This document shows positions 1-64,000 of a stretch of DNA of 64,000 nucleotides, one piece after another. The translations under genes were made by a program, and so were the position numbers. Source of the DNA: Acidobacteriaceae bacterium (GTDB lineage: Bacteria > Acidobacteriota > Terriglobia > Terriglobales > Acidobacteriaceae); NCBI GenBank assembly GCA_003156805.1, contig PMHV01000030.1, positions 11,261 through 75,260 of the forward strand, written 5' to 3'. The notes under the pieces were generated by a model, which ran no database searches, was not told the origin of the DNA, and was given only the letters and a program-made list of their open reading frames with translations. Within the stretch, counting starts at the first letter, position 1; each line of letters starts with the position of its first letter.

Positions 1-275
1 TCAATAATAATGTCGCAATCGGCCAGGTCGGCCTTGTTGGTCGTGCCCGTAAGCCGCGCCCGGATCGCATCCTTCTGCTGCGCCGTGATCCCGCCCTTCT
101 CGACCGGCCGCTCGGCAAACTTCGCCAAAGATTTCTCAATCCCGGCAAATCCCTTATCGAGAAACCTCTGCTCCACTTCGAGCACGGTGACGTCGAATCC
201 AGCCGTCGCGCAAACCTGCGCAATGCCAGATCCCATTAGCCCACAACCGAGAACGCCAACCTTCTTAATCTCCAT
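1..275 (-). CDS. 3-hydroxyacyl-CoA dehydrogenase, N-terminal part (runs off the window)
   Basis: Only the first 91 residues are present; the gene continues past base 1. The protein opens with a Rossmann nucleotide-binding signature, VGVLGCGLMGSGIAQVCA, followed by a charged helix and KADLADCDIII, the pattern of the NAD-binding domain of 3-hydroxybutyryl/3-hydroxyacyl-CoA dehydrogenases. The family oxidises 3-hydroxyacyl-CoA to 3-ketoacyl-CoA with NAD(P). The ATG is at 275. The thiolase gene lies just upstream on the same strand, so the two probably act in sequence in acyl-CoA/acetoacetyl-CoA metabolism. Butyryl-specific (Hbd) and general beta-oxidation enzymes cannot be separated from this fragment. 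Confidence 0.9.
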   Translation of the reverse strand, partial: MEIKKVGVLGCGLMGSGIAQVCATAGFDVTVLEVEQRFLDKGFAGIEKSLAKFAERPVEKGGITAQQKDAIRARLTGTTNKADLADCDIII

Positions 276-350
276 ACGAATCCCTACTCCTGATCTCGTG
301 AATCACTTACCGCTGATTGCCGCCAATCACCTCGCCAAGCCCAAACTTTT

Positions 351-377
351 CTCCGTGTCTCCGTGCCTCCGTGGTGA
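351..377. repeat. CTCCGTG heptad repeat, copy 1
   Basis: Three consecutive CTCCGTG-type heptads separated by 2 nt and ending in GTGGTGAA. Related arrays lie at 4767-4792 and, as an inverted pair, at 39820-39925. It sits immediately downstream of the thiolase stop codon. Confidence 0.7.
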
Positions 378-380
378 ACC

Positions 381-1592
381 CTAATTCATACTCTCCACAA
401 TCATTGCGATCCCCTGCCCGCCGCCGATGCAAGCCGTAGCCAGCCCATACTTCTTCTTCCGCCGCCGCAACTCATACAACAAAGTAATCACCAGCCGAGC
501 CCCGGTCGCGCCCAGCGGATGCCCCAACGCGATCGCCCCGCCATTCACATTCACCTTCTCGCGATCCAGGCCCAACTCTTTTTCCACCGCCAGATATTGC
601 GCCGCGAACGCCTCATTCACTTCAATCAAATCAATGTAGTCCAAAGAAAGCCCAGCCTTCTGTAGCGCGATCTTCGTCGCCGGCACCGGACCACGCCCCA
701 TCAACTTCGGCTCAACTCCGGCAATCCCCCAACTCACAATGCGCCCCAAAGCCTTCAATCCGCGCTTGGAAACATCCTCTAGCGACATCAAAACCACCGC
801 CGCTGCGCCATCCACAATTCCACTCGCATTCCCCGCCGTCACCGTACCCGGCTTGCCCGAGGCCGAGCCAAACGCCGCCTTCAATTTGGCTAAGCCTTCC
901 ATCGTGGTCTGCGGACGCCGGTGGTCATCCTCGGCCAGCACCGCGCCGGTAGCCTCGCCCTTCGCGTTGCGCAGCGGAACCGGAACCAGCTCTTCCTGAA
1001 TGCGTCCTTCTTTATAAGCCGCATCCGCTTTCTGCTGCGAGCGCAACGCAAACTCATCCTGCGCCTGCCGCGTGATGCCCTGCTGCTCTCCGTATAGCTC
1101 CGCGGTATTCGCCATGTACAACCCGCAATAGCTGTCGAGCAGCGCCACCATCAGCGAATCTTCCAGCTTCCCTCCCGGAGCCAGCGTGAACCCGTCGCGC
1201 CCGCGAATGGAAAACGGAGCCTGCGACATCGCCTCCATGCCGCCCGCCAGCACCATCTTCGCTTCCTCCAACTGAATCATCTGTGCCGCATTCACAATCG
1301 CCTGCATCCCCGAGCCGCACAGCCGGTTCACCGTCAGGGCCGGAGTCTCAATCGGCAGTCCCGCGCGCAACCCCACATGCCGCGCCCCATACAACGCGTC
1401 GCCCGAAGTCTGCTGCGCGTTGCCAAACACGGCGTGGTCGAATTCTTTCGCATCGATTCCCGCCCGCTCGATTGCGCCCTTGCCGGCGATCGCGCCCAGT
1501 TCCTGCGCCGAAAAATCCTTTAGCTTTCCGCAATAGCGGCCAAAGGGCGTGCGCGCCCCGCTGACAATCGCGATATCACCAGGTTTCAACAT
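381..1592 (-). CDS. acetyl-CoA C-acyltransferase (thiolase)
   Basis: Full-length 403-residue thiolase, the normal family length. Visible catalytic motifs are [10 protein letters not shown] with the nucleophilic Cys at residue 92, [24 protein letters not shown] with His358, and CIGGGQGIA with Cys388. Family members condense or cleave acetyl-CoA/3-ketoacyl-CoA in the cytosol. The ATG at 1592 is followed at once by the conserved N-terminal strand. The 3-hydroxyacyl-CoA dehydrogenase follows about 105 bp downstream on the same strand, so together they give the thiolytic and dehydrogenase steps of acetoacetyl-CoA or fatty-acid turnover. Biosynthetic (AtoB/PhaA) versus degradative (FadA) use cannot be decided here. 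Confidence 0.95.
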
Positions 1593-1937
1593 GATTTTCC
1601 TACGGACCCGCGCTCAGAGCGGATCAAAACCGATAATCAAACTGGCTAGTGTAGCAGCGCATGAATAGATTTGACCACCGCAGAGGATGACTACTCGTGT
1701 CCCAGTTTGCAGAAATGCTCATGTGGGGACAGCCCGCCCTCGGCTGTCCGTCGAGCGCAGCTCGACTGTTTCCCGATTCGCCGCTATCGTGACACTGTCG
1801 GAGCCCATGGCATGAGGACAATCTAGTTTGGTTCGCCGGACCAAGTCTGTGACGTGTGAACATCCCCACTCAAGCCAAAACCGGGCTGGAGTGGGCCACC
1901 CGCCGTCGCGCCATCATAGTCTACAATTTCAGACCAA
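1593..1937. other. intergenic region with two adjacent hairpins
   Basis: No convincing gene. At 1727-1766 two perfect hairpins stand side by side: GGACAGCC / GGCTGTCC (1727-1749), then GTCGAG / CTCGAC (1750-1766). No T-run follows, so a repeat-type palindrome is more likely than a terminator. The region separates the thiolase from the oppositely oriented 1938-3589 pair. Confidence 0.5.
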
Positions 1938-2771
1938 ATGTGGATCAGTCACTTGTTCAATTTGCTGCTTCGATCTTGGAGAGCCACGACCGCTGGATAC
2001 GGCACCACTACACTTGGCTTCGTCTTGTGGGTAGTTCTCTTCACTATTCTGTTGTGGTTTGCCGGAGTGCTGGGCACGTGGATCACGCTACGAAGAAAGA
2101 CGGCTGCTTCTTTCAAAGAAGTTTTCCGCGATTCGCTGATGACCGGGCTGTTTTCGGTGGGCTGTATTCTTGCGATAGCTGTGGTCTCATACTCGTTTTT
2201 CCTTTTGCGAACGATATACCAAGATCATCAGGCTCTCATGAACCGCATAACGGCTTGCGACAAAAACAACGTCGAAGTGAAGCAACAATTGGAATTGAGA
2301 AAGCACAACATTGTGACAGGCGATCCGTTGTTCGTTAACACGATCTACCTGCTACAGGCCTTCAACATTTATCGACATGCTCTAAACGGCAAGAAGTGCG
2401 TCCTCATGATTACGGCTCCCGCAGAGAGCAAAAACCGCAGCGCGACGGCGAGCATGATCACCCAATTTTCCAATTCTGTCTCAGGTTGTTTTACCTTCGG
2501 CCCGATGGATGCTAATGCTGATCCTGACGTTGAGAAGCGTGCCGAAGCTGGTATGGTTCCTGACAAACTCGTCTTTCACGCTGATCGAGGGAATGCAGCC
2601 GCCGAACAGCTATTCACGAACTTAGGGAACCTAATTCAATTAAAGCGCAGCTACGACGTTCCCCCCGCTGCTGCGAGAGCGCACTTATACAACATTCCGA
2701 ATCAGGGCGACGAGAATCTGATCTGGTTGCAGTTCGGCTCGAATGTCAAATGGAACGAGCAGTTGCGGTAG
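1938..2771 (+). CDS. two-TM membrane protein of unknown function
   Basis: 277 residues; family not recognised. Two strongly hydrophobic segments lie near residues 24-47 and 68-92, followed by a roughly 180-residue soluble domain with no catalytic motif I can name. The start codon is the first ATG of the frame; no strong Shine-Dalgarno is visible. Its 3' end reaches 2771 and the nuclease-like gene most likely starts at 2783, so the two are adjacent and probably co-transcribed. Base composition looks more AT-rich than in neighbouring genes, and the pair is isolated between unrelated housekeeping genes, which is compatible with horizontal acquisition. Confidence 0.6.
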   Translation: MWISHLFNLLLRSWRATTAGYGTTTLGFVLWVVLFTILLWFAGVLGTWITLRRKTAASFKEVFRDSLMTGLFSVGCILAIAVVSYSFFLLRTIYQDHQALMNRITACDKNNVEVKQQLELRKHNIVTGDPLFVNTIYLLQAFNIYRHALNGKKCVLMITAPAESKNRSATASMITQFSNSVSGCFTFGPMDANADPDVEKRAEAGMVPDKLVFHADRGNAAAEQLFTNLGNLIQLKRSYDVPPAAARAHLYNIPNQGDENLIWLQFGSNVKWNEQLR

Positions 2772-2782
2772 TAATATGGGCT

Positions 2783-3589
2783 ATGCCTGAATCGCCGCGC
2801 ACGCCCGGCGAAATAGTTTTTGAGAAGTATCTGAACCTCCAGCACATTCCGTTTGAATTCGAGAAGGAACATCCGGGCAAGAGCAAGCGACCTGACTTCA
2901 CTATCGAATGGGACGGTCGTCCAATTGTTTTCGATGTGAAAGACTTCGATCCGCCTGATGAGCCGCTGGGGAGTTTTGGGCAGTTCGATCCGTATCCGCC
3001 GATCCGCGAGAAGATCGACCAAGGGCGGGACAAATTCAAACAGTTCAAGGAATACTGCTGCGGTCTGGTGCTGTTCAATGCGGGTCGTCCACTTGTCTTT
3101 CTCGATAGCCCCGACACGATGCTCGGCGCCATGTACGGTGACGCCGGGTTTACTCTGCCGCTGAATACTACGACAGGCATCGCGGACGCCAATCAGATCA
3201 AGCAAGCATTCTTGGGCAGAGGGAAGATGATCCGTCCCAATCGGTCGCAGGCACAGAACACGACCCTGTCTGCGATCATCACAGTGGACATCATCCAACC
3301 GTTCCTGATGGAGTTGGTCGATCTAATGCAAGAGGACCGCACGCGAGACTGGGAAACTGAACTGCGAGAGAAGATACCCGGCTTCGATCCGAACCTTGAG
3401 GTTCCCCGCGTGATCGTGTGGCACAACGCGGTCGCACGCATTCAATTCCCTGCGAATCTATTCTGTGGGGACTGCGATACTCACTACGGAGTCACGGCGG
3501 TTGAGCAGGGTGTGACGTATGAAGGAAGTGCGTTGCCTGATCGCCTCAAATTGTCTAAGCCCCGCAAACCGGGTTTGAAAAGCCGATAG
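2783..3589 (+). CDS. PD-(D/E)xK nuclease-like protein
   Basis: 268 residues from the ATG at 2783; a 279-residue version from 2750 would overlap the upstream gene. The N-terminus shows a PD-(D/E)xK-like core: a helix with GEIVFEKYLN, then RPDFTIEWDG and IVFDVKDF, so E10/E14, P37-D38 and D51-x-K53 can serve as the metal-binding motif. This suggests DNA or RNA cleavage, although the fold is shared by many non-nuclease proteins. The C-terminal half is unrecognised, and it holds a CGDCDTHYG stretch near the end. It follows a membrane protein at 11 bp, which recalls two-gene defence or toxin-like cassettes; that reading is inference. Confidence 0.6.
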   Translation: MPESPRTPGEIVFEKYLNLQHIPFEFEKEHPGKSKRPDFTIEWDGRPIVFDVKDFDPPDEPLGSFGQFDPYPPIREKIDQGRDKFKQFKEYCCGLVLFNAGRPLVFLDSPDTMLGAMYGDAGFTLPLNTTTGIADANQIKQAFLGRGKMIRPNRSQAQNTTLSAIITVDIIQPFLMELVDLMQEDRTRDWETELREKIPGFDPNLEVPRVIVWHNAVARIQFPANLFCGDCDTHYGVTAVEQGVTYEGSALPDRLKLSKPRKPGLKSR

Positions 3590-3668
3590 GCTTAACTCGC
3601 GTTCTTGTGCTTGGGCGTTGTCCGGCGTCCACGTCGTGTGTTGATCTGGTATCATTCAAGCCCAAAAC

Positions 3669-3923
3669 TCAGTTGCTTGATTGCTCTTCTTCCTCGCAAT
3701 CCTCCGGAATCAATTCACAGTGAACGTTGTCCAGCATCTCGCAGAGCTTCTCGTCCGGGATATCGGCCTTCGAAGGCTGAGTAACGATGCTCCCGACGCC
3801 AAGAGATTTTGTCGGCGCGCCCGAAAGAAATTCACAGCCCGCTGTGACATCCAACCTTGCGCCCGGTTCCCACTCTGCTCCATCATTGCCAAGGCAGAGG
3901 CAGAACAGCCGAGCCGGCGCCAA
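3669..3923 (-). CDS. possible small acidic protein (uncertain)
   Basis: Open frame of 84 codons ending in a very acidic tail (IPEDCEEEEQSSN). The C-terminal 45 residues use G/C-rich third codon positions like the real genes here, which argues for coding. The N-terminal part overlaps the beginning of dispersed repeat copy A and is probably not genuine, so the true start is unknown. It may be a gene remnant cut by the repeat. No homologous family is recognised. Confidence 0.25.
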   Translation of the reverse strand: MAPARLFCLCLGNDGAEWEPGARLDVTAGCEFLSGAPTKSLGVGSIVTQPSKADIPDEKLCEMLDNVHCELIPEDCEEEEQSSN

Positions 3924-4085
3924 CAGCGATCCCGACCAGGAATCGGGCGCTAAGTCCTTTGTTTGACGGATTTTAGTATCTAAGTTCTTTGAAAACCGTA
4001 TTTTGCGGGCAATTTCTTGCCTAACTCGATGATTCTAATAGGGTGGGGGGTGGGGGTACCACCCCGTTACCAACTGGTAAACCCG
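3826..4085 (+). repeat. dispersed ~300-bp repeat family, copy A
   Basis: Most diverged of three same-orientation copies. Shared blocks in order: AGAAATTCACAGCC (3826-3839), TGTGACATCCAACCTTG (3843-3859), a middle with TAAGTTCTTTG (about 3981-3991), and a G-run block that ends in GGGGTACC (about 4041-4061). Copies B (near 12124) and C (37847) carry the same blocks in the same order. Nothing in it looks protein-coding. Confidence 0.7.
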
Positions 4086-4207
4086 CGCGCGCCGGCGAAT
4101 CAGCAGACCGACCCGCTACCGCTTGCTTTAGACGCGTCCCGTCGATATCGTGATACGGTTGCCGACCGAGGAGTCCCATAGAACGCCCATAGAACGCCCA
4201 TAGAAAG

Positions 4208-4633
4208 ATGGAACAGCGCGTAAGCCTAATCACCCTTGGAGTGGCCGATCTAAACCGGAGCCGCGAATTCTACGAGCGCCTGGGATGGCGGCGGTCCATG
4301 GCCGAGGCAGAAGGTGTCGTCTTCTTCCAAGCAGGAGGGATGGCCCTAGCCCTTTACCCGCGCCACGACCTCGCCAAGGATGCAAATATTGCTCCCGAAG
4401 GCCACGGTTTCAACGGAGTCTCGCTCGCCTACAACACCCGCAATCGTGAAGACGTCGACTCAGTGCTCAAAGATGCTGCAGCGGCAGGCGCAACGGTTCT
4501 CAAGCCAGCTCAGGAAGCCTTCTGGGGCGGCTATTCGGGTTACTTCTCTGACCCGGACGGGTTTCTGTGGGAGGTCGCCTGGAATCCATCCTTCGCGATA
4601 GCAGAAGATGGAAGCATTCGAATTCCGGACTAG
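4208..4633 (+). CDS. VOC (glyoxalase/bleomycin-resistance) family protein
   Basis: 141 residues, a single vicinal-oxygen-chelate domain. It opens with SLITLGVADLNRSREFYERL, the usual first beta-alpha unit, and ends with SGYFSDPDGFLWEVAWNP, the conserved last strand with its Glu metal-ligand position. VOC proteins are cytosolic metal-binding enzymes or resistance proteins with very varied substrates, so the substrate cannot be inferred. The gene stands alone, oriented away from the repeat upstream, with a CTCCGTG repeat downstream. Confidence 0.85.
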   Translation: MEQRVSLITLGVADLNRSREFYERLGWRRSMAEAEGVVFFQAGGMALALYPRHDLAKDANIAPEGHGFNGVSLAYNTRNREDVDSVLKDAAAAGATVLKPAQEAFWGGYSGYFSDPDGFLWEVAWNPSFAIAEDGSIRIPD

Positions 4634-4766
4634 CAAGGCTCGGGAAGGGCACGACCTCAGGGAAGGAAAGATTGGCACATCATCGGCGGAATGTCGACGT
4701 CAGAGGGCGCGAATCCGCAGAAACAAAATCTGAACGGTCTGATTTCCGAAGCCCCAACCGGTTTTA

Positions 4767-4792
4767 CTCCGTGACTCCGTGTCTCCGTGGTA
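4767..4792. repeat. CTCCGTG heptad repeat, copy 2
   Basis: CTCCGTG units at 9-bp steps ending in GTGGTA. It lies between convergent genes (VOC protein and TPR-GAF protein), just past the stop codon of the latter. Confidence 0.7.
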
Positions 4793-4806
4793 GATTCTTA
4801 GGATTT

Positions 4807-7392
4807 TCACGCCACCGCGCCCGCCGCCAGCGACGCGTCCAGAGCGGCAATCTTGTTCGGCCCTTGCGCCACCGCGACAGCCAGCGCATCTTCCGCGCGG
4901 TTGATCACTTCGGTCACAATGTCCGCGGGATCGAAGTTCTGCTTGGTCACCGCCTCGGCCAGTCCCGCGGAGAACTGCACCGCTTGCGCCGGAGAATCGT
5001 CTTTCGCCGCCAGGCGCACCTCAGTGACAATCTTGCGCAGTTTTTCGATCGCCATCATTCCTTCCTTCTGCGCCGTTTCGCTCAGGATGATGGCGATGGT
5101 CGTGGTGTCATAGCGGAAGGCCAAATCGTTGGTGCGGATGTTGGCGGCGAATAGTTGTCCAATCTTTTCCATGGCCGCTTCCACGGCCGCCTCGCCATGG
5201 TCCTTCACCATTGCCGCCCCTTTGCCGAATTGCACCAGCAGCACGGAAAGCGGCGTGTCATTCTGCAAAGCCCGCTTACTTTCCGAAAGCAGCAAGTCCA
5301 GATAAGAAGCGCGCTTCAGCAGTCCGGAGTTCTCGTCGGTTACCGAAAGATTTTTCACCAGCCGCCGCAGCCCGGCATTGTTGAGCGCGATCACCATCTG
5401 CTCGGCCAGCGTCTTCAGTACAACCGTGTCCGGTTCGTCCCAGACCCGCGGCCAGTTCTGCATCAGCACCAGCACGCCCACCGGCTCACCGTCGCCCAGC
5501 GGCAGTGCCAGAAGAGATATAACCCCCAAACTCGCAACCGCCTCGCGTACGGCCTGCAATTCCGGCGCCTTCTGCGCCTCTTGAATCGCCAGCGGCTCAT
5601 GCCCAGCTGCCAGATCCTGGAGCGCCGAAACCAGCTCCGCCAGCGCTGCGGCATCGCCGGCCTTGGTCCCTTCTCCGCAAAATTCCTGCACCGCAGTCGC
5701 CGTCAGACCGGGCTTGCGCATCGCAGCCACGCAACGCGATGCCTCCCAGCGATCGCCGATCTCCTTCACCGCGGTGGTCAGCACTGCCGCGGCTGTGGTC
5801 TGGTGATACAACTTGCGCGTGATCTCGGCCACGCGGGTCACGCTGCGCATCTCGGCCGCTTGATCCGTGGGCCCGGCAGCCGCTGCCACGGGCCCGGCAG
5901 CCGGAACCGGAGTTGCGTGCGCCGGCAGCGGCGCCGATCCCGCATACTGCGGCGTCACTCCTGCCGCAAGATAGAGCCGCTGCAAATCCTCGTTGCGTTC
6001 TTCTTCGTGCGGGAACAGCTCCTGAATTCGCTGCAGCCGCTCCATCGCTTTGTTGCGCATCCCGTATTGCACCAGGATTTCCGCCTGCAACATCAGATCC
6101 TGCAGCGTCGCCGCGCCCAAAGCCGACTCGCTGGCATGGATCGGCTCCTCCACTGTCTTGCTGGTTGGAGAAAATCGCGAAGCGATTACTTTGAAACGAT
6201 TCTCATCGATCTTGCCCTTGATCGTCTCCAGCCGCTTCATGTGTCCCGCCTCGTAAGGATCCACTTCTGCGGCCCGGTCAAGGCAGTCCCCCGCCTTGGC
6301 AAAATCGCCTGTGCTGCAATAAAGGTCGAACAGCTTCAACAGCGTCCGGCCGTAGTCGTTCTCGCGGTTGGCGGCGTTGAACAGCTCACTCATTAATTCA
6401 AGCATCGGTGGCGAGGCGCGATGCGCGCTCGCAATATCCTGCAGCATAGTCACCAATTGCTTGCGTTCGCCGCGCCCTCGCTGGAATTGCTCCAGCTTGC
6501 GGGCCAGCGCGACCGCGGCTTCGTCCTGTTCGGCGTCCAGCAACTGGCCGATCAGCTGCGTCACCTGCTCCACGCGCTTTGGATTCTGTTCAAACAGCTG
6601 CCAGACCAGCGGCTCAGCTTCGGCATAGCGGCCCGCCGCCAACAGGGCCTCGGCATAGGTCTCGCACAGCTCCAAACTGCACTGCCCGGCGTTCACTTGC
6701 GGCTCGAGAATAAAGATGGCCGCTCCGATCTGGCCCTGGGTCAGCAAGCTCTGCCCATAGGCCAGCACGATCTCCTGATCCGACGAGTCTTCCTGGTATG
6801 CGCGCTCATACCACTCCGCAGCGTCGGCCCCGCCCGCCGAGACAAGCTGCGCCACGCGCTTATAGGCGCCGGCCGCAGACTTGCGCTCTCCGATTTCAGA
6901 GCAGGCTTCGCCCAAGCGCACCAGATTCGTCTGCGTCGGCTCCAAGGTCACCACCCGCTCCAGCACCAGCATCGCCTCTTTCTTCTTGTTGTCCAGCTGG
7001 CCCAGGTCCCTCAATGCTGATTCATAGGTGCCCACCGCCAGCTTCTTGTTGGACCCTTCTAATAGTTGCCCGAAGCGAAATTTCTGCTCCCAGGTCGTGC
7101 TGCTGTGCCGCGCGAGTTTCTTGTAGGTTAGGCTGGCGCGCGTGGCGTCACCGGCCTTCACCTGCCGTTCGAATAGCTCTCCCAGCATAACTATGGCGTC
7201 GCGATTGCGATTCAGGGAAAGACACAGGTCCGCCGCGAGCTGGCGCACCGCGTCGTTTTCCGCATCGTCGCGCAGCACTTGCCCATACTCCTCCAGCGCG
7301 TCGGCGGTTTTGCCCTTCTGCAGAAGCTTTTCGGCGCGCTCGATGCGCCGGGCAATCTCGGCTCGGTCTGCGCGTCTGGTGGTCTCGGGCAT
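4807..7392 (-). CDS. TPR-GAF protein with a degenerate GGDEF domain
   Basis: 861 residues from the ATG at 7392; an upstream in-frame start at 7470 would add an atypical Pro-rich leader. Residues 1-450 are alpha-helical TPR-type repeats (for example ALEEYGQVLRDDAENDAVRQ). A GAF-like segment follows at about 530-680, with LALPLGDGEPVGVLVLMQN. The last 140 residues align in layout with a GGDEF domain (LSVLLVQFGKGAAM, ending INRAEDAL), but the GGDEF site reads FRYDTTTIAIIL, so cyclase activity is unlikely. It is probably a cytosolic scaffold or sensor. It stands as a single minus-strand gene, convergent with the VOC gene. Confidence 0.75.
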   Translation of the reverse strand: MPETTRRADRAEIARRIERAEKLLQKGKTADALEEYGQVLRDDAENDAVRQLAADLCLSLNRNRDAIVMLGELFERQVKAGDATRASLTYKKLARHSSTTWEQKFRFGQLLEGSNKKLAVGTYESALRDLGQLDNKKKEAMLVLERVVTLEPTQTNLVRLGEACSEIGERKSAAGAYKRVAQLVSAGGADAAEWYERAYQEDSSDQEIVLAYGQSLLTQGQIGAAIFILEPQVNAGQCSLELCETYAEALLAAGRYAEAEPLVWQLFEQNPKRVEQVTQLIGQLLDAEQDEAAVALARKLEQFQRGRGERKQLVTMLQDIASAHRASPPMLELMSELFNAANRENDYGRTLLKLFDLYCSTGDFAKAGDCLDRAAEVDPYEAGHMKRLETIKGKIDENRFKVIASRFSPTSKTVEEPIHASESALGAATLQDLMLQAEILVQYGMRNKAMERLQRIQELFPHEEERNEDLQRLYLAAGVTPQYAGSAPLPAHATPVPAAGPVAAAAGPTDQAAEMRSVTRVAEITRKLYHQTTAAAVLTTAVKEIGDRWEASRCVAAMRKPGLTATAVQEFCGEGTKAGDAAALAELVSALQDLAAGHEPLAIQEAQKAPELQAVREAVASLGVISLLALPLGDGEPVGVLVLMQNWPRVWDEPDTVVLKTLAEQMVIALNNAGLRRLVKNLSVTDENSGLLKRASYLDLLLSESKRALQNDTPLSVLLVQFGKGAAMVKDHGEAAVEAAMEKIGQLFAANIRTNDLAFRYDTTTIAIILSETAQKEGMMAIEKLRKIVTEVRLAAKDDSPAQAVQFSAGLAEAVTKQNFDPADIVTEVINRAEDALAVAVAQGPNKIAALDASLAAGAVA

Positions 7393-7581
7393 GGGTAAGG
7401 TAATAGGCGGAGTAACTTCTCTCCCGATTCTAGGAGCGGCTTCGGGGCACAGCAATGCGGCAGGGGGCAAGCGTGATTACGAAGGTCACCACTCCGCCCG
7501 GAGTCCGAAGAGGTTCGGAGAGGTTTGGAGCCTCCGCGTCGCGAAGCACCTGGCCGACGGCAGGATTCTGCACGCCCTCAA

Positions 7582-9021
7582 TCAGTCATCGTCGGGATCG
7601 ATAGGCGGAGCCTTGCGGTTAATAAAATATTCTGCGCCCACCGCCGCGGGGATGGTTTGAAAGGTCAGCGGCGTTTGCGTGTAGTCGAAGCAATCGGCGA
7701 GATCGTCGGCGCGCGCATCGGCGTAGCCCAGCGAGGGCGTTGAGAACACTTCTTCGATGAATTTCAGGATGCTGCCGAAATCATGCGTGACATGTGAAAT
7801 GTAAGCCGGCTTCGCATAAGGCGCAATCACAATCAGCGGCACGCGAAAACCGTATTCATACGAGTTGTAAATCGTGGGGGCAACGTGGTCATACCAGCCG
7901 CCCCAGTCGTCCCACGTGATGATGATGGCAGTGTTCGACCAATAGGGGCTGTTGCCGATAGCATTGACCACGGAAGCGACCCACGCGGGGCCCCCGCCAT
8001 CGTTCGACAGGGCATGATCGGAAACTGAGCCGTCGGGCGTTACCCACGTGACTTGAGCGAGTTGATTACTGGCAATATCGGTGAGCACTTTTTGGTAAGC
8101 GAGCGAGACGTGGTCAGTCCATTCGGTACCGGTACAAGTCAGCTGTCCGCTTTGAGTCTGCGGTCCGCAGATGTGCTGAATCGCGTTGGGAGCAACCCAG
8201 ATGCCGCTTTGCGAAGAACTTACCGCAGCCGCGTAATAATGCCAGCTCACGTCCGCCGTGTCCAGCAAGTCGGTCAGCGTGGGGTGGTCGAAGCAGGGAT
8301 ACTGCGAAGAGGATTCGTTCCCCGAGGGGTCGATCAGGGCAACCGTTTGCCCCGAAGGCGCGGTACATCCGGTATCGCTGCCAGGATCGGTGAGGCCCGC
8401 GGGATTCTCCGCCGCAAACAGGTTGCTGGTTGCCGTGGGCGCCGAGGTTCCGGAAAGAATAAATTGATGCGCGGGGAAACTTGGCCCCTGGTTGGTTTGG
8501 AACATGCGGTCGCCGAAGGTGTAAGTCTCAGCCATCGTGAAGTAAGGCGCGACATCGGATGCGTTCACGTAATAGAACTGTGCATTGGCAGGGCCGCAGT
8601 TGGTTACGCCCGGGGAGCAATTCACCTGAATCTTATCTGCTCCATCCATTTTTCCATTGTCGTACATGGACGTAAACGCAGAGTGAGCATGGCTGAGATC
8701 GTAGGTGGTAACCAGCGATTCCGGCTGCAGCGGGATGGTCTCGCCGCTGGAGTTGAGGCCGCTGGAGGCAATATCCGCCCCGTTGTTAATCAGCACTGGA
8801 TCGTGGAAAAGATTGTCGGTACTGCGGTTCTCCTGGAAAATAATGACCACGTGCTGAAACTTCCCCGTCGATGCGCCCGTGACTGGCGTCGTTGTGGTGG
8901 TGGTCGTGGTGGTGGTACTTGTCGTTGCCGTTCCGCCGCCTCCGCACCCCTCAAGACTCACAAGCAGGCCGGCGGTGCAAAGCAGAAGCCCCCACAGCAG
9001 AAGCATGGCATTTTGGCGCAT
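7582..9021 (-). CDS. secreted phosphoesterase (acid phosphatase / phospholipase C-type)
   Basis: 479 residues from the ATG at 9021, which has AAAGG about 5 nt upstream; an in-frame start at 9120 gives an unlikely basic leader. The N-terminus is a lipoprotein-type signal with LEGC at residues 23-26, then a Thr-rich linker encoded by a GGT/GTC microsatellite on the plus strand. Family motifs are HVVIIFQENRSTDNLFHD near the N-terminus and IITWDDWGGWYDHVAP in the second half, typical of the phosphoesterase family that contains phospholipase C and acid phosphatases. It likely releases phosphate at the cell surface. A paralogue lies at 47247. Confidence 0.88.
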   Translation of the reverse strand: MRQNAMLLLWGLLLCTAGLLVSLEGCGGGGTATTSTTTTTTTTTTPVTGASTGKFQHVVIIFQENRSTDNLFHDPVLINNGADIASSGLNSSGETIPLQPESLVTTYDLSHAHSAFTSMYDNGKMDGADKIQVNCSPGVTNCGPANAQFYYVNASDVAPYFTMAETYTFGDRMFQTNQGPSFPAHQFILSGTSAPTATSNLFAAENPAGLTDPGSDTGCTAPSGQTVALIDPSGNESSSQYPCFDHPTLTDLLDTADVSWHYYAAAVSSSQSGIWVAPNAIQHICGPQTQSGQLTCTGTEWTDHVSLAYQKVLTDIASNQLAQVTWVTPDGSVSDHALSNDGGGPAWVASVVNAIGNSPYWSNTAIIITWDDWGGWYDHVAPTIYNSYEYGFRVPLIVIAPYAKPAYISHVTHDFGSILKFIEEVFSTPSLGYADARADDLADCFDYTQTPLTFQTIPAAVGAEYFINRKAPPIDPDDD

Positions 9022-9280
9022 GAAATCCTTTCCCTTTAGCCGTAACCCACGGTCGCATCTACGGTTAACCCGCGCCCGGCGGTTTCCACTCGGAGGAAAA
9101 CTCGCGCCGCGTCCGCGCAAAAGCCATTAGGTTCCTCGGCTGCGGAAGAGGTTGTGTCACAAATCGCCTTGCCCACAGCATTACCAACGTAAGCGCGATT
9201 CGCTTTTTCTATTGTGTCTATCGCTTAACGCTCCGCTAGGCTCAACACGGAGCGCCTGCCTGTCTTGACGCCGGCGTCGA

Positions 9281-10522
9281 ATGCTCTCTGTGATTCTCTG
9301 CGCCGCACTATTCATGCGCTCGTCCAATAACGTCAGGCCGCTCTTCTGGAGCGTCGTCGGTCTGTGCGCCGGCATTTATCTCTTCATTAACGGCTTCCGC
9401 CTGTTGCAACGCCGGCGGCTGATTCTCGACACGCCTTCGTCCCGGATTCGCAGCGCATCCCTGGGAATGGTGGAAGTCAGTGGGCTTGCCGTGGGGCCTT
9501 ACTCTATGATTGCGCCGATCTCGTCGCGGCCTTGCTACTACTATCGTACGCTGGTCTGGGAATGGAAACAGCGCGGCCGGAACAAGTCATGGGTGAAGGT
9601 TGCGGGCGAGTGCATGCACTTGCCTTTCTTCCTCGACGATAATACCGGCAAAGTGATGGTCGATCCGCGCGGCGCGGATCTTGACTTGCATCGCGACTTT
9701 CAGCAGGAATTCAGCGATTCGTTCTTCACCACCGACGATCCGGTTCCCGACAATGTACGCGGCTTCCTCGCTCGCCACGGAATCCAGACCCGCAACAAGA
9801 TCAAGGTCGAGGAGTACTGCATCAAGCCCAAGAACGCGCTCTTCATTCTGGGCACGCTGAGTGATAATCCAGGTCTGGAGGTGAAGCCACAGCCGATTCA
9901 CGACGCCGAGGCGGCCACACTGGGCGCCGGGAATCTGCTTTCTTTCTCTCTTCCGTCTTCGCTGTCGTTTTCGTCGGGAACAGACCGCGATTCCGAGGAC
10001 TCGAGGCTGATGGGGCGCCTGCTGGCCCAACCCGCGAACGCGGTTGCCACTCCCGGGAACCAGCCGCAAGTCGTGCGGCTGTCCTCCAGTTCCAGCGCTG
10101 CGGCTGCGAGCATGACCCAGCAGGAAAAGGTTGCGGCAGCGCTGCTCAAAGCCGGCATCACGAATCCCGCGGCGTGGGCGGCGGCTGGAGTTGCAGCTCC
10201 AGGCTTGCAGGTGAATGGAGATCCCCTGGTTCTATCCGGCTCCGGCGTGAACTCGTCCGGCTCGGATTCCTCGCCCGGCGGAGCGTCAGCCTCACCGCAA
10301 ACTGCGCAGAACTACGCAAACACCAGGCCTGACGGCTTCGATCAACATCCGCCCACAGTGTTGATGAAGGGAACAAACAACCCCACGTTTCTGATCTCGT
10401 GGCGCAGCCAACAGGATGTAGCCCGCTCTCTGGGATGGAAATGCGCGTTGATGATCTGGGGTGGCCCGGCGCTGGCGCTGCTCAGCCTGTACGTGTTGTT
10501 GGCCGTCACTAATTCGCTGTAG
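9281..10522 (+). CDS. GIDE-domain membrane protein (E3 ligase MULAN-like region)
   Basis: 413 residues. One hydrophobic segment lies near residues 20-38 and a second near the C-terminus (residues about 388-410). Between them, residues 45-190 match the GIDE/BAM layout: TPSSRIRSASLGMVEVSGLA, CYYYRTLVWEW, a basic KSWVKV strand, FFLDDNTGKVMVDPRGADL, then EYCIKP and LFILGTL. The region from about 210 to 350 is Ser/Ala/Gly-rich and low in complexity. The domain is known from the eukaryotic MULAN ubiquitin ligase, where it faces the intermembrane space; no RING is present here. Function in bacteria is unknown. A start 33 bp downstream is also possible. Confidence 0.75.
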   Translation: MLSVILCAALFMRSSNNVRPLFWSVVGLCAGIYLFINGFRLLQRRRLILDTPSSRIRSASLGMVEVSGLAVGPYSMIAPISSRPCYYYRTLVWEWKQRGRNKSWVKVAGECMHLPFFLDDNTGKVMVDPRGADLDLHRDFQQEFSDSFFTTDDPVPDNVRGFLARHGIQTRNKIKVEEYCIKPKNALFILGTLSDNPGLEVKPQPIHDAEAATLGAGNLLSFSLPSSLSFSSGTDRDSEDSRLMGRLLAQPANAVATPGNQPQVVRLSSSSSAAAASMTQQEKVAAALLKAGITNPAAWAAAGVAAPGLQVNGDPLVLSGSGVNSSGSDSSPGGASASPQTAQNYANTRPDGFDQHPPTVLMKGTNNPTFLISWRSQQDVARSLGWKCALMIWGGPALALLSLYVLLAVTNSL

Positions 10523-10715
10523 GGCGCGCGAAATACGGCGCACCAACCTCCTAACCGGGAGCATCCAAACGCTGACGCTTTGGTTCAGTAGACAGTACAT
10601 CCAACTCCGGAAATATGCGGGAATTTCTTCTGGGTAGCAGTGCATTCCAGGCACCCGCGGAGGACATCCCTTGCGGAGCGTCCTCCACGCGCCGAGAAAG
10701 GCAGTCGAAGTGGCT

Positions 10716-11699
10716 CTATTCCGAGATGACGTTAATCGCGCTGCCGTAAGTGTCGGATGCGTAAACCAATCGAGTGACCGGATTTACGTCGATATAGTTG
10801 CTGTTGGCGGTAACGCTTCCCGTCTTGGTGTTCGTTCTCCCGTCGACCACTGCGACCGTTCCATCCCCAATGTTGGTCACAAAAATCAGATTGGAAAGGT
10901 AATCCACGCAAACCCCAAACGGAGCCGATCCGACCACGACATTCGCTACCACCTTCAAATTCGCCAGATTGACTACGCCCAGCGTGTCTCCCTCACCTGT
11001 ATTAGTCGCGTTATTGGTCACGTAAGCGCGGCCGGTGAAGGAGTTCGCCGCCACGTTCGCGTTGATCGTTCCCACCCTGACGTGCGTGATCGCATTGTTC
11101 GAACCATTAATGACGTCCATCACGTCGCCGCTGGGCGCCCCAAGAATCTGATCGGTCGAAAAATCAACCGCCAATCCCAGCATCTCTGTGTTGCCGGTGT
11201 TGATGTAAGCCGCAGTATTGGTTTTGCCGTCGATCACTTCGACCTCGTAATTGAGATCGTCCGACACATAGATTCGATTCGTGACTGGATCGACCGCAAT
11301 GCCCTGCACTCCAATGCCGTTGAAGGTGCCGTCGATGGGAATCGTCGCGATCACCGCCTCCGGTGTCCCGTCGATCACCGTGACGCCGCACGCGGGACTT
11401 TGGCTGTTGTTACACCCTGCGCTATACACGCGGCCAGTGACGATATTCACCGCGATAACGGAGGCTCCCTGCGAGGTCGGCACCGTCTCGAGGATAGTGT
11501 TTGTGTTGCCGTCGATCACGGCGACTGCGGGACCAGTCGAAGTGATGAGGCTGACGTAGATGCGATTGTTGCTGGGATTCACCGCAACTCCATACGGAAG
11601 GCCGGATACTGGGATCGTGGTAACTAATGACTGAGCGCTGGCTGGAAGCACGCAGGCACACGACAAGAGAACGAGCAAAAAACCGATACGATACGGCAT
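10716..11699 (-). CDS. secreted YVTN-type beta-propeller protein
   Basis: 327 residues from the ATG at 11699, with a clear AAGGGGG ribosome-binding site; the in-frame start at 11765 is rejected for that reason. A Sec signal peptide ends near PASAQ. The rest is about seven repeats of the form GVAVNPSNNRIYVS / VAVIDGNTNT, the YVTN/NHL-like seven-bladed propeller. Such proteins are exported and probably bind surface or matrix partners; no enzyme residue is visible. It is a single gene, convergent with the GIDE gene. Confidence 0.85.
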   Translation of the reverse strand: MPYRIGFLLVLLSCACVLPASAQSLVTTIPVSGLPYGVAVNPSNNRIYVSLITSTGPAVAVIDGNTNTILETVPTSQGASVIAVNIVTGRVYSAGCNNSQSPACGVTVIDGTPEAVIATIPIDGTFNGIGVQGIAVDPVTNRIYVSDDLNYEVEVIDGKTNTAAYINTGNTEMLGLAVDFSTDQILGAPSGDVMDVINGSNNAITHVRVGTINANVAANSFTGRAYVTNNATNTGEGDTLGVVNLANLKVVANVVVGSAPFGVCVDYLSNLIFVTNIGDGTVAVVDGRTNTKTGSVTANSNYIDVNPVTRLVYASDTYGSAINVISE

Positions 11700-12029
11700 A
11701 CAGACCCCCTTAGAGACTTGAGATAGGCACTTCAGGGCGGTGAGGTGGCGTGGTTTAGACGTCACCGGCAGCGAAAAGGGTTGCTAGAGGGCGCGATAGA
11801 CAAGGCTTTTGGGCTGGTAGTGCTCAGTAATGACGCGGAGCCGTCGTGGTTATGAAATCAAGGCCCGCGCTCTTTGCGGGCCGAAGGACCTCTGTACTCG
11901 CCGGGCAGCGGCATGCGCCCCGCGCCGTTTGCGGGTGCCCCATCGGCTGATGACGACCATTTCCAGACGCGACAATGTGCCCGACACTCGCTTCGTATCT
12001 GCGCTACCGTTTAACGAGGAGCACGTCCC

Positions 12030-12128
12030 ATGCTGCAAGGCGAGAAATACCCATACGAGATCATCAAGCATAACTTCGCGACTGTAGAATCCGCCCTCAC
12101 GCCCACCGATATCCACATCCCGTTGTGA
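12030..12128 (+). CDS. possible 32-residue ORF or gene remnant
   Basis: Starts MLQGEKYPYEIIKHN and ends TPTDIHIPL. A GAGGAG sequence lies about 9 nt before the ATG, and G/C-ending codons predominate. The stop codon falls in the first bases of repeat copy B (TGTGACATC), so the ORF may be the front end of a gene truncated by the repeat. No family recognised. Confidence 0.25.
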   Translation: MLQGEKYPYEIIKHNFATVESALTPTDIHIPL

Positions 12129-12410
12129 CATCTAACCTTGCCCCCATCCTCAAACTTGCGCGATCATACCCGAGGCGCACGGGGTACAGAGAGCCTGATC
12201 GGCCCACCCTAACTCCTTTGTTGTCTAGATTTTACCCATAAGTTCTTTGACATCTAGATTTTGCCACACCCCTTTTGCGAAACCCGCGCCCAGCAAGCCA
12301 TTCAGAGGGTGGGGGAAGGGGGGGTACCCCCTCAACATACGCAAATTGTGCTCCTCAAGGGCCCTCCCGGCAAACCGCAATCAGAATTATTTCGGGAGAA
12401 ATCCACAGCC
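12124..12410 (+). repeat. dispersed ~300-bp repeat family, copy B
   Basis: Blocks shared with copy C: TGTGACATCTAACCTTG at the left, GCGCGATCAT, TTGTTGTCTAGATTTTACCC, TAAGTTCTTTGACATCTAG, GCGAAACCCGCGC, a G-run plus GTACCCCC at about 12305-12332, and AGAAATCCACAGCC at the right end (12397-12410). Confidence 0.8.
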
Positions 12411-12498
12411 TTTGGCGAACCCAATCGGCCAATTACTCCCGCCCCAGTCTCCAGAGATAATCTCCCCAGGGTTCGCGCCCGCAAAGTGGCCACGCGAA

Positions 12499-12593
12499 TG
12501 CTCGCGCGAAATAACGCTTGCGCGAAACAACGCTCGCGCCAAACAAGCTCGCGCCGAAGGCTCGTGTAAACAACGATCTCGTGTAGACAACGA
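12499..12593 (+). repeat. imperfect 15-17-bp tandem repeat before the diguanylate cyclase
   Basis: About six degenerate units of the type GCTCGCGCGAAATAAC, GCTTGCGCGAAACAAC, GCTCGCGCCAAACAA and so on; the last units read TCGTGTAAACAACGA and TCGTGTAGACAACGA and end directly at the ATG at 12593. No ribosome-binding site is visible in the array. Confidence 0.6.
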
Positions 12594-13876
12594 TGAAGTC
12601 CCTGTGGACGACCGGTATCTGGCTGCTCGCTGCGGCTGTGCTCTTGCACACTGGCTTGTTCACGCCCACGCTCACTGCCGTTACTCTCTTCTATTACTGC
12701 GTGCTGGTCGCCGGACTTCTGCTGGCCTGGCGGTTTCATTCAAACCGCGTGTTCTTCGCGCTGCTCGTGCTTTTTCTTGCCGAGCATGCCCTCGCATTCT
12801 TTTCCGCGGGGCGCGTGCCGTTGCTGGGCCCGGGACACATCGCGCTAGTCGCGATCGGCGTGCTATTGCCGCTTGATTTCGTTCTTCTATCGCTGGCGAA
12901 GGAACGCGGATTCGTCTTCTCCAGCATTGCTCCTCCAGCACTGGCGATTTTTGTTCAGTCGGTTGCAGTCGCAGTTCTCTGCCGCGCGCAACCATTGGCC
13001 GCCGCGCCGCGTACTCTGCACCATTCGCTACCCTTGCCGGCCTTGCCTTTCAGCGTAGTGCTGGCGTTCGCTACGGCCGCAATGATATTGCTGGCGCGTT
13101 TTCTGCTGTTCCACAAGCCGGTGGAGAGTGCATTCCTCTGGGCCTTAGCCGGCTGTTTTCTTGCCCTGCGGTTTGGAGGTGTGGGCCGAATTCCGTCCGC
13201 CTACTTCGCCGTCGCCGTTTTCATCTTGGCAGTCTCGATCGTCGAGACCTCCTACCTGCTGGCCTATCACGATGAACTGACCACCTTGCCCTCGCGCCGT
13301 GCTTTCAACGATGCGCTCCTGCGCCTGGAATCGCCATGTTCAGTGGCAATCGTGGATATCGACCACTTCAAGCGCTTCAACGACACCTATGGTCACGATA
13401 CCGGGGACGAGGTCCTGCGCCTGGTGGCTTCGCGCCTGAGCCGTGTTGGCGGCGGCGGCCGGGCTTACCGTTGCGGGGGCGAGGAATTCGCCATCCTTTT
13501 TCCGGGCAAGACCAGCCAGGATGTAGTGGAGCATCTTGAACAACTGCGCGCTACCATCGAGACTAGCGCGTTCCGCCAACGCGGCTATGATCGCCGCCAG
13601 GCGCCCCGTGGTCCGGACCGCCGCAACCAGCGCATCCGCGGACGCACACAAGCTGGCCGTGTTGTACGCCAGCTCGCCCGCATGGATGACTTACCGCAGC
13701 TCTCGGTCACGGTCAGCATGGGCGTAGCGAGTTCCACGCGGGAGAAGCCCGATCTTCAACAGTTGATTCACCAGGCCGATCGGGCGCTCTACCGCGCCAA
13801 GGCGGCGGGACGCAATCGGGTGGAAACGGCATCGCATCGCCGCAAACCGCGCGCCAAGGCCGCCGTTACTGCATAG
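12593..13876 (+). CDS. membrane-bound diguanylate cyclase (GGDEF)
   Basis: 427 residues. About six to seven hydrophobic segments fill residues 1-225; a GGDEF domain follows. It has DELTTLPSRRAFNDAL, DIDHFKRFNDTYGH with the metal-binding Asp, and an intact GGEEF at about residues 295-299, so it should make cyclic di-GMP. The usual RxxD inhibitory site just before GGEEF is replaced by a Gly run, which suggests no product inhibition there. A basic insert of about 40 residues (GYDRRQAPRGPDRRNQ and onward) interrupts the domain before SVTVSMGVAS. The product probably signals from the inner membrane to motility or exopolysaccharide functions. Confidence 0.92.
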   Translation: MKSLWTTGIWLLAAAVLLHTGLFTPTLTAVTLFYYCVLVAGLLLAWRFHSNRVFFALLVLFLAEHALAFFSAGRVPLLGPGHIALVAIGVLLPLDFVLLSLAKERGFVFSSIAPPALAIFVQSVAVAVLCRAQPLAAAPRTLHHSLPLPALPFSVVLAFATAAMILLARFLLFHKPVESAFLWALAGCFLALRFGGVGRIPSAYFAVAVFILAVSIVETSYLLAYHDELTTLPSRRAFNDALLRLESPCSVAIVDIDHFKRFNDTYGHDTGDEVLRLVASRLSRVGGGGRAYRCGGEEFAILFPGKTSQDVVEHLEQLRATIETSAFRQRGYDRRQAPRGPDRRNQRIRGRTQAGRVVRQLARMDDLPQLSVTVSMGVASSTREKPDLQQLIHQADRALYRAKAAGRNRVETASHRRKPRAKAAVTA

Positions 13877-14118
13877 GCAGGCGCCAAGCTACGCCGGGAA
13901 CATTCAGCAACTTCTCTTTACCGGGCGCAATCACGATGGAAAACAGGGCGAGCGGAAATATGCAGGCGATTTCCTGGGCAATTTCCAGAACGGGTTCTGA
14001 ACGATTCCTAAACGCTTTTCTGAACGCTTTTCTGAACGTCGGGCCCGGATGCCGCTTAGGGCGGGAAGTGCGGCGACCGGGCTCGTACGTTTTTCGCAAG
14101 CACCGCCAGGCCGTGCGG

Positions 14119-14277
14119 TCAGCCATTGGCGGGTGGGGTTGGCTTCCTTCGCCCAATGCCCCCACAATCGGGACATTTCAAGCGGAGGAATGCAACGCCT
14201 TCGGACTTACCACTGATGTCCACGGGCTTAGCAATGTATCCGGTACCGCCACAACCTGGGCAGTCGTTCGGACTCAC
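14119..14277 (-). CDS. 52-residue double CxxCGGxG zinc-ribbon protein
   Basis: Short gene on the minus strand starting at GTG 14277 behind a GGGGGAGGA ribosome-binding site. The protein begins SPNDCPGCGGTGYIAKP and later has LKCPDCGGIGRRK, so two CxxCGGxG knuckles 27 residues apart form one zinc site, as in the DnaJ cysteine-rich domain and related rubredoxin-like ribbons. Both cysteine pairs are intact. The C-terminus is short and Pro-rich. It stands alone between the diguanylate cyclase and the divergent lactate gene. Function unknown; a small zinc-binding adaptor is plausible. Confidence 0.55.
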   Translation of the reverse strand: MSPNDCPGCGGTGYIAKPVDISGKSEGVAFLRLKCPDCGGIGRRKPTPPANG

Positions 14278-14455
14278 TCCTCCCCCTCATTGCTATCGAT
14301 TGTTCAACGATTTAGGCGAAGTGCGCAGCAAAAGTGAATTGTGTTACGAAAGACGAACAAAAGCAGGGCGCGGACCCAATCCTGTGTGATATTCTTGCGC
14401 GCCGAAAGCTTGGCAGGGCAGAATCGCAACGTCGACGAACTGGGGAGTTCCGGAA

Positions 14456-15646
14456 ATGACCAAGGCAGCGCGCTCAGTAGCATCCCCACGAGTGGTCAGC
14501 ATCGAGGATTTCCGGCCAATCGCGCAGCGGCGCATACCACAATCGGTGTTTGATTATCTGGATGGCGGCGCCGAGGGCGAGGTAACGCTGCGCGAAAACT
14601 GCCGCGTTTTCGAAGACATCACGTTTCGGCCGCGGCATGCGGTCGCGGTTCCGGCTTGCGCACTGTGCACGCGCGTTCTTGGCTTTGACCTTGCTCTGCC
14701 GTTTCTGCTCGCTCCCGTCGGCTACAGCCGCCTCATGCATCCCGGAGGCGAGGTGGCTGCCGCGCGAGCCGCGGGCGCTGCGGGCACCGCCTACATACTC
14801 TCGACAATTTCGGGGCACAGACTCGAAGACGTGAAGTCGGGATCCTCGGGGCCCGTTTTCTATCAGCTTTATCTCATGGGTGGGCGCGGAGCCGCTGAAG
14901 CTGTCATTGAACGGGCACGAGTTGCAGGTTTCTCCGCGCTGGTCGTCACTATCGACACGCCGGTATCGGGAATTCGCGAGCGCGACTACCGCAACGGTAT
15001 GAAGGAACTGATCAGCGGTAGTCCGTTGCAAAAAATCCAGTTTCTGCCACAAGTGCTTTCAAGGCCTGGCTGGCTCACCGCATTCCTGCGCGATGGCGGG
15101 TTGCCTTCCTTGCCCAACGTAGTGATTCCGGGCAAAGGTCCGATGCCGCTGGTCGATATCAATGCCGCGCTGGCGGAATCGGCGGTGACCTGGGCCGACC
15201 TGCGTTGGATTCGAGAACTTTGGCGAGGCCCGATCGTGGTTAAGGGCGTGCTCACCGGCGACGACGGACGGCGAGCCGTAGATGAAGGAGCAGCGGCGAT
15301 TTCGGTTTCGAATCATGGTGGCCGCCAGCTCGATTGTGTTCCGTCGTCTTTGCGTGCGTTGCCGGAGGTGGTAAGCGCCGTGAACGGGCAGGTGGAGATC
15401 CTGATGGACGGCGGCATCCGTCGCGGCACGGATATCGTAAAAGCGATCTGCCTGGGCGCGCGCGCGGTGCTGTGCGGACGCGCCTACGCCTATGGTTTGG
15501 CGGCTGCCGGGGAAGCGGGAGTCACACGCGCCATCGAGATTCTGCGAACTGACCTGGAGCGTTCGCTCCGGCTGCTTGGCTGTTCGTCCGTTGCCGCTCT
15601 CGATCGTTCCTACGTGAATGTGCCAAAGAGCTGGGAATCGAACTGA
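14456..15646 (+). CDS. FMN-dependent alpha-hydroxy acid (L-lactate) dehydrogenase/oxidase
   Basis: 396 residues, the usual length of the FMN alpha-hydroxy-acid oxidase family. Visible signatures are VFDYLDGGAEGEVTLREN near the N-terminus, PVGYSRLMHPGGE, and the active-site SNHGGRQLD followed by VEILMDGGIRRGTDIVKA and GRAYAYGL, which bind FMN phosphate. The enzyme oxidises L-lactate or a similar 2-hydroxy acid to the keto acid. An L-lactate permease gene starts 114 bp downstream on the same strand, which favours lactate over glycolate or mandelate. Confidence 0.9.
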   Translation: MTKAARSVASPRVVSIEDFRPIAQRRIPQSVFDYLDGGAEGEVTLRENCRVFEDITFRPRHAVAVPACALCTRVLGFDLALPFLLAPVGYSRLMHPGGEVAAARAAGAAGTAYILSTISGHRLEDVKSGSSGPVFYQLYLMGGRGAAEAVIERARVAGFSALVVTIDTPVSGIRERDYRNGMKELISGSPLQKIQFLPQVLSRPGWLTAFLRDGGLPSLPNVVIPGKGPMPLVDINAALAESAVTWADLRWIRELWRGPIVVKGVLTGDDGRRAVDEGAAAISVSNHGGRQLDCVPSSLRALPEVVSAVNGQVEILMDGGIRRGTDIVKAICLGARAVLCGRAYAYGLAAAGEAGVTRAIEILRTDLERSLRLLGCSSVAALDRSYVNVPKSWESN

Positions 15647-15760
15647 CTTAGCGAACTGATTTCATCAACGATCGATCTTCTGCAAATCAAGGCAGTTGCA
15701 TTACGCGCGCGTTTTTAGTAGTTTCGGTCCGCACCAGACTCCGCTCCTGAGGAGGCTGTC

Positions 15761-17530
15761 ATGCAGTGGACTCAGATTTACGATCCGTTTGGCCATTGGT
15801 GGCTTTCCACGCTAGTCGCGGCTCTTCCCATCATCGTGCTCTTCAGCCTGCTGGCCGGCTTCAAAGTGAAGCCGCACTGGTGCGCCATTGCCGGCGCACT
15901 GACCGCTGTGTTGGTGGCGATCGTGTTTTTTCGGATGCCGCTCCCACTGGCCGCAATGAGTTTCGGGTACGGCGTCGCTTTCGGAGTGCTCAAGATCGCC
16001 TGGATTGTGTTGGCGGCGGTCTACCTCTACGACATTTCCGTGGAGACGGGCCAATTTGAAATCATGAAGGAATCGGTCGCCGGAATTACCGCCGACCGCC
16101 GGCTTCAAGTCCTGCTGGTCGCGTTTTGCTTCGGAGCTTTTATTGAGGGCGCGGCCGGCTTCGGTGCTCCAGTGGCGATTGCCGGCGCTTTCATGATTGG
16201 GCTCGGATTCAAGCCCTTCCACGCAGCCGCGCTGAACCTTATTGCCAACACTGCGCCGGTGGCTTGGGGCGCGATCGGAACTCCGATTCACACTCTTGCG
16301 GCAGTAACGGCGCTGCCCGAATCCGATCTCAACGCCATGATCGGGCGCATCCTTCCGTTCACCGCCGTCATCGTTCCTTTCTGGCTGGTACGAACCATGG
16401 TGGGTTGGAAAGAAACCTTTGAAGTGCTTCCCGCCATTGCCGTGGTCGGCTTCTCATTCGCGCTCACCCAGTTCTTCTGGTCGAACTACGTAGATAGTAA
16501 TCTTGTGGATATCATGGGAGGCGTGATCTCCATCGTCGCGCTGGTGACTTTTCTGCGTTTCTGGAAGCCGAAAAAGATATGGCGGTTCGACTACGACGAG
16601 AGGGCGAATGTTTTGCCTCCGCCCAGTGCCGAGATCAGCGACCAGTTCGGCGGCGAGTGGCCTGCCGACACATTCGACGGATACTCCAAGGCCCGTGCTT
16701 ACACTACGTCGCAAGTATTGAAAGCCTGGTTGCCCTTCGCCATCTTGTCGGTATTTGTTCTGCTGTGGGGATTGCCATCAGTAAAGCTTGCCATGAACCG
16801 CGCCACCACGCCGGCTTTTCAGGTGATACAGGCAGATGGCAAAAAGCGGCCGGGTCCGGCGGGTTGGGATGTGCCTTACTTGCACAACGCCGTTTATCGC
16901 GCAGCGCCGGTGGTCACCAAACCGACTCCAGAGGCGGCGCGCTATGACTTTAACTGGCTCTCCGCAACTGGAACCGGCTGCTTTTTCGCCGCGATCGTTT
17001 CGGGCTTCCTGCTTGGCTTGGGCCCTGTGAAGTTGATGAAAATCTTCTGGCGGACCCTGGTGCGGATGCGGCTGGCCATGGTTGCCATTTCCTTCATGCT
17101 GGGCCTTGGGTATGTGACGCGCTACTCGGGCCTGGATGCCGTGCTGGGCCTGGCATTTACGCGCAGCGGTTGGTTTTATCCCTTCTGTGGAACCTTCCTG
17201 GGCTGGCTCGGCGTCGCGCTCACCGGCAGCGACACATCTTCCAACGCGCTGTTTGGAAGTTTGCAGAGAATTACGGCTCAACAGCTTGGCATCGACCCGA
17301 TTCTCATGTGCGCGGCCAACAGCGCCGGCGGAGTGATGGGGAAAATGGTCGATGCGCAGTCCATTACCATTGCCACCGCTGCGACGGAGCAAGTGGGCAA
17401 CGAAGGAATTATTTTCCGCTTTGTGGCCTGGCACTCGGTGGCACTCGGAGCCATTGTCGGAATCATTGTGATGCTCTACGCCTATGTTTTCCGCTGGGCC
17501 GTGCCGCACGGGCTGCAGTTTGTGAAGTAA
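15761..17530 (+). CDS. L-lactate permease (LctP family)
   Basis: 589 residues with about a dozen hydrophobic segments. It carries the family motifs IEGAAGFGAPVAIAGAFMIG and LTGSDTSSNALFGSLQ, and ANSAGGVMGKMVDAQSI near the C-terminus. The ATG has a strong GAGGAGG ribosome-binding site. A hydrophilic central loop (around residues 270-420) is larger than in short homologues. LctP proteins import lactate with protons across the inner membrane. Together with the upstream FMN enzyme it makes a lactate-uptake and oxidation unit. Confidence 0.93.
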   Translation: MQWTQIYDPFGHWWLSTLVAALPIIVLFSLLAGFKVKPHWCAIAGALTAVLVAIVFFRMPLPLAAMSFGYGVAFGVLKIAWIVLAAVYLYDISVETGQFEIMKESVAGITADRRLQVLLVAFCFGAFIEGAAGFGAPVAIAGAFMIGLGFKPFHAAALNLIANTAPVAWGAIGTPIHTLAAVTALPESDLNAMIGRILPFTAVIVPFWLVRTMVGWKETFEVLPAIAVVGFSFALTQFFWSNYVDSNLVDIMGGVISIVALVTFLRFWKPKKIWRFDYDERANVLPPPSAEISDQFGGEWPADTFDGYSKARAYTTSQVLKAWLPFAILSVFVLLWGLPSVKLAMNRATTPAFQVIQADGKKRPGPAGWDVPYLHNAVYRAAPVVTKPTPEAARYDFNWLSATGTGCFFAAIVSGFLLGLGPVKLMKIFWRTLVRMRLAMVAISFMLGLGYVTRYSGLDAVLGLAFTRSGWFYPFCGTFLGWLGVALTGSDTSSNALFGSLQRITAQQLGIDPILMCAANSAGGVMGKMVDAQSITIATAATEQVGNEGIIFRFVAWHSVALGAIVGIIVMLYAYVFRWAVPHGLQFVK

Positions 17531-17586
17531 GAGGCATCAAACGCGCGGTTGCTGAGAGGTGGAGGTGAGACGTCTTCCGGCCGTTT

Positions 17587-19266
17587 TCAATTCTTTCGCT
17601 TGAGTACGTACAGCACTTTGGAGGATTGCGGCAAATAAGTTTGCGCCGCGTCTCCCCAGATATAGCGAGTGGAGTCTCCGATGTCGGCGACTCCTACTTT
17701 CTCGTACTGCTCGTTCATGAACAACTGCAGCCGGGCCAGGAACGCGGCGAGTTCCGCGTCTCCATTTCGGTCGCCCCAGGAATCCCAGACGTCCACATAA
17801 ATCAAATACTCCGGGCAATTGCTCTTCAGTTCTCCAATCATCTGTTCCCGCATGGGAGCGGTGTACTTCTGCCGCCCGATCAGGCTGTACATGTAGATAT
17901 AGCCCGTCGCTGAATGCCGCTTGGCATAAAAGTAAATCTCCGGCTCCGATCCCAGCACCGCGATGCGCGCGTCTTCTGGGGAATGCTCTTTTATGTAGCC
18001 AGCCACTTTCACGGCGGGTAAGAACGGCCCATCGCCGTAAGTGGCGCGAAACGCAGAATCCGGATCCAGAAAGAAATAAAACTCCCGCTGCTGCCAAACG
18101 GAATATCCGAAGGCGACAACGATAATGAGCGCCGGAACGATAGCGAGATTTCTCGATTTTTGCCGTGCAGCCAGTTTCTCCGTTGCCAAACTCACCGCCA
18201 CCCCTGCGAGCATTGCGGTCACGGGAAGGAACAGAATGAAATAGTGCGGCCGGAAGTATCCGCCTGGGCACAGCGCGAGAAACGAAAAACAGAACAGGCC
18301 CCCGAGAAATGCGGACTCTGCGCGGGCGCGTGCGTTCCACAGCAGAGCGCTCAGCCCAACCGCAGCGAGAAGCCAAATCGGCGCCGCGGGCTCGGCGGCC
18401 GTGCGAAAGTTTTCCAGAAAAGTGTGCACTGCCCGGTGCAGACCGATTTTGGAGTATTCGCCGGCATAAGACACAGTCCAGAACCAAAACTCATGGAACA
18501 CGCCCGCGCGGTAGAGAAGCCAGCACGAGAACGCATAGGGCAGAACGGCCCCCGAGATGAGCACCGCAGCGTGGCGCGCCAGCGTTGAGCGTTTGCTCTT
18601 CTGCTTGCGCTCACTCGCGACCAGATAGAAGAGACAAAAGAAAACAAAGAATATCCCGTGCTGTTTCATCAAGAGTGCGATTCCGCACAGCAGGCCACTT
18701 GAGAAAAACCGCCACCCACTTTGCGATTCGAGCGCCTTCCGCAAGAGCAGAATGGCGAGAATTGCCGGAACCACAACGAAGTGGGTGGCGTGGGCTTCAA
18801 AGCCCATCACGGAAAAGCTCGTGGAGAGCAACGCATAGCCGGCTGCTGCCGCCAAAGCTGCTGCTCGCCCGAATACATTCAGCGTCAGGCAGAAAAGCAA
18901 AAGCGTGGCCGCTGCGTTTATGAACAAGAGACCAACGTGAATTCCCGCCGGCGTTTCGCCGAAAGCTGCGAGCACGATGGCGTAGGCCGCATAGATGCCG
19001 GGCAGTTTCATGTTGTAGGCAAGCTGGTAAGGAGGAATCCTCTGCAACAAAAGCTGCCCCGCGTAGGCGTACTCGCCTTCGTCCCGTTCCAGCGGCATCG
19101 CGCGCAACCGGTAGCGAATCAGCCCGAACAACAAAACCGTACACAAGAGCAGGGCAATGTACAGGAACGCAGGAACGCGCGACGATCGCGGCTGGGAGAC
19201 AGCTGTAGCTTCAGGCCGCGAGAACAAAGAGACCTCCCGCGGTTCGGCGAGCTGTCGCCGACGCAC
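17587..19266 (-). CDS. GT39-type membrane glycosyltransferase (ArnT/PMT-like)
   Basis: 559 residues, starting at GTG 19266. The protein has a first TM near residues 32-52, then PLERDEGEYAYAGQLLLQ, the acidic loop-1 motif of dolichyl/undecaprenyl-phosphate-dependent GT-C enzymes, and some ten more hydrophobic segments. The soluble C-terminal region starts near residue 385 (FLDPDSAFRATYGDG). Such enzymes move sugars from a polyprenyl-phosphate carrier to lipids or proteins at the outer face of the membrane. It is divergent from a second GT39 gene with only 50 bp between the starts. Confidence 0.85.
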   Translation of the reverse strand: MRRRQLAEPREVSLFSRPEATAVSQPRSSRVPAFLYIALLLCTVLLFGLIRYRLRAMPLERDEGEYAYAGQLLLQRIPPYQLAYNMKLPGIYAAYAIVLAAFGETPAGIHVGLLFINAAATLLLFCLTLNVFGRAAALAAAAGYALLSTSFSVMGFEAHATHFVVVPAILAILLLRKALESQSGWRFFSSGLLCGIALLMKQHGIFFVFFCLFYLVASERKQKSKRSTLARHAAVLISGAVLPYAFSCWLLYRAGVFHEFWFWTVSYAGEYSKIGLHRAVHTFLENFRTAAEPAAPIWLLAAVGLSALLWNARARAESAFLGGLFCFSFLALCPGGYFRPHYFILFLPVTAMLAGVAVSLATEKLAARQKSRNLAIVPALIIVVAFGYSVWQQREFYFFLDPDSAFRATYGDGPFLPAVKVAGYIKEHSPEDARIAVLGSEPEIYFYAKRHSATGYIYMYSLIGRQKYTAPMREQMIGELKSNCPEYLIYVDVWDSWGDRNGDAELAAFLARLQLFMNEQYEKVGVADIGDSTRYIWGDAAQTYLPQSSKVLYVLKRKN

Positions 19267-19316
19267 CGCAATGTCCAGACCATCCGCAATGAGAAGGCAT
19301 TCAACTTTAGAATAGT

Positions 19317-21050
19317 ATGATTTGCGAGTCCGAGGATTTTATCTCGAAGCAGTATCTCTGCATGATCTTCTCCGACGCAATCAACCCGCGGCCGTCGACC
19401 AGCGTTGCGGGCGCTCAGCCGTTAAGCGATCCGCGGGAAACCCGGCGCGAATTGTCTTCCCGGCTTGAGTGCTGGTTGCCAGCGCTCGTGCTGGTCGCGG
19501 GCTTCATCGCGAGGTTGATTCCGGCGTGGCGGTATTTCCTCAATCCTGACGAAGCCCTGCACAATCTTTTGGCCAGCCAGCCGTCCTTGAAACTTGCGTA
19601 CAGCGCGGCGCTCACCAACGCACATCCTCCGCTGTTAATTCTGCTGCTCTATTATGTGCGCTACTTCGGGCATTCCGAGTTGCTGCTGCGTATGCCGTCA
19701 GTGCTCGCGGGCACGGCGTGCTGCTGGATGGGATATCAATGGCTGAAGCGCGTCACAAATCCCTTCACAGCGTGCATCGGCCTGTCGCTGTTGGCGTTCT
19801 CCCCAACACTGATCGAACTATCGGCTGAGATCCGGCAGTACGCGCTGCTGCTGTTCTTTGCTGCGAGTTGCCTGTATCTGTCTGAGCGCGCGATTCAGGA
19901 AGGCTCACGCTTCTGCATGGCCTTGTTTTCGCTGTCTCTTTACGGAGCGCTGCTCACGCACTATTCATCGCTTATTTTTGCGTTCGCTGTGGGGATTTAC
20001 ATGCTGGTGAGACTTCACCCTTATACAAGGCGCATGGGACTTTTCGCCACCTGGGCTTGTGGCCAAATCGGAGCTCTGGCGCTCACCGCTTATTTCCTCG
20101 TCACTCACGTGGCGCGTTTGCGGGCAAGCGGGATGCCTCAGGGAATTGCCGAAACCTGGCTCCGCAAGAGCATCTTTCATGCCGGCGAAAACAATGTGGC
20201 AGGGTTCATTTCGCTGCAAACGTTGCGCGTCTTCACTTATCTGTTTAGCCACGGCTTGGTCGGGACATTAGCGCTGCTGGCATTTGTGGGCGGCCTGGTT
20301 GCGTTGGTTACGGGCAAGACGATGCGGAATGAGGCGGGGCCAACACAACGCGAAATCGCGCTGCTGTTGAGTGTGCCTTTCATCGTCAACTGCGCTGCGG
20401 CGCTGGCCGGACTTTATCCCTACGGCGGTACGCGGCACGATTCGTTTCTCGCTCTATTCGCGATGGCCGCCGCCAGCATCGGCATCGCAACCTGGATTCC
20501 GGCCCGACCTGGGACCAAGCTTCTTGCCGTTTTCGCCGCGCTGGCGCTCTGCAATTTGTTTCCGGCCCCGCCGCCGCCGATCCGGTCCCGAAACCACTCT
20601 CGCACCCTCATGAACCACGCCGTGCAGTCGTTGTGGCAGGCGGCTCCGCCGGGATCCATCCTTCTTGCCGATTACCAGAGTGGTCTTCTGCTCGGGTACT
20701 ATGCTTGCGGCCACCCTGTGGTTCAGACGTTTCCACCTCTGCAGCCCTTTGCGAAATTCGATTGTGGCCGCTACACCGTCATCACATCCCGCCCCCAGGA
20801 GTGGAAGTTCTATGCCGACGACTTGAGGAGCCAGTGGGCGCAGATGGCCGAAACTTACGGAATCACACCCGGAACCAGAGTCTGGCTTTTCGATGCCGGT
20901 TGGATCACGGATTCTGCACCCGCCATTCAGAAAGGAAATCGGGAATTTGGTTGCGCGTTTCCTCAGAACTTCGGGGAGAATATTCTCTTCTGTGGGCTAA
21001 CCGGAATTGGCTCCAACCCATCACTTCACAACCTACCAGTCGCAAAGTAA
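19317..21050 (+). CDS. GT39-type membrane glycosyltransferase
   Basis: 577 residues. It has the loop-1 acidic motif FLNPDEALHNLLASQ after the first TM and about ten TM segments, followed by a C-terminal soluble domain from about residue 425. A -10-like TAGAAT lies only 3 nt before the ATG at 19317, so translation may instead begin at the in-frame ATG at 19362. Sugar donor and acceptor are unknown. The divergent pairing with 17587-19266 suggests a shared role in surface glycosylation. Confidence 0.82.
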   Translation: MICESEDFISKQYLCMIFSDAINPRPSTSVAGAQPLSDPRETRRELSSRLECWLPALVLVAGFIARLIPAWRYFLNPDEALHNLLASQPSLKLAYSAALTNAHPPLLILLLYYVRYFGHSELLLRMPSVLAGTACCWMGYQWLKRVTNPFTACIGLSLLAFSPTLIELSAEIRQYALLLFFAASCLYLSERAIQEGSRFCMALFSLSLYGALLTHYSSLIFAFAVGIYMLVRLHPYTRRMGLFATWACGQIGALALTAYFLVTHVARLRASGMPQGIAETWLRKSIFHAGENNVAGFISLQTLRVFTYLFSHGLVGTLALLAFVGGLVALVTGKTMRNEAGPTQREIALLLSVPFIVNCAAALAGLYPYGGTRHDSFLALFAMAAASIGIATWIPARPGTKLLAVFAALALCNLFPAPPPPIRSRNHSRTLMNHAVQSLWQAAPPGSILLADYQSGLLLGYYACGHPVVQTFPPLQPFAKFDCGRYTVITSRPQEWKFYADDLRSQWAQMAETYGITPGTRVWLFDAGWITDSAPAIQKGNREFGCAFPQNFGENILFCGLTGIGSNPSLHNLPVAK

Positions 21051-21131
21051 TCCTGTTCCTAGCCCGAAGCGTGCTTGCCGGGATCTTAGAACACCCAAGA
21101 GATCCGGAAGAAGTCCTCCTCGCAGCAACGA

Positions 21132-23819
21132 TCATCCCCGGATTCTCCGCGGATCGATGCCAAGCTGCTTAAGCTTCGCCTGCAATGCTGCGTCTTTCAA
21201 GCCCAGCCGTGCGGCTGCGCCATTCCGTCCGGCCAGCCGGCCGTCGCTCTCGCGCAGGGCGCGGACAATCTGCTCGCGTTCCGTCTCTTTCACACGGACG
21301 CTGCTCACGGCGCTCCGGCCCTCCAGTTCGCCGAGCGGCGATTGCAACACCGAACCGTTGGTCAGAATCACCGAACGTTCCACGAAATTTTCCAGTTCGC
21401 GCACGTTCCCCGGCCAACTCCACTGCATCAACGTCTCCATTGCCTTCTGTGGAATGCTGGTGATGGACTTGCCCATTCGGCCCGCGTACTTGCGGACAAA
21501 ATGCTCGGCCAGCAACCGGATGTCCTCACGCCGTTCTCGCAAAGGAGGGACCCGGATCGGAAACACATTCAGCCGGTAATACAGATCGCTGCGAAACTGT
21601 TTCTCGCTCATGCTCTGAAGCAAGTCGCGATTGGTCGCCGCCACTAACCGAAAATCGACTCTCAGGGCATGCGTGCCTCCCAGCCGTTCAAACTCGTGAT
21701 CCTGCAATACGCGCAACAGCTTCGGCTGCAAGTGCAGGGGAAGCTCACCGATCTCATCGAGAAATAGGGTTCCTTTATCCGCCAGTTCCAGCCGTCCCAG
21801 TTTCCTGGCGAAGGCGCCGGTGAAAGCCCCTTTTTCGTGGCCGAACAATTCGCTTTCCAGCAGGGCCGCCGGGATGGCTGCCGCATTCATCTTGATGAAG
21901 GTGTTGCCCTTGCGCTTACTCATCCGGTGGATCGCGCGCGCCACCAGTTCTTTTCCCGTGCCGGTTTCTCCCAACAGGAGAACTGTCGCATCGCTCCCCG
22001 CCACTTTCGCCACACTCTCCATAACTGCGGTCAGAGTTTTGCTGCGTCCGATGATCTCCCCGAACCCCAGTTCGGAATCGATGGCCTGCTCCAGATAAAG
22101 TTTTTCTTCCCCTAGCCGCTCCTTGGCCAGCCGCAGTTCCTCCTCAGCCCGTTTGCGCTCGGTCAAGTCGATGGAAGCGCCCACCACTCCCCGCGGCTTG
22201 CCATCCTCGCCCAGCAGTGGGACCGCGTTGAACTCGGTGTAGCGCTCAATGCCATCGTCAAAAACCACCGATAACGGGACCCCGTACTCCGCATTCCCCG
22301 TGGCCGCAGCCCTTTGCATCGGAAGCTCCCCAATCGGCACTACGGCCCCGTTCCGCATCAGCCGGAATCCCACCTGTCCAGGTGGAGGAGCATTCCGGGA
22401 GACGTTCGCGCCCTTTGGCAGACGCAATTGCTCGTATCCCGCCCGGTTGGCAGTTATGTCTTCGCACGCCACATCATGCGCGATAAACACCGACACTGGC
22501 ACTGCGTCCAGCACCGCCTCCAGCTCCTTCGACTTGGTTCGTTCGCGGGCCTCACTCGCCCGCAACGCCTCCTCGGCTCGCTTTCGTTCGGTGATGTCCT
22601 GGACAATAGCCATGTGCCAGACCGGTTGGTCTTGCACGGCCCACATGGCCACCACAGAGACCTCGACCCAGCGAATCGATCCATCGGCGCGCAGGTACCT
22701 CTTTTCCATCTCATAGTGCCGCGTCTCTCCCGCCACCATTTGCCTCATCTTCGCGAGGTTACCCTCCAGATCGTGGGGATGGGTGATGCTCTGAAAGGTG
22801 CGCCCTAGCAGATCCGGCTCCGTGCGCCCGACGATCTCGCAAAACTTCGCATTGACCCGCAGAAACTGCCCGGTCCTCGTGTCCACCCAGCAAATACCGA
22901 CGGGAGACCGCTCATAGACACCGCGGTAGCGTCTTTCACTGTCTTCCAGCCGCGCATCCGCTTCCTTTTGTTTTGTGAGATCGCGGCAGATGGCCACCAC
23001 ATAGTCCCGGTCAAGCTGCACCCGCTTCATATTGATTTCCACCGGATAAGTCGATCCATCCTTTCGCCGGTGGATGCTGTCGAGTAGCAAGGATCCTGAT
23101 CTGCGCAGTTCCTCGTTAATCCTGACCCGCGAGGATTCGTCCACTGTGGGATCGATATCGAAGACTCCGAGTAACAGAAGTTCTTCCCGGCTGTAGCCAA
23201 GGTCGGAGCAGGCCTTCTCATTTACATCGAGGAAGCGCAGCGTTTCCGGATCTACCACCTCGATGGCGTCGTTGCACTGATCCAGCAAAGTTCGGAATAA
23301 CTCTAGATCGTGGATGGTTCGCTGGCCCGCCCGCACATTGCGCAGCAGCCTCTCGCCCGCCTTGCGCAGCAACCGCTCCGCCCGTTTCTGTTCGGTAACG
23401 TCGTGAGCCATTCCCCGCACTACGGGCGAAGCCACGCCCTCGGTTCGCAACGTATTGTGGTACTCCCAGATGCGGCGTTCTCCCGAGCGCGTCATCACGG
23501 CCAGCAGGCCGCTGGCTTCGCCCGCCGTCTGAATTTCGCGAAGGTCATCGTCAAAATGGCCGCGAAAGTCGGGGGCTATAAGATCCGGCATTGGAATCTG
23601 CAGCAGTTCTTCCACGCTGTAAGTGAGGAGGCGCGCTACCGCGGGATTGACCGCAAGGAGGCGGCCTTGCAAATCGTGGACGCACAGCAAATCCCGGCTA
23701 TGCTCCACCAGATCGCGATGCCAGTCCTCGTTTTCCCACAGGGACCGCCGGATCGGGTCCGTCTTCCCTGGCTCTGACTTTGGCAATGAAGGATCACACT
23801 CTGCAAGGGGCGGTTCCAT
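21132..23819 (-). CDS. multi-PAS sigma-54-dependent transcriptional activator
   Basis: 895 residues. Four PAS domains, three of them ending in DxTxxK/R linkers ([32 protein letters not shown]), fill residues 30 to about 560. The AAA+ domain follows with Walker A GETGTGKE, the sigma-54 contact loop GAFTGA, Walker [12 protein letters not shown] and an arginine-finger region. The C-terminus is a Fis-type helix-turn-helix with [20 protein letters not shown]. There is no receiver domain, so the PAS array probably senses the signal directly. It should activate promoters of -24/-12 type. The gene is isolated; its targets are not evident. Confidence 0.92.
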
Positions 23820-24090
23820 AACTCACCCTTACGAGCCGCACGCAGTTATTGCGATACCAGACTAGGCCATTCTTCCCCACCGCACGCGGCTCTCCAAAAC
23901 ATTTTGCCGCTCCAGGACGCACTCATCTCTTGCCTGGCGCGCCTGGCGCGGGTCGCAGAAGTGTATCAGAAGCGCTGAGTGCTTACACCAGTTTCGTAAA
24001 CCTGTTCGGAAAACCTGCGGAGCCGCAGCAGCTGGGCACGACATGGGCCCCGGCGGGTTCGGGATTCGCCGCCAGCCGCCGTCGAATCGG

Positions 24091-24750
24091 TTATTGCGGC
24101 TGGGGAACGATCCGCAGATAAGGCCGCGGCGACTTCCAGCCGCCAGGATACTTCTTTTGCGCTTCCTCGTTCGACACCGCCGGCACAATGATCACGTCGT
24201 CTCCCTGTTTCCAGTTCACCGGGGTTGCCACTTTATGCTTGGCCGTGAGTTGGATCGAATCGAGAACCCGCAGCACCTCATCGAAGTTACGGCCCGTGCT
24301 CATCGGATAGCTCAGCGTCAGCTTGATCTTCTTGTCGGGACCGACCACGAACACCGTCCGGACCGGAGCATTGTCAGCCGCAGTCCTGCCTTCGGAGGTA
24401 GTGCCGCTCGTCGCTGGCAGCATGTCATACAGCTTGGCAATTTTGAGCTCGGGATCGCCGATCATGGGATATGTGACCTTATGACCCTGCGTCTCCTCGA
24501 TATCCACAGCCCACTTGCTATGACTGGTGACCGGATCCACGCTCAATCCGAGAATCTTGCAGTTCCTCTTTTCGAATTCCGGTTGCAGACCGGCCATGTA
24601 TCCCAGTTCCGTGGTGCAGACAGGGGTAAAGTCCTTCGGATGCGAGAACAGAACGGCCCAGCCATCGCCGATCCATTCGTGAAAATTGACTGTGCCTTGC
24701 GTGGTTTCGGCAATGAAATCGGGCGCGGTGTCATTGATTCGTAAAGACAC
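24091..24750 (-). CDS. 1-Cys peroxiredoxin (Prx6 family)
   Basis: 219 residues. The peroxidatic motif is FTPVCTTELG with Cys45; the long C-terminal arm and the DPVTSHSKWAVDIEE segment match the Prx6 subfamily. Start is GTG at 24750 with AAGGAG about 9 nt upstream. Prx6-type enzymes reduce peroxides in the cytosol with a single conserved cysteine; the other cysteine (Cys64 region, KRNCKI) is not at a resolving position. It lies downstream of the exopolysaccharide operon but 250 bp away, so it likely has its own promoter. Confidence 0.93.
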   Translation of the reverse strand: MSLRINDTAPDFIAETTQGTVNFHEWIGDGWAVLFSHPKDFTPVCTTELGYMAGLQPEFEKRNCKILGLSVDPVTSHSKWAVDIEETQGHKVTYPMIGDPELKIAKLYDMLPATSGTTSEGRTAADNAPVRTVFVVGPDKKIKLTLSYPMSTGRNFDEVLRVLDSIQLTAKHKVATPVNWKQGDDVIIVPAVSNEEAQKKYPGGWKSPRPYLRIVPQPQ

Positions 24751-25002
24751 TTTGAAGCTCCTTCAGTTCAATTCGGATTTCGGCTCCCGCAAAACTCGTC
24801 AGCCACGGAGCGCTACTCGCTTATTTTAGTTGTGGATCAGGATAGCGCACCAGCGCGGATGTCGGCCCTTATTGCCAGTTTTCTTCCTCCGCATCTATGC
24901 GAAGCCGCTGCGGCTCATTATACACAGTACATCCATTAAGGTAGTAGTCATTTATCGCACAGTCTGCCGAGCATCGCAGTCGCCCGGGCTTGAGCGGCGA
25001 AC

Positions 25003-27606
25003 CTACCCCGCCCTTATCTGCGACTGAGCCGAGGCGCCAGCCCGTCCACTGGGCTTCTTGATCGCAGCCTCGCCCCCATCCCAGCCCATGACCGCCAAGT
25101 AAGCTCTCTCGATCTGCACGGCGATGTCCGGCCACAAATACCGCTCGCGAATCCGGCGCTTCGCCGCCTCTCCCGCAGCTTCCCGCACCGCCGGGTTCGC
25201 GATCAAGAATCGCAACCGGCCCGCCAGGTCCGCCGCGTCGCCGCGCCGGAAAGTGAAGCCTGCGCCTTCCACCAGTTCCCGGTTTTCGGGAACGTCGCTG
25301 GCCAGCACGCAGAGTCCCGCACCCATGGCATCCAGCAGCGCCAGCGACAATCCCTCCAAATCTGAAGGCAGCACGAACACCATGGCATTGGTCAGCAATT
25401 CGTCAAGGGTTTCCCCCGAAACCGGGTCCAGCATGTTGATGCGCCCGCCCGCATGTGCCCGCAAGCTCCGCGAGTATTCGGTGCAATAGCTGGAGGCTCC
25501 CGCCATCACCAGCTTCGCATCGGTATCCAGTTGCTCATACGCTTCCACCAGCAAATGGCAGCCTTTCTCGGGAGAAAACCGCCCTAGAAACAGAAGGTAA
25601 TTTCCCGCTTCCAATCCCCACCCGAAAATTCTGTGCGGCGCCTGCCGTCTGCGCAGCACGCCGCCATTCGGCACATACCGGGTTTCCGCTCCGTAGTGTT
25701 CCCGGTAATATTGCTGCAGCACCTGCGACACCACCATGGTTCCGCTCGGCAAACCCACCGCCGCTCGTTCTCCCACTCGCAACACCAGGGAAGCGACGCG
25801 TCCCCATTTCTTTCTTTGCCAGTCGAGGCCCTGCACCGTGACCACTGTCTTCTTTCCGAACAAGCGCGGAATGCAGGAGAACAGCGCTGGACCCAGCGTG
25901 TGATAGTGCACGATATCGCAGCTCTGCGTGAAAACGTGAATCGTGCTCAGCAGCGTATGCACCGCGGTTTCCAGATGCTTCGACCGGATGGTCGGCAGTC
26001 GTACCAGCCGCATTCCGTTGTGCCGCGCTTCCGCGGGCGTGAAGTAGGTCCGGCAATATGCGGTAACTTCATGTCCCATCTCTACCAGCCGCTTTCCGAC
26101 CTGCTCGTAGTAGGTTTCGACGCCGCTGTATTTGGCGATCACGCCGCGACCGCCGATGAATGCGATTCGCAGCTTGGGCGTTGGCAGAGCCAGCGGAATC
26201 GTGTCGCCGCCGGTTGAAGCCCCATGCGAAGCCACCCGAGGCAGCAACGTGACTGCCGCTGCAGTGCCGCTCCAAACGCTGCCTTGCACTTTCGCAGAGA
26301 CGTCGCTGGCTACGTCTCTGCCGCCAAAATTGGCCGTCGCCGCCGGCATCGGACCGGCCATTGTGCGTCGTGGGGCGCGGGCAGCTTTCTTCTCCGCCAC
26401 CAGACGTTCATACAATCCCACGAGCGCCTCGTAATGCGCTTCTGGCGTAAATCGCTGCCGCGCAAATTCCTGTCCCGCCCGGCCCATTTGTTCTGCCAAC
26501 GACGGCCGCGCGGCAAGGTATTCGATCGCCGATGCCAGTTGCCCGACATCTCCCATCCGATAGAGCAGCCCAGTCTCACCGGCACGCACCAGTTCCCGCC
26601 GCGATCCCCAATCGGATGCCACCACAGCTCGCGCTTCCGCATACGACTCGAGGATCGTCTTGCCCAGCGTTTCGTAGGCGTGCGACGGCAGAACTGTAAA
26701 TCGGGCGCTGGCAATCACTCGCTCCAGCTCGGCGCCCCGCATATAGCCCAGGAAGTCCACGTTCCTGAGTTCCAATTCTCGCGTCATGAGTTGCAGATTC
26801 TCGCGCTCTGGCCCCTCGCCTGCGATCATCAACCGCAGGCGAGGCAGGCGCTGCATGGCCCGCAATAAATCCCCGACGCCCTTTTCTGCCGAAAGCCTGC
26901 CGAAGTAAAGCAATGCCGCGCTTTCGCCCGCGGGCGCAACCGGCCTTACCCGCTGAAAGTGGGGCAGCACTTCGAATTTCGCGCTGTCCCAGCCGTGCTC
27001 CACAAACTTGTCGCGCACGAACCGGCTCGGCGCCAGAAAGCAATCCACGCAGTTCCTGTAAGTGCCCAGCCACTTGTGGAAATAAGCCTCGGCCGCGAGC
27101 GTCATCCTCGCCCCCGCTCCCGGATAGCAGTTCGTTCCCACCACATGCCAGAACTTTCCTCCCTTGCAGGCCTCGCAGGTTTCCCCTTGCCACACCAGGT
27201 TGTAGCTCGGGCACAGCAATTTGAAATCGTTCAGGTGATACACCACCGGAACCCGATGCGCCTTCAGTTCCCACAGAATCGACGGCGAAAGATGGTGATA
27301 GATGTTGCGCACGTGGGCCACGTCCGGCCGGAAGTCTGCGATCATCGCGCGCATACGCCGCCGCGCCTCCGGCGAATAGACCGCATGCGCCGCCAGCCGG
27401 ACTTTGCGAATCCATGTCCTCTGATTCTTGAATACGATATTTGGCACAAAATGGCGGTCGTAGGGCGTCGGTTTTCCGCGCTCATCCGCCATGGAAAACA
27501 GAGCCACCTCGTGGCCCTGTGACCGCATCAGTTCCATCGCTTCAAACAGGTACACCTCGGTGCCGCTGAATGGGTAGTTGTACTTGTTGCAAAACAGAAT
27601 CCGCAT
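25003..27606 (-). CDS. tandem GT4-GT4 glycosyltransferase fusion
   Basis: 867 residues, about twice a normal GT4 enzyme. Domain 1 (residues 1-405) opens MRILFCNKYNYPFSGTEVYL and has an EX7E-type region TLGKTILESYAEARAVVASD. A 60-residue linker rich in Ala, Thr and Gly follows. Domain 2 (about 475-850) opens RIAFIGGRGVIAKYSGVETY and has FLGRFSPEKGCHLLVEAYEQ and LPSDLEGLSLALLDAMGAGL. Both halves look intact. AGGAG lies 9 nt before the ATG at 27606. It overlaps the upstream GT4 gene by 65 nt and is the last gene of the exopolysaccharide operon, so it probably adds two successive sugars. Confidence 0.9.
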   Translation of the reverse strand: MRILFCNKYNYPFSGTEVYLFEAMELMRSQGHEVALFSMADERGKPTPYDRHFVPNIVFKNQRTWIRKVRLAAHAVYSPEARRRMRAMIADFRPDVAHVRNIYHHLSPSILWELKAHRVPVVYHLNDFKLLCPSYNLVWQGETCEACKGGKFWHVVGTNCYPGAGARMTLAAEAYFHKWLGTYRNCVDCFLAPSRFVRDKFVEHGWDSAKFEVLPHFQRVRPVAPAGESAALLYFGRLSAEKGVGDLLRAMQRLPRLRLMIAGEGPERENLQLMTRELELRNVDFLGYMRGAELERVIASARFTVLPSHAYETLGKTILESYAEARAVVASDWGSRRELVRAGETGLLYRMGDVGQLASAIEYLAARPSLAEQMGRAGQEFARQRFTPEAHYEALVGLYERLVAEKKAARAPRRTMAGPMPAATANFGGRDVASDVSAKVQGSVWSGTAAAVTLLPRVASHGASTGGDTIPLALPTPKLRIAFIGGRGVIAKYSGVETYYEQVGKRLVEMGHEVTAYCRTYFTPAEARHNGMRLVRLPTIRSKHLETAVHTLLSTIHVFTQSCDIVHYHTLGPALFSCIPRLFGKKTVVTVQGLDWQRKKWGRVASLVLRVGERAAVGLPSGTMVVSQVLQQYYREHYGAETRYVPNGGVLRRRQAPHRIFGWGLEAGNYLLFLGRFSPEKGCHLLVEAYEQLDTDAKLVMAGASSYCTEYSRSLRAHAGGRINMLDPVSGETLDELLTNAMVFVLPSDLEGLSLALLDAMGAGLCVLASDVPENRELVEGAGFTFRRGDAADLAGRLRFLIANPAVREAAGEAAKRRIRERYLWPDIAVQIERAYLAVMGWDGGEAAIKKPSGRAGASAQSQIRAG

Positions 27607-28855
27607 GGGGGAAGCTCCTATGGCCTGCCGTCAGCTCCAGGAACTGGCTGGCAAAATTGTCCAGGTTTTGTTGGCGATTGAAGTTGCGCAATACTTGCAC
27701 GTGCGCCGCGTGCCGGATCCAGTCGAGCCCGCTGGGAAACGTTCGCTCTTCCTCGCACCACATCGAGTGGATAAACCGGATGGCCGCTGCCAATTCCTCC
27801 AGCGAGCCCGGTTCGCAAAGAAATCCCGTCTTGCCAGAGGTGACGAGCTCCGGGATTCCCGTGATGGCCGGCGCCAGCACGATCCTGCCCCGCGCCATCG
27901 CCTCCACAAGCACCAGCGGAAGCCCTTCGCTTCGGCTGGTCAGGACGACCACGTCGGCGCGCTCGTAAAGAGAGTCCATCTGCTGGCGAGGCACGTGGCC
28001 GATCAGCATGACGAATTCCTGCAGACCTTTCCTGCGGATCAGGGATTTCAGACGTCGCCGCTCCGGCCCGTCTCCGGCGATTACACACTCAAAATCGAGC
28101 CCATCCTCACGTAACCGGGCGCAGGCGCGTATCAGAAATTCATGGTTCTTTACGGCATGCAACCGGCCCACCGACAGCAGGCTGAACTTTCGGCGTGGAT
28201 CGCGGTCGGTTTTGCCCGAGAGCACGCTCCGTCCGGGCACTTCAACCCCAAGCCGCGCCACGATTATTTTCTGGGGATCGATTGCAGGGAATCGCCGGGC
28301 TATGTATCGGCGGTTGAATTCCGAAATTGTCACGCAGAACCGGCAAGCCTCAAGTTTTATGTCGAGATAGGTTCCGTGCAGCAATAGATCCGAACCGTGC
28401 AGCGTCATACTGAAGCCCACGCCCAGCAGCCGCGCCGCGACCATCGCGACCCACGAGCCGAAGTACCCGTGATGCGCGTGGATGTGATCCACTTCATGCT
28501 CTTTCAATAAGACGGCGTAGTAGGCACCGAGCCCCGTGTGCGCCACAGCCTTCAGCCGCCGCAACGGAGATTCTCTGCCCTCGAACATCACCCGCCGCAG
28601 CAAGCCGGCGATCCGCCGCCACCCGCGCACGCCCAGCCACGCTGCCCGCGGCAACAGCCACCAGCGGATTGGCTGCAGGCAGATGACGTCTTCTTCACAA
28701 CTCCCACCGCCATCCATCTGAGTTTGTGTCTTTGTTCTTCGCACACTGCCGGCAATTACTCTCGCTCCGCGCCGCCGCAGTTCCTCGATCTCCTCGCCCA
28801 CGTAAGGCTCGACGGCAACAGGGAATTGATTCGCGAGATAGGCGACTGTCCGCAT
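27542..28855 (-). CDS. GT4 glycosyltransferase
   Basis: 437 residues from the ATG at 28855, which has GAGGA 6 nt upstream; the frame stays open to 29074 but that part reads as non-coding. It shows FSLLSVGRLHAVKNHEFLIRA at the start of the nucleotide-sugar domain and VLTSRSEGLPLVLVEAMARG, the EX7E motif of family 4. HIHAHHGYFG marks the acceptor-side domain. It is cytosolic or membrane-associated and retains the anomeric configuration. Its last 65 nt overlap the start of the next gene, so translation of the two is probably coupled. (The motif is given in parts; sugar specificity is unknown.). Confidence 0.9.
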   Translation of the reverse strand: MRTVAYLANQFPVAVEPYVGEEIEELRRRGARVIAGSVRRTKTQTQMDGGGSCEEDVICLQPIRWWLLPRAAWLGVRGWRRIAGLLRRVMFEGRESPLRRLKAVAHTGLGAYYAVLLKEHEVDHIHAHHGYFGSWVAMVAARLLGVGFSMTLHGSDLLLHGTYLDIKLEACRFCVTISEFNRRYIARRFPAIDPQKIIVARLGVEVPGRSVLSGKTDRDPRRKFSLLSVGRLHAVKNHEFLIRACARLREDGLDFECVIAGDGPERRRLKSLIRRKGLQEFVMLIGHVPRQQMDSLYERADVVVLTSRSEGLPLVLVEAMARGRIVLAPAITGIPELVTSGKTGFLCEPGSLEELAAAIRFIHSMWCEEERTFPSGLDWIRHAAHVQVLRNFNRQQNLDNFASQFLELTAGHRSFPHADSVLQQVQLPIQRHRGVPV

Positions 28856-28926
28856 GATGTTCCTCGTTGATCGAGATTGCTTGCGCCAGGATTGCCGCCG
28901 AGCGATCGGTCGCAGTAGCGAAAAAT

Positions 28927-30252
28927 CTACGTCGACCATGACGAATCGCGCGCCGCCCGCCGGCGCTGTGCCGCCAGCATTCCCGCCATGGTGAACAGCA
29001 ACCCGTTCACAAACTGATAATTCATCACCACGGCAGCCGCGTTCACCCAATAAACCCCGAGCACAATCGGCCACAGTTCATGAAACTGCTGATTGAGAAA
29101 ACCGTCGCGCTCCGCCAGTGGAACCCGGCCCCATCCCAACCGGAGCAACTCCCACATCAGCCATGCATACAACCCCAGTCCGGCCACGCCATGTTCCACC
29201 AGCAACTCCAGGTAGGTGTTGTGCGGATACAACTCCTTCTCCTTATAGTTGCTGACGTGCAGGGCCAGCTCCTGCGGCATCCGGTTCACGCCCCACCCCG
29301 TCATCGGTTTTTCCAGAAACATCTGCCATCCGCCGGCATAAACCGCCTGCCGGAATTCCACCGGCGCCGAATCCTCCATCCGCTCAGCGAACGCGTGGCG
29401 CTGATCGTCAAAACTCCAAACTCCAAAAGCTCCCAAGGCTCCCACCACGGCCACCCCGGCGCAGATTTGCCGCAGCCGCCGGTTCCGCGCGCGAAAAATC
29501 AGGACTGCAACCGTGGCCGCAAACGCTCCCCATACCGCCCGCGTCATCGTGGCCAGAATCGCCACCGGCAACGCGGCCAGCAGCACCCCCGCTCTTACTC
29601 CCCGCATTCTTCCCCGCATCAGTGCGTGCAGCGCCAGCAATCCCAACAGACTCAGCGAAACTCCGTTGGCCACCGCCTGCAAGAAAGGACCGCGCGCCCG
29701 GTCCGCGTGGTACCCGATGCTTTCATCCAGAATGAAGTGCGGAAAAATCAGTCCCTTCGCCCCGATCAAAAACGCAATCGCCGTAAAGCAAAGATAGGCC
29801 AGCACAATGAGCGCAAATGTCTCAAACTGCCGTAACTGCGCTTCCTCGCGAAACACCAGCCCGGCCAAATGAAACAGCACGAACGGCACAATAAACTTTG
29901 CTGCCAACAGGCTCCAGGTTGCGCTGTCGTAGGGTTGCCCCACCACGCTCGTCACCGCCAGCAGCGTCAGCCCGATCATCGGCCACGTCGCCCGCTCCAC
30001 CACCACCAATCTCTGCCGCAGAGCCAGCGTGCGCGCCGCAACTCCCAACACCAGCAACCCGAACAGGACCCGGTCAATCGCATAGAACCTTACGTCCGGA
30101 GGCCGCAACAGCATCGCCGCCATCGCCGCCAGAAACAGCGCCGCCGGAGCCATTACCAGCAACTGCAGCGCCCGCAACCCACCCTTCACTCCGCACCCAG
30201 CCGCTTCCCCGGCCCACTCTGCTGGGTTCGCTCGCGTCCAGGCAGCCTGCAT
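28927..30252 (-). CDS. O-antigen ligase / Wzy-like polymerase
   Basis: 441 residues from the ATG at 30252, whose first base overlaps the TGA of the upstream gene (TGATG); an adjacent TTG at 30255 is an alternative. About eleven hydrophobic segments. The periplasmic loop has the family hallmark GWGVNRMPQELALHV followed by LYPHNTYLELLVEHGVAG, the Wzy_C/O-antigen ligase signature with the conserved His. These enzymes ligate or polymerise undecaprenyl-linked oligosaccharides outside the inner membrane. Within this operon a polymerase role for the exopolysaccharide is most likely. Confidence 0.88.
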   Translation of the reverse strand: MQAAWTRANPAEWAGEAAGCGVKGGLRALQLLVMAPAALFLAAMAAMLLRPPDVRFYAIDRVLFGLLVLGVAARTLALRQRLVVVERATWPMIGLTLLAVTSVVGQPYDSATWSLLAAKFIVPFVLFHLAGLVFREEAQLRQFETFALIVLAYLCFTAIAFLIGAKGLIFPHFILDESIGYHADRARGPFLQAVANGVSLSLLGLLALHALMRGRMRGVRAGVLLAALPVAILATMTRAVWGAFAATVAVLIFRARNRRLRQICAGVAVVGALGAFGVWSFDDQRHAFAERMEDSAPVEFRQAVYAGGWQMFLEKPMTGWGVNRMPQELALHVSNYKEKELYPHNTYLELLVEHGVAGLGLYAWLMWELLRLGWGRVPLAERDGFLNQQFHELWPIVLGVYWVNAAAVVMNYQFVNGLLFTMAGMLAAQRRRAARDSSWST

Positions 30253-31409
30253 CAATCTCCGCTTCCCCGCACCACCGCGGCCGCGGTTTTCAGCAGAATT
30301 CGCAAGTCCATCCCCAGACTCCAGCGCTGGATGTACTCCAGGTCCAACTCCATCCCCGTTTCAAACGACGGGTCCCGCCGGGCCGTCACCTGCCACAGCC
30401 CGGTGATTCCCGGCGTCACGTCCAAGCGCTGAAAGTGCTCGATTCCGTAGGTCAAGAAATCGTCCACCGGATGCGGCCGCGGCCCCACCAGGCTCATCTC
30501 CCCTTGCAGCACATTCCAAAGCTGCGGAAGTTCATCCAGGCTGTAGCGCCGCAGCCATCGCCCCACCCGCGTGATGCGCGGATCGCTGGCAATCTTGAAA
30601 AACGGCCCCAGCCGCTGATTCCGCTCTCGCAGCTTCGCCTTCATCTCGTCCGCAGCCTCCACCATGGTGCGAAACTTGTAGCAGCGAAAGGGACGCCCTT
30701 TGCGCCCCACGCGCGGCGCAGCGTAGAGAACCGGTCCCGGCGAGTCCAGCTTGATCAGCAACCCCACCAACGCCAGCACCGGCGCAAGCGCGGCCAGAGC
30801 GCCCGCCGACCCCATCACATCGATCCCGCGCTTCAGGAACAGTCCCTGCCGGGGTACGCGCTCCTCGTGCAGCGCGATCAACGGAATTCCCCCCAGCCGC
30901 TCCAACCTCCGCACCGGCTCGCAGCCAAACAGATCCGGCGCCATCTTCACGTCGAGCCGCAGCCGCCGCGCCTCGCCTAGCACCCGCAATGCCGCCTTCC
31001 GGTCGTGCGGACCAGCCAGAATCACTTCATCCACAAATCCAGTGCGTGCCAGCTTGGTTAACTCGCTTACCCGTCCGATCACGCCGTTTCCCATAGGCTT
31101 CCAGTCGTCCAGGAATCCGCAAACCGTGCGCCCCGTCTCCGGATGCTTCTCCAGATACCTCGCGATTCTCCGGCCCGGTTCACCCGCTCCGACAATCAGT
31201 ACATTCCGCGCACCTGGCTCCGTGTCCTGCCCCTTTCGCTTCCGCCATCTCCAGGCCAGCGACCCGCCAATTTCCACCATCGCCACCCACACGCCAGCCA
31301 CGGCCAGCACTACTAACTCGTGGATCGTCAGTGCTAAGCTCATCAGCGCAAAGCCCATCAGCCCAAAAAAACTCAGCGCAAAACCGATCACCGCAGCTCC
31401 CCAAAACAC
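30252..31409 (-). CDS. priming undecaprenyl-phosphate sugar transferase
   Basis: 385 residues starting at GTG 31409, the only usable start in the frame. Only two N-terminal TM segments precede a Rossmann-like segment (NVLIVGAGEPGRRIARYL), so the usual four-to-five-TM domain is shortened. The catalytic half begins with a TM near residues 205-225 (GIDVMGSAGALAALAPV) and has SPGPVLYAAPRVGRKGRPF, CYKFRTM, and the signature SLDELPQLWNVLQGEMSLVG followed by PRP and PGITGLWQV. Family members place the first sugar-1-phosphate on undecaprenyl phosphate at the cytoplasmic face. It starts the repeat-unit pathway of this operon. Confidence 0.92.
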   Translation of the reverse strand: MFWGAAVIGFALSFFGLMGFALMSLALTIHELVVLAVAGVWVAMVEIGGSLAWRWRKRKGQDTEPGARNVLIVGAGEPGRRIARYLEKHPETGRTVCGFLDDWKPMGNGVIGRVSELTKLARTGFVDEVILAGPHDRKAALRVLGEARRLRLDVKMAPDLFGCEPVRRLERLGGIPLIALHEERVPRQGLFLKRGIDVMGSAGALAALAPVLALVGLLIKLDSPGPVLYAAPRVGRKGRPFRCYKFRTMVEAADEMKAKLRERNQRLGPFFKIASDPRITRVGRWLRRYSLDELPQLWNVLQGEMSLVGPRPHPVDDFLTYGIEHFQRLDVTPGITGLWQVTARRDPSFETGMELDLEYIQRWSLGMDLRILLKTAAAVVRGSGD

Positions 31410-31446
31410 CGGTCGGGCAGAACCGAAAGCAATTCTTGCCGGCCTG

Positions 31447-32166
31447 TTATAGCCGGCGGTAAATCCTCTCGGGAATCGGAAACGTCCTCTCGCTCAGCAC
31501 CGTCCCCAGAATCCGCGCCTGCGCCGCTCCCATCGTTTCCTTGATCTTGAGCGCCGTCGCCCTCCGCGTGCTGTGCGCCCCTACCACAAGAATGATTCCA
31601 TCGGCCAGTTGTCCCAGCAGCGCGGCTTCGCTCGAAATCCCCGCCGGTGGCCCATGAATCACCGCGTATTCAAATCCATTCCGCAGTTCCTCCAGGCGCG
31701 CGTGCCAATTCCGCACCGAAGGAAATCGCTCGCTGTTTTCCAGACTGCCGATTCCCGGCACCTGCCACAGATTGCCTGCCACTGCAACGCACTTCGATCT
31801 CGTCACACATTTGTGATCCAGGCGAGTGTGGTCCAGTCGAATGTTCGCCACCCGCGCCATGTGCGCGTCCGCGCCCACAATGGCAATGCTCTCTCGCGTT
31901 TCCAGCGCCAGCGCTTTGCCCACCTGCAGGCACACGCTCGCGACATCGGTTTCCAGGTCCACCGCGCTGAACACAACCTGCCTCACCCGATGCTCTTGCT
32001 GCGATGAAAATACCTGCCGCACCAGTCCGCGAATCTGTTCGCGGGCAAAATCCTGCGGGCTCCATCCGGCAGCTTCCTTGAAAGCCGCGGCGCGCCGCGG
32101 CACCACCTCCGGCCCCGGAGTCTCCACCGGCGGGGCAGGCCGCAGCACGTCCGGGTTCGCGCTCAT
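31447..32166 (-). CDS. BY-kinase/CpsD-like protein lacking a P-loop
   Basis: 239 residues; AAGGA 7 nt before the ATG. Its place right after Wzz and the sequence layout (FAREQIRGLVRQVFSS, then VRQVVFSAVDLETDVASVCL, and ADGIILVVGAHSTRRATALK) correspond to CpsD/CapB autokinases. The Walker A position, normally GxxGxGKT, reads SAVDLETDVASV, the aspartate-rich Walker motifs are absent, and the C-terminus has no tyrosine cluster. It is therefore probably a non-catalytic partner of the chain-length protein. Assignment rests on layout and context; a divergent MinD/ParA-like protein is the alternative. Confidence 0.65.
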   Translation of the reverse strand: MSANPDVLRPAPPVETPGPEVVPRRAAAFKEAAGWSPQDFAREQIRGLVRQVFSSQQEHRVRQVVFSAVDLETDVASVCLQVGKALALETRESIAIVGADAHMARVANIRLDHTRLDHKCVTRSKCVAVAGNLWQVPGIGSLENSERFPSVRNWHARLEELRNGFEYAVIHGPPAGISSEAALLGQLADGIILVVGAHSTRRATALKIKETMGAAQARILGTVLSERTFPIPERIYRRL

Positions 32167-32176
32167 CTCGTATCCT

Positions 32177-33676
32177 TCACGCCGGCAGTCGCTCTCTCTG
32201 GCCTTTGGGCAGCGAGGCCAATACCGGAATCTCCAAGCACGCGATCACCTCTTCCGGGGTGCGCAATGCGGGGTCGAGGTAGTCCCGGGCAAACGCAGCT
32301 CCCGCTCCAGCCCCGCCCGCGGCCGCCAGGCCCCCAAGCACCACCAGCCAGGCTGGCCACACGGGCAGGGCCGGGACCACGGGCTGCTCCGCGATCGCCA
32401 CGTTCACAATGCCACGCTCGTCCAGCGCGTCGCCCACGCGTGCTTCTTCCCGCTTCTTTACATAAAGAAGATAATTGTCTTCCGCCGCCTTCTCGCTGAT
32501 CGTCAGATCGTCCTGAGTGATCGCGTCGTCTCCCAGTTGGCGGGCCAGTGCGTGATACCCCGCCAATTGCGCGCTCGTCGTTGCCGCTCTCGCTTCCAAT
32601 CCTTTCAGCTCCACCTGCGCTTTCTGCAGCTCCGCCCGCGCCCATTCGTAATTCGAATCTTTTTCCGTCGTCTCGTCCCGCAGCGGGCTCAAAGCCTCGC
32701 TGGCGATGGCAGCCTTGGTCTGCGCAATCTGCTGCTCCACTTCCTGCACCAGGCGATGGCCCGCCTCAAACTTGGTCAGCAATTGGGTCTTCTTTAGTTC
32801 CAGGTCCAGCAGGCTCGCCTTCAGCGCGCGCAATAGCTCTGGGTTATCCGCCGTTCGCATCAGAGTGGTGGTTCGCTCCGGCAGTTTTGCCATCTGCGCC
32901 GCCAGTTCCTGCACGCGGTGCTGTGTCTCCGCCATTTCCACTCGCGTTTGCTTGTAGCTCGCTTCCACCTCGTTCGACCGTTGCAGCACCAGATCGCGTT
33001 GCTGCGCCGCCGCCACTACGTCATGGCCCCGCGTGAACTCCTGCAGCCGCCGCATGGTGCCCTCCAATTGCCGCCGCGATTCCTCAGTCTGCTGATCGAA
33101 AAATCCAAACTCGCCGCCCGGACGGTGTACCTCCATGTGTTTTTCCAGATAGACGCTGGCCAGCGTTTGCAGCACCTTGCCTGCCTGTTGCGGATCGGCT
33201 GCGTCATACTCCACCGCGATCAGGTTTGTTTTTTTCATCGTTTCCACTTTCAGCCGCTGGGCCAGCCGCCTTGCCGCCCGTTCCACTTTCGCTGCGTGAC
33301 TTTCGCCCGGCCTTAACCAGCGCAGCCAGTCGTGTGCTTCCAGTCCGTTCTTCTCCACCACGCGGCGCAGCACGTCGTCGTCTTTCACCAATTCCACTTC
33401 CGAATTCAATTCCTCTTCCGTCACTTCCCACCGCGAGAACTCCAGGGGTGCGTTCTCTTGCGCATTCATGGGCGGGTCGGTTCGTCCCCGCCGCACCAGC
33501 ACTTGCATGTGAGCCTGATATCGCGCTCCGGTGAACGCATAGAACAGCGCCGCGGCAAGAATCAAGACTGCGACGCTGACGAAGATTCTCCGCTGCCGGA
33601 ACAGGATCATCGCCAACTCCCGCATCGTAGGCGAGGCTGGTTCGATTGCTCTGCGGATTCGCTCTTCGTCTTTCAT
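32177..33676 (-). CDS. Wzz/GumC-type chain-length determinant
   Basis: 499 residues from the ATG at 33676 (AGGTG 8 nt upstream; a GTG at 33685 is in frame). One TM near residues 27-47, a periplasmic coiled-coil-rich region (LEGTMRRLQEFTRGHDVVAA and following helices to about 385), then a second TM around 455-475 (PAWLVVLGGLAAAGGAGAGA), the layout of polysaccharide co-polymerases. No kinase domain is fused; the kinase-like protein is separate, 10 bp downstream. The protein controls the length and export of the polymer with the Wza-type protein encoded upstream. Confidence 0.9.
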   Translation of the reverse strand: MKDEERIRRAIEPASPTMRELAMILFRQRRIFVSVAVLILAAALFYAFTGARYQAHMQVLVRRGRTDPPMNAQENAPLEFSRWEVTEEELNSEVELVKDDDVLRRVVEKNGLEAHDWLRWLRPGESHAAKVERAARRLAQRLKVETMKKTNLIAVEYDAADPQQAGKVLQTLASVYLEKHMEVHRPGGEFGFFDQQTEESRRQLEGTMRRLQEFTRGHDVVAAAQQRDLVLQRSNEVEASYKQTRVEMAETQHRVQELAAQMAKLPERTTTLMRTADNPELLRALKASLLDLELKKTQLLTKFEAGHRLVQEVEQQIAQTKAAIASEALSPLRDETTEKDSNYEWARAELQKAQVELKGLEARAATTSAQLAGYHALARQLGDDAITQDDLTISEKAAEDNYLLYVKKREEARVGDALDERGIVNVAIAEQPVVPALPVWPAWLVVLGGLAAAGGAGAGAAFARDYLDPALRTPEEVIACLEIPVLASLPKGQRERLPA

Positions 33677-33735
33677 GCGATGCACCTGCGCGATGATTCT
33701 GGATCAATCTAAACGGCGATCCAAAACCGGCGAAA

Positions 33736-34527
33736 CTAAAACTGGGTGGAACTCACGTACATGCTCATGGACGGCTTACTCAAAAATTGCGCGATCTTGG
33801 AAAGTGCATTCTGCGGCACAAAGATGAAGTCCCCCGGCCGCAGCTCGGGATCTTCGTTCAGACTTCTTTCCTTCAGCATCTTCTTCATATCGAGGAGACG
33901 CGCCTCCACCAGGTCGTCGTTCACCCGCCGGAACAGAACCACTTGTGAGTGCTTGGCCTGCTGCGTGAACCCGCCGGCGATCTGCACCGCCTCCGCGACC
34001 GACGTCTCCGAGCGCAATTCGTACTTACCCGGCTTGCTCACTTCCCCGCCGGCAATAAAGTAAGGATGTTCGAAATCTTTCAGCGCTACCGCCACCTGCG
34101 GATCGTGCAGATATCCCCGGTACGCCTTCCTCACCGCGTCTGCGAACTCTTCCACCGTCAATCCCTGGGCCAGCACCATGCCCGCGTCTTTCAGCATGAC
34201 GTAGCCATCGGGCTGCACCACCAGCGTTTGGTCGAACTCCGGCGACAGCGTAAAGCTGACCGCCACTACGTCGCTCCGCGTCAGCCGGTAGAGCGGATGG
34301 CGCACCCCTCCAAGCCGAGGGTTTCCCAGGCCATCCGCTCCTCCGGGCCTTGCGGCCTTTCCATCAACGCTTCCCACCCCGGCCCCGGTTAGACCAGATT
34401 GGGAAGACTCTTTACCCGCTCCCAGGTTCTGCTCCCTTGCTCGCTCCTGGGCGAAGGCCGCGAAACTACACTGCGAGAGCAACAGTGCCGCCACCGCAAA
34501 TCTCGCCCATCCGAAAACGTGCTTCAT
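33736..34527 (-). CDS. Wza-type polysaccharide export protein
   Basis: 263 residues from the ATG at 34527, where a normal signal peptide (MKHVFGWARFAVAALLLSQC, then a cleavage site after FAAFA) begins; in-frame starts at 34569 and 34698 give poor leaders. The Poly_export domain shows YRLTRSDVVAVSFTL and VVQPDGYVMLKDAGMV, and an SLBB domain shows YFIAGGEVSKPGKYEL followed by VAEAVQIAGGF. Such proteins form the outer-membrane side of the exopolysaccharide channel. The protein lacks the long C-terminal part of E. coli Wza. First gene of the seven-gene operon. Confidence 0.9.
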   Translation of the reverse strand: MKHVFGWARFAVAALLLSQCSFAAFAQERAREQNLGAGKESSQSGLTGAGVGSVDGKAARPGGADGLGNPRLGGVRHPLYRLTRSDVVAVSFTLSPEFDQTLVVQPDGYVMLKDAGMVLAQGLTVEEFADAVRKAYRGYLHDPQVAVALKDFEHPYFIAGGEVSKPGKYELRSETSVAEAVQIAGGFTQQAKHSQVVLFRRVNDDLVEARLLDMKKMLKERSLNEDPELRPGDFIFVPQNALSKIAQFLSKPSMSMYVSSTQF

Positions 34528-34635
34528 TGCTGTGGCGGCCCTGTTTCGTGGATTCCAAGAGTCACTCATTGGCTGCGGCTCTCTGTTTCGCAAGGTACGT
34601 CCGCTCGCACTTTCAGGCAAGACATAGAAAGTGTG

Positions 34636-34651
34636 GTCTACCAACGTGGAC
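34636..34651. promoter_or_regulatory. operator-like site 1, GTCTAC-N4-GTGGAC
   Basis: Half-sites GTCTAC and GTGGAC around CAAC; one mismatch from a perfect inverted repeat. It shares TCTACCAA with site 2, 132 bp away. Confidence 0.4.
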
Positions 34652-34767
34652 AAGACTAAAGACCGGGTCGCGCCTCGCTCCGATTCCCCCCAAACCATTG
34701 CTGGGAGCGGATTTCGCGCAATCTTAAAAGCTCTCTATATGTATGCCGAAGTCATCCTCGAGGAGTT

Positions 34768-34783
34768 GTCTACCAAAGTAGAC
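34768..34783. promoter_or_regulatory. operator-like site 2, GTCTAC-N4-GTAGAC
   Basis: Perfect 6-bp inverted repeat around CAAA. Two matching sites in a divergent promoter next to a LuxR-type gene suggest binding of a dimeric regulator, possibly that gene's own product. Confidence 0.45.
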
Positions 34784-35043
34784 GTGCATGTTCGTCCGTC
34801 ACAGAACGGCGGCGAATCCAAATTTACGTACGCGCGGTTTCGGCGCGTTCCTCTGCAATTCATTCCCGTTATTCCACCGCCCACCGGGCGCTGCACGGCC
34901 TTTTCCACAGCTCGGCATACTTCTTTCCCGATCTGAGAATGCTGCGCGAATTTTGTGACGCATGTCCTTGAGTGTTGATCTTGCTTCCTGCCACAATCGG
35001 CGGCATTGCATCGCCACAATCCATTTTCGGAGACCACGGGTTC

Positions 35044-35775
35044 ATGAGTTCGTCCTTAGCCGCTACAGCGGGTGCAATCAGCGTCCTCGTCGCAGACTCG
35101 AACCGGATGCAGGCGCAGCTTCTCATCGGCGCGCTGCGCCGCCGTCCGGAGTTCCGCATCCTTACCTGCGCCATGGATACGGATGCAATGCTCCATGCCG
35201 TCGCCGCCAGCCCCGCTCTGGTCGCTCTGTTATCGATGAACCATTCCGAAAGCGTTGCCGAGCAGCTCGATGCGCTGCGCCGCTTTCATCTTTCGCAACC
35301 GGGCGTGGCCAAGATTCTTCTGGTCGCGTCCTACGACCGTGAGCTGGTGGTGAGCGCGTTTCGCGCCGGCGTGCGCGGCATCTTCTGCATTTCCGATCTG
35401 CACTTTCGCGAACTGTGCAAGTGCATTCAGCGCGTGGCTGGAGGACAGGTGTGGGCCAACACCGAGCAGATGAATTACCTGATGGATCTTGTGGCCGAAG
35501 TGCCCTGGGTGCGCGTGATCAGTGCGCGCGGCAACGCCATGCTCACGGCGCGCGAGGAGCAGGTGGTCGTGCTGGTGGCCGAAGGCTTGAGCAACCGCGA
35601 GATCGCGCGCGAACTCAAGCTCAGCGAGCACACCATCAAGAAATATCTGTTTCGCATGTTCGACAAGCTGGGCATCTCCACGCGCGTGGAGCTGGTCCTC
35701 TACGCCGTCAGCCACGGCGACCCGCTGCGCGCCAAGTGGCTGGCAACCCTGGAACGAACCGGCTCCGATGGCTGA
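35044..35775 (+). CDS. LuxR/NarL-type regulator with a degenerate receiver domain
   Basis: 243 residues from the ATG at 35044; an upstream start at 34972 would add 24 residues of low merit. The N-terminal 120 residues follow the receiver fold (ISVLVADSNRMQAQLLIGAL, AKILLVASYDRELVVSAF), but the strand that should end in the phosphorylated Asp reads ALVALLSMNHSE, so the acceptor Asp seems missing. The C-terminus is a typical LuxR helix-turn-helix, LTAREEQVVVLVAEGLSNRE then SEHTIKKYLFRMFDKLGI. It is divergent from the exopolysaccharide operon and is its likely regulator, without classical phosphorelay control. Confidence 0.85.
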   Translation: MSSSLAATAGAISVLVADSNRMQAQLLIGALRRRPEFRILTCAMDTDAMLHAVAASPALVALLSMNHSESVAEQLDALRRFHLSQPGVAKILLVASYDRELVVSAFRAGVRGIFCISDLHFRELCKCIQRVAGGQVWANTEQMNYLMDLVAEVPWVRVISARGNAMLTAREEQVVVLVAEGLSNREIARELKLSEHTIKKYLFRMFDKLGISTRVELVLYAVSHGDPLRAKWLATLERTGSDG

Positions 35776-35803
35776 CCCGGATGTGCGCGGGCGCTCGATG
35801 CCG

Positions 35804-37573
35804 CTAATCGCCGGTGCCTTTGAGGGGAATGTCTTGCGGGCTGGCGCCGCCGGTGTCGGTGATGGAGAGCGTAGTCTTGAGCACGCCGGTCGTGACGGGC
35901 GCGAAGGTTGACATTGATGGTGCACGACGCGCCTGCGGCCAGCGCCTGCGCGGTACAGTTGTTGGTTTCGGTGAAGTCGCGCGAGCCGTTGCCGGCGTGG
36001 ATGACTATATTGCTGATGGTTAACGGCGTCGTGCCCGTGTTTTTCACCGTAATCGGCTGCGGCGCGCTTTTCGTGCCCGACTGCTGATCGCCGAAAACCA
36101 GTTGCAGCGGCGAGATGCTCGCAACGGTGCCTGCGCCGGTCAACTCGACGACCTGCGGCTTCGACGAGGCGCTATCGGGGATAGTCACGAGTCCGCCGAC
36201 GCTGCCGACGGCAGTCGGCTTGAAAGTCACGTGGATCGCGCACTCGGCTCCGGGCGCGACGCTGGCTCCGCAGTTGTTGGTTTCGCGGAACGGCCCGCTC
36301 GTTTTCATGGACGAAACCGTTAAAGCCGTTGTGCCCGTGTTGGTCAGGGTGACGGTTTGCGGCGCGCTCGCCGCGCCCACCAATTGAAATGGATAATTGA
36401 TTCCGCTGGTGGGGTTAAAGCTGGCCACGCCGGTGTTGAGCAGTGTGTACACGTTGGCGGGATAGCTGTCGGCAACCAGAAGGTCGGTTTTTCCATCCCC
36501 GTTGAGGTCTCCTGCCGCAACCGATACGTCGCTGTTTCCGGCGGGGTAGAAAGTCGGCGTCTGAAAGGTGCCATCGCCGTTCCCCAGAATCACGCTTACC
36601 CCCGCCGCTGGGCTAGCCTGTGTCACCACGGCGAGATCGACCTTGCCGTCGCCGTTGAGGTCGGCCGCGATCACATCCACTGCATCGGGTGTGTCGCTGC
36701 CGCCCGATAAATGAAATGTGCCGTCGCCATTGCCTAATAATATGTCGGTCCCATCGGCCAGGGTCGCAACGGCGAGGTCCAGCTTGCCGTTCCCGCGGAA
36801 GTCCGCGACTGCGATAGACATCGGTTCCGCGCCCACCTTGTAAACCCTGCCGGCCGAGAAGGTGCCATCGCCGTTGCCCAGCAGAATCTCGACCTGGCTG
36901 ATTGTGCCGAACTGCTCAGCGACGGCCAGGTCCAGCTTTCCATCGCGGTTGAAGTCGCCGATTCCTATCGCAGCCGGAGAGTATAGCGGTGTGGTGTTGA
37001 TCGGCGTGGACTGAAAGGTGCCGTCGCCGTTTCCCAGAAAGATGCTCACGTAGGGGCAACTGCCCGAGCTGTAGGTCACGGCGAGGTCCAGCTTCTGGTC
37101 GCCGTTAAAGTCTCCGGTGCTGACGAATTTGGGACCGCACGCGGTCGGATAGGTTGTCGGCTCCTGGAACGTGCCATCGCCGTTACCGAGAAGAATGCTT
37201 ACACCGGTGTCCGTCACAACCAATCAAGTTTGTGATCGCCATTAAGGTCCACGGCGGCGACCGAGGAAGTCCCTATGCCCTCGAAATAGCTTGTCGGCAC
37301 GCCAAACGTGCCGTCACCGTTGCCCAGGAATACCTGCAGTTCGTTGTCCGCGACCGCAAAGTCAAGCTTGCCGTCGCGGTTAAAATCCCCCACGGCGAGG
37401 CCGGCAAAATCTCCGCCGAACGTCGCGGTGCTGGCCCGCGTCTCGAATTGAGCAGAGGCCGAGTGGCCAAGGCACATGGCGCAGATTACGAAAACGACTA
37501 GTGGGCTCCGCGTTCCGTGAGGCCCGATCAATATCCATCCCCCGTATAGGAAGTCCCCGAACGAGCTTACCAC
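35804..37573 (-). pseudogene. FG-GAP/VCBS repeat protein gene with two frameshifts
   Basis: One gene split by two single-base changes. The first piece (37573 down to about 37222) encodes a signal sequence, QFETRAS and one FG-GAP repeat and then hits a TGA; missing one base in CTTGATTGGTT (CTTGATTTGGTT would restore DLVVTDTG) shifts the frame. The middle piece carries repeats like VGDFNRDGKLDLAV and ILLGNGDGTF plus two choice-of-anchor-type Ig domains. Near 35906 one extra base (AACCTTCGC instead of AACTTCGC) shifts it again; the corrected reading ends FAPVTTGVLKTTLSITDTGG, then SPQDIPLKGTGD and a TAG at 35804-35806. Sequencing error is an alternative to true decay. A paralogue lies at 43309-46929. 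Confidence 0.85.
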
Positions 37574-37582
37574 CGCGGATGA

Positions 37583-37616
37583 CCCATCCTTCCGCGGTTT
37601 TTTGCGGAAGGGTGGG
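37583..37616. repeat. 13-bp stem hairpin with T-rich loop
   Basis: CCCATCCTTCCGC pairs with GCGGAAGGGTGGG (one T-G wobble) around loop GGTTTTTT. The T-run sits in the loop, not after the stem, so it is not a standard terminator. It lies just upstream of the VCBS pseudogene. Confidence 0.55.
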
Positions 37617-37846
37617 ACTCCACGACTCTCGATCCCGTGGGGTTTCCCCGATTTTTCTCACTCAGCCTGACATCAACCACTAAGTTCGCCCGTACAGGCG
37701 GTTCGGGACGAGGTACCTCGGCGCTGAAGCCGGGTTGCTCTTGCGGCCTTTTAGCGGCACGACTGAAGCCGTGCCCTTTCCCATCCGTGCTCCCCGCGAG
37801 AAGTTGCACAGGTCCGTCCATCGGCACGATCGCGAACCATCCAACA

Positions 37847-38154
37847 AGAAATCCACAGCCTCATGTGACATCCAACCTTGTCTCCGCGATTCCGATTGCG
37901 CGATCATGGTCGAGGCCGAGACGGTACGGACTACCCGAACCGCCTCGCCCGAACTCATTTGTTCTTAAGATTTTGCCCCTAAGTTCTTTGCCATCTAGAT
38001 TTTGACACATTTGCTTTTGCGAAACCCGCGCTGGGCAAGGCTTTCAGAGGCAGGGGGAGGGGGGGGTACCCCCCGGTTTGAAGCTCGCTAACAGGCAAAC
38101 CGTCCCATTCCGGGAGCCTCGGCCAAAGTTTATTTCGGTGAGAAATCCACAGCC
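37847..38154 (+). repeat. dispersed ~300-bp repeat family, copy C (most complete)
   Basis: Flanked by a 14-bp direct repeat, AGAAATCCACAGCC, at 37847-37860 and 38141-38154. Inside: TGTGACATCCAACCTTG, TTGCGCGATCATGGTCGAG, AAGTTCTTTGCCATCTAG, GCGAAACCCGCGC, and a G-run plus GTACCCCCC block at 38046-38074. Copies A and B share the order and orientation. Confidence 0.8.
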
Positions 38155-38289
38155 CAAGCCGGCCGTCGCAAGTCCGCAAATTGCCGTGACGAATCAGCGG
38201 CTACTGCGCCAGTTTGAAAAGCGGGCGGCGGCGCGGTATAAAGTTCGGGACGGGAATTTCGTGGAGCGTTTGTTCCCCACCCTAACTTT

Positions 38290-38712
38290 GTGACTGAACC
38301 GAACTTTGTGAATGAATCCGATTCCAATCCTCCCCCCTCCGATCGGGAAGAGAAGCGCAGGCCGCGGCGCTTCACGATTGTGGCTGCCGGGTTGCTGCTG
38401 ATTGCGCTGGGCGTGGTGGTGACATATACGACGCGGGGAGCGTTTATGAGTCCGGTGGCGCTGGTGGTGGTGGCGGCGATTGGGCTGGCGGCGCTGCTGC
38501 TGCAACTGCGCCTGCGTCAGGATGCGGCAGCGCCGGTGCAAGCGCCGCTGTGGCTTACCGTGCTGGGGGTGGTTTCGGCGGTGGCGGCGGTGTTGGCCGA
38601 CATCTTTCATCTGAACCAGGCGGCGATGCTGGTGACGGCGCTGCTGGCGGTGATCTGCTTTGCGGTGAGCAGCGTGATTGTGTTGAGTGGGCTGCGCAAG
38701 CGGCGGGCGTGA
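38290..38712 (+). CDS. small four-TM membrane protein of unknown function
   Basis: 140 residues. A basic, Pro-rich N-terminus of about 27 residues is followed by four hydrophobic segments (near 28-46, 53-71, 86-105 and 110-132), ending in LRKRRA. The ATG lies just behind repeat copy C; no clear ribosome-binding site. Probably an inner-membrane protein; no family recognised. After it, 38800-38895 holds degenerate GAAGC-rich short repeats and no gene. Confidence 0.6.
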   Translation: MTEPNFVNESDSNPPPSDREEKRRPRRFTIVAAGLLLIALGVVVTYTTRGAFMSPVALVVVAAIGLAALLLQLRLRQDAAAPVQAPLWLTVLGVVSAVAAVLADIFHLNQAAMLVTALLAVICFAVSSVIVLSGLRKRRA

Positions 38713-38902
38713 ACCGGGGATTGAGCGCGGGGCAGCTTCTTGTGGCGTCGGAGAGAAAGACTTTAACCGCGAAGGCCGGTAAGAAATGCCGCAAAGATCG
38801 CGAAGTGAAAGCTTGGGACTCCACCCTTGAAGCGAGACGCTTGAAGCATCTGGAAGCGAAAGTCTTGAAGCACTCTTGAAGCGAAACTCCTGAAGCAAAT
38901 CC

Positions 38903-39793
38903 CTACGGTTTGAATTCGAGCGGCGGTTTGAATTCCACGGCTACGGTGGTTTCGACGATCAGCGGCTTGCCGTCGATGCGGTAGGGTTCGAATCGCCACC
39001 AGCGCAGCGCATCCATAGCGGCGTGAGCCAGCATTTCAGGGCCATTCAGAGGATGCATTTCGACGACCGAGCCGTCGCGTCCGATGATGACGTCGAGAAC
39101 GATGATGCCTTGCAGGTTGCCCGGACGCGCGGCTTCGGGATAGTCGGGATCGACACGGTGAGTGATTAGCTTCTCCATGGTTTCGGCGGGGACGCGAGCT
39201 TCGGGCTGCTCGGCGGCCGAGGAGTTGGCGGGCAGGTTGGACTCCAGTTCGCGCCAGCCGCGATTCCACCGCCATAGGAAGATGCCGAAGATGCCGAGGA
39301 GAAGAAGCGCGGCGAAAATGAGGAGGCGTATCCAGCCAGGCAAGCGCGGCCGGCGAGGCTGAGGCGCGTTGCCTGTGGGAGTGGTTGTCTCGGAGCCTTT
39401 TCCGCCCAGGGTTGGACCAGGGGCGCTCGCGGCGGGTGGGCGCTCGGCCGGGGCTTGCCGCGCCCATTGCCGGAGGAAGGCCAACTGCTCAGCCGACAGC
39501 GAAACAAATTCCATGCCGCAACGCAGCTTGTCGTGATGGCGCACCAGGGCGCGCAACCGCAAAGGACTGGCGGGCTCGGGCAGCCGGATTTCCACGCCTA
39601 CGGCTTCTCCGGGAACGAGTTCTCCAGAGAGCACGGCGGCGACGCCACGCTCACAGAGATTGATGGAGCGTCCGGGCAGGGTTTCGGGAAGGCCGGAGCG
39701 TAGCACGGTGACATCCAGCGGGGCACGCGCGCGATAGCGAGGGACGCATCGCCGCGAGGGATTGCGCTGCGGTGCTGGCGGGGCTGGAGGCAT
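38903..39793 (-). CDS. PilZ-TonB fusion membrane protein
   Basis: 296 residues. N-terminal PilZ domain (about 15-112) with RRCVPRYRARAPLDV, SINLCERGVAAVLS and KLRCGMEFVSLS; these supply the RxxxR and (D/N)xSxxG-type positions, here the second reads NLCERG, so cyclic di-GMP binding is uncertain. A Pro/Gly linker, one TM (about 152-172) and a periplasmic TonB C-terminal domain (about 205-292: LQGIIVLDVIIGRDGSVVEM, WWRFEPYRIDGKP) follow. The fusion would link a cytosolic second messenger to an envelope energy-transfer domain. Single minus-strand gene. Confidence 0.8.
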   Translation of the reverse strand: MPPAPPAPQRNPSRRCVPRYRARAPLDVTVLRSGLPETLPGRSINLCERGVAAVLSGELVPGEAVGVEIRLPEPASPLRLRALVRHHDKLRCGMEFVSLSAEQLAFLRQWARQAPAERPPAASAPGPTLGGKGSETTTPTGNAPQPRRPRLPGWIRLLIFAALLLLGIFGIFLWRWNRGWRELESNLPANSSAAEQPEARVPAETMEKLITHRVDPDYPEAARPGNLQGIIVLDVIIGRDGSVVEMHPLNGPEMLAHAAMDALRWWRFEPYRIDGKPLIVETTVAVEFKPPLEFKP

Positions 39794-39819
39794 CTCGATG
39801 GCTCTCTTGAATGCTAACC

Positions 39820-39925
39820 CACCACGGAGTCACGGAGACACGGAGAAGAACAAAAGCAAGTTCACCAAAAAGTCACAGAGAATAACCCTGGAAGATTTCC
39901 TCCGTGTCTCCGTGCCTCCGTGGTG
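39820..39925. repeat. inverted pair of CTCCGTG heptad repeats (26-bp arms)
   Basis: Left arm 39820-39845 and right arm 39900-39925 are inverted copies with one mismatch, spaced by 54 bp. Each arm is three heptads of the CTCCGTG type. In a transcript this would fold into a long hairpin. It lies between the PilZ-TonB gene and rpiA, both minus strand. Confidence 0.8.
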
Positions 39926-39933
39926 AAAATGAC

Positions 39934-40677
39934 CTAGGCTTTATGACGCAACTCCACAATCTCAGTTCCGTTTGCTACTAGCACGATGTTTGCCATTCCG
40001 ATGAACAATCCGTGCTCGACCACGCCGGGCATGTCGCTGAGTTGCCGGGCCAGCGCATCGGCATCACGAATCTGGCCGAAGTGGCAATCGAGAATGTGAT
40101 TGTTCTCGTCGGACAGGAAGGGTTTGCCATCGGGTTGCAGGCGCAGGCGAACGTCTGCGCCGAGGGCGGAAATTTTTTTCGCCACCAGCGGCTGGGCGAA
40201 CTTGATCACTTCCACGGGTAAGGGAAATTTCCCCAGCACGGGCACGCGCTTGGTGGCGTCGACGATAATCACGAGTTGCCGGGTTGCCGAAGCGATAATC
40301 TTTTCCCGCAACAATGCGCCGCCGCCTCCTTTGATGAGCCGCAGTTGTGGATCGACTTCATCGGCGCCGTCTACGGTGACGTCGATGGCCTGGCAGTCAT
40401 CGAGCGTGATGAGAGGAATGCCCAGGCCGGCGGCCTGCCGACGCGAACCCTCGGAAGTGGGAATACCGCGAATCTTCAGACCGTCCTTTACCTTTTCACC
40501 CAGCAAGCGGACGAAGAACGCTGCCGTCGAGCCCGTGCCCAGGCCCACGACCTGTCCATCTTTAATAAATTTCAGGCTGGCGCTGGCCGCCGCTTCTTTC
40601 TCTTGATCGTTCTTATGCTGATCGTTCTTGTGTCGATCGTTCTTATGTCGATCGTTTTTATGGAGAGCGTTGGCCAT
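39934..40677 (-). CDS. rpiA: ribose-5-phosphate isomerase A with an N-terminal HKND repeat
   Basis: 247 residues from the ATG at 40677 (a TTG at 40713 is in frame). The enzyme core has VVGLGTGSTAAFFV, VTVDGADEVDPQLRLIKGGGGALLREK with the catalytic Asp, Glu and Lys, and a full-length C-terminus. It interconverts ribose-5-phosphate and ribulose-5-phosphate in the pentose phosphate pathway. Oddly, between the start and the first conserved helix there are four HKND(R/Q) units encoded by a 15-bp tandem repeat (40603-40662). It lies 3' of the GH-like gene, separated by a few bases at most, so it may be co-transcribed. Confidence 0.92.
   Translation of the reverse strand: MANALHKNDRHKNDRHKNDQHKNDQEKEAAASASLKFIKDGQVVGLGTGSTAAFFVRLLGEKVKDGLKIRGIPTSEGSRRQAAGLGIPLITLDDCQAIDVTVDGADEVDPQLRLIKGGGGALLREKIIASATRQLVIIVDATKRVPVLGKFPLPVEVIKFAQPLVAKKISALGADVRLRLQPDGKPFLSDENNHILDCHFGQIRDADALARQLSDMPGVVEHGLFIGMANIVLVANGTEIVELRHKA
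40603..40662 (-). repeat. 15-bp coding minisatellite in rpiA (4 units)
   Basis: Four units of the type CATAAGAACGATCGA, each encoding HKND plus R or Q. Because the unit is a multiple of three, copy-number change keeps the frame. Confidence 0.85.
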
Positions 40678-40715
40678 TCGCGTTTTGGCACGACGTTGAA
40701 ATTGGTTCTTCAAGG

Positions 40716-42302
40716 TTAAGGTTTGAGCGTAAGGAAAGCCACTCCATAGCCATTGAGGTTGATTGTGATTTGCGCGGCAGGTGTCACCGAACTTGCCGAA
40801 GGTCCGGTCGCCGCGCTCGTGCTTGCGTCAATCGTGAGCAGGCTGCCGCTGGAAAATGTTCCCAAGGCGGATACGTCGATCAGCGCACTGCGCGGCGCAC
40901 CCGGACCATTGTTGTCGTCCGGGGAATTGATGGCATGATTGGCGACCATCACCACCACGCTGCCGTCGATGTCTTGCACCGGCAAAGTTTCCATTTCTGC
41001 GCTGTCGGTGTCTGTGTACTGCAGCAGGCTCGCTCCCGATGGCGAAGGAAACATGCGCTGCAGCCAGTAGTCCACCCAATAGCTGAGCTGGGTTTGCCCG
41101 GTCGAGGCGTTGACTTCTCCAAATTGCGCATCGGCTCCAAAATCCCAGTGGTAAAGCGCTTGAATGCCCGCCTTGCCGAGCTGAGAAAAAACATACGGCC
41201 GCCAGGCGGCGAAAAAAGCGCTCGACCCACGCAGGTCGGTAACAAAAGTCTGGCCGGGATTGCACGCGCTCATGCCGTTGCCGGCGTCGTAATCCGCATT
41301 CACGTTGTTTTCGGTAACCCACACCGGCACCGACGCCAACGCCGGATTCGTTGCCATCGTCGAATAGAGAAGCTGCACGTCGGAGACAAAGTTGAAGTTC
41401 CCGTTCGTATTCGTCGCCACCGAGGCGAAGATCGTAGCGTCATCAGTCGTCTGGTCGCAGGTGGAGTAGAAATGCGTGGCCACCGCGTTCACCGGGGCCG
41501 TCACGCCGCTCACGAATGTCGGAATCCAGGCCTGCACTTGCCCCTGGAAATCCGCCAGTTCCACCGCTGCGATCTTGATCGATGGATCGATCGACTGCAT
41601 GGCTGGCACCAGAGTGTTGTACATGGTTACGTACTGCTGCGGCGTCAGGTTGTTGTTAATGTTGGGCTCGTTGTAGATGCCCCACCAGGTAATCGTGTCG
41701 GTCGGGTAAGACGGCGAGACGTAGCTCTGGCCGTTCGCGGTGAATCCACCTTTGTTGTAATAGCTCACAAGATTCTGCGCGTAGCCGGCAAATTGCTGAA
41801 AACTGAGATCCAGAAAATCATTGCCGCTGTCATCGCCGGAGTACATGAAAGGCGGCGCTTTCGCAATCTGAAACTCGGGACTGTGATCGCCTACGCTCAG
41901 CACCGGCTGGGTAACGGCATCGAGAATGGTAAAGCTCCACGCCGTAGAACTGCTGTCGGCCGCTCCCTGGGGGACGCCCTCTGAAACTCCCTGCAACCGG
42001 ATGTGCTGCGGCTGCAAATTTTGCAACGTAGTGGTCAGGGCAGGAAATTGCTGGAAAAGCGTGTAATCCCACTCCGCCGGCTGGAACGACGTCGACATCG
42101 CAACCCCAAACGGTCCCGTCACGTTCTTGCTGATGGTCACAGTATCGGAAGGCGGGCTGCTGCTGCCGCCACCACCACCTCCTCCTCCAGACGAACTCAT
42201 ACTTCCTCCGCCGCAACCCAAAGCCAAGGCGATCCCAGAAAGAATCGTTGCATCGAGAGCGCGCCGCCGCAGTGAACTTCTACAGAAATTGCTAGGGATC
42301 AT
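40716..42302 (-). CDS. GH-like (clan GH-A, GH39-type) lipoprotein
   Basis: 528 residues. A lipoprotein signal ends in LALGCGGG, and a Gly/Ser run follows. The domain around residues 195-330 has ITWWGIYNEPNINNN, with the Asn-Glu pair typical of the acid/base site of clan-A glycoside hydrolases, and later VPVWVTENNVN, a likely nucleophile strand. The last 110 residues look like a beta-sandwich domain ending LNLNGYGVAFLTL-like. It probably cleaves a polysaccharide at the cell surface; family and substrate are not certain. rpiA follows immediately downstream. Confidence 0.65.
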   Translation of the reverse strand: MIPSNFCRSSLRRRALDATILSGIALALGCGGGSMSSSGGGGGGGGSSSPPSDTVTISKNVTGPFGVAMSTSFQPAEWDYTLFQQFPALTTTLQNLQPQHIRLQGVSEGVPQGAADSSSTAWSFTILDAVTQPVLSVGDHSPEFQIAKAPPFMYSGDDSGNDFLDLSFQQFAGYAQNLVSYYNKGGFTANGQSYVSPSYPTDTITWWGIYNEPNINNNLTPQQYVTMYNTLVPAMQSIDPSIKIAAVELADFQGQVQAWIPTFVSGVTAPVNAVATHFYSTCDQTTDDATIFASVATNTNGNFNFVSDVQLLYSTMATNPALASVPVWVTENNVNADYDAGNGMSACNPGQTFVTDLRGSSAFFAAWRPYVFSQLGKAGIQALYHWDFGADAQFGEVNASTGQTQLSYWVDYWLQRMFPSPSGASLLQYTDTDSAEMETLPVQDIDGSVVVMVANHAINSPDDNNGPGAPRSALIDVSALGTFSSGSLLTIDASTSAATGPSASSVTPAAQITINLNGYGVAFLTLKP

Positions 42303-42366
42303 TGGGCATCCTATGAATCTGCCATCTTACGAATCAAACATACCCGTCAAAATCCGACCGTTAAGT

Positions 42367-42774
42367 TCAACCCAGATTCTGCTGGGTGTAAATCAGGTAT
42401 CCGGCCAGCGCCAACCCGAACAAGACCGTCAAAATCGCCACCAGATCCACGACAAAGCCGGCAGGCTCAAAAGCTCCCGCTTCAAGTTGGGCTCGCGTCT
42501 TGCGATAACGCACCAGCCCTGCGAGCACCATCATCACGCCGCCCAGCATCGCGCTCATGCCCAACCACACCGAAAGCCCCGTGGTTGCCTTGGAAGCGTG
42601 GCCCTGAAACTCCGTCAACTGGCGCATGGCGATGGCGAAGCGGCCAATGGCGAATCCGAAGACGACCACGGCTACGCCGGTACGCACCCACGCCAGGAAG
42701 GTGCGCTCATTGGCGAGATGGTCGCTCGCGCGATTGGGATTCTCAGCGACAGAGCCTCCGCGTGACGCCAGCAT
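42367..42774 (-). CDS. DUF202 / YidH-type membrane protein
   Basis: 135 residues from the ATG at 42774; the frame stays open to 43128 but that extension crosses two palindromes and does not look coding. The DUF202 hallmark is SDHLANERTFLAWVRTGVAV, and three TM segments follow (about 28-50, 65-88, 108-130). Members are small inner-membrane proteins of unknown function, also found in vacuolar transporter chaperones. Single gene. Confidence 0.88.
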   Translation of the reverse strand: MLASRGGSVAENPNRASDHLANERTFLAWVRTGVAVVVFGFAIGRFAIAMRQLTEFQGHASKATTGLSVWLGMSAMLGGVMMVLAGLVRYRKTRAQLEAGAFEPAGFVVDLVAILTVLFGLALAGYLIYTQQNLG

Positions 42775-43308
42775 TATTCCACAGCCTTCGCCAACAGCGC
42801 GCCCGTACGCGCAATATTCTTGATCAAGCCGTCGGGTATCAAATGCGGGGCACGCTGTGGCTCCGGACCATTGTAGAAGGCCAGGCTCTGGACTGCCACG
42901 CGTCGAGTGTTCCCATGGGAACATTCGTCGTAATGTTCCCATGGGAACATTTTGTTGGCGTGGGTGTACGTACAATGGCCTATGGAAATCGCTGTAGGTG
43001 GAAGTAGCGGCGGGAGTTAAGGCTGGTTCGGCGAACCTTGAGCACAGAACGCTCAAGGATGGGCGCCGGGCCATTTGCCTCGGAGTAGATTGGGCCGGTG
43101 GGCCTAGGGTCCTATGGGCCACCTGCATGTGCCTAACGTTTCGAAGGCCGAACAGGCTGCTGGCTGAACGGGCTGGGGCAGATGAGAAACGGTGCTAGAG
43201 TGTGAGAGGTTGTTGCCCCACGCGAACGGGTTCCCTGCCTGCCGCTTATTCCGTGAGCGGGTCTTCGCCGGGTTGCGCGAGTTTGTCTCTCGGTTGGAGG
43301 AAATCTCC
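42775..43308. other. 534-bp intergenic region with palindromes
   Basis: No credible gene. It contains the twin palindromes at 42908-42951 and an 8-bp-stem hairpin, CCTTGAGC/GCTCAAGG, near 43043-43065. It lies between divergent genes (DUF202 and the interrupted VCBS gene). Confidence 0.5.
42908..42951. promoter_or_regulatory. twin perfect palindromes TGTTCCCATGGGAACA
   Basis: Copy 1, 16 bp, at 42908-42923; copy 2, extended to a 20-bp perfect palindrome (AATGTTCCCATGGGAACATT), at 42932-42951. Centres are 26 bp apart. They lie 134 bp or more upstream of the DUF202 start, and 358 bp or more upstream of the VCBS gene. This looks like a dimer-binding operator pair; the regulator is unknown. Confidence 0.5.
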
Positions 43309-43941
43309 ATGGTTGGAATCAGCATCGCTCGAATCGATGAGTTTCGGACTCCTACGGTTCAAATTCGAAGGGCGGTGGCCTCGGCGGCGCTGGCTTTGGC
43401 CTGCGCCGGAGTTTTCGGCGCGCCAGCCGCGGCTCAGTTTGAAACGCGGTCGATCTCTCCCGCTGTGGCGGGGCCGTGGGGGGCCGCGGTGGGAGATTTC
43501 AACCACGACGGGAACCTGGATTTGGCGGTCACCACTTGCATCTTGGCCAACCAGGTGACCATCCTGCTGGGCAATGGGGACGGGACGTTTCGGGCCCCGG
43601 TGAGTTACGCCTTGTCCGATTGCCCGGACGCGCCTGCTGTGGGCGACTTCAATCGGGACGGTAATCTTGACCTAGCGGTTGCGTTGACCAACAGGACGGG
43701 GCCCGGCAGCGTCAGCGTCTTGCTGGGCAATGGGGACGGAGCCTTTCAGCAGGCGGTGAACTATCCGATGCCGCAGTTTCCGTGCTGCGTCGAAGTGGGA
43801 GATTTCAATAACGACCACATCCCGGACCTGATCGCTTTCGAGCCGAACGGCATCAGCGTGCTGCTGGGCAACGGCGATGGCACCTTTCAGGAGCCTGCGA
43901 TCACTACGGTGCCCCCTGCGCAAATTAGGGCAAATATATAC

Positions 43942-43970
43942 TTGACACACCGCGCATTTTCATCTACAAT
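43942..43970 (+). promoter_or_regulatory. transposase promoter, near-consensus
   Basis: TTGACA (43942-43947), 17-bp spacer, TACAAT (43965-43970). The ATG follows 7 nt after the -10 box, so the mRNA should be leaderless. The -35 box overlaps the left inverted repeat. Confidence 0.75.
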
Positions 43971-43977
43971 TCCTTAC

Positions 43978-44955
43978 ATGAAAGAGCCAAAGACACTTCA
44001 AGAAGCGATTGTTTACTTCTCTGACCCTAACCGCGCCTTCGATTTCGCCGTGACTCTCTGCTGGCCCGATGGCAAGGTTAAGTGTCCGCGATGCGGCTCT
44101 GCCGAACACCGCTTTGTCCGCACTCGCCGCATCTGGTTTTGCAAGGGATGCAAGAAGCAATTCTCCGTCAAGGTTGGGACGATCTTCGAGGATTCGCCGC
44201 TGCCTCTTGATAAATGGATGACGGCATTTTGGATGCTGTGCAACTGCAAGAACGGCGTTTCCAGCATGGAGATTCACCGCGCTTTGGGCATCACTCAGAA
44301 GTCCGCATGGTTCATGCTCCAACGCCTGAGACTCGCAATGCAGGACGATTTCTTTGGTTCCAAGCTCGGCGGGGAAGTTGAAGTAGATGAATCGTTCATC
44401 GGCGGCAAGGCGCGAAACATGCACCTGAGCGAGCGCAAGCACCGCATTACCGGAACTGGCACCAAAGATAAAACTGCCGTCATGGGTATCTTGGAGCGTG
44501 GCGGAAAGATTCGCACCACAGTCGTACCGAATCGCAAGAAGGCTGCATTGCAGGGCGAAGTCCGCAAGCACGTCGAAGCTGGCGCGGCTCTCTACTCCGA
44601 TGCGCTGCTTTCCTATGAAGGACTCGCTACCGACTACGCGCACAAGGTTGTCGATCATGCCGTGCAATACGTGGATGGCCGCGTACACACAAACGGCCTT
44701 GAGAACTTCTGGTCGCTTCTCAAGCGTGGCATCTCTGGCACGTATGTTTCGGTAGAGCCGTTTCATCTTTTCCGCTACCTTGACGAGCAAACTTTCCGAT
44801 TCAACAACCGCAAAGACATGGGCGATTCCGACCGTTTCAAACTCGCTATGAGCAACGTAATCGGCAAGCGCCTTACTTACTCGCAACTCACAGGTAAAGA
44901 CGGATCGCCGCGCCACGAAACGACAGGGACGCGGGAAACGCCAATCCCGTTCTAG
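43978..44955 (+). CDS. IS1595-family transposase
   Basis: 325 residues from the ATG at 43978. An N-terminal zinc ribbon has Cys36, Cys39, Cys55 and Cys58 (KCPRCGS, WFCKGCKKQF). The DDE-type core shows EVEVDESFIGGK with Asp137, LYSDALLSYEG with Asp208 and HTNGLENFWSLLKRG with Glu242, all in place. It should catalyse cut-and-paste transposition of the element. It ends in TAG overlapping the stop codon of the opposite small ORF, and a hairpin with T-run lies 33 bp downstream. Confidence 0.95.
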   Translation: MKEPKTLQEAIVYFSDPNRAFDFAVTLCWPDGKVKCPRCGSAEHRFVRTRRIWFCKGCKKQFSVKVGTIFEDSPLPLDKWMTAFWMLCNCKNGVSSMEIHRALGITQKSAWFMLQRLRLAMQDDFFGSKLGGEVEVDESFIGGKARNMHLSERKHRITGTGTKDKTAVMGILERGGKIRTTVVPNRKKAALQGEVRKHVEAGAALYSDALLSYEGLATDYAHKVVDHAVQYVDGRVHTNGLENFWSLLKRGISGTYVSVEPFHLFRYLDEQTFRFNNRKDMGDSDRFKLAMSNVIGKRLTYSQLTGKDGSPRHETTGTRETPIPF

Positions 44956-45113
44956 TCCTTGTCGGAGCGTTTCGATTTCCTCGAACTAGCAGCCTTCTTG
45001 GGCTGCTTTTTCGTTCTCAAAACAGCACTCTTGGGTACCTTAAACAGTGCTACCATGCCCCGCTTGAACTTCTCCAGTGCTTCTGGGCCTTCGGTGTATT
45101 CAGGTATTTTCAT
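44952..45113 (-). CDS. 53-residue basic passenger protein of the IS
   Basis: Starts MKIPEYTEGPEALEKFKRGM and goes on to ALFKVPKSAVLRTKKQPKK with a Lys/Ser-rich basic tail. The start codon follows the stop of the 204-residue gene without a gap (TAAATG), so the two are translated from one mRNA. The EGPEA-F/L-E-x-F...VPKS pattern resembles a widespread family of small uncharacterised bacterial proteins, recalled from memory and not checked. Function unknown; the basic tail suggests nucleic-acid contact. Confidence 0.6.
   Translation of the reverse strand: MKIPEYTEGPEALEKFKRGMVALFKVPKSAVLRTKKQPKKAASSRKSKRSDKD
44988..45011 (+). terminator. rho-independent terminator of the transposase gene
   Basis: AGCAGCC / GGCTGCT stem around TTCTTG, followed by a T-run (TTTTT to 45011). 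It lies 33 bp after the transposase stop and inside the coding sequence of the opposite small ORF. Confidence 0.7.
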
Positions 45114-45728
45114 TTAATCCAGCCGTGACGCAAGCAATCGAAACCGTTCAACTAGCCCCTGTATCCAAAACTGGTGCTGCCCTTCTGGGCGTTTGTTTTG
45201 GAGATCGCCAAGAAGTTTATCGAGTTCGGCGTCCGCACCGGTCCGAAGCACCAATTCATGGCGCAACGCAGTCGCTCTCTCTGCAAAACATAACCAGTAC
45301 CCGGCGGCGAGACGATCATCCCACAATTGAACCGTCTCGTTGTACTTCTGTACAAATAAATTGGCATCGGGATGGCTATACTTCTGATAAAGCTCTTCCT
45401 GATCTGGGCGCGCCATCCGGTTTGATAGGTAGGCAGAGAGTTCCTTGCTAAACAGCCGGATTTTATCTGGGAAAGAAATCTCCACTGGTAGCGGCTTGGC
45501 ATAGCTTTCGGTTGGAACCACTCGCCTTGAGACCGTAGCGTAAATCGCCCACACGAGTACGCACATGAATATTGCAATCAACAATGCCTGCTGCCACCAA
45601 GCCAGTCCATGCGTCACTATCGTGAATGCAGTCATCGCCACCCCAAGCAAAGAAAGGACGATGGTGGCTTCGATGTTTCCCCTAACGCGATGGAAGAATC
45701 GGACGATAAAGTCAGGCATACCAAGCAT
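45114..45728 (-). CDS. two-TM passenger membrane protein of the IS
   Basis: 204 residues. Two N-terminal hydrophobic segments (about 19-40 and 46-68) are followed by a soluble helical domain of about 135 residues rich in Glu, Gln and Tyr (FPDKIRLFSKELSAYLSNRM, ARPDQEELYQKYSHPDANLF). It starts 40 bp inside the right end, where the inverted repeat carries a weak version of the promoter that drives the transposase. The gene has no role expected for transposition. It is followed directly by the 53-residue ORF. No family is recognised; the layout recalls small two-TM effector proteins of defence systems, which is inference only. Confidence 0.7.
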   Translation of the reverse strand: MLGMPDFIVRFFHRVRGNIEATIVLSLLGVAMTAFTIVTHGLAWWQQALLIAIFMCVLVWAIYATVSRRVVPTESYAKPLPVEISFPDKIRLFSKELSAYLSNRMARPDQEELYQKYSHPDANLFVQKYNETVQLWDDRLAAGYWLCFAERATALRHELVLRTGADAELDKLLGDLQNKRPEGQHQFWIQGLVERFRLLASRLD

Positions 45729-46929
45729 TGTCGCAGAAAATGATCGGTGCGCCTAGTATATAATTGCCCAAATTAGCGCGATGGGGATTGGCGACTTCAA
45801 TAACGATGGGAATCTGGATGTGGCCGCGACTGAGGAGTTCGGTTCGCAGAGCTCGGTCCAAATATTGCTAGGCAATGGAGATGGTGCCTTCACCTATTCT
45901 GGCAGTTACCCGGTCACGGACCCTGAGGCCGTAGCTGTGGCGGATCTGAACGACGACGGCGACCTCGACCTGGTCGTAGCTTCGACCGAGGGAGTCGGCG
46001 TGAGCGTGCTTCTAGGAAATGGGGACGGCACCTTCGGGGAGGCGGTGGGCTATGCCACAGACTTCCCGCTGTGGGTTGCCGTTGCTGATTTCAACGGCGA
46101 TGGCATCCCCGACATTGTGGCTGCGAACTTCTCCCTTCCCTCCGGAGTATTCCTTGGCAACGGAGACGGAACCTTCCAGCCTGCCGTGTACTATCCGGTT
46201 GGGGCGGAAAACCGTTTCGTTGCGGTGGGGGATTTCAACGGCGACCACAAGCCGGACCTGGCGGTACCCTCGTATTTGTATGGAAACGTGTCGGTCCTGC
46301 TGAATACGGGCGTCGTAAGTTTTTCGCCGATCACTCCGCTCAATTTTCCGGAGCAGTTCGTGGGTACGACCAGCGGCCCGCAGACCGTTACGCTCACCAA
46401 CACTGGTACCAAGCCCCTGACGATCTCCTCGATGACGGTGCAGGGCCAGTTCGCCATGACCTCGACGTGCAGAAAGAGCGTGGCGCCCGGGGCGAACTGC
46501 GCCGTCAGCGCTACATTTTCTCCCACGTCGATTGGCTCGAAGGTGGGCGCGATTTCGATTGACGACAGCGCCTCGAATAGGCCGCAGGTCATTGAGCTTA
46601 CTGGTTCGGCGACCGTGGTCACGTTTTCGCCGACGAGCCTGACATTTGGCCCGCAGAAGGTCGGAACAAAGAGTCCGCCGCAGAAGCTGACGCTGACCAA
46701 CCAAGGCAAGGTCGCGGTGACCGTGAGCGGCGTCACGCTGGTGGGCGACAATCCGGGGTACTTCAACGAGACGAACACGTGCGTGGGTCAAGTGGGCGCT
46801 GGCGCAAGCTGCGCGATCACTGTGAGCTTCAAGCCGAAGACAAAAGGAGCGGCCAGCGCTTCAGTAAGCGTCAGCGACAGCGGCGGCGGAAGCCCGCAGC
46901 AGGCGGCGGTTTCGGGCACGGGCTCGTAG

Positions 46930-47246
46930 TCGGTCGGGCTGTGCTTTTTTCGGCCGTGGCCGCGGGCCTAACGGCTGTGGCGGGCGGCCTTGAAGTATCT
47001 CATCTGCGCTGCGGTGGCGCTCAATCTCAAGGGCAAGAACAAGCCGAAGCCACGACGAAAATCCCCACTCTAAATTTCGCAAAGAACGCGAAATTTAGAA
47101 TGGGGCACCCGGCGACTCCTGACCCACTACCGAGCCTGGCTGTGGATTTTTTTTCGCGAGGAATTCATATGGCGTTGATGCTGGTGTAACTGTGCGCCGC
47201 CTATCTTGAGGACGTAGTCGTCTCAAATCCCTCTGAGGAGCAAAAT
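46930..47246. other. 317-bp intergenic region with an 18-bp stem hairpin
   Basis: No gene seen. 47063-47105 forms a strong hairpin (separate entry). AAATCCACAGCC, the end motif of the dispersed repeat family, occurs in inverted orientation near 47140. Confidence 0.5.
47063..47105. repeat. 18-bp stem palindrome
   Basis: CCCCACTCTAAATTTCGC pairs with GCGAAATTTAGAATGGGG around AAAGAAC, with one mismatch. No T-run follows; a dispersed palindromic repeat is likely. Confidence 0.6.
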
Positions 47247-49193
47247 ATGTCTTCGTCCAGTCTCCTGGCGCAAGCCGGGCAGCACTTAGGAGTAGGTGTG
47301 AGCATGTTCGCGCTCATGGCCAACTTGGGAGCTCCGGCGCCGGCCGCGGCTCAGGAACATCCCGCGACCGCAACGCCCATCCAGCACGTGATCGTGATCA
47401 TCGGTGAGAACCGCAGTTTCGACCACGTGTACGCCACCTACAAGCCGGCAAAGGGACAGACGGTGTCGAACCTGCTGTCCAAGGGAATCATCAACGCGAA
47501 TGGTCAAGCCGGGCCCAACTGGGCACTGGCCGCGCAATCCGCCGCGCTGGACAAGACCACCTTTGCCATCGCCCCGACGCCGAAGAAGCAGTACCTGAAC
47601 ATTCCGCCGCCGGGAACGCAGGGCGCGCCGACCGAAGCCAGCGATTCCTCTCCCGCGCCGTTTCAGACTCTGGCCGTGGCGGAACTCGCTGAACCTGATC
47701 TGTTTGGCAAATACAACAACTATTTGATTACCGGCGCTACCGGTCTTCCCTTCGGCGTGGTCGATACTCGAATCAACCATGTGTACGGCCTGGGACCGGG
47801 ACCATTCCAGATCACGCCTGGGGCGGTCTACGACTCCTATACGGGCAGCCCGGTGCATCGGTTTTACCAGATGTGGCAGCAGACCGACTGCGCCACGGCC
47901 CATGCAAATTCTTCCAACCCCAGCGGTTGCTTGAGCGACCTTTTTTCCTGGGTGGAGGTAATGAATGGCACCGGCGGCAACGGCGAAGCACGGCCGGTTC
48001 CGTTCACCGAGATGACCACCGGCGAAGGATCGGACGCGCTGGGTTTTTACAACGTACAGAAGGGCGACGCTCCATACATGAAGTATCTCGCCGACAACTA
48101 CACGTTGAGCGACAACATGCATCAATCGGTGATGGGCGGCACCGGCGCCAACCACGTTATGTTTGGTTACGCCGATGGTATCTGGTATAGCGACGGCAAT
48201 GGCCACATAGCGACTCCGCCGACCGAGCAGATTGAAAACCCCAATCCGCAGGCCGGCACCAACAACTGGTACGACCAGGACGGTTATTCGGGTGGCACGT
48301 ACAGCAATTGCTCCGACGCGACCCAGCCCGGCGTGACCGCGGTGGAGAACTACCTGGAATCGTTGAGTACTCCCATCAGCCCGCGCTGCACGGCGGGCGC
48401 GTATTACCTGCTGAACAACTACAACCCAGGTTATCTCGGCAACGGAAGCTCGGCCTTTACCTACTCGGCATTCACGATTCCGCCGACGGCGCAGCCGCAC
48501 ATCGGCGATGTGCTTTCCAGCGCCGGCGTCTCATGGACCTACTTCGGTGAAGGCTGGAACCTTTACGTCACCGACCCCGCTGGAACCAACCCGTACGACG
48601 CTTATTGCAACATCTGCAACCCGTTCCAGTATGCCAGCGACATCATGACCAACCCAACCCAGATCGCCGCCCACATTCAGGACACGACGTCTCTATATGA
48701 GGACATTGATCTCGGGACTCTGCCTGCGGTTTCCGTCGTGAAGCCCAGCGGGTTTACGGATGGTCACCCGGCTTCGTCGAAGCTCGATCTGTTCGAGGGC
48801 TTTGTGAACCGGATCGTCAACCAAGTGCAGGCCTCGTCGCTGTGGTCGAGCACGGCCATCTTCATTACTGAGGATGAAGGCGGCGGTTACTATGATTCCG
48901 GCTACATTCAGCCGGTCGACTTCTTCGGCGATGGCACGCGCATCCCGCTGCTGATCGTCTCGCCCTACTCCACCGGAGGCATCGTCAACCACAGCTATGC
49001 GGACCATGTTTCCGTCATCAAATTCATCGAACGCAACTGGGGACTGGGAACGATTGGCGCTCACACGCGCGACAACTTCCCCAATCCGGTTACGAGCTCG
49101 GGCAATGCGTATGTGCCGACCAATAGTCCTGCGCTGGACGATTTGTTCGACGCGTTCAATTTCGGCGATGTAAAGGTGGCGTCGTCACGGTAG
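47247..49193 (+). CDS. secreted phosphoesterase (phospholipase C / acid phosphatase-type)
   Basis: 648 residues; GAGGAG lies 7 nt before the ATG. A signal peptide ends near PAAAQEHPA. Family motifs are HVIVIIGENRSFDHVYATY at the N-terminus, YTLSDNMHQSVMGGTGANH in the middle and FITEDEGGGYYDSGYI near the C-terminus. It is longer than its paralogue at 7582 by about 170 residues. It likely hydrolyses phosphate esters outside the cytoplasmic membrane. A strong terminator-like hairpin follows. Confidence 0.9.
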   Translation: MSSSSLLAQAGQHLGVGVSMFALMANLGAPAPAAAQEHPATATPIQHVIVIIGENRSFDHVYATYKPAKGQTVSNLLSKGIINANGQAGPNWALAAQSAALDKTTFAIAPTPKKQYLNIPPPGTQGAPTEASDSSPAPFQTLAVAELAEPDLFGKYNNYLITGATGLPFGVVDTRINHVYGLGPGPFQITPGAVYDSYTGSPVHRFYQMWQQTDCATAHANSSNPSGCLSDLFSWVEVMNGTGGNGEARPVPFTEMTTGEGSDALGFYNVQKGDAPYMKYLADNYTLSDNMHQSVMGGTGANHVMFGYADGIWYSDGNGHIATPPTEQIENPNPQAGTNNWYDQDGYSGGTYSNCSDATQPGVTAVENYLESLSTPISPRCTAGAYYLLNNYNPGYLGNGSSAFTYSAFTIPPTAQPHIGDVLSSAGVSWTYFGEGWNLYVTDPAGTNPYDAYCNICNPFQYASDIMTNPTQIAAHIQDTTSLYEDIDLGTLPAVSVVKPSGFTDGHPASSKLDLFEGFVNRIVNQVQASSLWSSTAIFITEDEGGGYYDSGYIQPVDFFGDGTRIPLLIVSPYSTGGIVNHSYADHVSVIKFIERNWGLGTIGAHTRDNFPNPVTSSGNAYVPTNSPALDDLFDAFNFGDVKVASSR

Positions 49194-49219
49194 AGAATTA
49201 GCCGGTTTCTTCAACCTCT

Positions 49220-49254
49220 CAGCCGGACCGAAGTGCAGCTCTTTGGTCCGGCTG
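49220..49254 (+). terminator. terminator-like hairpin after the phosphoesterase gene
   Basis: CAGCCGGACC pairs perfectly with GGTCCGGCTG, extended by GAAG/CTTT (one wobble), loop about 7 nt; a short ACTTTC follows. The T-run is weak. Confidence 0.6.
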
Positions 49255-49390
49255 ACTTTCAAGTGAAGCGTTCTTTAGATGGAGCGCCGTGGCGCAGAAT
49301 TAACATCCGTTTAACAGTGCGTCTGTATCTTCTGTTGAGCGGCACTTTTCGTTTCTCCGCGGTACACATCTGGAAATTAGGAGTTGAACG

Positions 49391-49945
49391 GTGGCCTCTC
49401 GTCTTTTCGTAGCTCTACTTCTCGCCTGCGCCGTGATTTTCCTCCCGATGTCCGCCGCCGGGCAGACGCACGAGAATTTGTTAACTTCCAGCGCTGCCAA
49501 GCCCGCGGACGTTTCCGGCAAGTGGCAGGTTTCATGGCAGGGCCGCCTGGGCACGGAGCAGTGTACGCTGCAATTGCAACAGGACGGCACAAAGCTGACT
49601 GGAACATTTCAGGATGTGCACGGTCTTTCGCCGCTGACGGGAACGGTCGAAGAGAAACGAATTTCTTTCGATGTACAGTTTCAGGGCCCGCGTCCCTTCA
49701 CCATCCAATTTACCGGGACCACCGACAAAATCGCGGACGGCGGCAAGATCGAGGGCACGTCTCAAGCTGTCGGCGTTGGCGGGGCGGGAGCTTATCTGGG
49801 ACATGCGGGAGAAGTTGTGCAGCCAGAGCATCCCTGGACGGCGAAGCGCGTTGCCGAGCATCCGGTCGTTAACCAGCCGATCGTTAGTCAGCCAGCCCAG
49901 TCAGGCGAAGCTAACTCCAACCCGAACCCTCCGGCCAGGAATTGA
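49391..49945 (+). CDS. small secreted protein of unknown function
   Basis: 184 residues, starting at GTG 49391 with AGGAG 8 nt upstream. A signal peptide ends near MSAAGQ. The core alternates short strands (VSGKWQVSWQGRLGTEQCTL, LQQDGTKLTGTFQDV, KRISFDVQF), like a small lipocalin- or beta-barrel-type domain, and the C-terminal 60 residues are Pro/Asn-rich. It is followed 33 bp later by the multicopper oxidase gene on the same strand, so both may be exported together. No specific function can be given. Confidence 0.7.
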   Translation: MASRLFVALLLACAVIFLPMSAAGQTHENLLTSSAAKPADVSGKWQVSWQGRLGTEQCTLQLQQDGTKLTGTFQDVHGLSPLTGTVEEKRISFDVQFQGPRPFTIQFTGTTDKIADGGKIEGTSQAVGVGGAGAYLGHAGEVVQPEHPWTAKRVAEHPVVNQPIVSQPAQSGEANSNPNPPARN

Positions 49946-49978
49946 CAGCTACTCCTTGTATTTCGTGCTCAATATTTC

Positions 49979-51724
49979 ATGATCAATCGGCGCGACTTGT
50001 TGCGAATGGGCTTTTGCGCGGGTGCCGGCCTCTTGGTCGCGCCACGAGAACTGCTTGCGCAAGCGGCGACTGCGCAGGCCGGCATGAACATGGCGGGCGC
50101 CAAACCACAAGCTCCTCCGGGCACCGCGAGCCATCGGACGCCGCCTATCACGCTCGCCAGTTACGTGACCCCGTTATCGATTCCACCTGTTATTCACCCA
50201 CCGGCTGGAGCCGCGCCGGTCCAGATTCACATGCGCCCGTTTCGCCATAAAGCGCATCGCGATCTGGCTGCCACTACGATGTGGGGATACAACGGCATGT
50301 GGCCGGGGCCAACCTTTGAAGTACGCAAGGGCCAGCCGATCTCAGTGAAGTGGGTGAACCAGCTTCCCAATAAACATTTTCTTCCGCTCGACTACACGAT
50401 TCACGGCGAGGAAGAGGATGTGCCGCAAGTGCGCACGGTGACGCATGTGCACGGCGCTCAGGTCATGCCGGAGAGCGATGGTTATCCCGATGCCTGGGTT
50501 ACCTCCGATGGCCAAACGGGATCGGTGCGCGCCGCCGATCCCTGTCATTACCCCAACGATCAGCCGGCCACGACGCTCTGGTATCACGACCACGCCATCG
50601 GTGTCACTCGGCTGAACATGTACGCGGGCCTTGCCGGTTTTTACCTGATTCGCGATGCGGAAGAAGATAGCCTGAACCTTCCCGGCGGCGCGTATGAGAT
50701 TCCGCTGATGATCCAGGATCGCAGTTTCAGTGCGGACGGTGCGCTGTTGTATCCGCCAGCGCCGAACGGCACGCATCCCGTTTGGATGCAGGAATTTTTC
50801 GGCAACGCCATTTGCGTGAACGGAAAAGCTACGCCGTTTCTTGAAGTCGAACCGCGCAAATATCGCTTCCGCATGGTCAACGGCTCAAACTCGCGTTTCT
50901 ATCACTTCACGCTCGTGCCTGCGGACGCCTCCGGCAAACCCAACGGCAAGCCCGCAGATGCTCCGCCTTTCATTCAGATCGGCAGCGACGGCGGCCTTTT
51001 ACCTGCGCCGTTGAAGATGCACTACCTGATATTTTCTCCGGGTGAGCGTTTCGACATCCTCATTGATTTCTCCCAGCACAAGGGCGCGAATCTCGCGTTG
51101 ATCAACGACGCTCCGGCTCCCTACGCGCGCGGCGGCGAAATCGTGCCTTCGGACGTGATGCTCTTCAAAGTGACGAAACCGCTCTCTGGAACCGATACGA
51201 GTTCAATTCCAGAAACGCTTGTGCCTTTTTCGCCGCTTGACCCCACTCTTGCGGTTCGCGAAAGAACGCTGGCTCTCACGGAAATGGATCGTCCTTCCGA
51301 CGGGTACACCATGATCGGCCTGCTCGATCAAAAGCACTGGGATGACCCGATTACGGAAGATCCGAAGGCCGGGTCCACGGAAATCTGGTCGTTCGCCAAC
51401 ACTACCGGCGACGTGCATCCCATCCATCTTCATCTGGTTCAGTTCCAGGTGCTCAACCGCCAGCCTTTCGACACGAAGGCTTACCTGCAAACCGGAAAAT
51501 TAGTTTTCACCAACATTCCGATGCCGCCAGAATCGAATGAGCGTCCCGCATGGAAAGACACGATCAAGACCTACTCGGGATACGTCACGCGCGTCATTGC
51601 GCGCTTCGATCTGCCCGCGGGAACGGTGGCCAGGCCCGGCGACGAGTTCCGCTACGTGTGGCATTGCCACGTTCTCGAGCATGAAGATAATGAAATGATG
51701 CGGCCTTATAAGATCGTCGGCTGA
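49979..51724 (+). CDS. multicopper oxidase (CotA/SpoVR-bilirubin-oxidase type)
   Basis: 581 residues. The N-terminus INRRDLLRMGFCAGAG is a Tat-type signal (RRDLLR), suitable for a folded copper protein. Copper-binding motifs are present: THVHGAQV (with HxH), LWYHDHAIGVTRLNMYAG, HPIHLHLVQFQV and YVWHCHVLEHEDNEMMRPY, which give the type 1, 2 and 3 sites. It should oxidise phenolic or metal substrates with oxygen in the periplasm. The layout (long middle domain, PYKIVG end) matches the CotA group more than CueO; substrate unknown. Confidence 0.93.
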   Translation: MINRRDLLRMGFCAGAGLLVAPRELLAQAATAQAGMNMAGAKPQAPPGTASHRTPPITLASYVTPLSIPPVIHPPAGAAPVQIHMRPFRHKAHRDLAATTMWGYNGMWPGPTFEVRKGQPISVKWVNQLPNKHFLPLDYTIHGEEEDVPQVRTVTHVHGAQVMPESDGYPDAWVTSDGQTGSVRAADPCHYPNDQPATTLWYHDHAIGVTRLNMYAGLAGFYLIRDAEEDSLNLPGGAYEIPLMIQDRSFSADGALLYPPAPNGTHPVWMQEFFGNAICVNGKATPFLEVEPRKYRFRMVNGSNSRFYHFTLVPADASGKPNGKPADAPPFIQIGSDGGLLPAPLKMHYLIFSPGERFDILIDFSQHKGANLALINDAPAPYARGGEIVPSDVMLFKVTKPLSGTDTSSIPETLVPFSPLDPTLAVRERTLALTEMDRPSDGYTMIGLLDQKHWDDPITEDPKAGSTEIWSFANTTGDVHPIHLHLVQFQVLNRQPFDTKAYLQTGKLVFTNIPMPPESNERPAWKDTIKTYSGYVTRVIARFDLPAGTVARPGDEFRYVWHCHVLEHEDNEMMRPYKIVG

Positions 51725-51818
51725 AGAACAGTAAACGAAGAATGGTAAAAGACGCGCTTTCAACCTCGAATCTCGCCCAGCCCCCCGCGCATCCTTTATT
51801 CTAGTAACTGCATTCCTT

Positions 51819-54338
51819 ATGGCTAGCTCAAAATCCAAGTCTTCCAACGGCGGCGCCCGTACCGCCCTCGTAGAATCTTCCGCCAACAATGGCGCCAATC
51901 TCGAGCGCGAGCGCACGTTTGACGCCTTTCGCCAATGGGGATACCTCGAAGGCGATCTCGATCCTCTGGGCTTTCTGCGCCCGCGTCCGCACCCCGATCT
52001 GCAGATCGATAACGAATACGCTCGCGAAGCCCGCGCCATTTATTCGAGCACCATCGGCGTTGAGATCAATCACATTTCCGATCCCGAACGCCGCAACTGG
52101 ATTTACCAGAGCATGGAATCCGGGACTGAAGAAGAAGAAGACCAGGCTCGCATTCTCGACTTGCTGATCCGCGCCGATCTGTTCGAGCAAGTCTTGCAGC
52201 AGCGCTATCTTGGGAACAAACGCTTTTCGCTCGAAGGTGTCAGCGCGCTGATCCCGCTGCTTGATGAAATCCTCGATACCGGCGCTCAGCGCGGCGCCAT
52301 CGAATTGGTGATGGGAATGAGCCATCGTGGCCGCCTCAACGTGATTGCACATGTGGCCCGACGTCCGCTGGAGGAAATCTTCGCCGGATTCGAAGATGTT
52401 GACCCGCGCAGCGTGCTGGGTTCAGGCGACGTGAAGTATCACATGGGCGCCACGGGCGAATACATTACGCGGAGCGGCGGCAAAGTTCACATTCATCTGG
52501 TGTCGAATCCCAGCCACCTTGAGGCCGTCGATCCTGTCACCGTGGGCCGCACCCGCGCCAAGCAGGATCGCCACGGCGAAGGCAGCCGGGAAAAGTTTTT
52601 GCCGCTGCTGGTGCACGGCGACGCCGCTTTCGCCGGACAAGGCATTCTCGCCGAGACCATGAACTATGCCGACCTCCCAGGCTACACCGTGGGCGGCACG
52701 ATTCATGTGATCGTTAACAATTTGCTGGGTTTCACCACCAGCTATCTTGAAGAGCACTCGACGCGCTTCGCCGCGTGCATCGCGCGCAGGCAGTCGATAC
52801 CCATCTTTCACGTGAACGGCGAAGATGTGGATGCCGTGGCGCGCGTGGCGCGCCTCGCCACCGAATACCGCTACGAGTTCGGCACGGACGTGGTCATCGA
52901 CCTCATCGGCTACCGCCGCCACGGGCACAGCGAAGTCGACGACCCCACCATCACGCAACCGATTCTTTATAAGAAGATCAAAGACCATCCGCCGCTGTGG
53001 GAGATCTACGCCGACGACATCGGCGCAGCCGATGCGCAAGCACAGGCGGACGCCATCAAAGCGGAGTTCGAAACAGCGCAGAAAAAAGCCGGCAGCGTTA
53101 CAAAAAAGCCCACTTTGCGCGATCTGCCTTCTTATTGGGATCAATATTACGGCGGCCGTCACAAGCCGGAGTTTGAAGTGGAGACCGGCTTGGCTCTCGA
53201 AGAGTTAGCCGAGCTTACCAGCCGTTTGACCGCGTATCCCGAAGGTTTTCACATCCATCCCAAAGTGAAGAAGTTGCTCGAACAGCGCGCGGAAATGGGC
53301 ACCGGCAAGCGTCCCGTCGATTACGGCATGGCCGAAGCGCTAGCCTTCGCCAGCCTTGTGAAGAATGGTATTCCGGTTCGCTTGTCCGGGCAGGATACCC
53401 GACGCGGCACCTTCAATCAACGACACTCCGCGCTTATCGACATTGAAAATGAAGACGAATACGTGCCGCTCGAAAACATCGCCCCGGGCCAGGCGCGTTG
53501 CGACATTTACAACTCCACGCTTTCCGAACCAGGCGTGCTCGGCTTCGAATATGGATACAGCCGCGATTATCCCGAATCGCTCGTGCTGTGGGAAGCTCAG
53601 TTCGGCGACTTCGTCAACGTCGCGCAAGCCATCATCGACCAGTTCATCAGCGCCGGCGAAGCCAAATGGAATCTGCTCTCAGGCGTGGTCATGCTGCTGC
53701 CGCACGGCTACGAAGGCCAGGGACCGGAGCACTCCAGTGCGCGCATCGAGCGTTTTCTTCAGCTCGCAGCGAAAGACAATATCCAGATCTGCCAGCCCTC
53801 GAACGCTGCGCAGTATTTTCATCTTCTGCGCCGCCAAGCTCTGCGCCACTGGCGCAAGCCGCTGATCGTGTTCACGCCCAAGAGCATGTTGCGCCACGCC
53901 GACGCGTCGTCGCCCATCGCGGATTTCACGCAACCGAATTTTCAAAACGTGATCCCCGACGCGGAAGTCGGCGAAGCCGGGCGCATCCTGATCTGCAGCG
54001 GCAAGATCGGTCACGAACTTCGCGCCGAGCGCAAGAAAAGAAAAGATACTTCCACCGCAATCGTGTTTCTCGAACAGATGTATCCCTTCCCGGAGAAAGA
54101 GCTCGTCGGCGAACTCGACCGCCACGGCTCCGCGGGTGAGATCGTCTGGGTGCAGGAAGAGCCCGCTAACATGGGCGCGCTGTTCAACATGCTTCCGCGC
54201 CTGCGCCGCATCGCCGGCGAGCGTTCCGTGCTTTCTGTAAAGCGCTCCGCCAGCGCCAGCCCGGCAACGGGCAGCGCCAAAGCCCATGAGGTCGAGCAGA
54301 AGACTCTGCTAACGTTGGCCTTCACCGCGAAGGGGTAG
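51819..54338 (+). CDS. sucA: 2-oxoglutarate dehydrogenase E1 component
   Basis: 839 residues, about 90 shorter than the E. coli enzyme, chiefly through a shortened N-terminal region. It has GMSHRGRLNVIAHVARRP and GAIELVMG (thiamine site), KVHIHLVSNPSHLEAVDPV, HGDAAFAGQGILAETMNY and, late, MLLPHGYEGQGPEHSSARIE. It decarboxylates 2-oxoglutarate in the TCA cycle and passes a succinyl group to E2. E2 and E3 genes are not in this window. Confidence 0.93.
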   Translation: MASSKSKSSNGGARTALVESSANNGANLERERTFDAFRQWGYLEGDLDPLGFLRPRPHPDLQIDNEYAREARAIYSSTIGVEINHISDPERRNWIYQSMESGTEEEEDQARILDLLIRADLFEQVLQQRYLGNKRFSLEGVSALIPLLDEILDTGAQRGAIELVMGMSHRGRLNVIAHVARRPLEEIFAGFEDVDPRSVLGSGDVKYHMGATGEYITRSGGKVHIHLVSNPSHLEAVDPVTVGRTRAKQDRHGEGSREKFLPLLVHGDAAFAGQGILAETMNYADLPGYTVGGTIHVIVNNLLGFTTSYLEEHSTRFAACIARRQSIPIFHVNGEDVDAVARVARLATEYRYEFGTDVVIDLIGYRRHGHSEVDDPTITQPILYKKIKDHPPLWEIYADDIGAADAQAQADAIKAEFETAQKKAGSVTKKPTLRDLPSYWDQYYGGRHKPEFEVETGLALEELAELTSRLTAYPEGFHIHPKVKKLLEQRAEMGTGKRPVDYGMAEALAFASLVKNGIPVRLSGQDTRRGTFNQRHSALIDIENEDEYVPLENIAPGQARCDIYNSTLSEPGVLGFEYGYSRDYPESLVLWEAQFGDFVNVAQAIIDQFISAGEAKWNLLSGVVMLLPHGYEGQGPEHSSARIERFLQLAAKDNIQICQPSNAAQYFHLLRRQALRHWRKPLIVFTPKSMLRHADASSPIADFTQPNFQNVIPDAEVGEAGRILICSGKIGHELRAERKKRKDTSTAIVFLEQMYPFPEKELVGELDRHGSAGEIVWVQEEPANMGALFNMLPRLRRIAGERSVLSVKRSASASPATGSAKAHEVEQKTLLTLAFTAKG

Positions 54339-54455
54339 CCGGGCCAAGCGAGGAATGTGTGGGCGCGGGCGACCCGCTCGCGCAGCTTCGGTTGTGCAAG
54401 CGCTGCGGTGTAGACTCGCCGCAAGTGTTACCCTAATTCCCCGCGCTCAAACTCC

Positions 54456-56576
54456 ATGCCCCTTCGCCCCCAACCTCTTCGCGTCGCCATCGACACCGGC
54501 GGCACCTTCACCGACTGTGTCTGGATCGACGGAAGCGGCCGGCTGCGCATGTTGAAAGTATTCTCCACTCCCGCCAATCCCTCGCAAGCGATTGTCGAAG
54601 CACTCGGCAAAATCGGCTACGCAGGCGAACTCGTCCTGCTGCACGGCACCACCGTCGGCACCAACACCTTGCTCGAACGCAAAGGCGCGCGCGCCGCTCT
54701 GGTCACCACTGCCGGTTTTGAAAACGCGATTGAGATTGGCCGCCAGGCTCGTCCCAAGCTTTATGATTTTTTCTTCGACCGCGTTGAACCGCTGGTCGCA
54801 TCCGACCTGCGCTTCGGTGTGGAAGAGCGCACTGCCTGCGACGGCGAGATCCTGATCTCGCCCACTGCCGACGAACTGAAATCTCTCTGCGCACGAATCG
54901 CCGACAAGAATCCGGAATCGATCGCTGTTGCGCTGCTGTTTTCGTTCGCGAATGCGAAGAATGAATTAGCCGTAGCCGAAGCGCTCAAGCCGCTAGGAAT
55001 TCCGCTCTCGATCTCGCACCAGATTCTTCCAGAATTTCGCGAATACGAGCGCACCTCGACGGTGGTCATCAACGCTTATCTGCAACCGATCATGCAGAAG
55101 TATCTGGAAAATCTCGAAACCCGTTCTCATCGAGACATTGCTCGCACCATCTCCGCCGCGAAACCCCGCATTTTCGTTATGCAATCCAGCGGCGGGATCA
55201 CCCCGCTGTCCTCTGCGGCTCGCGAACCGGTGCGCACCGTTCTCTCCGGCCCCGCTGGAGGCGTGGTCGGCGCCGCCGAAACCGCCCGCCGCAGCGGCTT
55301 CACCCGCATCATCGCTTTCGACATGGGAGGCACCTCCACCGATGTTTCCCTCGTTGAAGGCGCGATCACCACCGCCAGCGACGCGCAGGTTGCCGGCCTG
55401 CCGATCGGCGTGCCCATGCTTGATATTCACACGGTCGGCGCCGGCGGGGGATCGCTCGCCCGCTTCGATGCCGCCGGCGTTTTGCGCGTCGGCCCCGAAT
55501 CTGCAGGGGCCGATCCCGGCCCTATCTGTTACGGCCGCGGCACGCAGCCTACCGTGACCGACGCCAACCTCTTGCTCGGCCGCCTGCAACCCAAGTGCTT
55601 TCTGGGCGGCGATTTCACTCTCGATTTGGAGCGCACCCGCCGCGTCACCGCCGAGTGGCTGAAAAAAGAATGGCTGAAGCGGCTGAAAAGTTCGCTCAGT
55701 CTCGAACGCTTTGCCGCGGGTGTAATTCGCGTGGTGAACGCCACGATGGAGAAAGCCATCCGCGTCGTCTCCATCGAGCGCGGCCGCGATCCCCGTGACT
55801 TTGCCCTGGTTGCGTTCGGCGGCGCCGGAGGTCTGCATGCCTGCGCCCTCGCCGAAGCCCTCAGCATTCCGCATGTGATCGTACCCGCCCTGCCCGGCGC
55901 GCTGTCTGCGCTCGGCATTCTCGTCAGCGACGTCGTGAAAGATGGTTCGCGCACCGTGCTGTGGCGCATCGCCGGCGAGATTCCCCATGCCCGCCTCGCC
56001 CGCGAGTTTTCCGCTCTGAAAAAGCAAGCGGCGAAAGATTTTCGCAACGAGGGCTGGCAGGGAAGAGTCGACTACGATTTCAGCGTGGATGTTCGCTATC
56101 GGGGCCAGGGATACGAATTGAACGTCCCGTTCACGAAGAATCTGCTCGCCGATTTTCAGCGCGAACACCAGCGCCGCTACGGCTACGCTCATCCTCGGCG
56201 CGAAGTAGAGTTAGTCACCCTCCGCCTCCGCGCCACAGTCAAATCGCAGCCGCTGGAAATCGACACCACTCGCGCGGGAAAGATGGATCATGCGGGCGCG
56301 GCCCAGGTGGGGACGACCTCCTTCGTGAGCCGGCCCCGAGCGAAGCCGATGGGTCCAGGCCGAGCAAAGCTCGGCTCGCCCTCCACGCTCAAAGCCCAAG
56401 TCTTCTTCGACGGCAAGAAACTCTCCACCGTAATGCATTCTCGGGATTCTCTCGAACCCGGCAGAAACCATTCCGGCCCCGCTATGATCACCGAATACAG
56501 CGCCACCACGGCCATTCCTCCCGGCAAACGCTTCCATCTCGACCGCGCCGCCAACCTGATTGTTACAATCCGGTAA
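54456..56576 (+). CDS. hydantoinase/oxoprolinase A-type protein
   Basis: 706 residues. The N-terminus RVAIDTGGTFTDCVWIDGSG is the ATP-binding signature of Hydant_A_N; IIAFDMGGTSTDVSLVEGA and DIHTVGAGGGSLARFDAAG lie in the Hydantoinase_A domain, and VAFGGAGGLHACALAEAL closes it. It is an ATP-dependent amidohydrolase subunit, acting on hydantoins, 5-oxoproline or acetone-type substrates; the partner HyuB is not adjacent. Near residues 615-645 an unusual stretch (56307-56390) with a 7-bp perfect hairpin GCCGAGC-AAA-GCTCGGC replaces the normal linker and looks like an in-frame repeat insertion. Confidence 0.9.
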   Translation: MPLRPQPLRVAIDTGGTFTDCVWIDGSGRLRMLKVFSTPANPSQAIVEALGKIGYAGELVLLHGTTVGTNTLLERKGARAALVTTAGFENAIEIGRQARPKLYDFFFDRVEPLVASDLRFGVEERTACDGEILISPTADELKSLCARIADKNPESIAVALLFSFANAKNELAVAEALKPLGIPLSISHQILPEFREYERTSTVVINAYLQPIMQKYLENLETRSHRDIARTISAAKPRIFVMQSSGGITPLSSAAREPVRTVLSGPAGGVVGAAETARRSGFTRIIAFDMGGTSTDVSLVEGAITTASDAQVAGLPIGVPMLDIHTVGAGGGSLARFDAAGVLRVGPESAGADPGPICYGRGTQPTVTDANLLLGRLQPKCFLGGDFTLDLERTRRVTAEWLKKEWLKRLKSSLSLERFAAGVIRVVNATMEKAIRVVSIERGRDPRDFALVAFGGAGGLHACALAEALSIPHVIVPALPGALSALGILVSDVVKDGSRTVLWRIAGEIPHARLAREFSALKKQAAKDFRNEGWQGRVDYDFSVDVRYRGQGYELNVPFTKNLLADFQREHQRRYGYAHPRREVELVTLRLRATVKSQPLEIDTTRAGKMDHAGAAQVGTTSFVSRPRAKPMGPGRAKLGSPSTLKAQVFFDGKKLSTVMHSRDSLEPGRNHSGPAMITEYSATTAIPPGKRFHLDRAANLIVTIR
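56307..56390 (+). repeat. hairpin-rich repeat inserted in frame in the hydantoinase-like gene
   Basis: Contains an imperfect GGGGACGACCTC / GAGCCGGCCCC hairpin and a perfect GCCGAGC-AAA-GCTCGGC hairpin (56359-56375). It encodes a Pro/Gly/Arg-rich segment unlike the flanking protein. Confidence 0.45.
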
Positions 56577-56636
56577 AATTCACGCCGCGCGCCGTGTACT
56601 CGCCACTCGGCACTAGGTACTCGCAACTCGCTTCGC

Positions 56637-56642
56637 TACAAT
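56637..56642 (+). promoter_or_regulatory. -10-like TACAAT directly before phoB
   Basis: TACAAT ends 6 nt before the GTG at 56649. No good -35 box is visible. If used, the phoB mRNA would be leaderless. Confidence 0.4.
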
Positions 56643-56648
56643 AAACTC

Positions 56649-57341
56649 GTGAAACCCAGCATCTTTGTTGTCGAAGACGATCCCGATATTTCCCGCCTCG
56701 TTCGCCACCACCTGGAAAACGACGGCTTCGCCGTACGCGTTTATCCCAACGGCGCCACCGTACTCAGCGACGCCGAGCGCCAGCGCCCGGCATTGTTCGT
56801 GCTCGACATCATGGTGCCCGGCAAAGACGGTCTCGAACTCTGCCGCACGGTCCGGCAGAATCCCGGTCTGGCGTCCGTGCCTGTGATTTTCCTGACCGCC
56901 AAGAGCAGCGAAGCCGACCGCGTGCTCGGTCTCGAGATCGGCGCCGACGACTATATCGCCAAGCCTTTCAGCCCGCGCGAACTTGTGGCCCGAGTCAAGG
57001 CCGTGCTGCGCCGCTTTGAGCGCCCGCTTCCGCCCAGCCCGCTCAAAGTCGGCGACATCGAAATCGACCCCTCGGCCATGACTCTCACCGTTCGCGGACA
57101 AACCGTTTCCACCACCGCCACCGAGTTCCGCCTGCTCGATTACTTTGCCCGCCATCTCGGCCGGGTTTTTTCGCGAGATCATCTTCTCGATTCCGTCTGG
57201 CGTGACACTTCCTACGTCACCCCGCGCTCGGTCGATGTCTATGTCCGCCGCATCCGCGAAAAAATCGAGCCTGACCCGGAAAATCCGCGCTACCTCAAAA
57301 CCGTACGCGGCGCAGGGTATCGTTTCGAGGCTCCGAAGTGA
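56649..57341 (+). CDS. phoB: PhoB-type response regulator (OmpR family)
   Basis: 230 residues, starting at GTG 56649. Receiver domain with Glu9-Asp10-Asp11, phosphoacceptor Asp53 (FVLDIMVPGKDG) and Lys at YIAKPF; the C-terminus is a winged helix with STTATEFRLLDYFARHLGRV and YVRRIREKIEPDPENPRYLK. It should bind promoter DNA once phosphorylated. The next gene, a PhoR-like kinase, overlaps its stop codon by 4 nt, and PhoU follows, so the pair is assigned to phosphate-starvation control by context. Confidence 0.9.
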   Translation: MKPSIFVVEDDPDISRLVRHHLENDGFAVRVYPNGATVLSDAERQRPALFVLDIMVPGKDGLELCRTVRQNPGLASVPVIFLTAKSSEADRVLGLEIGADDYIAKPFSPRELVARVKAVLRRFERPLPPSPLKVGDIEIDPSAMTLTVRGQTVSTTATEFRLLDYFARHLGRVFSRDHLLDSVWRDTSYVTPRSVDVYVRRIREKIEPDPENPRYLKTVRGAGYRFEAPK

Positions 57342-59233
57342 GAAGCCGGATTTTCTTCAAGCTGCTGGCGGCTTTTGTTTTTGTCATTGCCGCCGCAGCC
57401 GTCACCTTTGACTTCATGCTGGCCGGTTCCTGGGAATCTTCGTTGCGTAGCGAGGTGCAGCGCAATCTCACCCAGAAGACACAACTCCTCGCTCACCGCG
57501 TCGAAACCGACCGCAGCGGCCACTCCCTTGCCGATATTGCCGCCCAGGAAGGCCAGGCCGCCGGCGCTCGCGCCACCATCATCGATCCCACGGGCAACGT
57601 GCTCGCAGATTCCGAAGCCAATCCTGCCAGCCTGCAGAACGAAGCTCAGCGCAAGGAATTCGTCGCAGCTCTTTCCGGCAACATTGGCGTCGACGAGCGC
57701 CGCAGCGCTACAGTCGGAATCCCATTTCTCTACGTGGCTGTGCCCGTCTCCGGAGGCGCGGTGCGCCTCGCCTATCCGCTCTCCGATGTCGAAGCGGTTT
57801 CGGCGCAGGTGCATCGCAGACTCGCGCTGGCCTCAGCCCTGGCTCTTGTTTTCGCGATTCTCGTCGCCGTTACGGCTGCATCGTGGAGCGCCCGCCGCTT
57901 TGACCGCATTGTCGATGGGGCCGCGCGTATCGCCCAGGGCGATCTCCAGGCCCGCATCCAGGAAACTTCTCCCGACGAAATCGGCCGCGCGGCCGGCGCC
58001 ATCGACAAAACCGCGTTGCGCGTGGAAGAAAGCTTCGCCGCTGTGCGTTCCAGCCAGCACCAACTGGAAACTCTGCTCAACAGCATGGAAGACGCCGTCA
58101 TTGCCGTCAGCGCCGATGGAGTTGTGCAATGGGCTAGTGAGCCCATGAACCGGCTTGTCCCTCAGCACACCCGCCTGCACCAGCCGGTGGTGGAAACCAT
58201 CCGCGACCCGGATTTCCTGGCCGCTGTCAATCAAGCCATTGCCACCCGCGAAGTCAAAACCTCGCGCGCCACGTCCATCGTGCCCGGCCGCGTCTTCGAT
58301 GTCACCGCCGCGCCATTGCCCGGCGGCGGCGCAGTCGCCGTGCTCCGCGATCTCACCGAAACCGAACGCGTCGAAAAAACCCGCCGCGATTTCATCGCCA
58401 ACGTCTCTCATGAACTCCGCACGCCTCTCACTTCCATTCAGGGCTACGCCGAAACTCTGCTCGATGGCGCTCCCGACGGCGGCGCGCCCAACCGCGAGTT
58501 TCTCGAGATCATTCGCAAGAACGCCGCTCGCATGTCGCGCCTTACCGAAGATCTGCTGACTCTCGCCCGCGTCGAATCCGGCGAAACTCGTTTCGAGATC
58601 GAGCGCGTTCCGCCGGTCGAGTTGCTTCACGACGCGGAAGAGAGCTTCCGCGAAATCGCCCGCGCCCAGGGCGTTGACTTGCAGATCCAGGACTTGCAGA
58701 TCCAGGACTTGCAGATCCAAGACTCGAAGATCCAAGATCCGCAGAACAAGGATTCGCAAAATAAAGATCTGCAAAACAAAGAGCTTCTCAACAACAAAGA
58801 TTTGCGGAACAATTCTTTGGCGAACGACGACCCGCAGATTCAAGGCCTGCAGCAGCGCGGCAACGGACTTGCAGAATCATTGCCGCCGGTTCTCGCCGAT
58901 CGCGAAGCCATTCATCAGGTCTTTTCGAATTTGATCGGCAATGCCATGAAATACGGCTCCTCCGGCGGCCGCATCGTCCTGGGAGTGCGCCCCGCTGCGC
59001 GCGGCGTTGAATTCTTTGTGCAGGATTTCGGCGCCGGCATTCCCTCCGAGCACCTTCCGCGCCTGTTCGAGCGTTTTTACCGCGTCGACAAAGCCCGCTC
59101 CCGCGAATCCGGAGGCACCGGCCTCGGCCTCGCCATCGCCAAACACATCGTGCTCGCCCACGGCGGCTCCATCCGCGCCGAAAGCGAACTCGCCCATGGT
59201 TCGACTTTTCTGTTTACGCTTCCGACAGCCTAG
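57338..59233 (+). CDS. phoR: PhoR-like sensor histidine kinase with a pentapeptide-repeat insert
   Basis: 631 residues, starting at GTG 57338 within the phoB stop. TM1 near residues 5-25, a periplasmic-type region to about 150, TM2 (about 162-185), HAMP (about 186-238), PAS (about 240-345), HisKA with SHELRTPLTSIQGY and His358, and HATPase_c with FSNLIGNAMKYG, DFGAGIP and GGTGLGLAIAKH. Between HisKA and the ATPase box, residues 447-492 are nine degenerate DLQIQ/DLQNK units from a 15-bp DNA repeat, where homologues have a short strand. It should phosphorylate PhoB. Whether the insert harms the ATP domain is unclear. Confidence 0.9.
   Translation: MRSRIFFKLLAAFVFVIAAAAVTFDFMLAGSWESSLRSEVQRNLTQKTQLLAHRVETDRSGHSLADIAAQEGQAAGARATIIDPTGNVLADSEANPASLQNEAQRKEFVAALSGNIGVDERRSATVGIPFLYVAVPVSGGAVRLAYPLSDVEAVSAQVHRRLALASALALVFAILVAVTAASWSARRFDRIVDGAARIAQGDLQARIQETSPDEIGRAAGAIDKTALRVEESFAAVRSSQHQLETLLNSMEDAVIAVSADGVVQWASEPMNRLVPQHTRLHQPVVETIRDPDFLAAVNQAIATREVKTSRATSIVPGRVFDVTAAPLPGGGAVAVLRDLTETERVEKTRRDFIANVSHELRTPLTSIQGYAETLLDGAPDGGAPNREFLEIIRKNAARMSRLTEDLLTLARVESGETRFEIERVPPVELLHDAEESFREIARAQGVDLQIQDLQIQDLQIQDSKIQDPQNKDSQNKDLQNKELLNNKDLRNNSLANDDPQIQGLQQRGNGLAESLPPVLADREAIHQVFSNLIGNAMKYGSSGGRIVLGVRPAARGVEFFVQDFGAGIPSEHLPRLFERFYRVDKARSRESGGTGLGLAIAKHIVLAHGGSIRAESELAHGSTFLFTLPTA
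58676..58813 (+). repeat. 15-bp coding minisatellite in phoR (about 9 units)
   Basis: First three units are nearly identical (GACTTGCAGATCCAG), later ones diverge to GATCTGCAAAACAAA types; one unit has 18 bp. All keep the frame and encode D-L/S/P-Q/K-I/N-Q/K. Older units lie towards the 3' side. Confidence 0.9.
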
Positions 59234-59369
59234 AGGCTATAAACTCCTGCCTTCCGGTGACCGTCGCGATGGCAGTGGCGCTCGCTTTCAAAAAATGACA
59301 CAAAATTTACCCAGCTTTAACCATCTTCTCCAAATTGCAACTTATGCTGGGCCGTTGACCATCCCTCGG

Positions 59370-59375
59370 TATAAT
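59370..59375 (+). promoter_or_regulatory. -10-like TATAAT before phoU
   Basis: TATAAT lies 64 bp before the phoU ATG. No clear -35 or Pho box is visible. It could give phoU an own promoter, separate from phoB-phoR. Confidence 0.35.
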
Positions 59376-59438
59376 CGAAGCAGTGGGCGCCAGGAATCGT
59401 CCGAACGCCGCTCCCCTGCGCGCTCAAGGAATGTCCCC

Positions 59439-60164
59439 ATGAGTACCGCCAGCCTCAAAGCTCCCGATCCTGAGCCGGTGCACCACTACCTGGTTCGCCG
59501 CACCGTTGAAGCCTGTCGTCTGGCCAAGGAAGCTGCCGGCGCCGCTGCCGAGGGCATTGCCACCGGCTCTTCGCCCTTATTGAACTCGCTGCACCAGCGT
59601 GAGCGCGAGCTCGACGCGCTCGACATGGAAATCGATAGCGGTGTCACCGCGGCCATCACCGAGGTCACCCCGGCCGAGGCCCGCGAACTGCTTGCCTGTA
59701 TGAAGTTCATGATTGGCCTCGAGCGCATCGGCGATCTTCTTCTCAGCTTTGCCAACAGCGCGCAAGCCGCCGCCGGACGCGTCGATTCCGAAGACACCCG
59801 CGATCTCACCCAGATGGCCACCATCCTCGAAAAAATGCTCACCGACGTAGGCGCCGCTTTTTCCACCCGCGACGTCGGCAAAGCCGTCGATGTTCTTCGC
59901 GCCGATTCTGAGATGGACCGCCTGCGCAACCTTATCTTCCTGCGCCACATCGAGAATCCGGAGAACGTCCATCGCCAAGCCAGCCTCCAAGTCATCTTCA
60001 TGACCCAATCTCTCGAGCGCGCCGGCGACCACGCGAAAAACCTCGCCGAGGAGGTTTGCCACTTCGTCAGCGGCCACACTGTCCGCCACGTCCTCATGGC
60101 CTACGACAAACCCGTCGAACAAATGTTCATCGACTGGCTCCGCCGCCGCGACCAGCACCGCTAA
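59439..60164 (+). CDS. phoU: PhoU phosphate-signalling regulator
   Basis: 241 residues from the ATG at 59439, with AAGGA about 10 nt upstream; the frame is open to 59007 but that part overlaps phoR and is not coding. Two repeated three-helix halves carry the PhoU metal-binding patterns: IGLERIGDLLLSFANSA in the first half and QSLERAGDHAKNLAEEV in the second. PhoU links the Pst transporter to PhoR and represses the regulon when phosphate is ample. No pst genes are in this window. Confidence 0.9.
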   Translation: MSTASLKAPDPEPVHHYLVRRTVEACRLAKEAAGAAAEGIATGSSPLLNSLHQRERELDALDMEIDSGVTAAITEVTPAEARELLACMKFMIGLERIGDLLLSFANSAQAAAGRVDSEDTRDLTQMATILEKMLTDVGAAFSTRDVGKAVDVLRADSEMDRLRNLIFLRHIENPENVHRQASLQVIFMTQSLERAGDHAKNLAEEVCHFVSGHTVRHVLMAYDKPVEQMFIDWLRRRDQHR

Positions 60165-60231
60165 ATCAGCCCCGCTAAACCGGTGCCGCTAAGCAACCGC
60201 GGGGTGGTATCATGCTCACCTACCGCATTTC

Positions 60232-61293
60232 ATGCGCATCAAACGCAGCTTGCCCATCGTGGCGGCGGTGCTGGTTGTGGCCGCAGCTTTGACCCTTGCC
60301 GTTCAACTGCGCAAGCACGCTCCGCCCGAACCTGCCCGCCTGTTACCCGGTGCGGACGCCTTCATTTTCCTCAATCTCGACTCGGTGCGCGCATTCGACG
60401 CCACCTGCAAATTGCCGCCTGTGACCCATGACCCCGAGTATCAGCGCTTCATCGAGCAAACTGGTTTCGAATTCGAGCGCGATCTGAACGAAGCCGCCTT
60501 CGCCATCCACTACCCGGCGAGTTGGCCCAACGGAGGCACCGGCGGCGCCGCGCCGGAGCCGCGATTCTCCGAAGTGCTGAAAGGAAAATTCGACGAGCGC
60601 CTCGTCGCCTACCTGCGGCGCTGGGCGCAATCGGTCGAGAATTACAACTCGGTCGATATTTATACGATTCTTCTCCAAGGCCGCTCATTCCGCGTTGCGG
60701 TTCTCAGCGCCGACTTCGTGGCCGCATCCAATCACGACGATCCATCGGTGATTCACGGAATCGTCGACCGGTCGCGGCGTCTGGCATCGCCCTTTGGCGG
60801 GCCCGCGCTGTTGCGCCAGTACTACAAGCACGTTCAGTTGGCCAGCATGGCATGGGCTGTCGCCCGCATTGAGCCTTTGCCCGGAGGCTTCTCCGGCGCG
60901 CTTCTCACCAAGCCGGCCATCATGGTCGTCTCCGGAAGTTATCTCAACCCGCTCCACCTCCGGCCCGAGCATTTGCATCTGAGCGCCGCGGCCTTCGCCG
61001 CCAATTCCGACGATGCCCGCAACATCGCCGACCGCGTCAATGTTTTTCTTGCCCTTTCGCACACGGCCGAGAACTCCGTCGGGCCCCACGACACCGATCC
61101 CGATGTGAAGGCCTTTTTCAATAGCGTGGAAGTCAAACAGCAGGAAGACCGCGCCATGCTCTCGGCCCAGGTGCCGCCCGGCTTTGTTTGCAAGATGCTG
61201 ACTGGGTCTTCACCCGAGCTGACTCCGCCGTCTGCTTCGCCCGCTCCACCTCCGGCCCAATCTCCCGCACATTCACCCTCGAAGTCGCAATAA
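60232..61293 (+). CDS. hypothetical exported or membrane-anchored protein
   Basis: 353 residues. An N-terminal hydrophobic segment (about 8-26) is followed by a soluble domain with mixed alpha/beta pattern (LLPGADAFIFLNLDSVRAF, TGFEFERDLNEAAFAIHYPA) and a C-terminal tail of about 30 residues rich in Pro and Ser (PPSASPAPPPAQSPAHSPS). No catalytic motif is seen. It starts 67 bp after phoU and may be the last gene of the phosphate locus, but nothing ties it to phosphate. Family not recognised. Confidence 0.6.
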   Translation: MRIKRSLPIVAAVLVVAAALTLAVQLRKHAPPEPARLLPGADAFIFLNLDSVRAFDATCKLPPVTHDPEYQRFIEQTGFEFERDLNEAAFAIHYPASWPNGGTGGAAPEPRFSEVLKGKFDERLVAYLRRWAQSVENYNSVDIYTILLQGRSFRVAVLSADFVAASNHDDPSVIHGIVDRSRRLASPFGGPALLRQYYKHVQLASMAWAVARIEPLPGGFSGALLTKPAIMVVSGSYLNPLHLRPEHLHLSAAAFAANSDDARNIADRVNVFLALSHTAENSVGPHDTDPDVKAFFNSVEVKQQEDRAMLSAQVPPGFVCKMLTGSSPELTPPSASPAPPPAQSPAHSPSKSQ

Positions 61294-61374
61294 CTCTTGG
61301 CTTTTTAATGATGACCCTGTAACCAATGGCCGCTGCAAACATCTGATCCCTCGTGAGACTTGCCTCTGGACAGG

Positions 61375-61380
61375 TACAAT
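61375..61380 (+). promoter_or_regulatory. -10-like TACAAT before ccdA
   Basis: TACAAT ends 8 nt before the ATG at 61389, again suggesting a leaderless transcript. No good -35 box. Confidence 0.4.
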
Positions 61381-61388
61381 AAATACGG

Positions 61389-62111
61389 ATGTCGAGCCTT
61401 CCGCTTCCTATCGCCGCTTTTCTCGCCGGGCTGATTTCATTCCTCTCGCCTTGCGTGCTTCCGCTCGTGCCGGGATACGTTTCTCTCATTTCCGGCGTGG
61501 GCGTGGAAGAACTCAAAGCGCCGCAAAGCCATCTCATGCGGCGGGTGATGGTGAACTCGATCGGCTTCATCCTCGGCTTCAGCGTGGTCTTTATCACGCT
61601 GGGAGCCATCTCTACCGAAATCGGCCAAGTCGCGGCCCGTTACAAGCACACGCTGTCGATCATGGCCGGAGTCGTCATCATCATCTTCGGTCTTCATTTG
61701 ACCGGCATCTTCAAAATCAAGGCGCTTTATATGGATGCCCGCCTGCACAGCGTGAAAGGCAGCAGCACTCCCGTCGGAGCCTTCGTGATTGGCTTCGCCT
61801 TCGCCTTCGGCTGGACACCCTGCCTAGGCCCGATTCTCACCGCCATTCTCACCCTCGCCGGCGAGCAAGATACTCTGGTGAAAGGCATCCTGCTGCTCGC
61901 AATATATTCGCTTGGACTCGCCGTCCCGTTTCTGCTGACCTCGCTGCTCATGGAGCGTTTTCTCAAGTTTTACAGCCGTTTCCGCTCCCACATGCATGCC
62001 CTGGAAGTCGCTTCCGGCGGCCTGCTGATCGCTCTCGGTGTCTTGCTGGTGATGGGCCGTTTCACCCTGATTTCGAACTGGTTATCGTTCCTGAATCGTT
62101 TTGCGTTGTGA
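61389..62111 (+). CDS. ccdA: cytochrome c biogenesis / thiol transport protein CcdA
   Basis: 240 residues with six hydrophobic segments. Two redox cysteines sit in SFLSPCVLPLVPGYVSLIS (TM1) and FGWTPCLGPILTAILT (TM4), the CcdA/DsbD-gamma signature. It carries reducing power from cytoplasmic thioredoxin across the inner membrane. The next gene encodes a membrane-anchored TlpA/ResA-like thioredoxin, its likely partner, followed by a DsbD-alpha-like protein, so the operon should keep exported thiols or apocytochromes reduced. Confidence 0.93.
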   Translation: MSSLPLPIAAFLAGLISFLSPCVLPLVPGYVSLISGVGVEELKAPQSHLMRRVMVNSIGFILGFSVVFITLGAISTEIGQVAARYKHTLSIMAGVVIIIFGLHLTGIFKIKALYMDARLHSVKGSSTPVGAFVIGFAFAFGWTPCLGPILTAILTLAGEQDTLVKGILLLAIYSLGLAVPFLLTSLLMERFLKFYSRFRSHMHALEVASGGLLIALGVLLVMGRFTLISNWLSFLNRFAL

Positions 62112-62139
62112 TCGCATACTCATAGCTGGAGTCTTCTTC

Positions 62140-62730
62140 ATGAAACGTAATCCGCTCGCGCTCCTGGTCGCCGGTTTTGTGGTCGCGCTGATGTTGTACT
62201 TCGGCTATCACTCGGCCCGCCGTCCCGGCACGACAGGTGCGCCGCGGCTCACTCAGGCCACGCTCGCTCCCGATTTCTCGCTGCCCTCGCTCGATGGCAA
62301 AACCATGCGTCTCTCCGATCTTCGCGGCAAAGCCGTGCTGCTGAACTTCTGGGCCACCTGGTGCGGTCCCTGCAAAGTCGAAATGCCCTGGTTGATTGAG
62401 TTGCAGAATCAATTCGCCGGACAAGGATTGCAGATTGTCGGCGTCGCCATGGACGATGCCAGCAAAGACGAAATCGCCAGGTTCACCAGGAATATGGGCG
62501 TGAATTATCCCATCCTGATCGGAAAAGATTCAGTCGGCGACGACTACGGCGGCGTTCCCGCTCTGCCCGAAACCTTCCTGATCGGCCGCGACGGCAAATT
62601 CGTCGACAAAATCATCGGCCTCAGAGGCAAAGGCGACATCGAAGAAGCCATCAAGAAGGCGCTGAACACGTCGCCGGCCACGAGCCAGGCCTACGCCATG
62701 CGGCCCCAGTTGGCACAACCTCACAAATGA
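62140..62730 (+). CDS. TlpA/ResA-like membrane-anchored thioredoxin
   Basis: 196 residues from the ATG at 62140. One N-terminal TM (about 6-22) anchors a periplasmic thioredoxin fold with APDFSLPSLDGKTMRLSDLR and the active site WATWCGPCKVEMPW (CxxC). GVPALPETFLIGRDG holds the cis-Pro region. It probably reduces apocytochrome c or other exported disulfides with electrons from CcdA, encoded just upstream. Its stop codon overlaps the next gene by 4 nt (ATGA). Confidence 0.92.
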   Translation: MKRNPLALLVAGFVVALMLYFGYHSARRPGTTGAPRLTQATLAPDFSLPSLDGKTMRLSDLRGKAVLLNFWATWCGPCKVEMPWLIELQNQFAGQGLQIVGVAMDDASKDEIARFTRNMGVNYPILIGKDSVGDDYGGVPALPETFLIGRDGKFVDKIIGLRGKGDIEEAIKKALNTSPATSQAYAMRPQLAQPHK

Positions 62731-63356
62731 CAACAGAACCCACGCCTTCGCCGTTCTACTATTCTCGACAAATGACGGCACTCTCGACCAATTCGCAACT
62801 CAAGCAAATCCGCGTCTGCTGGATTCTCGTCGTCGTATTCGTGCTCGCGCTCTCGATGACCGCCGTTCCAGCGATGGCGCAAACGCCGGGCCAAGCCCCG
62901 ACCTTGAGCGTGGCCGCCGTTCCTCTCGTCACCGCCGAGCGCACCAAAGATACGATGGTCAACGTGAATTTCCGCGTTCCTCCCGGCTATCACATCAATT
63001 CCAACGCGCCCAAGTCGGAGTTTCTGATTCCAACCACTCTGCGCATGGATCTGCCCACTGATATCATTCTCGGCAAAATCCAGTATCCCGCCGGCGAAGA
63101 TCTTACTTTTCCTTTTTCTCCGGACGAAAAACTAAACGTCTACACCGGAGATTTCGCCATCACCTTGGCGGTGCATCCGCTGCACTCCGTTGTGGCAGGA
63201 AAATACATCATGCACGGAGCTCTCCGCTACCAGGCCTGCGACAACGCCGCCTGCTATCCCCCGAAAAATCTTCCCGTAAGCTTTGAAGTGAAGGTGGTGA
63301 AAGAACCGGTGGCCCACCAAGCCAACCCCGCCCAGAGCCCCCACGTGCACAATTAG
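62727..63356 (+). CDS. DsbD N-terminal (alpha) domain-like exported protein
   Basis: 209 residues. The start ATG overlaps the upstream stop; a later ATG at 62772 precedes the same signal segment (CWILVVVFVLALSMTAVPAM ends before AQTPG). The mature part has VNVNFRVPPGYHINSNAPKS and LRYQACDNAACYPPKNLPV; the latter matches the DsbD-alpha active region, with Cys pairs CDNAAC. In DsbD this domain takes electrons from the membrane part and reduces periplasmic substrates. Here alpha, gamma-like and thioredoxin parts are on separate genes. Confidence 0.85.
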   Translation: MTTEPTPSPFYYSRQMTALSTNSQLKQIRVCWILVVVFVLALSMTAVPAMAQTPGQAPTLSVAAVPLVTAERTKDTMVNVNFRVPPGYHINSNAPKSEFLIPTTLRMDLPTDIILGKIQYPAGEDLTFPFSPDEKLNVYTGDFAITLAVHPLHSVVAGKYIMHGALRYQACDNAACYPPKNLPVSFEVKVVKEPVAHQANPAQSPHVHN

Positions 63357-63383
63357 CGGTCAGTTGATTGCTTCCAAAGTAAA

Positions 63384-63423
63384 GTCAAGTGTACTTGACA
63401 TTATGACGCGTATGCTTTACACT
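63384..63423 (+). promoter_or_regulatory. operator-promoter: GTCAAGT-GT-ACTTGAC with TTGACA/TACACT
   Basis: A perfect 7-bp inverted repeat (63384-63399) overlaps a consensus -35 TTGACA (63395-63400); 17 bp later lies TACACT (63418-63423). The ATG at 63431 follows 7 nt after the -10 box, so the mRNA should be leaderless. A repressor bound here would block RNA polymerase. Confidence 0.7.
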
Positions 63424-63430
63424 CGCCTGT

Positions 63431-63817
63431 ATGCAAGAAGTCCTTCACGCGCGTCGCTCCCGTTTCACTCGGCCGGTTTTCCTCGCGGCCGCAGCGGGCT
63501 TGATTAGTGAACTCGCCATTCAGTGGTGCTTTCGCATGGGCCGGCCGCTACCGCTTCTTGTTACTCTTCTTCCCCTGTTGCCAATGGCATTTTTCATCGC
63601 GTCCCTGGCTCGCACCGTTCAGAAAATGGACGAAATGCAAAAGCGCATCTGCCTTGAATCAGCTTTCATCGCATTCCTGCTTACCTTGACTCTCACTTTC
63701 GTTTTCGCAGGCCTCGATCGCGCTGGCGTCTACCGCGCCACCTGGGATGACGTAGGCACTTCTATGTTGTTCTTCTGGGCCTGTGCCTACATTTTCTCTT
63801 CGTGGAGATACCGATGA
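63431..63817 (+). CDS. small membrane protein, first gene of a two-gene unit
   Basis: 128 residues. Four hydrophobic segments (about 16-32, 41-58, 78-95, 107-122) with a charged loop LARTVQKMDEMQKRICLESA. It resembles small membrane proteins that are often paired with short HTH regulators, though none is seen here before the window ends. The next gene overlaps its stop by 4 nt. Function unknown. Confidence 0.65.
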   Translation: MQEVLHARRSRFTRPVFLAAAAGLISELAIQWCFRMGRPLPLLVTLLPLLPMAFFIASLARTVQKMDEMQKRICLESAFIAFLLTLTLTFVFAGLDRAGVYRATWDDVGTSMLFFWACAYIFSSWRYR

Positions 63818-64000
63818 CCATCCCGAATCAAAGCCCGCGCGGCACCAGTACCGAAAGCCCCGCCAAAGGCTCCTGCACTATGCGGAGCCTCTACCTCCCT
63901 TTCTTCGCCTACCTGTTCGGTCTGGCTTTCTTTCTTTACACCCGGAGCGTCGTCGGAACGGTACTCTGGCTGGTGGTGACTCCTTGCCTGAGGTGGGCAT
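63814..64000 (+). CDS. membrane protein, partial (runs off the window)
   Basis: The first 62 residues are present. A polar N-terminus of about 25 residues (SPRGTSTESPAKGSCTMRSL) leads into two closely spaced hydrophobic segments (LPFFAYLFGLAFFLY and GTVLWLVVTPCL). It overlaps the upstream stop codon (ATGA), so translation is coupled. Nothing more can be said from the fragment. Confidence 0.5.
   Translation, partial: MTIPNQSPRGTSTESPAKGSCTMRSLYLPFFAYLFGLAFFLYTRSVVGTVLWLVVTPCLRWA

Follow-up and report, generated by a model that had tools for sequence, protein, structure and literature searches.

A 15-bp coding minisatellite in a PhoR-like sensor kinase and an excess of 15-bp tandem duplications in an Acidobacteriaceae genome

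Rickettsia palindromic elements make in-frame additions to unrelated genes and form one dispersed family. MutL belongs to the same ATPase superfamily as the histidine kinases. Three papers describe coding repeats with which the tract studied below can be compared. In Salmonella and E. coli, slippage changes the copy number of a 6-bp tandem repeat of MutL (LALALA), which is located in the lid over the ATP-binding pocket (PMC2955026). This repeat resembles the tract of the PhoR-like kinase in being in-frame and apparently slippage-prone. However, it is short, fixed at three copies and a tested functional switch (PMC2955026), whereas the PhoR tract is long, degenerate and located in a hairpin turn. 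In the omega loop of the Burkholderia beta-lactamase PenA, de novo tandem repeats were obtained under drug selection, with a known gain, and were ascribed to short direct repeats or to same-strand complementary sequences (PMC4169377). The likeness lies here in in-frame, reversible duplications of local sequence within a protein loop. In the text consulted, PenA gives no sign of one favoured period (PMC4169377); the PhoR tract, for its part, gives no sign of selection. Finally, coding satellites of prokaryotes likewise have periods in multiples of three inside genes, but many of those surveyed encode amino acid repeats in repeat-bearing proteins, whereas the arrays reported here are tags in single-copy enzymes; the searched text of that survey mentions neither Acidobacteria nor a 15-bp class (PMC6749651). 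Coding minisatellites are known; what is unusual in the present case is the length that is preferred and the genes that act as hosts. No account of it was found in the open-licence literature on Acidobacteria minisatellites or tandem repeats, on kinase tandem repeats or on 15-bp pentapeptide insertions.

The window, i.e. the whole stretch of 64,000 nucleotides that was analysed, contains in a row a PhoB-like regulator, a histidine kinase of 631 residues and a PhoU-like gene:

56649..57341, + strand, PhoB-like response regulator (best model NCBIfam TIGR02154 PhoB, matched at 249.0 bits against a curated cut-off of 296.2)
57338..59233, + strand, PhoR-like sensor histidine kinase of 631 residues, starting at GTG (HAMP, HisKA and HATPase_c of Pfam, each above its cut-off)
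58382..58582, + strand, HisKA (phospho-acceptor) domain, residues 349-415 (Pfam, 81.9 bits, cut-off 26.9)
58898..59227, + strand, HATPase_c domain match, residues 521-630 (Pfam, 98.1 bits, cut-off 26.4)
59439..60164, + strand, PhoU-like protein (TIGR02135 phoU_full, 97.8 bits, below its cut-off of 130.25)

The HisKA and HATPase_c scores identify a sensor histidine kinase. Its best NCBIfam matches were the PnpS, WalK and PhoR models, all below their curated cut-offs (331.9 vs 400 bits for PnpS; 290.9 vs 334.2 bits for PhoR, TIGR02966). Because all three models match below their cut-offs, 'PhoR-like' is the safe name for this kinase. The neighbouring genes score best with the PhoB and PhoU models, also below the cut-offs.

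The tract of interest lies within the kinase gene and can be divided as follows:

58676..58858, + strand, whole degenerate pentapeptide array of 12 units, one of 18 bp (TRF and in-register reading)
58676..58720, + strand, three near-identical 15-bp units (identity to unit 1: 15, 15 and 14 of 15)
58676..58690, + strand, unit 1, putative master copy, encoding DLQIQ of the conserved first ATPase strand (orthologue codons and AlphaFold2 strand E107-110)

Run on the window, TRF reported an array at 58676-58734 (period 15, 3.9 copies, 93% match, score 97), the degenerate continuation of which reaches 58812. When read in register, the array starts with seven 15-bp units, which are followed by an 18-bp unit and four further degenerate ones. 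The corresponding peptide is DLQIQ DLQIQ DLQIQ DSKIQ DPQNK DSQNK DLQNK ELLNNK DLRNN SLAND DPQIQ GLQQR. Unit 2 is identical to unit 1 and unit 3 is one base off; an earlier note on this DNA had described the first units as almost identical. The same note had ended the repeat at 58813; the array is real, but its end lies about 45 bp further. The open reading frame 57338-59233 is uninterrupted across the whole tract and the array is in-frame. As a chance control, 40 dinucleotide shuffles of the window were rescored with TRF. No period-15 array with a score of at least 50 was found in them, and the best score of any array was 71, as compared to 97 for the kinase array. With tandem units of at least 10 bp, in frame and above chance, the tract is a coding minisatellite. 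Within the 15-bp unit, no 7+8 bp sub-period was detected (z -0.4 at lag 7), and circular lag 2 was below the null (z -2.7).

To place the array in the fold, 37 kinases were aligned. The flanks of the tract show strong conservation, with DLQI and LPPVLA bounding the stretch that varies. In the AlphaFold2 model of the window kinase, obtained with an alignment of 37 rows (mean pLDDT 68), the HisKA helices occupy model residues 2-74, and the linker that follows has a strand and a helix (82-103). Next comes E107-110, the first ATPase strand, which corresponds to DLQI of unit 1; the second one lies at E178-180:

58889..58897, + strand, VLA, the second ATPase strand, on the opposite side of the hairpin (AlphaFold2 model E178-180)

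Model residues 114-169 are without structure (pLDDT < 50). The control model of a short-loop orthologue showed equivalent elements, with strands E107-110 and E122-124. Foldseek returned many kinase cores, 9jfj (ZraS) being the top one. Solved kinases such as 3dge align across the tract site with only a short turn, in agreement with the earlier statement that kinases have only a short strand before the N box at this place. Relatives also have small extra inserts in further loops of the ATPase domain (columns 201-216 and 225-230 of kinase alignment A1), for instance YGSNSGA, YGARYGPSGG and RGIEFGVEF.

Since unit 1 is the first ATPase strand in the model, the further units are predicted to form a loop within the ATPase domain. 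The added units would thereby enlarge the first hairpin turn of this domain, from which about 60 polar residues would protrude as an unstructured loop. The array had been placed in the linker between HisKA and the ATPase domain, and its copy number had been proposed to set the distance between the phosphorylation and ATP domains. Neither proposal is supported: the array starts on the first ATPase strand, as seen in the 37-row alignment and in the AlphaFold2 model with its short-loop control, and with this topology the added units would not lengthen the link from HisKA unless a later unit took the place of unit 1 as the strand. Distance tuning between the two domains was rejected on this ground.

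The length of the loop was then compared in 45 congener genomes, one per species. A complete kinase loop was obtained from 39 of them. G025, G032 and G068, in which a contig ends in the loop, and G017, broken elsewhere, were dropped, and G028 and G062 gave no match; the paralogue G001b was kept solely as an outgroup. In these 39 same-genus orthologues, the loop measures 8-64 residues with a median of 13, the window kinase having the longest one. The remainder of the protein measures 560-576 residues in 36 complete rows. Loop lengths of 12, 17, 22, 27 or 32 residues, five apart, account for 19 of the 39, a count in which the species are not independent since related ones share lengths. Low-threshold TRF, applied to 40 rows, found period-15 arrays in the loop of four species besides the window one (G026, G004, G009 and G019). 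In a loop-free tree, G026 groups with the array-less G061 (support 90) and G004 groups with G012 (support 86), which is without the VVETN duplication of G004. As judged from these sequences, separate species carry their own 15-bp duplications in the kinase loop. Copy number differs between related species. One and the same copy number everywhere, named in the earlier note as an argument against a variable tract, is not observed between species represented by one genome each. Among the closest pairs, however, there are five (93-97% identical) whose members do not differ in loop length.

Within the genus set, ten contig ends fall inside the kinase gene. Four of them are in the loop (G025 twice, G032, G068) and six elsewhere (G010, G021, G017 twice, G024 twice). 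The proportion of 4/10 compares with about 4% of the gene expected (approximate binomial p of 5e-4 when ends are counted and 2e-3 when genomes are counted, with numbers entered by hand). A mixture of copy numbers among the populations sampled might produce such ends, but so can repeats or low coverage in the assembly.

These data bear on the idea of a copy-number rheostat, in which slippage would alter the kinase/phosphatase activity and tune the phosphate response within a population through the loop, rather than through a spacer. The near-identical first units would be a substrate for slippage, nearly all species apart from the closest ones differ in loop length, and the loop contig ends of 3 of the 45 congener genomes could be read as mixed copy numbers. 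However, such ends have the other sources just given, the five close pairs do not differ, and similar arrays occur in many metabolic enzymes of the same genome (see below). The presence of 15-bp coding arrays in many unrelated enzymes counts against a role specific to PhoR, and we consider the rheostat unlikely. A change in strand choice is less probable still. If unit 2 or unit 3 were used as the first ATPase strand, the HisKA-ATPase linker would be lengthened and signalling altered. Units 1-3 all read DLQIQ and would be suited to this, but the exchange is feasible for just three of the 12 units, and AlphaFold2 places the strand in unit 1, though its input alignment biases the model towards that unit.

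In order to examine the genome background, 837 kb of this genome were surveyed (17%, a contig-based sample and not a random one). TRF detected 98 arrays with a period of at least 7. Period 15 was the commonest, with 34 arrays, as compared to 15 for period 14 and 6 for period 16. A crude gene caller places 25 of the 34 period-15 arrays within genes, 2 at edges and 7 in intergenic DNA. Since 84% of the sample is genic according to this caller, the period-15 arrays show no enrichment in coding sequence. Many period-14 units resemble doubled heptamers by eye, for instance CGACTAACGACCAA and GTTCTCAGTTCTCG, and the period-14 arrays of L191, L181 and L200 are in intergenic or edge regions, mostly outside genes.

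Near-perfect 15-bp duplications were counted next. Outside the window, 773 kb of this genome contain 20 of them, against 7 in 778 kb from 22 congeners (p 0.012). Sequence of other families of the class, 774 kb in all, has 2 (p 7e-5). The density is thus about 3-fold that of congeners and 10-fold that of the other families. None was found in shuffles of this genome's sample, nor in a Firmicutes control set of 293 kb. Duplications of 12 bp are about as frequent as those of 15 bp in this genome (27, as compared to 5.3 in shuffles), but the other families have 19, so that this class is not raised. Overall, the period-15 excess is supported at the level of the species. A genus-wide excess is suggested by the repeated cases, the difference in density between congeners and other families being not significant (p 0.18).

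The 25 coding arrays are held by 24 open reading frames, 20 of which were scanned with Pfam together with the PhoR-like kinase, the three weak ones being left out. The array is inside a domain match in 8 of the 20 scanned hosts (GltX, MoeA, RibBA, RimM, a CHAT protein, a 4-alpha-glucanotransferase, a squalene/phytoene synthase and a PfkB kinase). In the 12 others it is outside the best Pfam matches, often in tails or linkers. Besides the kinase gene, the window has a host in an RpiA-like gene:

39934..40713, - strand, RpiA-like gene with a second 15-bp coding array (Pfam Rib_5-P_isom_A, 210.6 bits)
40605..40662, - strand, 15-bp array HKNDR HKNDR HKNDQ HKNDQ in the RpiA N-terminal tail (TRF period 15, 3.9 copies, score 88)

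This HKNDR/HKNDQ array is missing from the orthologues. Four of 29 other congeners (G002, G029, G063 and G066) have their own additions in steps of five residues in the same tail, and G036 has an addition of three residues. For GltX, the glutamyl-tRNA synthetase, 30 loci gave 29 aligned rows, G018 being without a readable frame. GltX of the window species has 15 extra residues, RSGEQ RSGEQ RSGET, which the 28 other aligned congeners are without. The added unit resembles the congeners' local RSGAQ or KSGAQ (ERSGAQ-type sequence).

As far as can be read from their sequences, each array examined copies local sequence and the units share no family. The mutual likeness of the 34 period-15 units is that of shuffled units (mean 7.52 vs 7.41, best 12 vs 11-12). 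This bears on a dispersed repeat or mobile element of the Rickettsia palindromic type inserted in coding genes. Such an element would account for in-frame insertions in unrelated genes of this genome, and in several congeners GltX has inserts at another site, e.g. VIPSEARDPG. In contrast, the DNA of the PhoR tract is single-copy in the genome, no unit is shared among the 34, and the units of PhoR, RpiA and GltX match the local sequence of their orthologues. Unlike Rickettsia palindromic elements, each array here copies its own locus, and a dispersed element was rejected as highly improbable. An assembly artefact deserves equally little credence: the window's metagenome-derived assembly comprises 75 contigs and errors are common in tandem repeats, but the reading frame is open through every unit, the units have diverged, and comparable arrays are present at other loci and in the assemblies of other species.

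GltX shows other insertions as well. In two sister species (G007 and G067), an insert of about 55 residues is located exactly at the array site of the window species (locus L348, G007:C64:133600-135400; loci L347 and L349, at the end of G067:C119 and the start of G067:C318, the G067 reading being split over two contigs). It matches the RF-1 release-factor domain (Pfam RF-1, 8e-11; RF1 structures, 1.6e-8), without the nine-residue stretch carrying the GGQ loop. Part of a release factor is an odd thing to find within a tRNA synthetase. At a second site, near residues 330-380, inserts such as VIPSEARDPG or WGQPPSAVRFAEGKL are present in G002, G003, G009, G015, G022, G026 and G061 (L318-L338 range). 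The VIPSEARDPG-type inserts read like translated dispersed elements, and VIPSEARD-like peptide patterns are rare elsewhere (1, 1 and 0 six-frame matches in three samples). G001 GltX (L352) has QGAPDA hexapeptide repeats.

We then considered how the kinase units might have grown and aged. The codons of unit 1 are also present in orthologues without an array, for instance GACTTGCAGATTCAGGAC in G061. Along the array, identity to unit 1 drops from 15/15 to 7-11/15 (rho -0.72, p 0.008, 12 units). The polarity is imperfect, unit 11 sharing 11/15 with unit 1. The GC content of the tract is 0.49 as compared to 0.63 in the rest of the gene, and GC3 is 0.68 as compared to 0.71, with no clear abnormality in codon choice. 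Neighbouring units among units 1-7 differ by eight non-synonymous and six synonymous codons. These figures are compatible with selection on the tract as well as with its absence. The simplest account of the sequence is that a conserved master copy has been re-duplicated and that old copies drift.

The reading that we favour, with a probability of about 0.7, is that the lineage has a bias towards 15-bp duplications, the in-frame products of which are tolerated in loops, the PhoR tract being probably near-neutral. Repeated tandem duplication of 15 bp of first-ATPase-strand codons, with slippage as the likely route, would build the in-frame coding minisatellite at the mouth of a hairpin turn that accepts extra residues. 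The first copy would be retained because it serves as the ATPase strand. In a conveyor-like manner, younger copies would adjoin unit 1 and older ones would lie further downstream, decaying, in a loop that is probably near-neutral for kinase activity. PhoR would then be one target of a wider lineage bias that makes 15-bp duplications from local sequence in unrelated genes, and such duplications would persist where frame and fold are unharmed. The earlier note is thus partly supported: its observation was right and the mechanism that it proposed mostly not.

Loops of 15 bases lie beyond mismatch repair. MutS was found over its cut-off in this genome, and loss of mismatch repair was rejected as a cause. 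SbcD gave no match at E 0.001 in the window genome nor in 14 of 20 relatives. Its family cut-off was passed only by G003, and 19 of the other 20 relatives, some of them without period-15 excess, have no full match; SbcD loss was therefore discarded as a specific cause. By analogy with PenA, short direct repeats flanking the seed are a plausible trigger (PMC4169377). A broader proposal, possible but on balance doubtful, is that a quirk of replication or repair favours duplications of exactly 15 bp and supplies the proteins of this lineage with more new peptide loops than any other source. Pentapeptide tags would grow stepwise from local sequence within essential enzymes (GltX, RibBA, RimM, MoeA, PhoR), a single mutational unit would be adding length to the proteome, and transient differences in copy number may be segregating in populations of the soil.

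If the genome-wide 15-bp bias holds, free-living soil bacteria would have a mutation process with one preferred duplication length, which leaves its record in essential proteins. Its cause would be testable, by asking which polymerase, primase or nuclease sets the 15 bp. The arrays would also provide natural loop-insertion sets for studying how enzymes tolerate added sequence. The case calls for checking the genome background before a function is assigned to a repeat in one regulator. Overall, an unusual habit of mutation seems to have left its trace in the PhoR tract, which does not look like a dial of the phosphate response.
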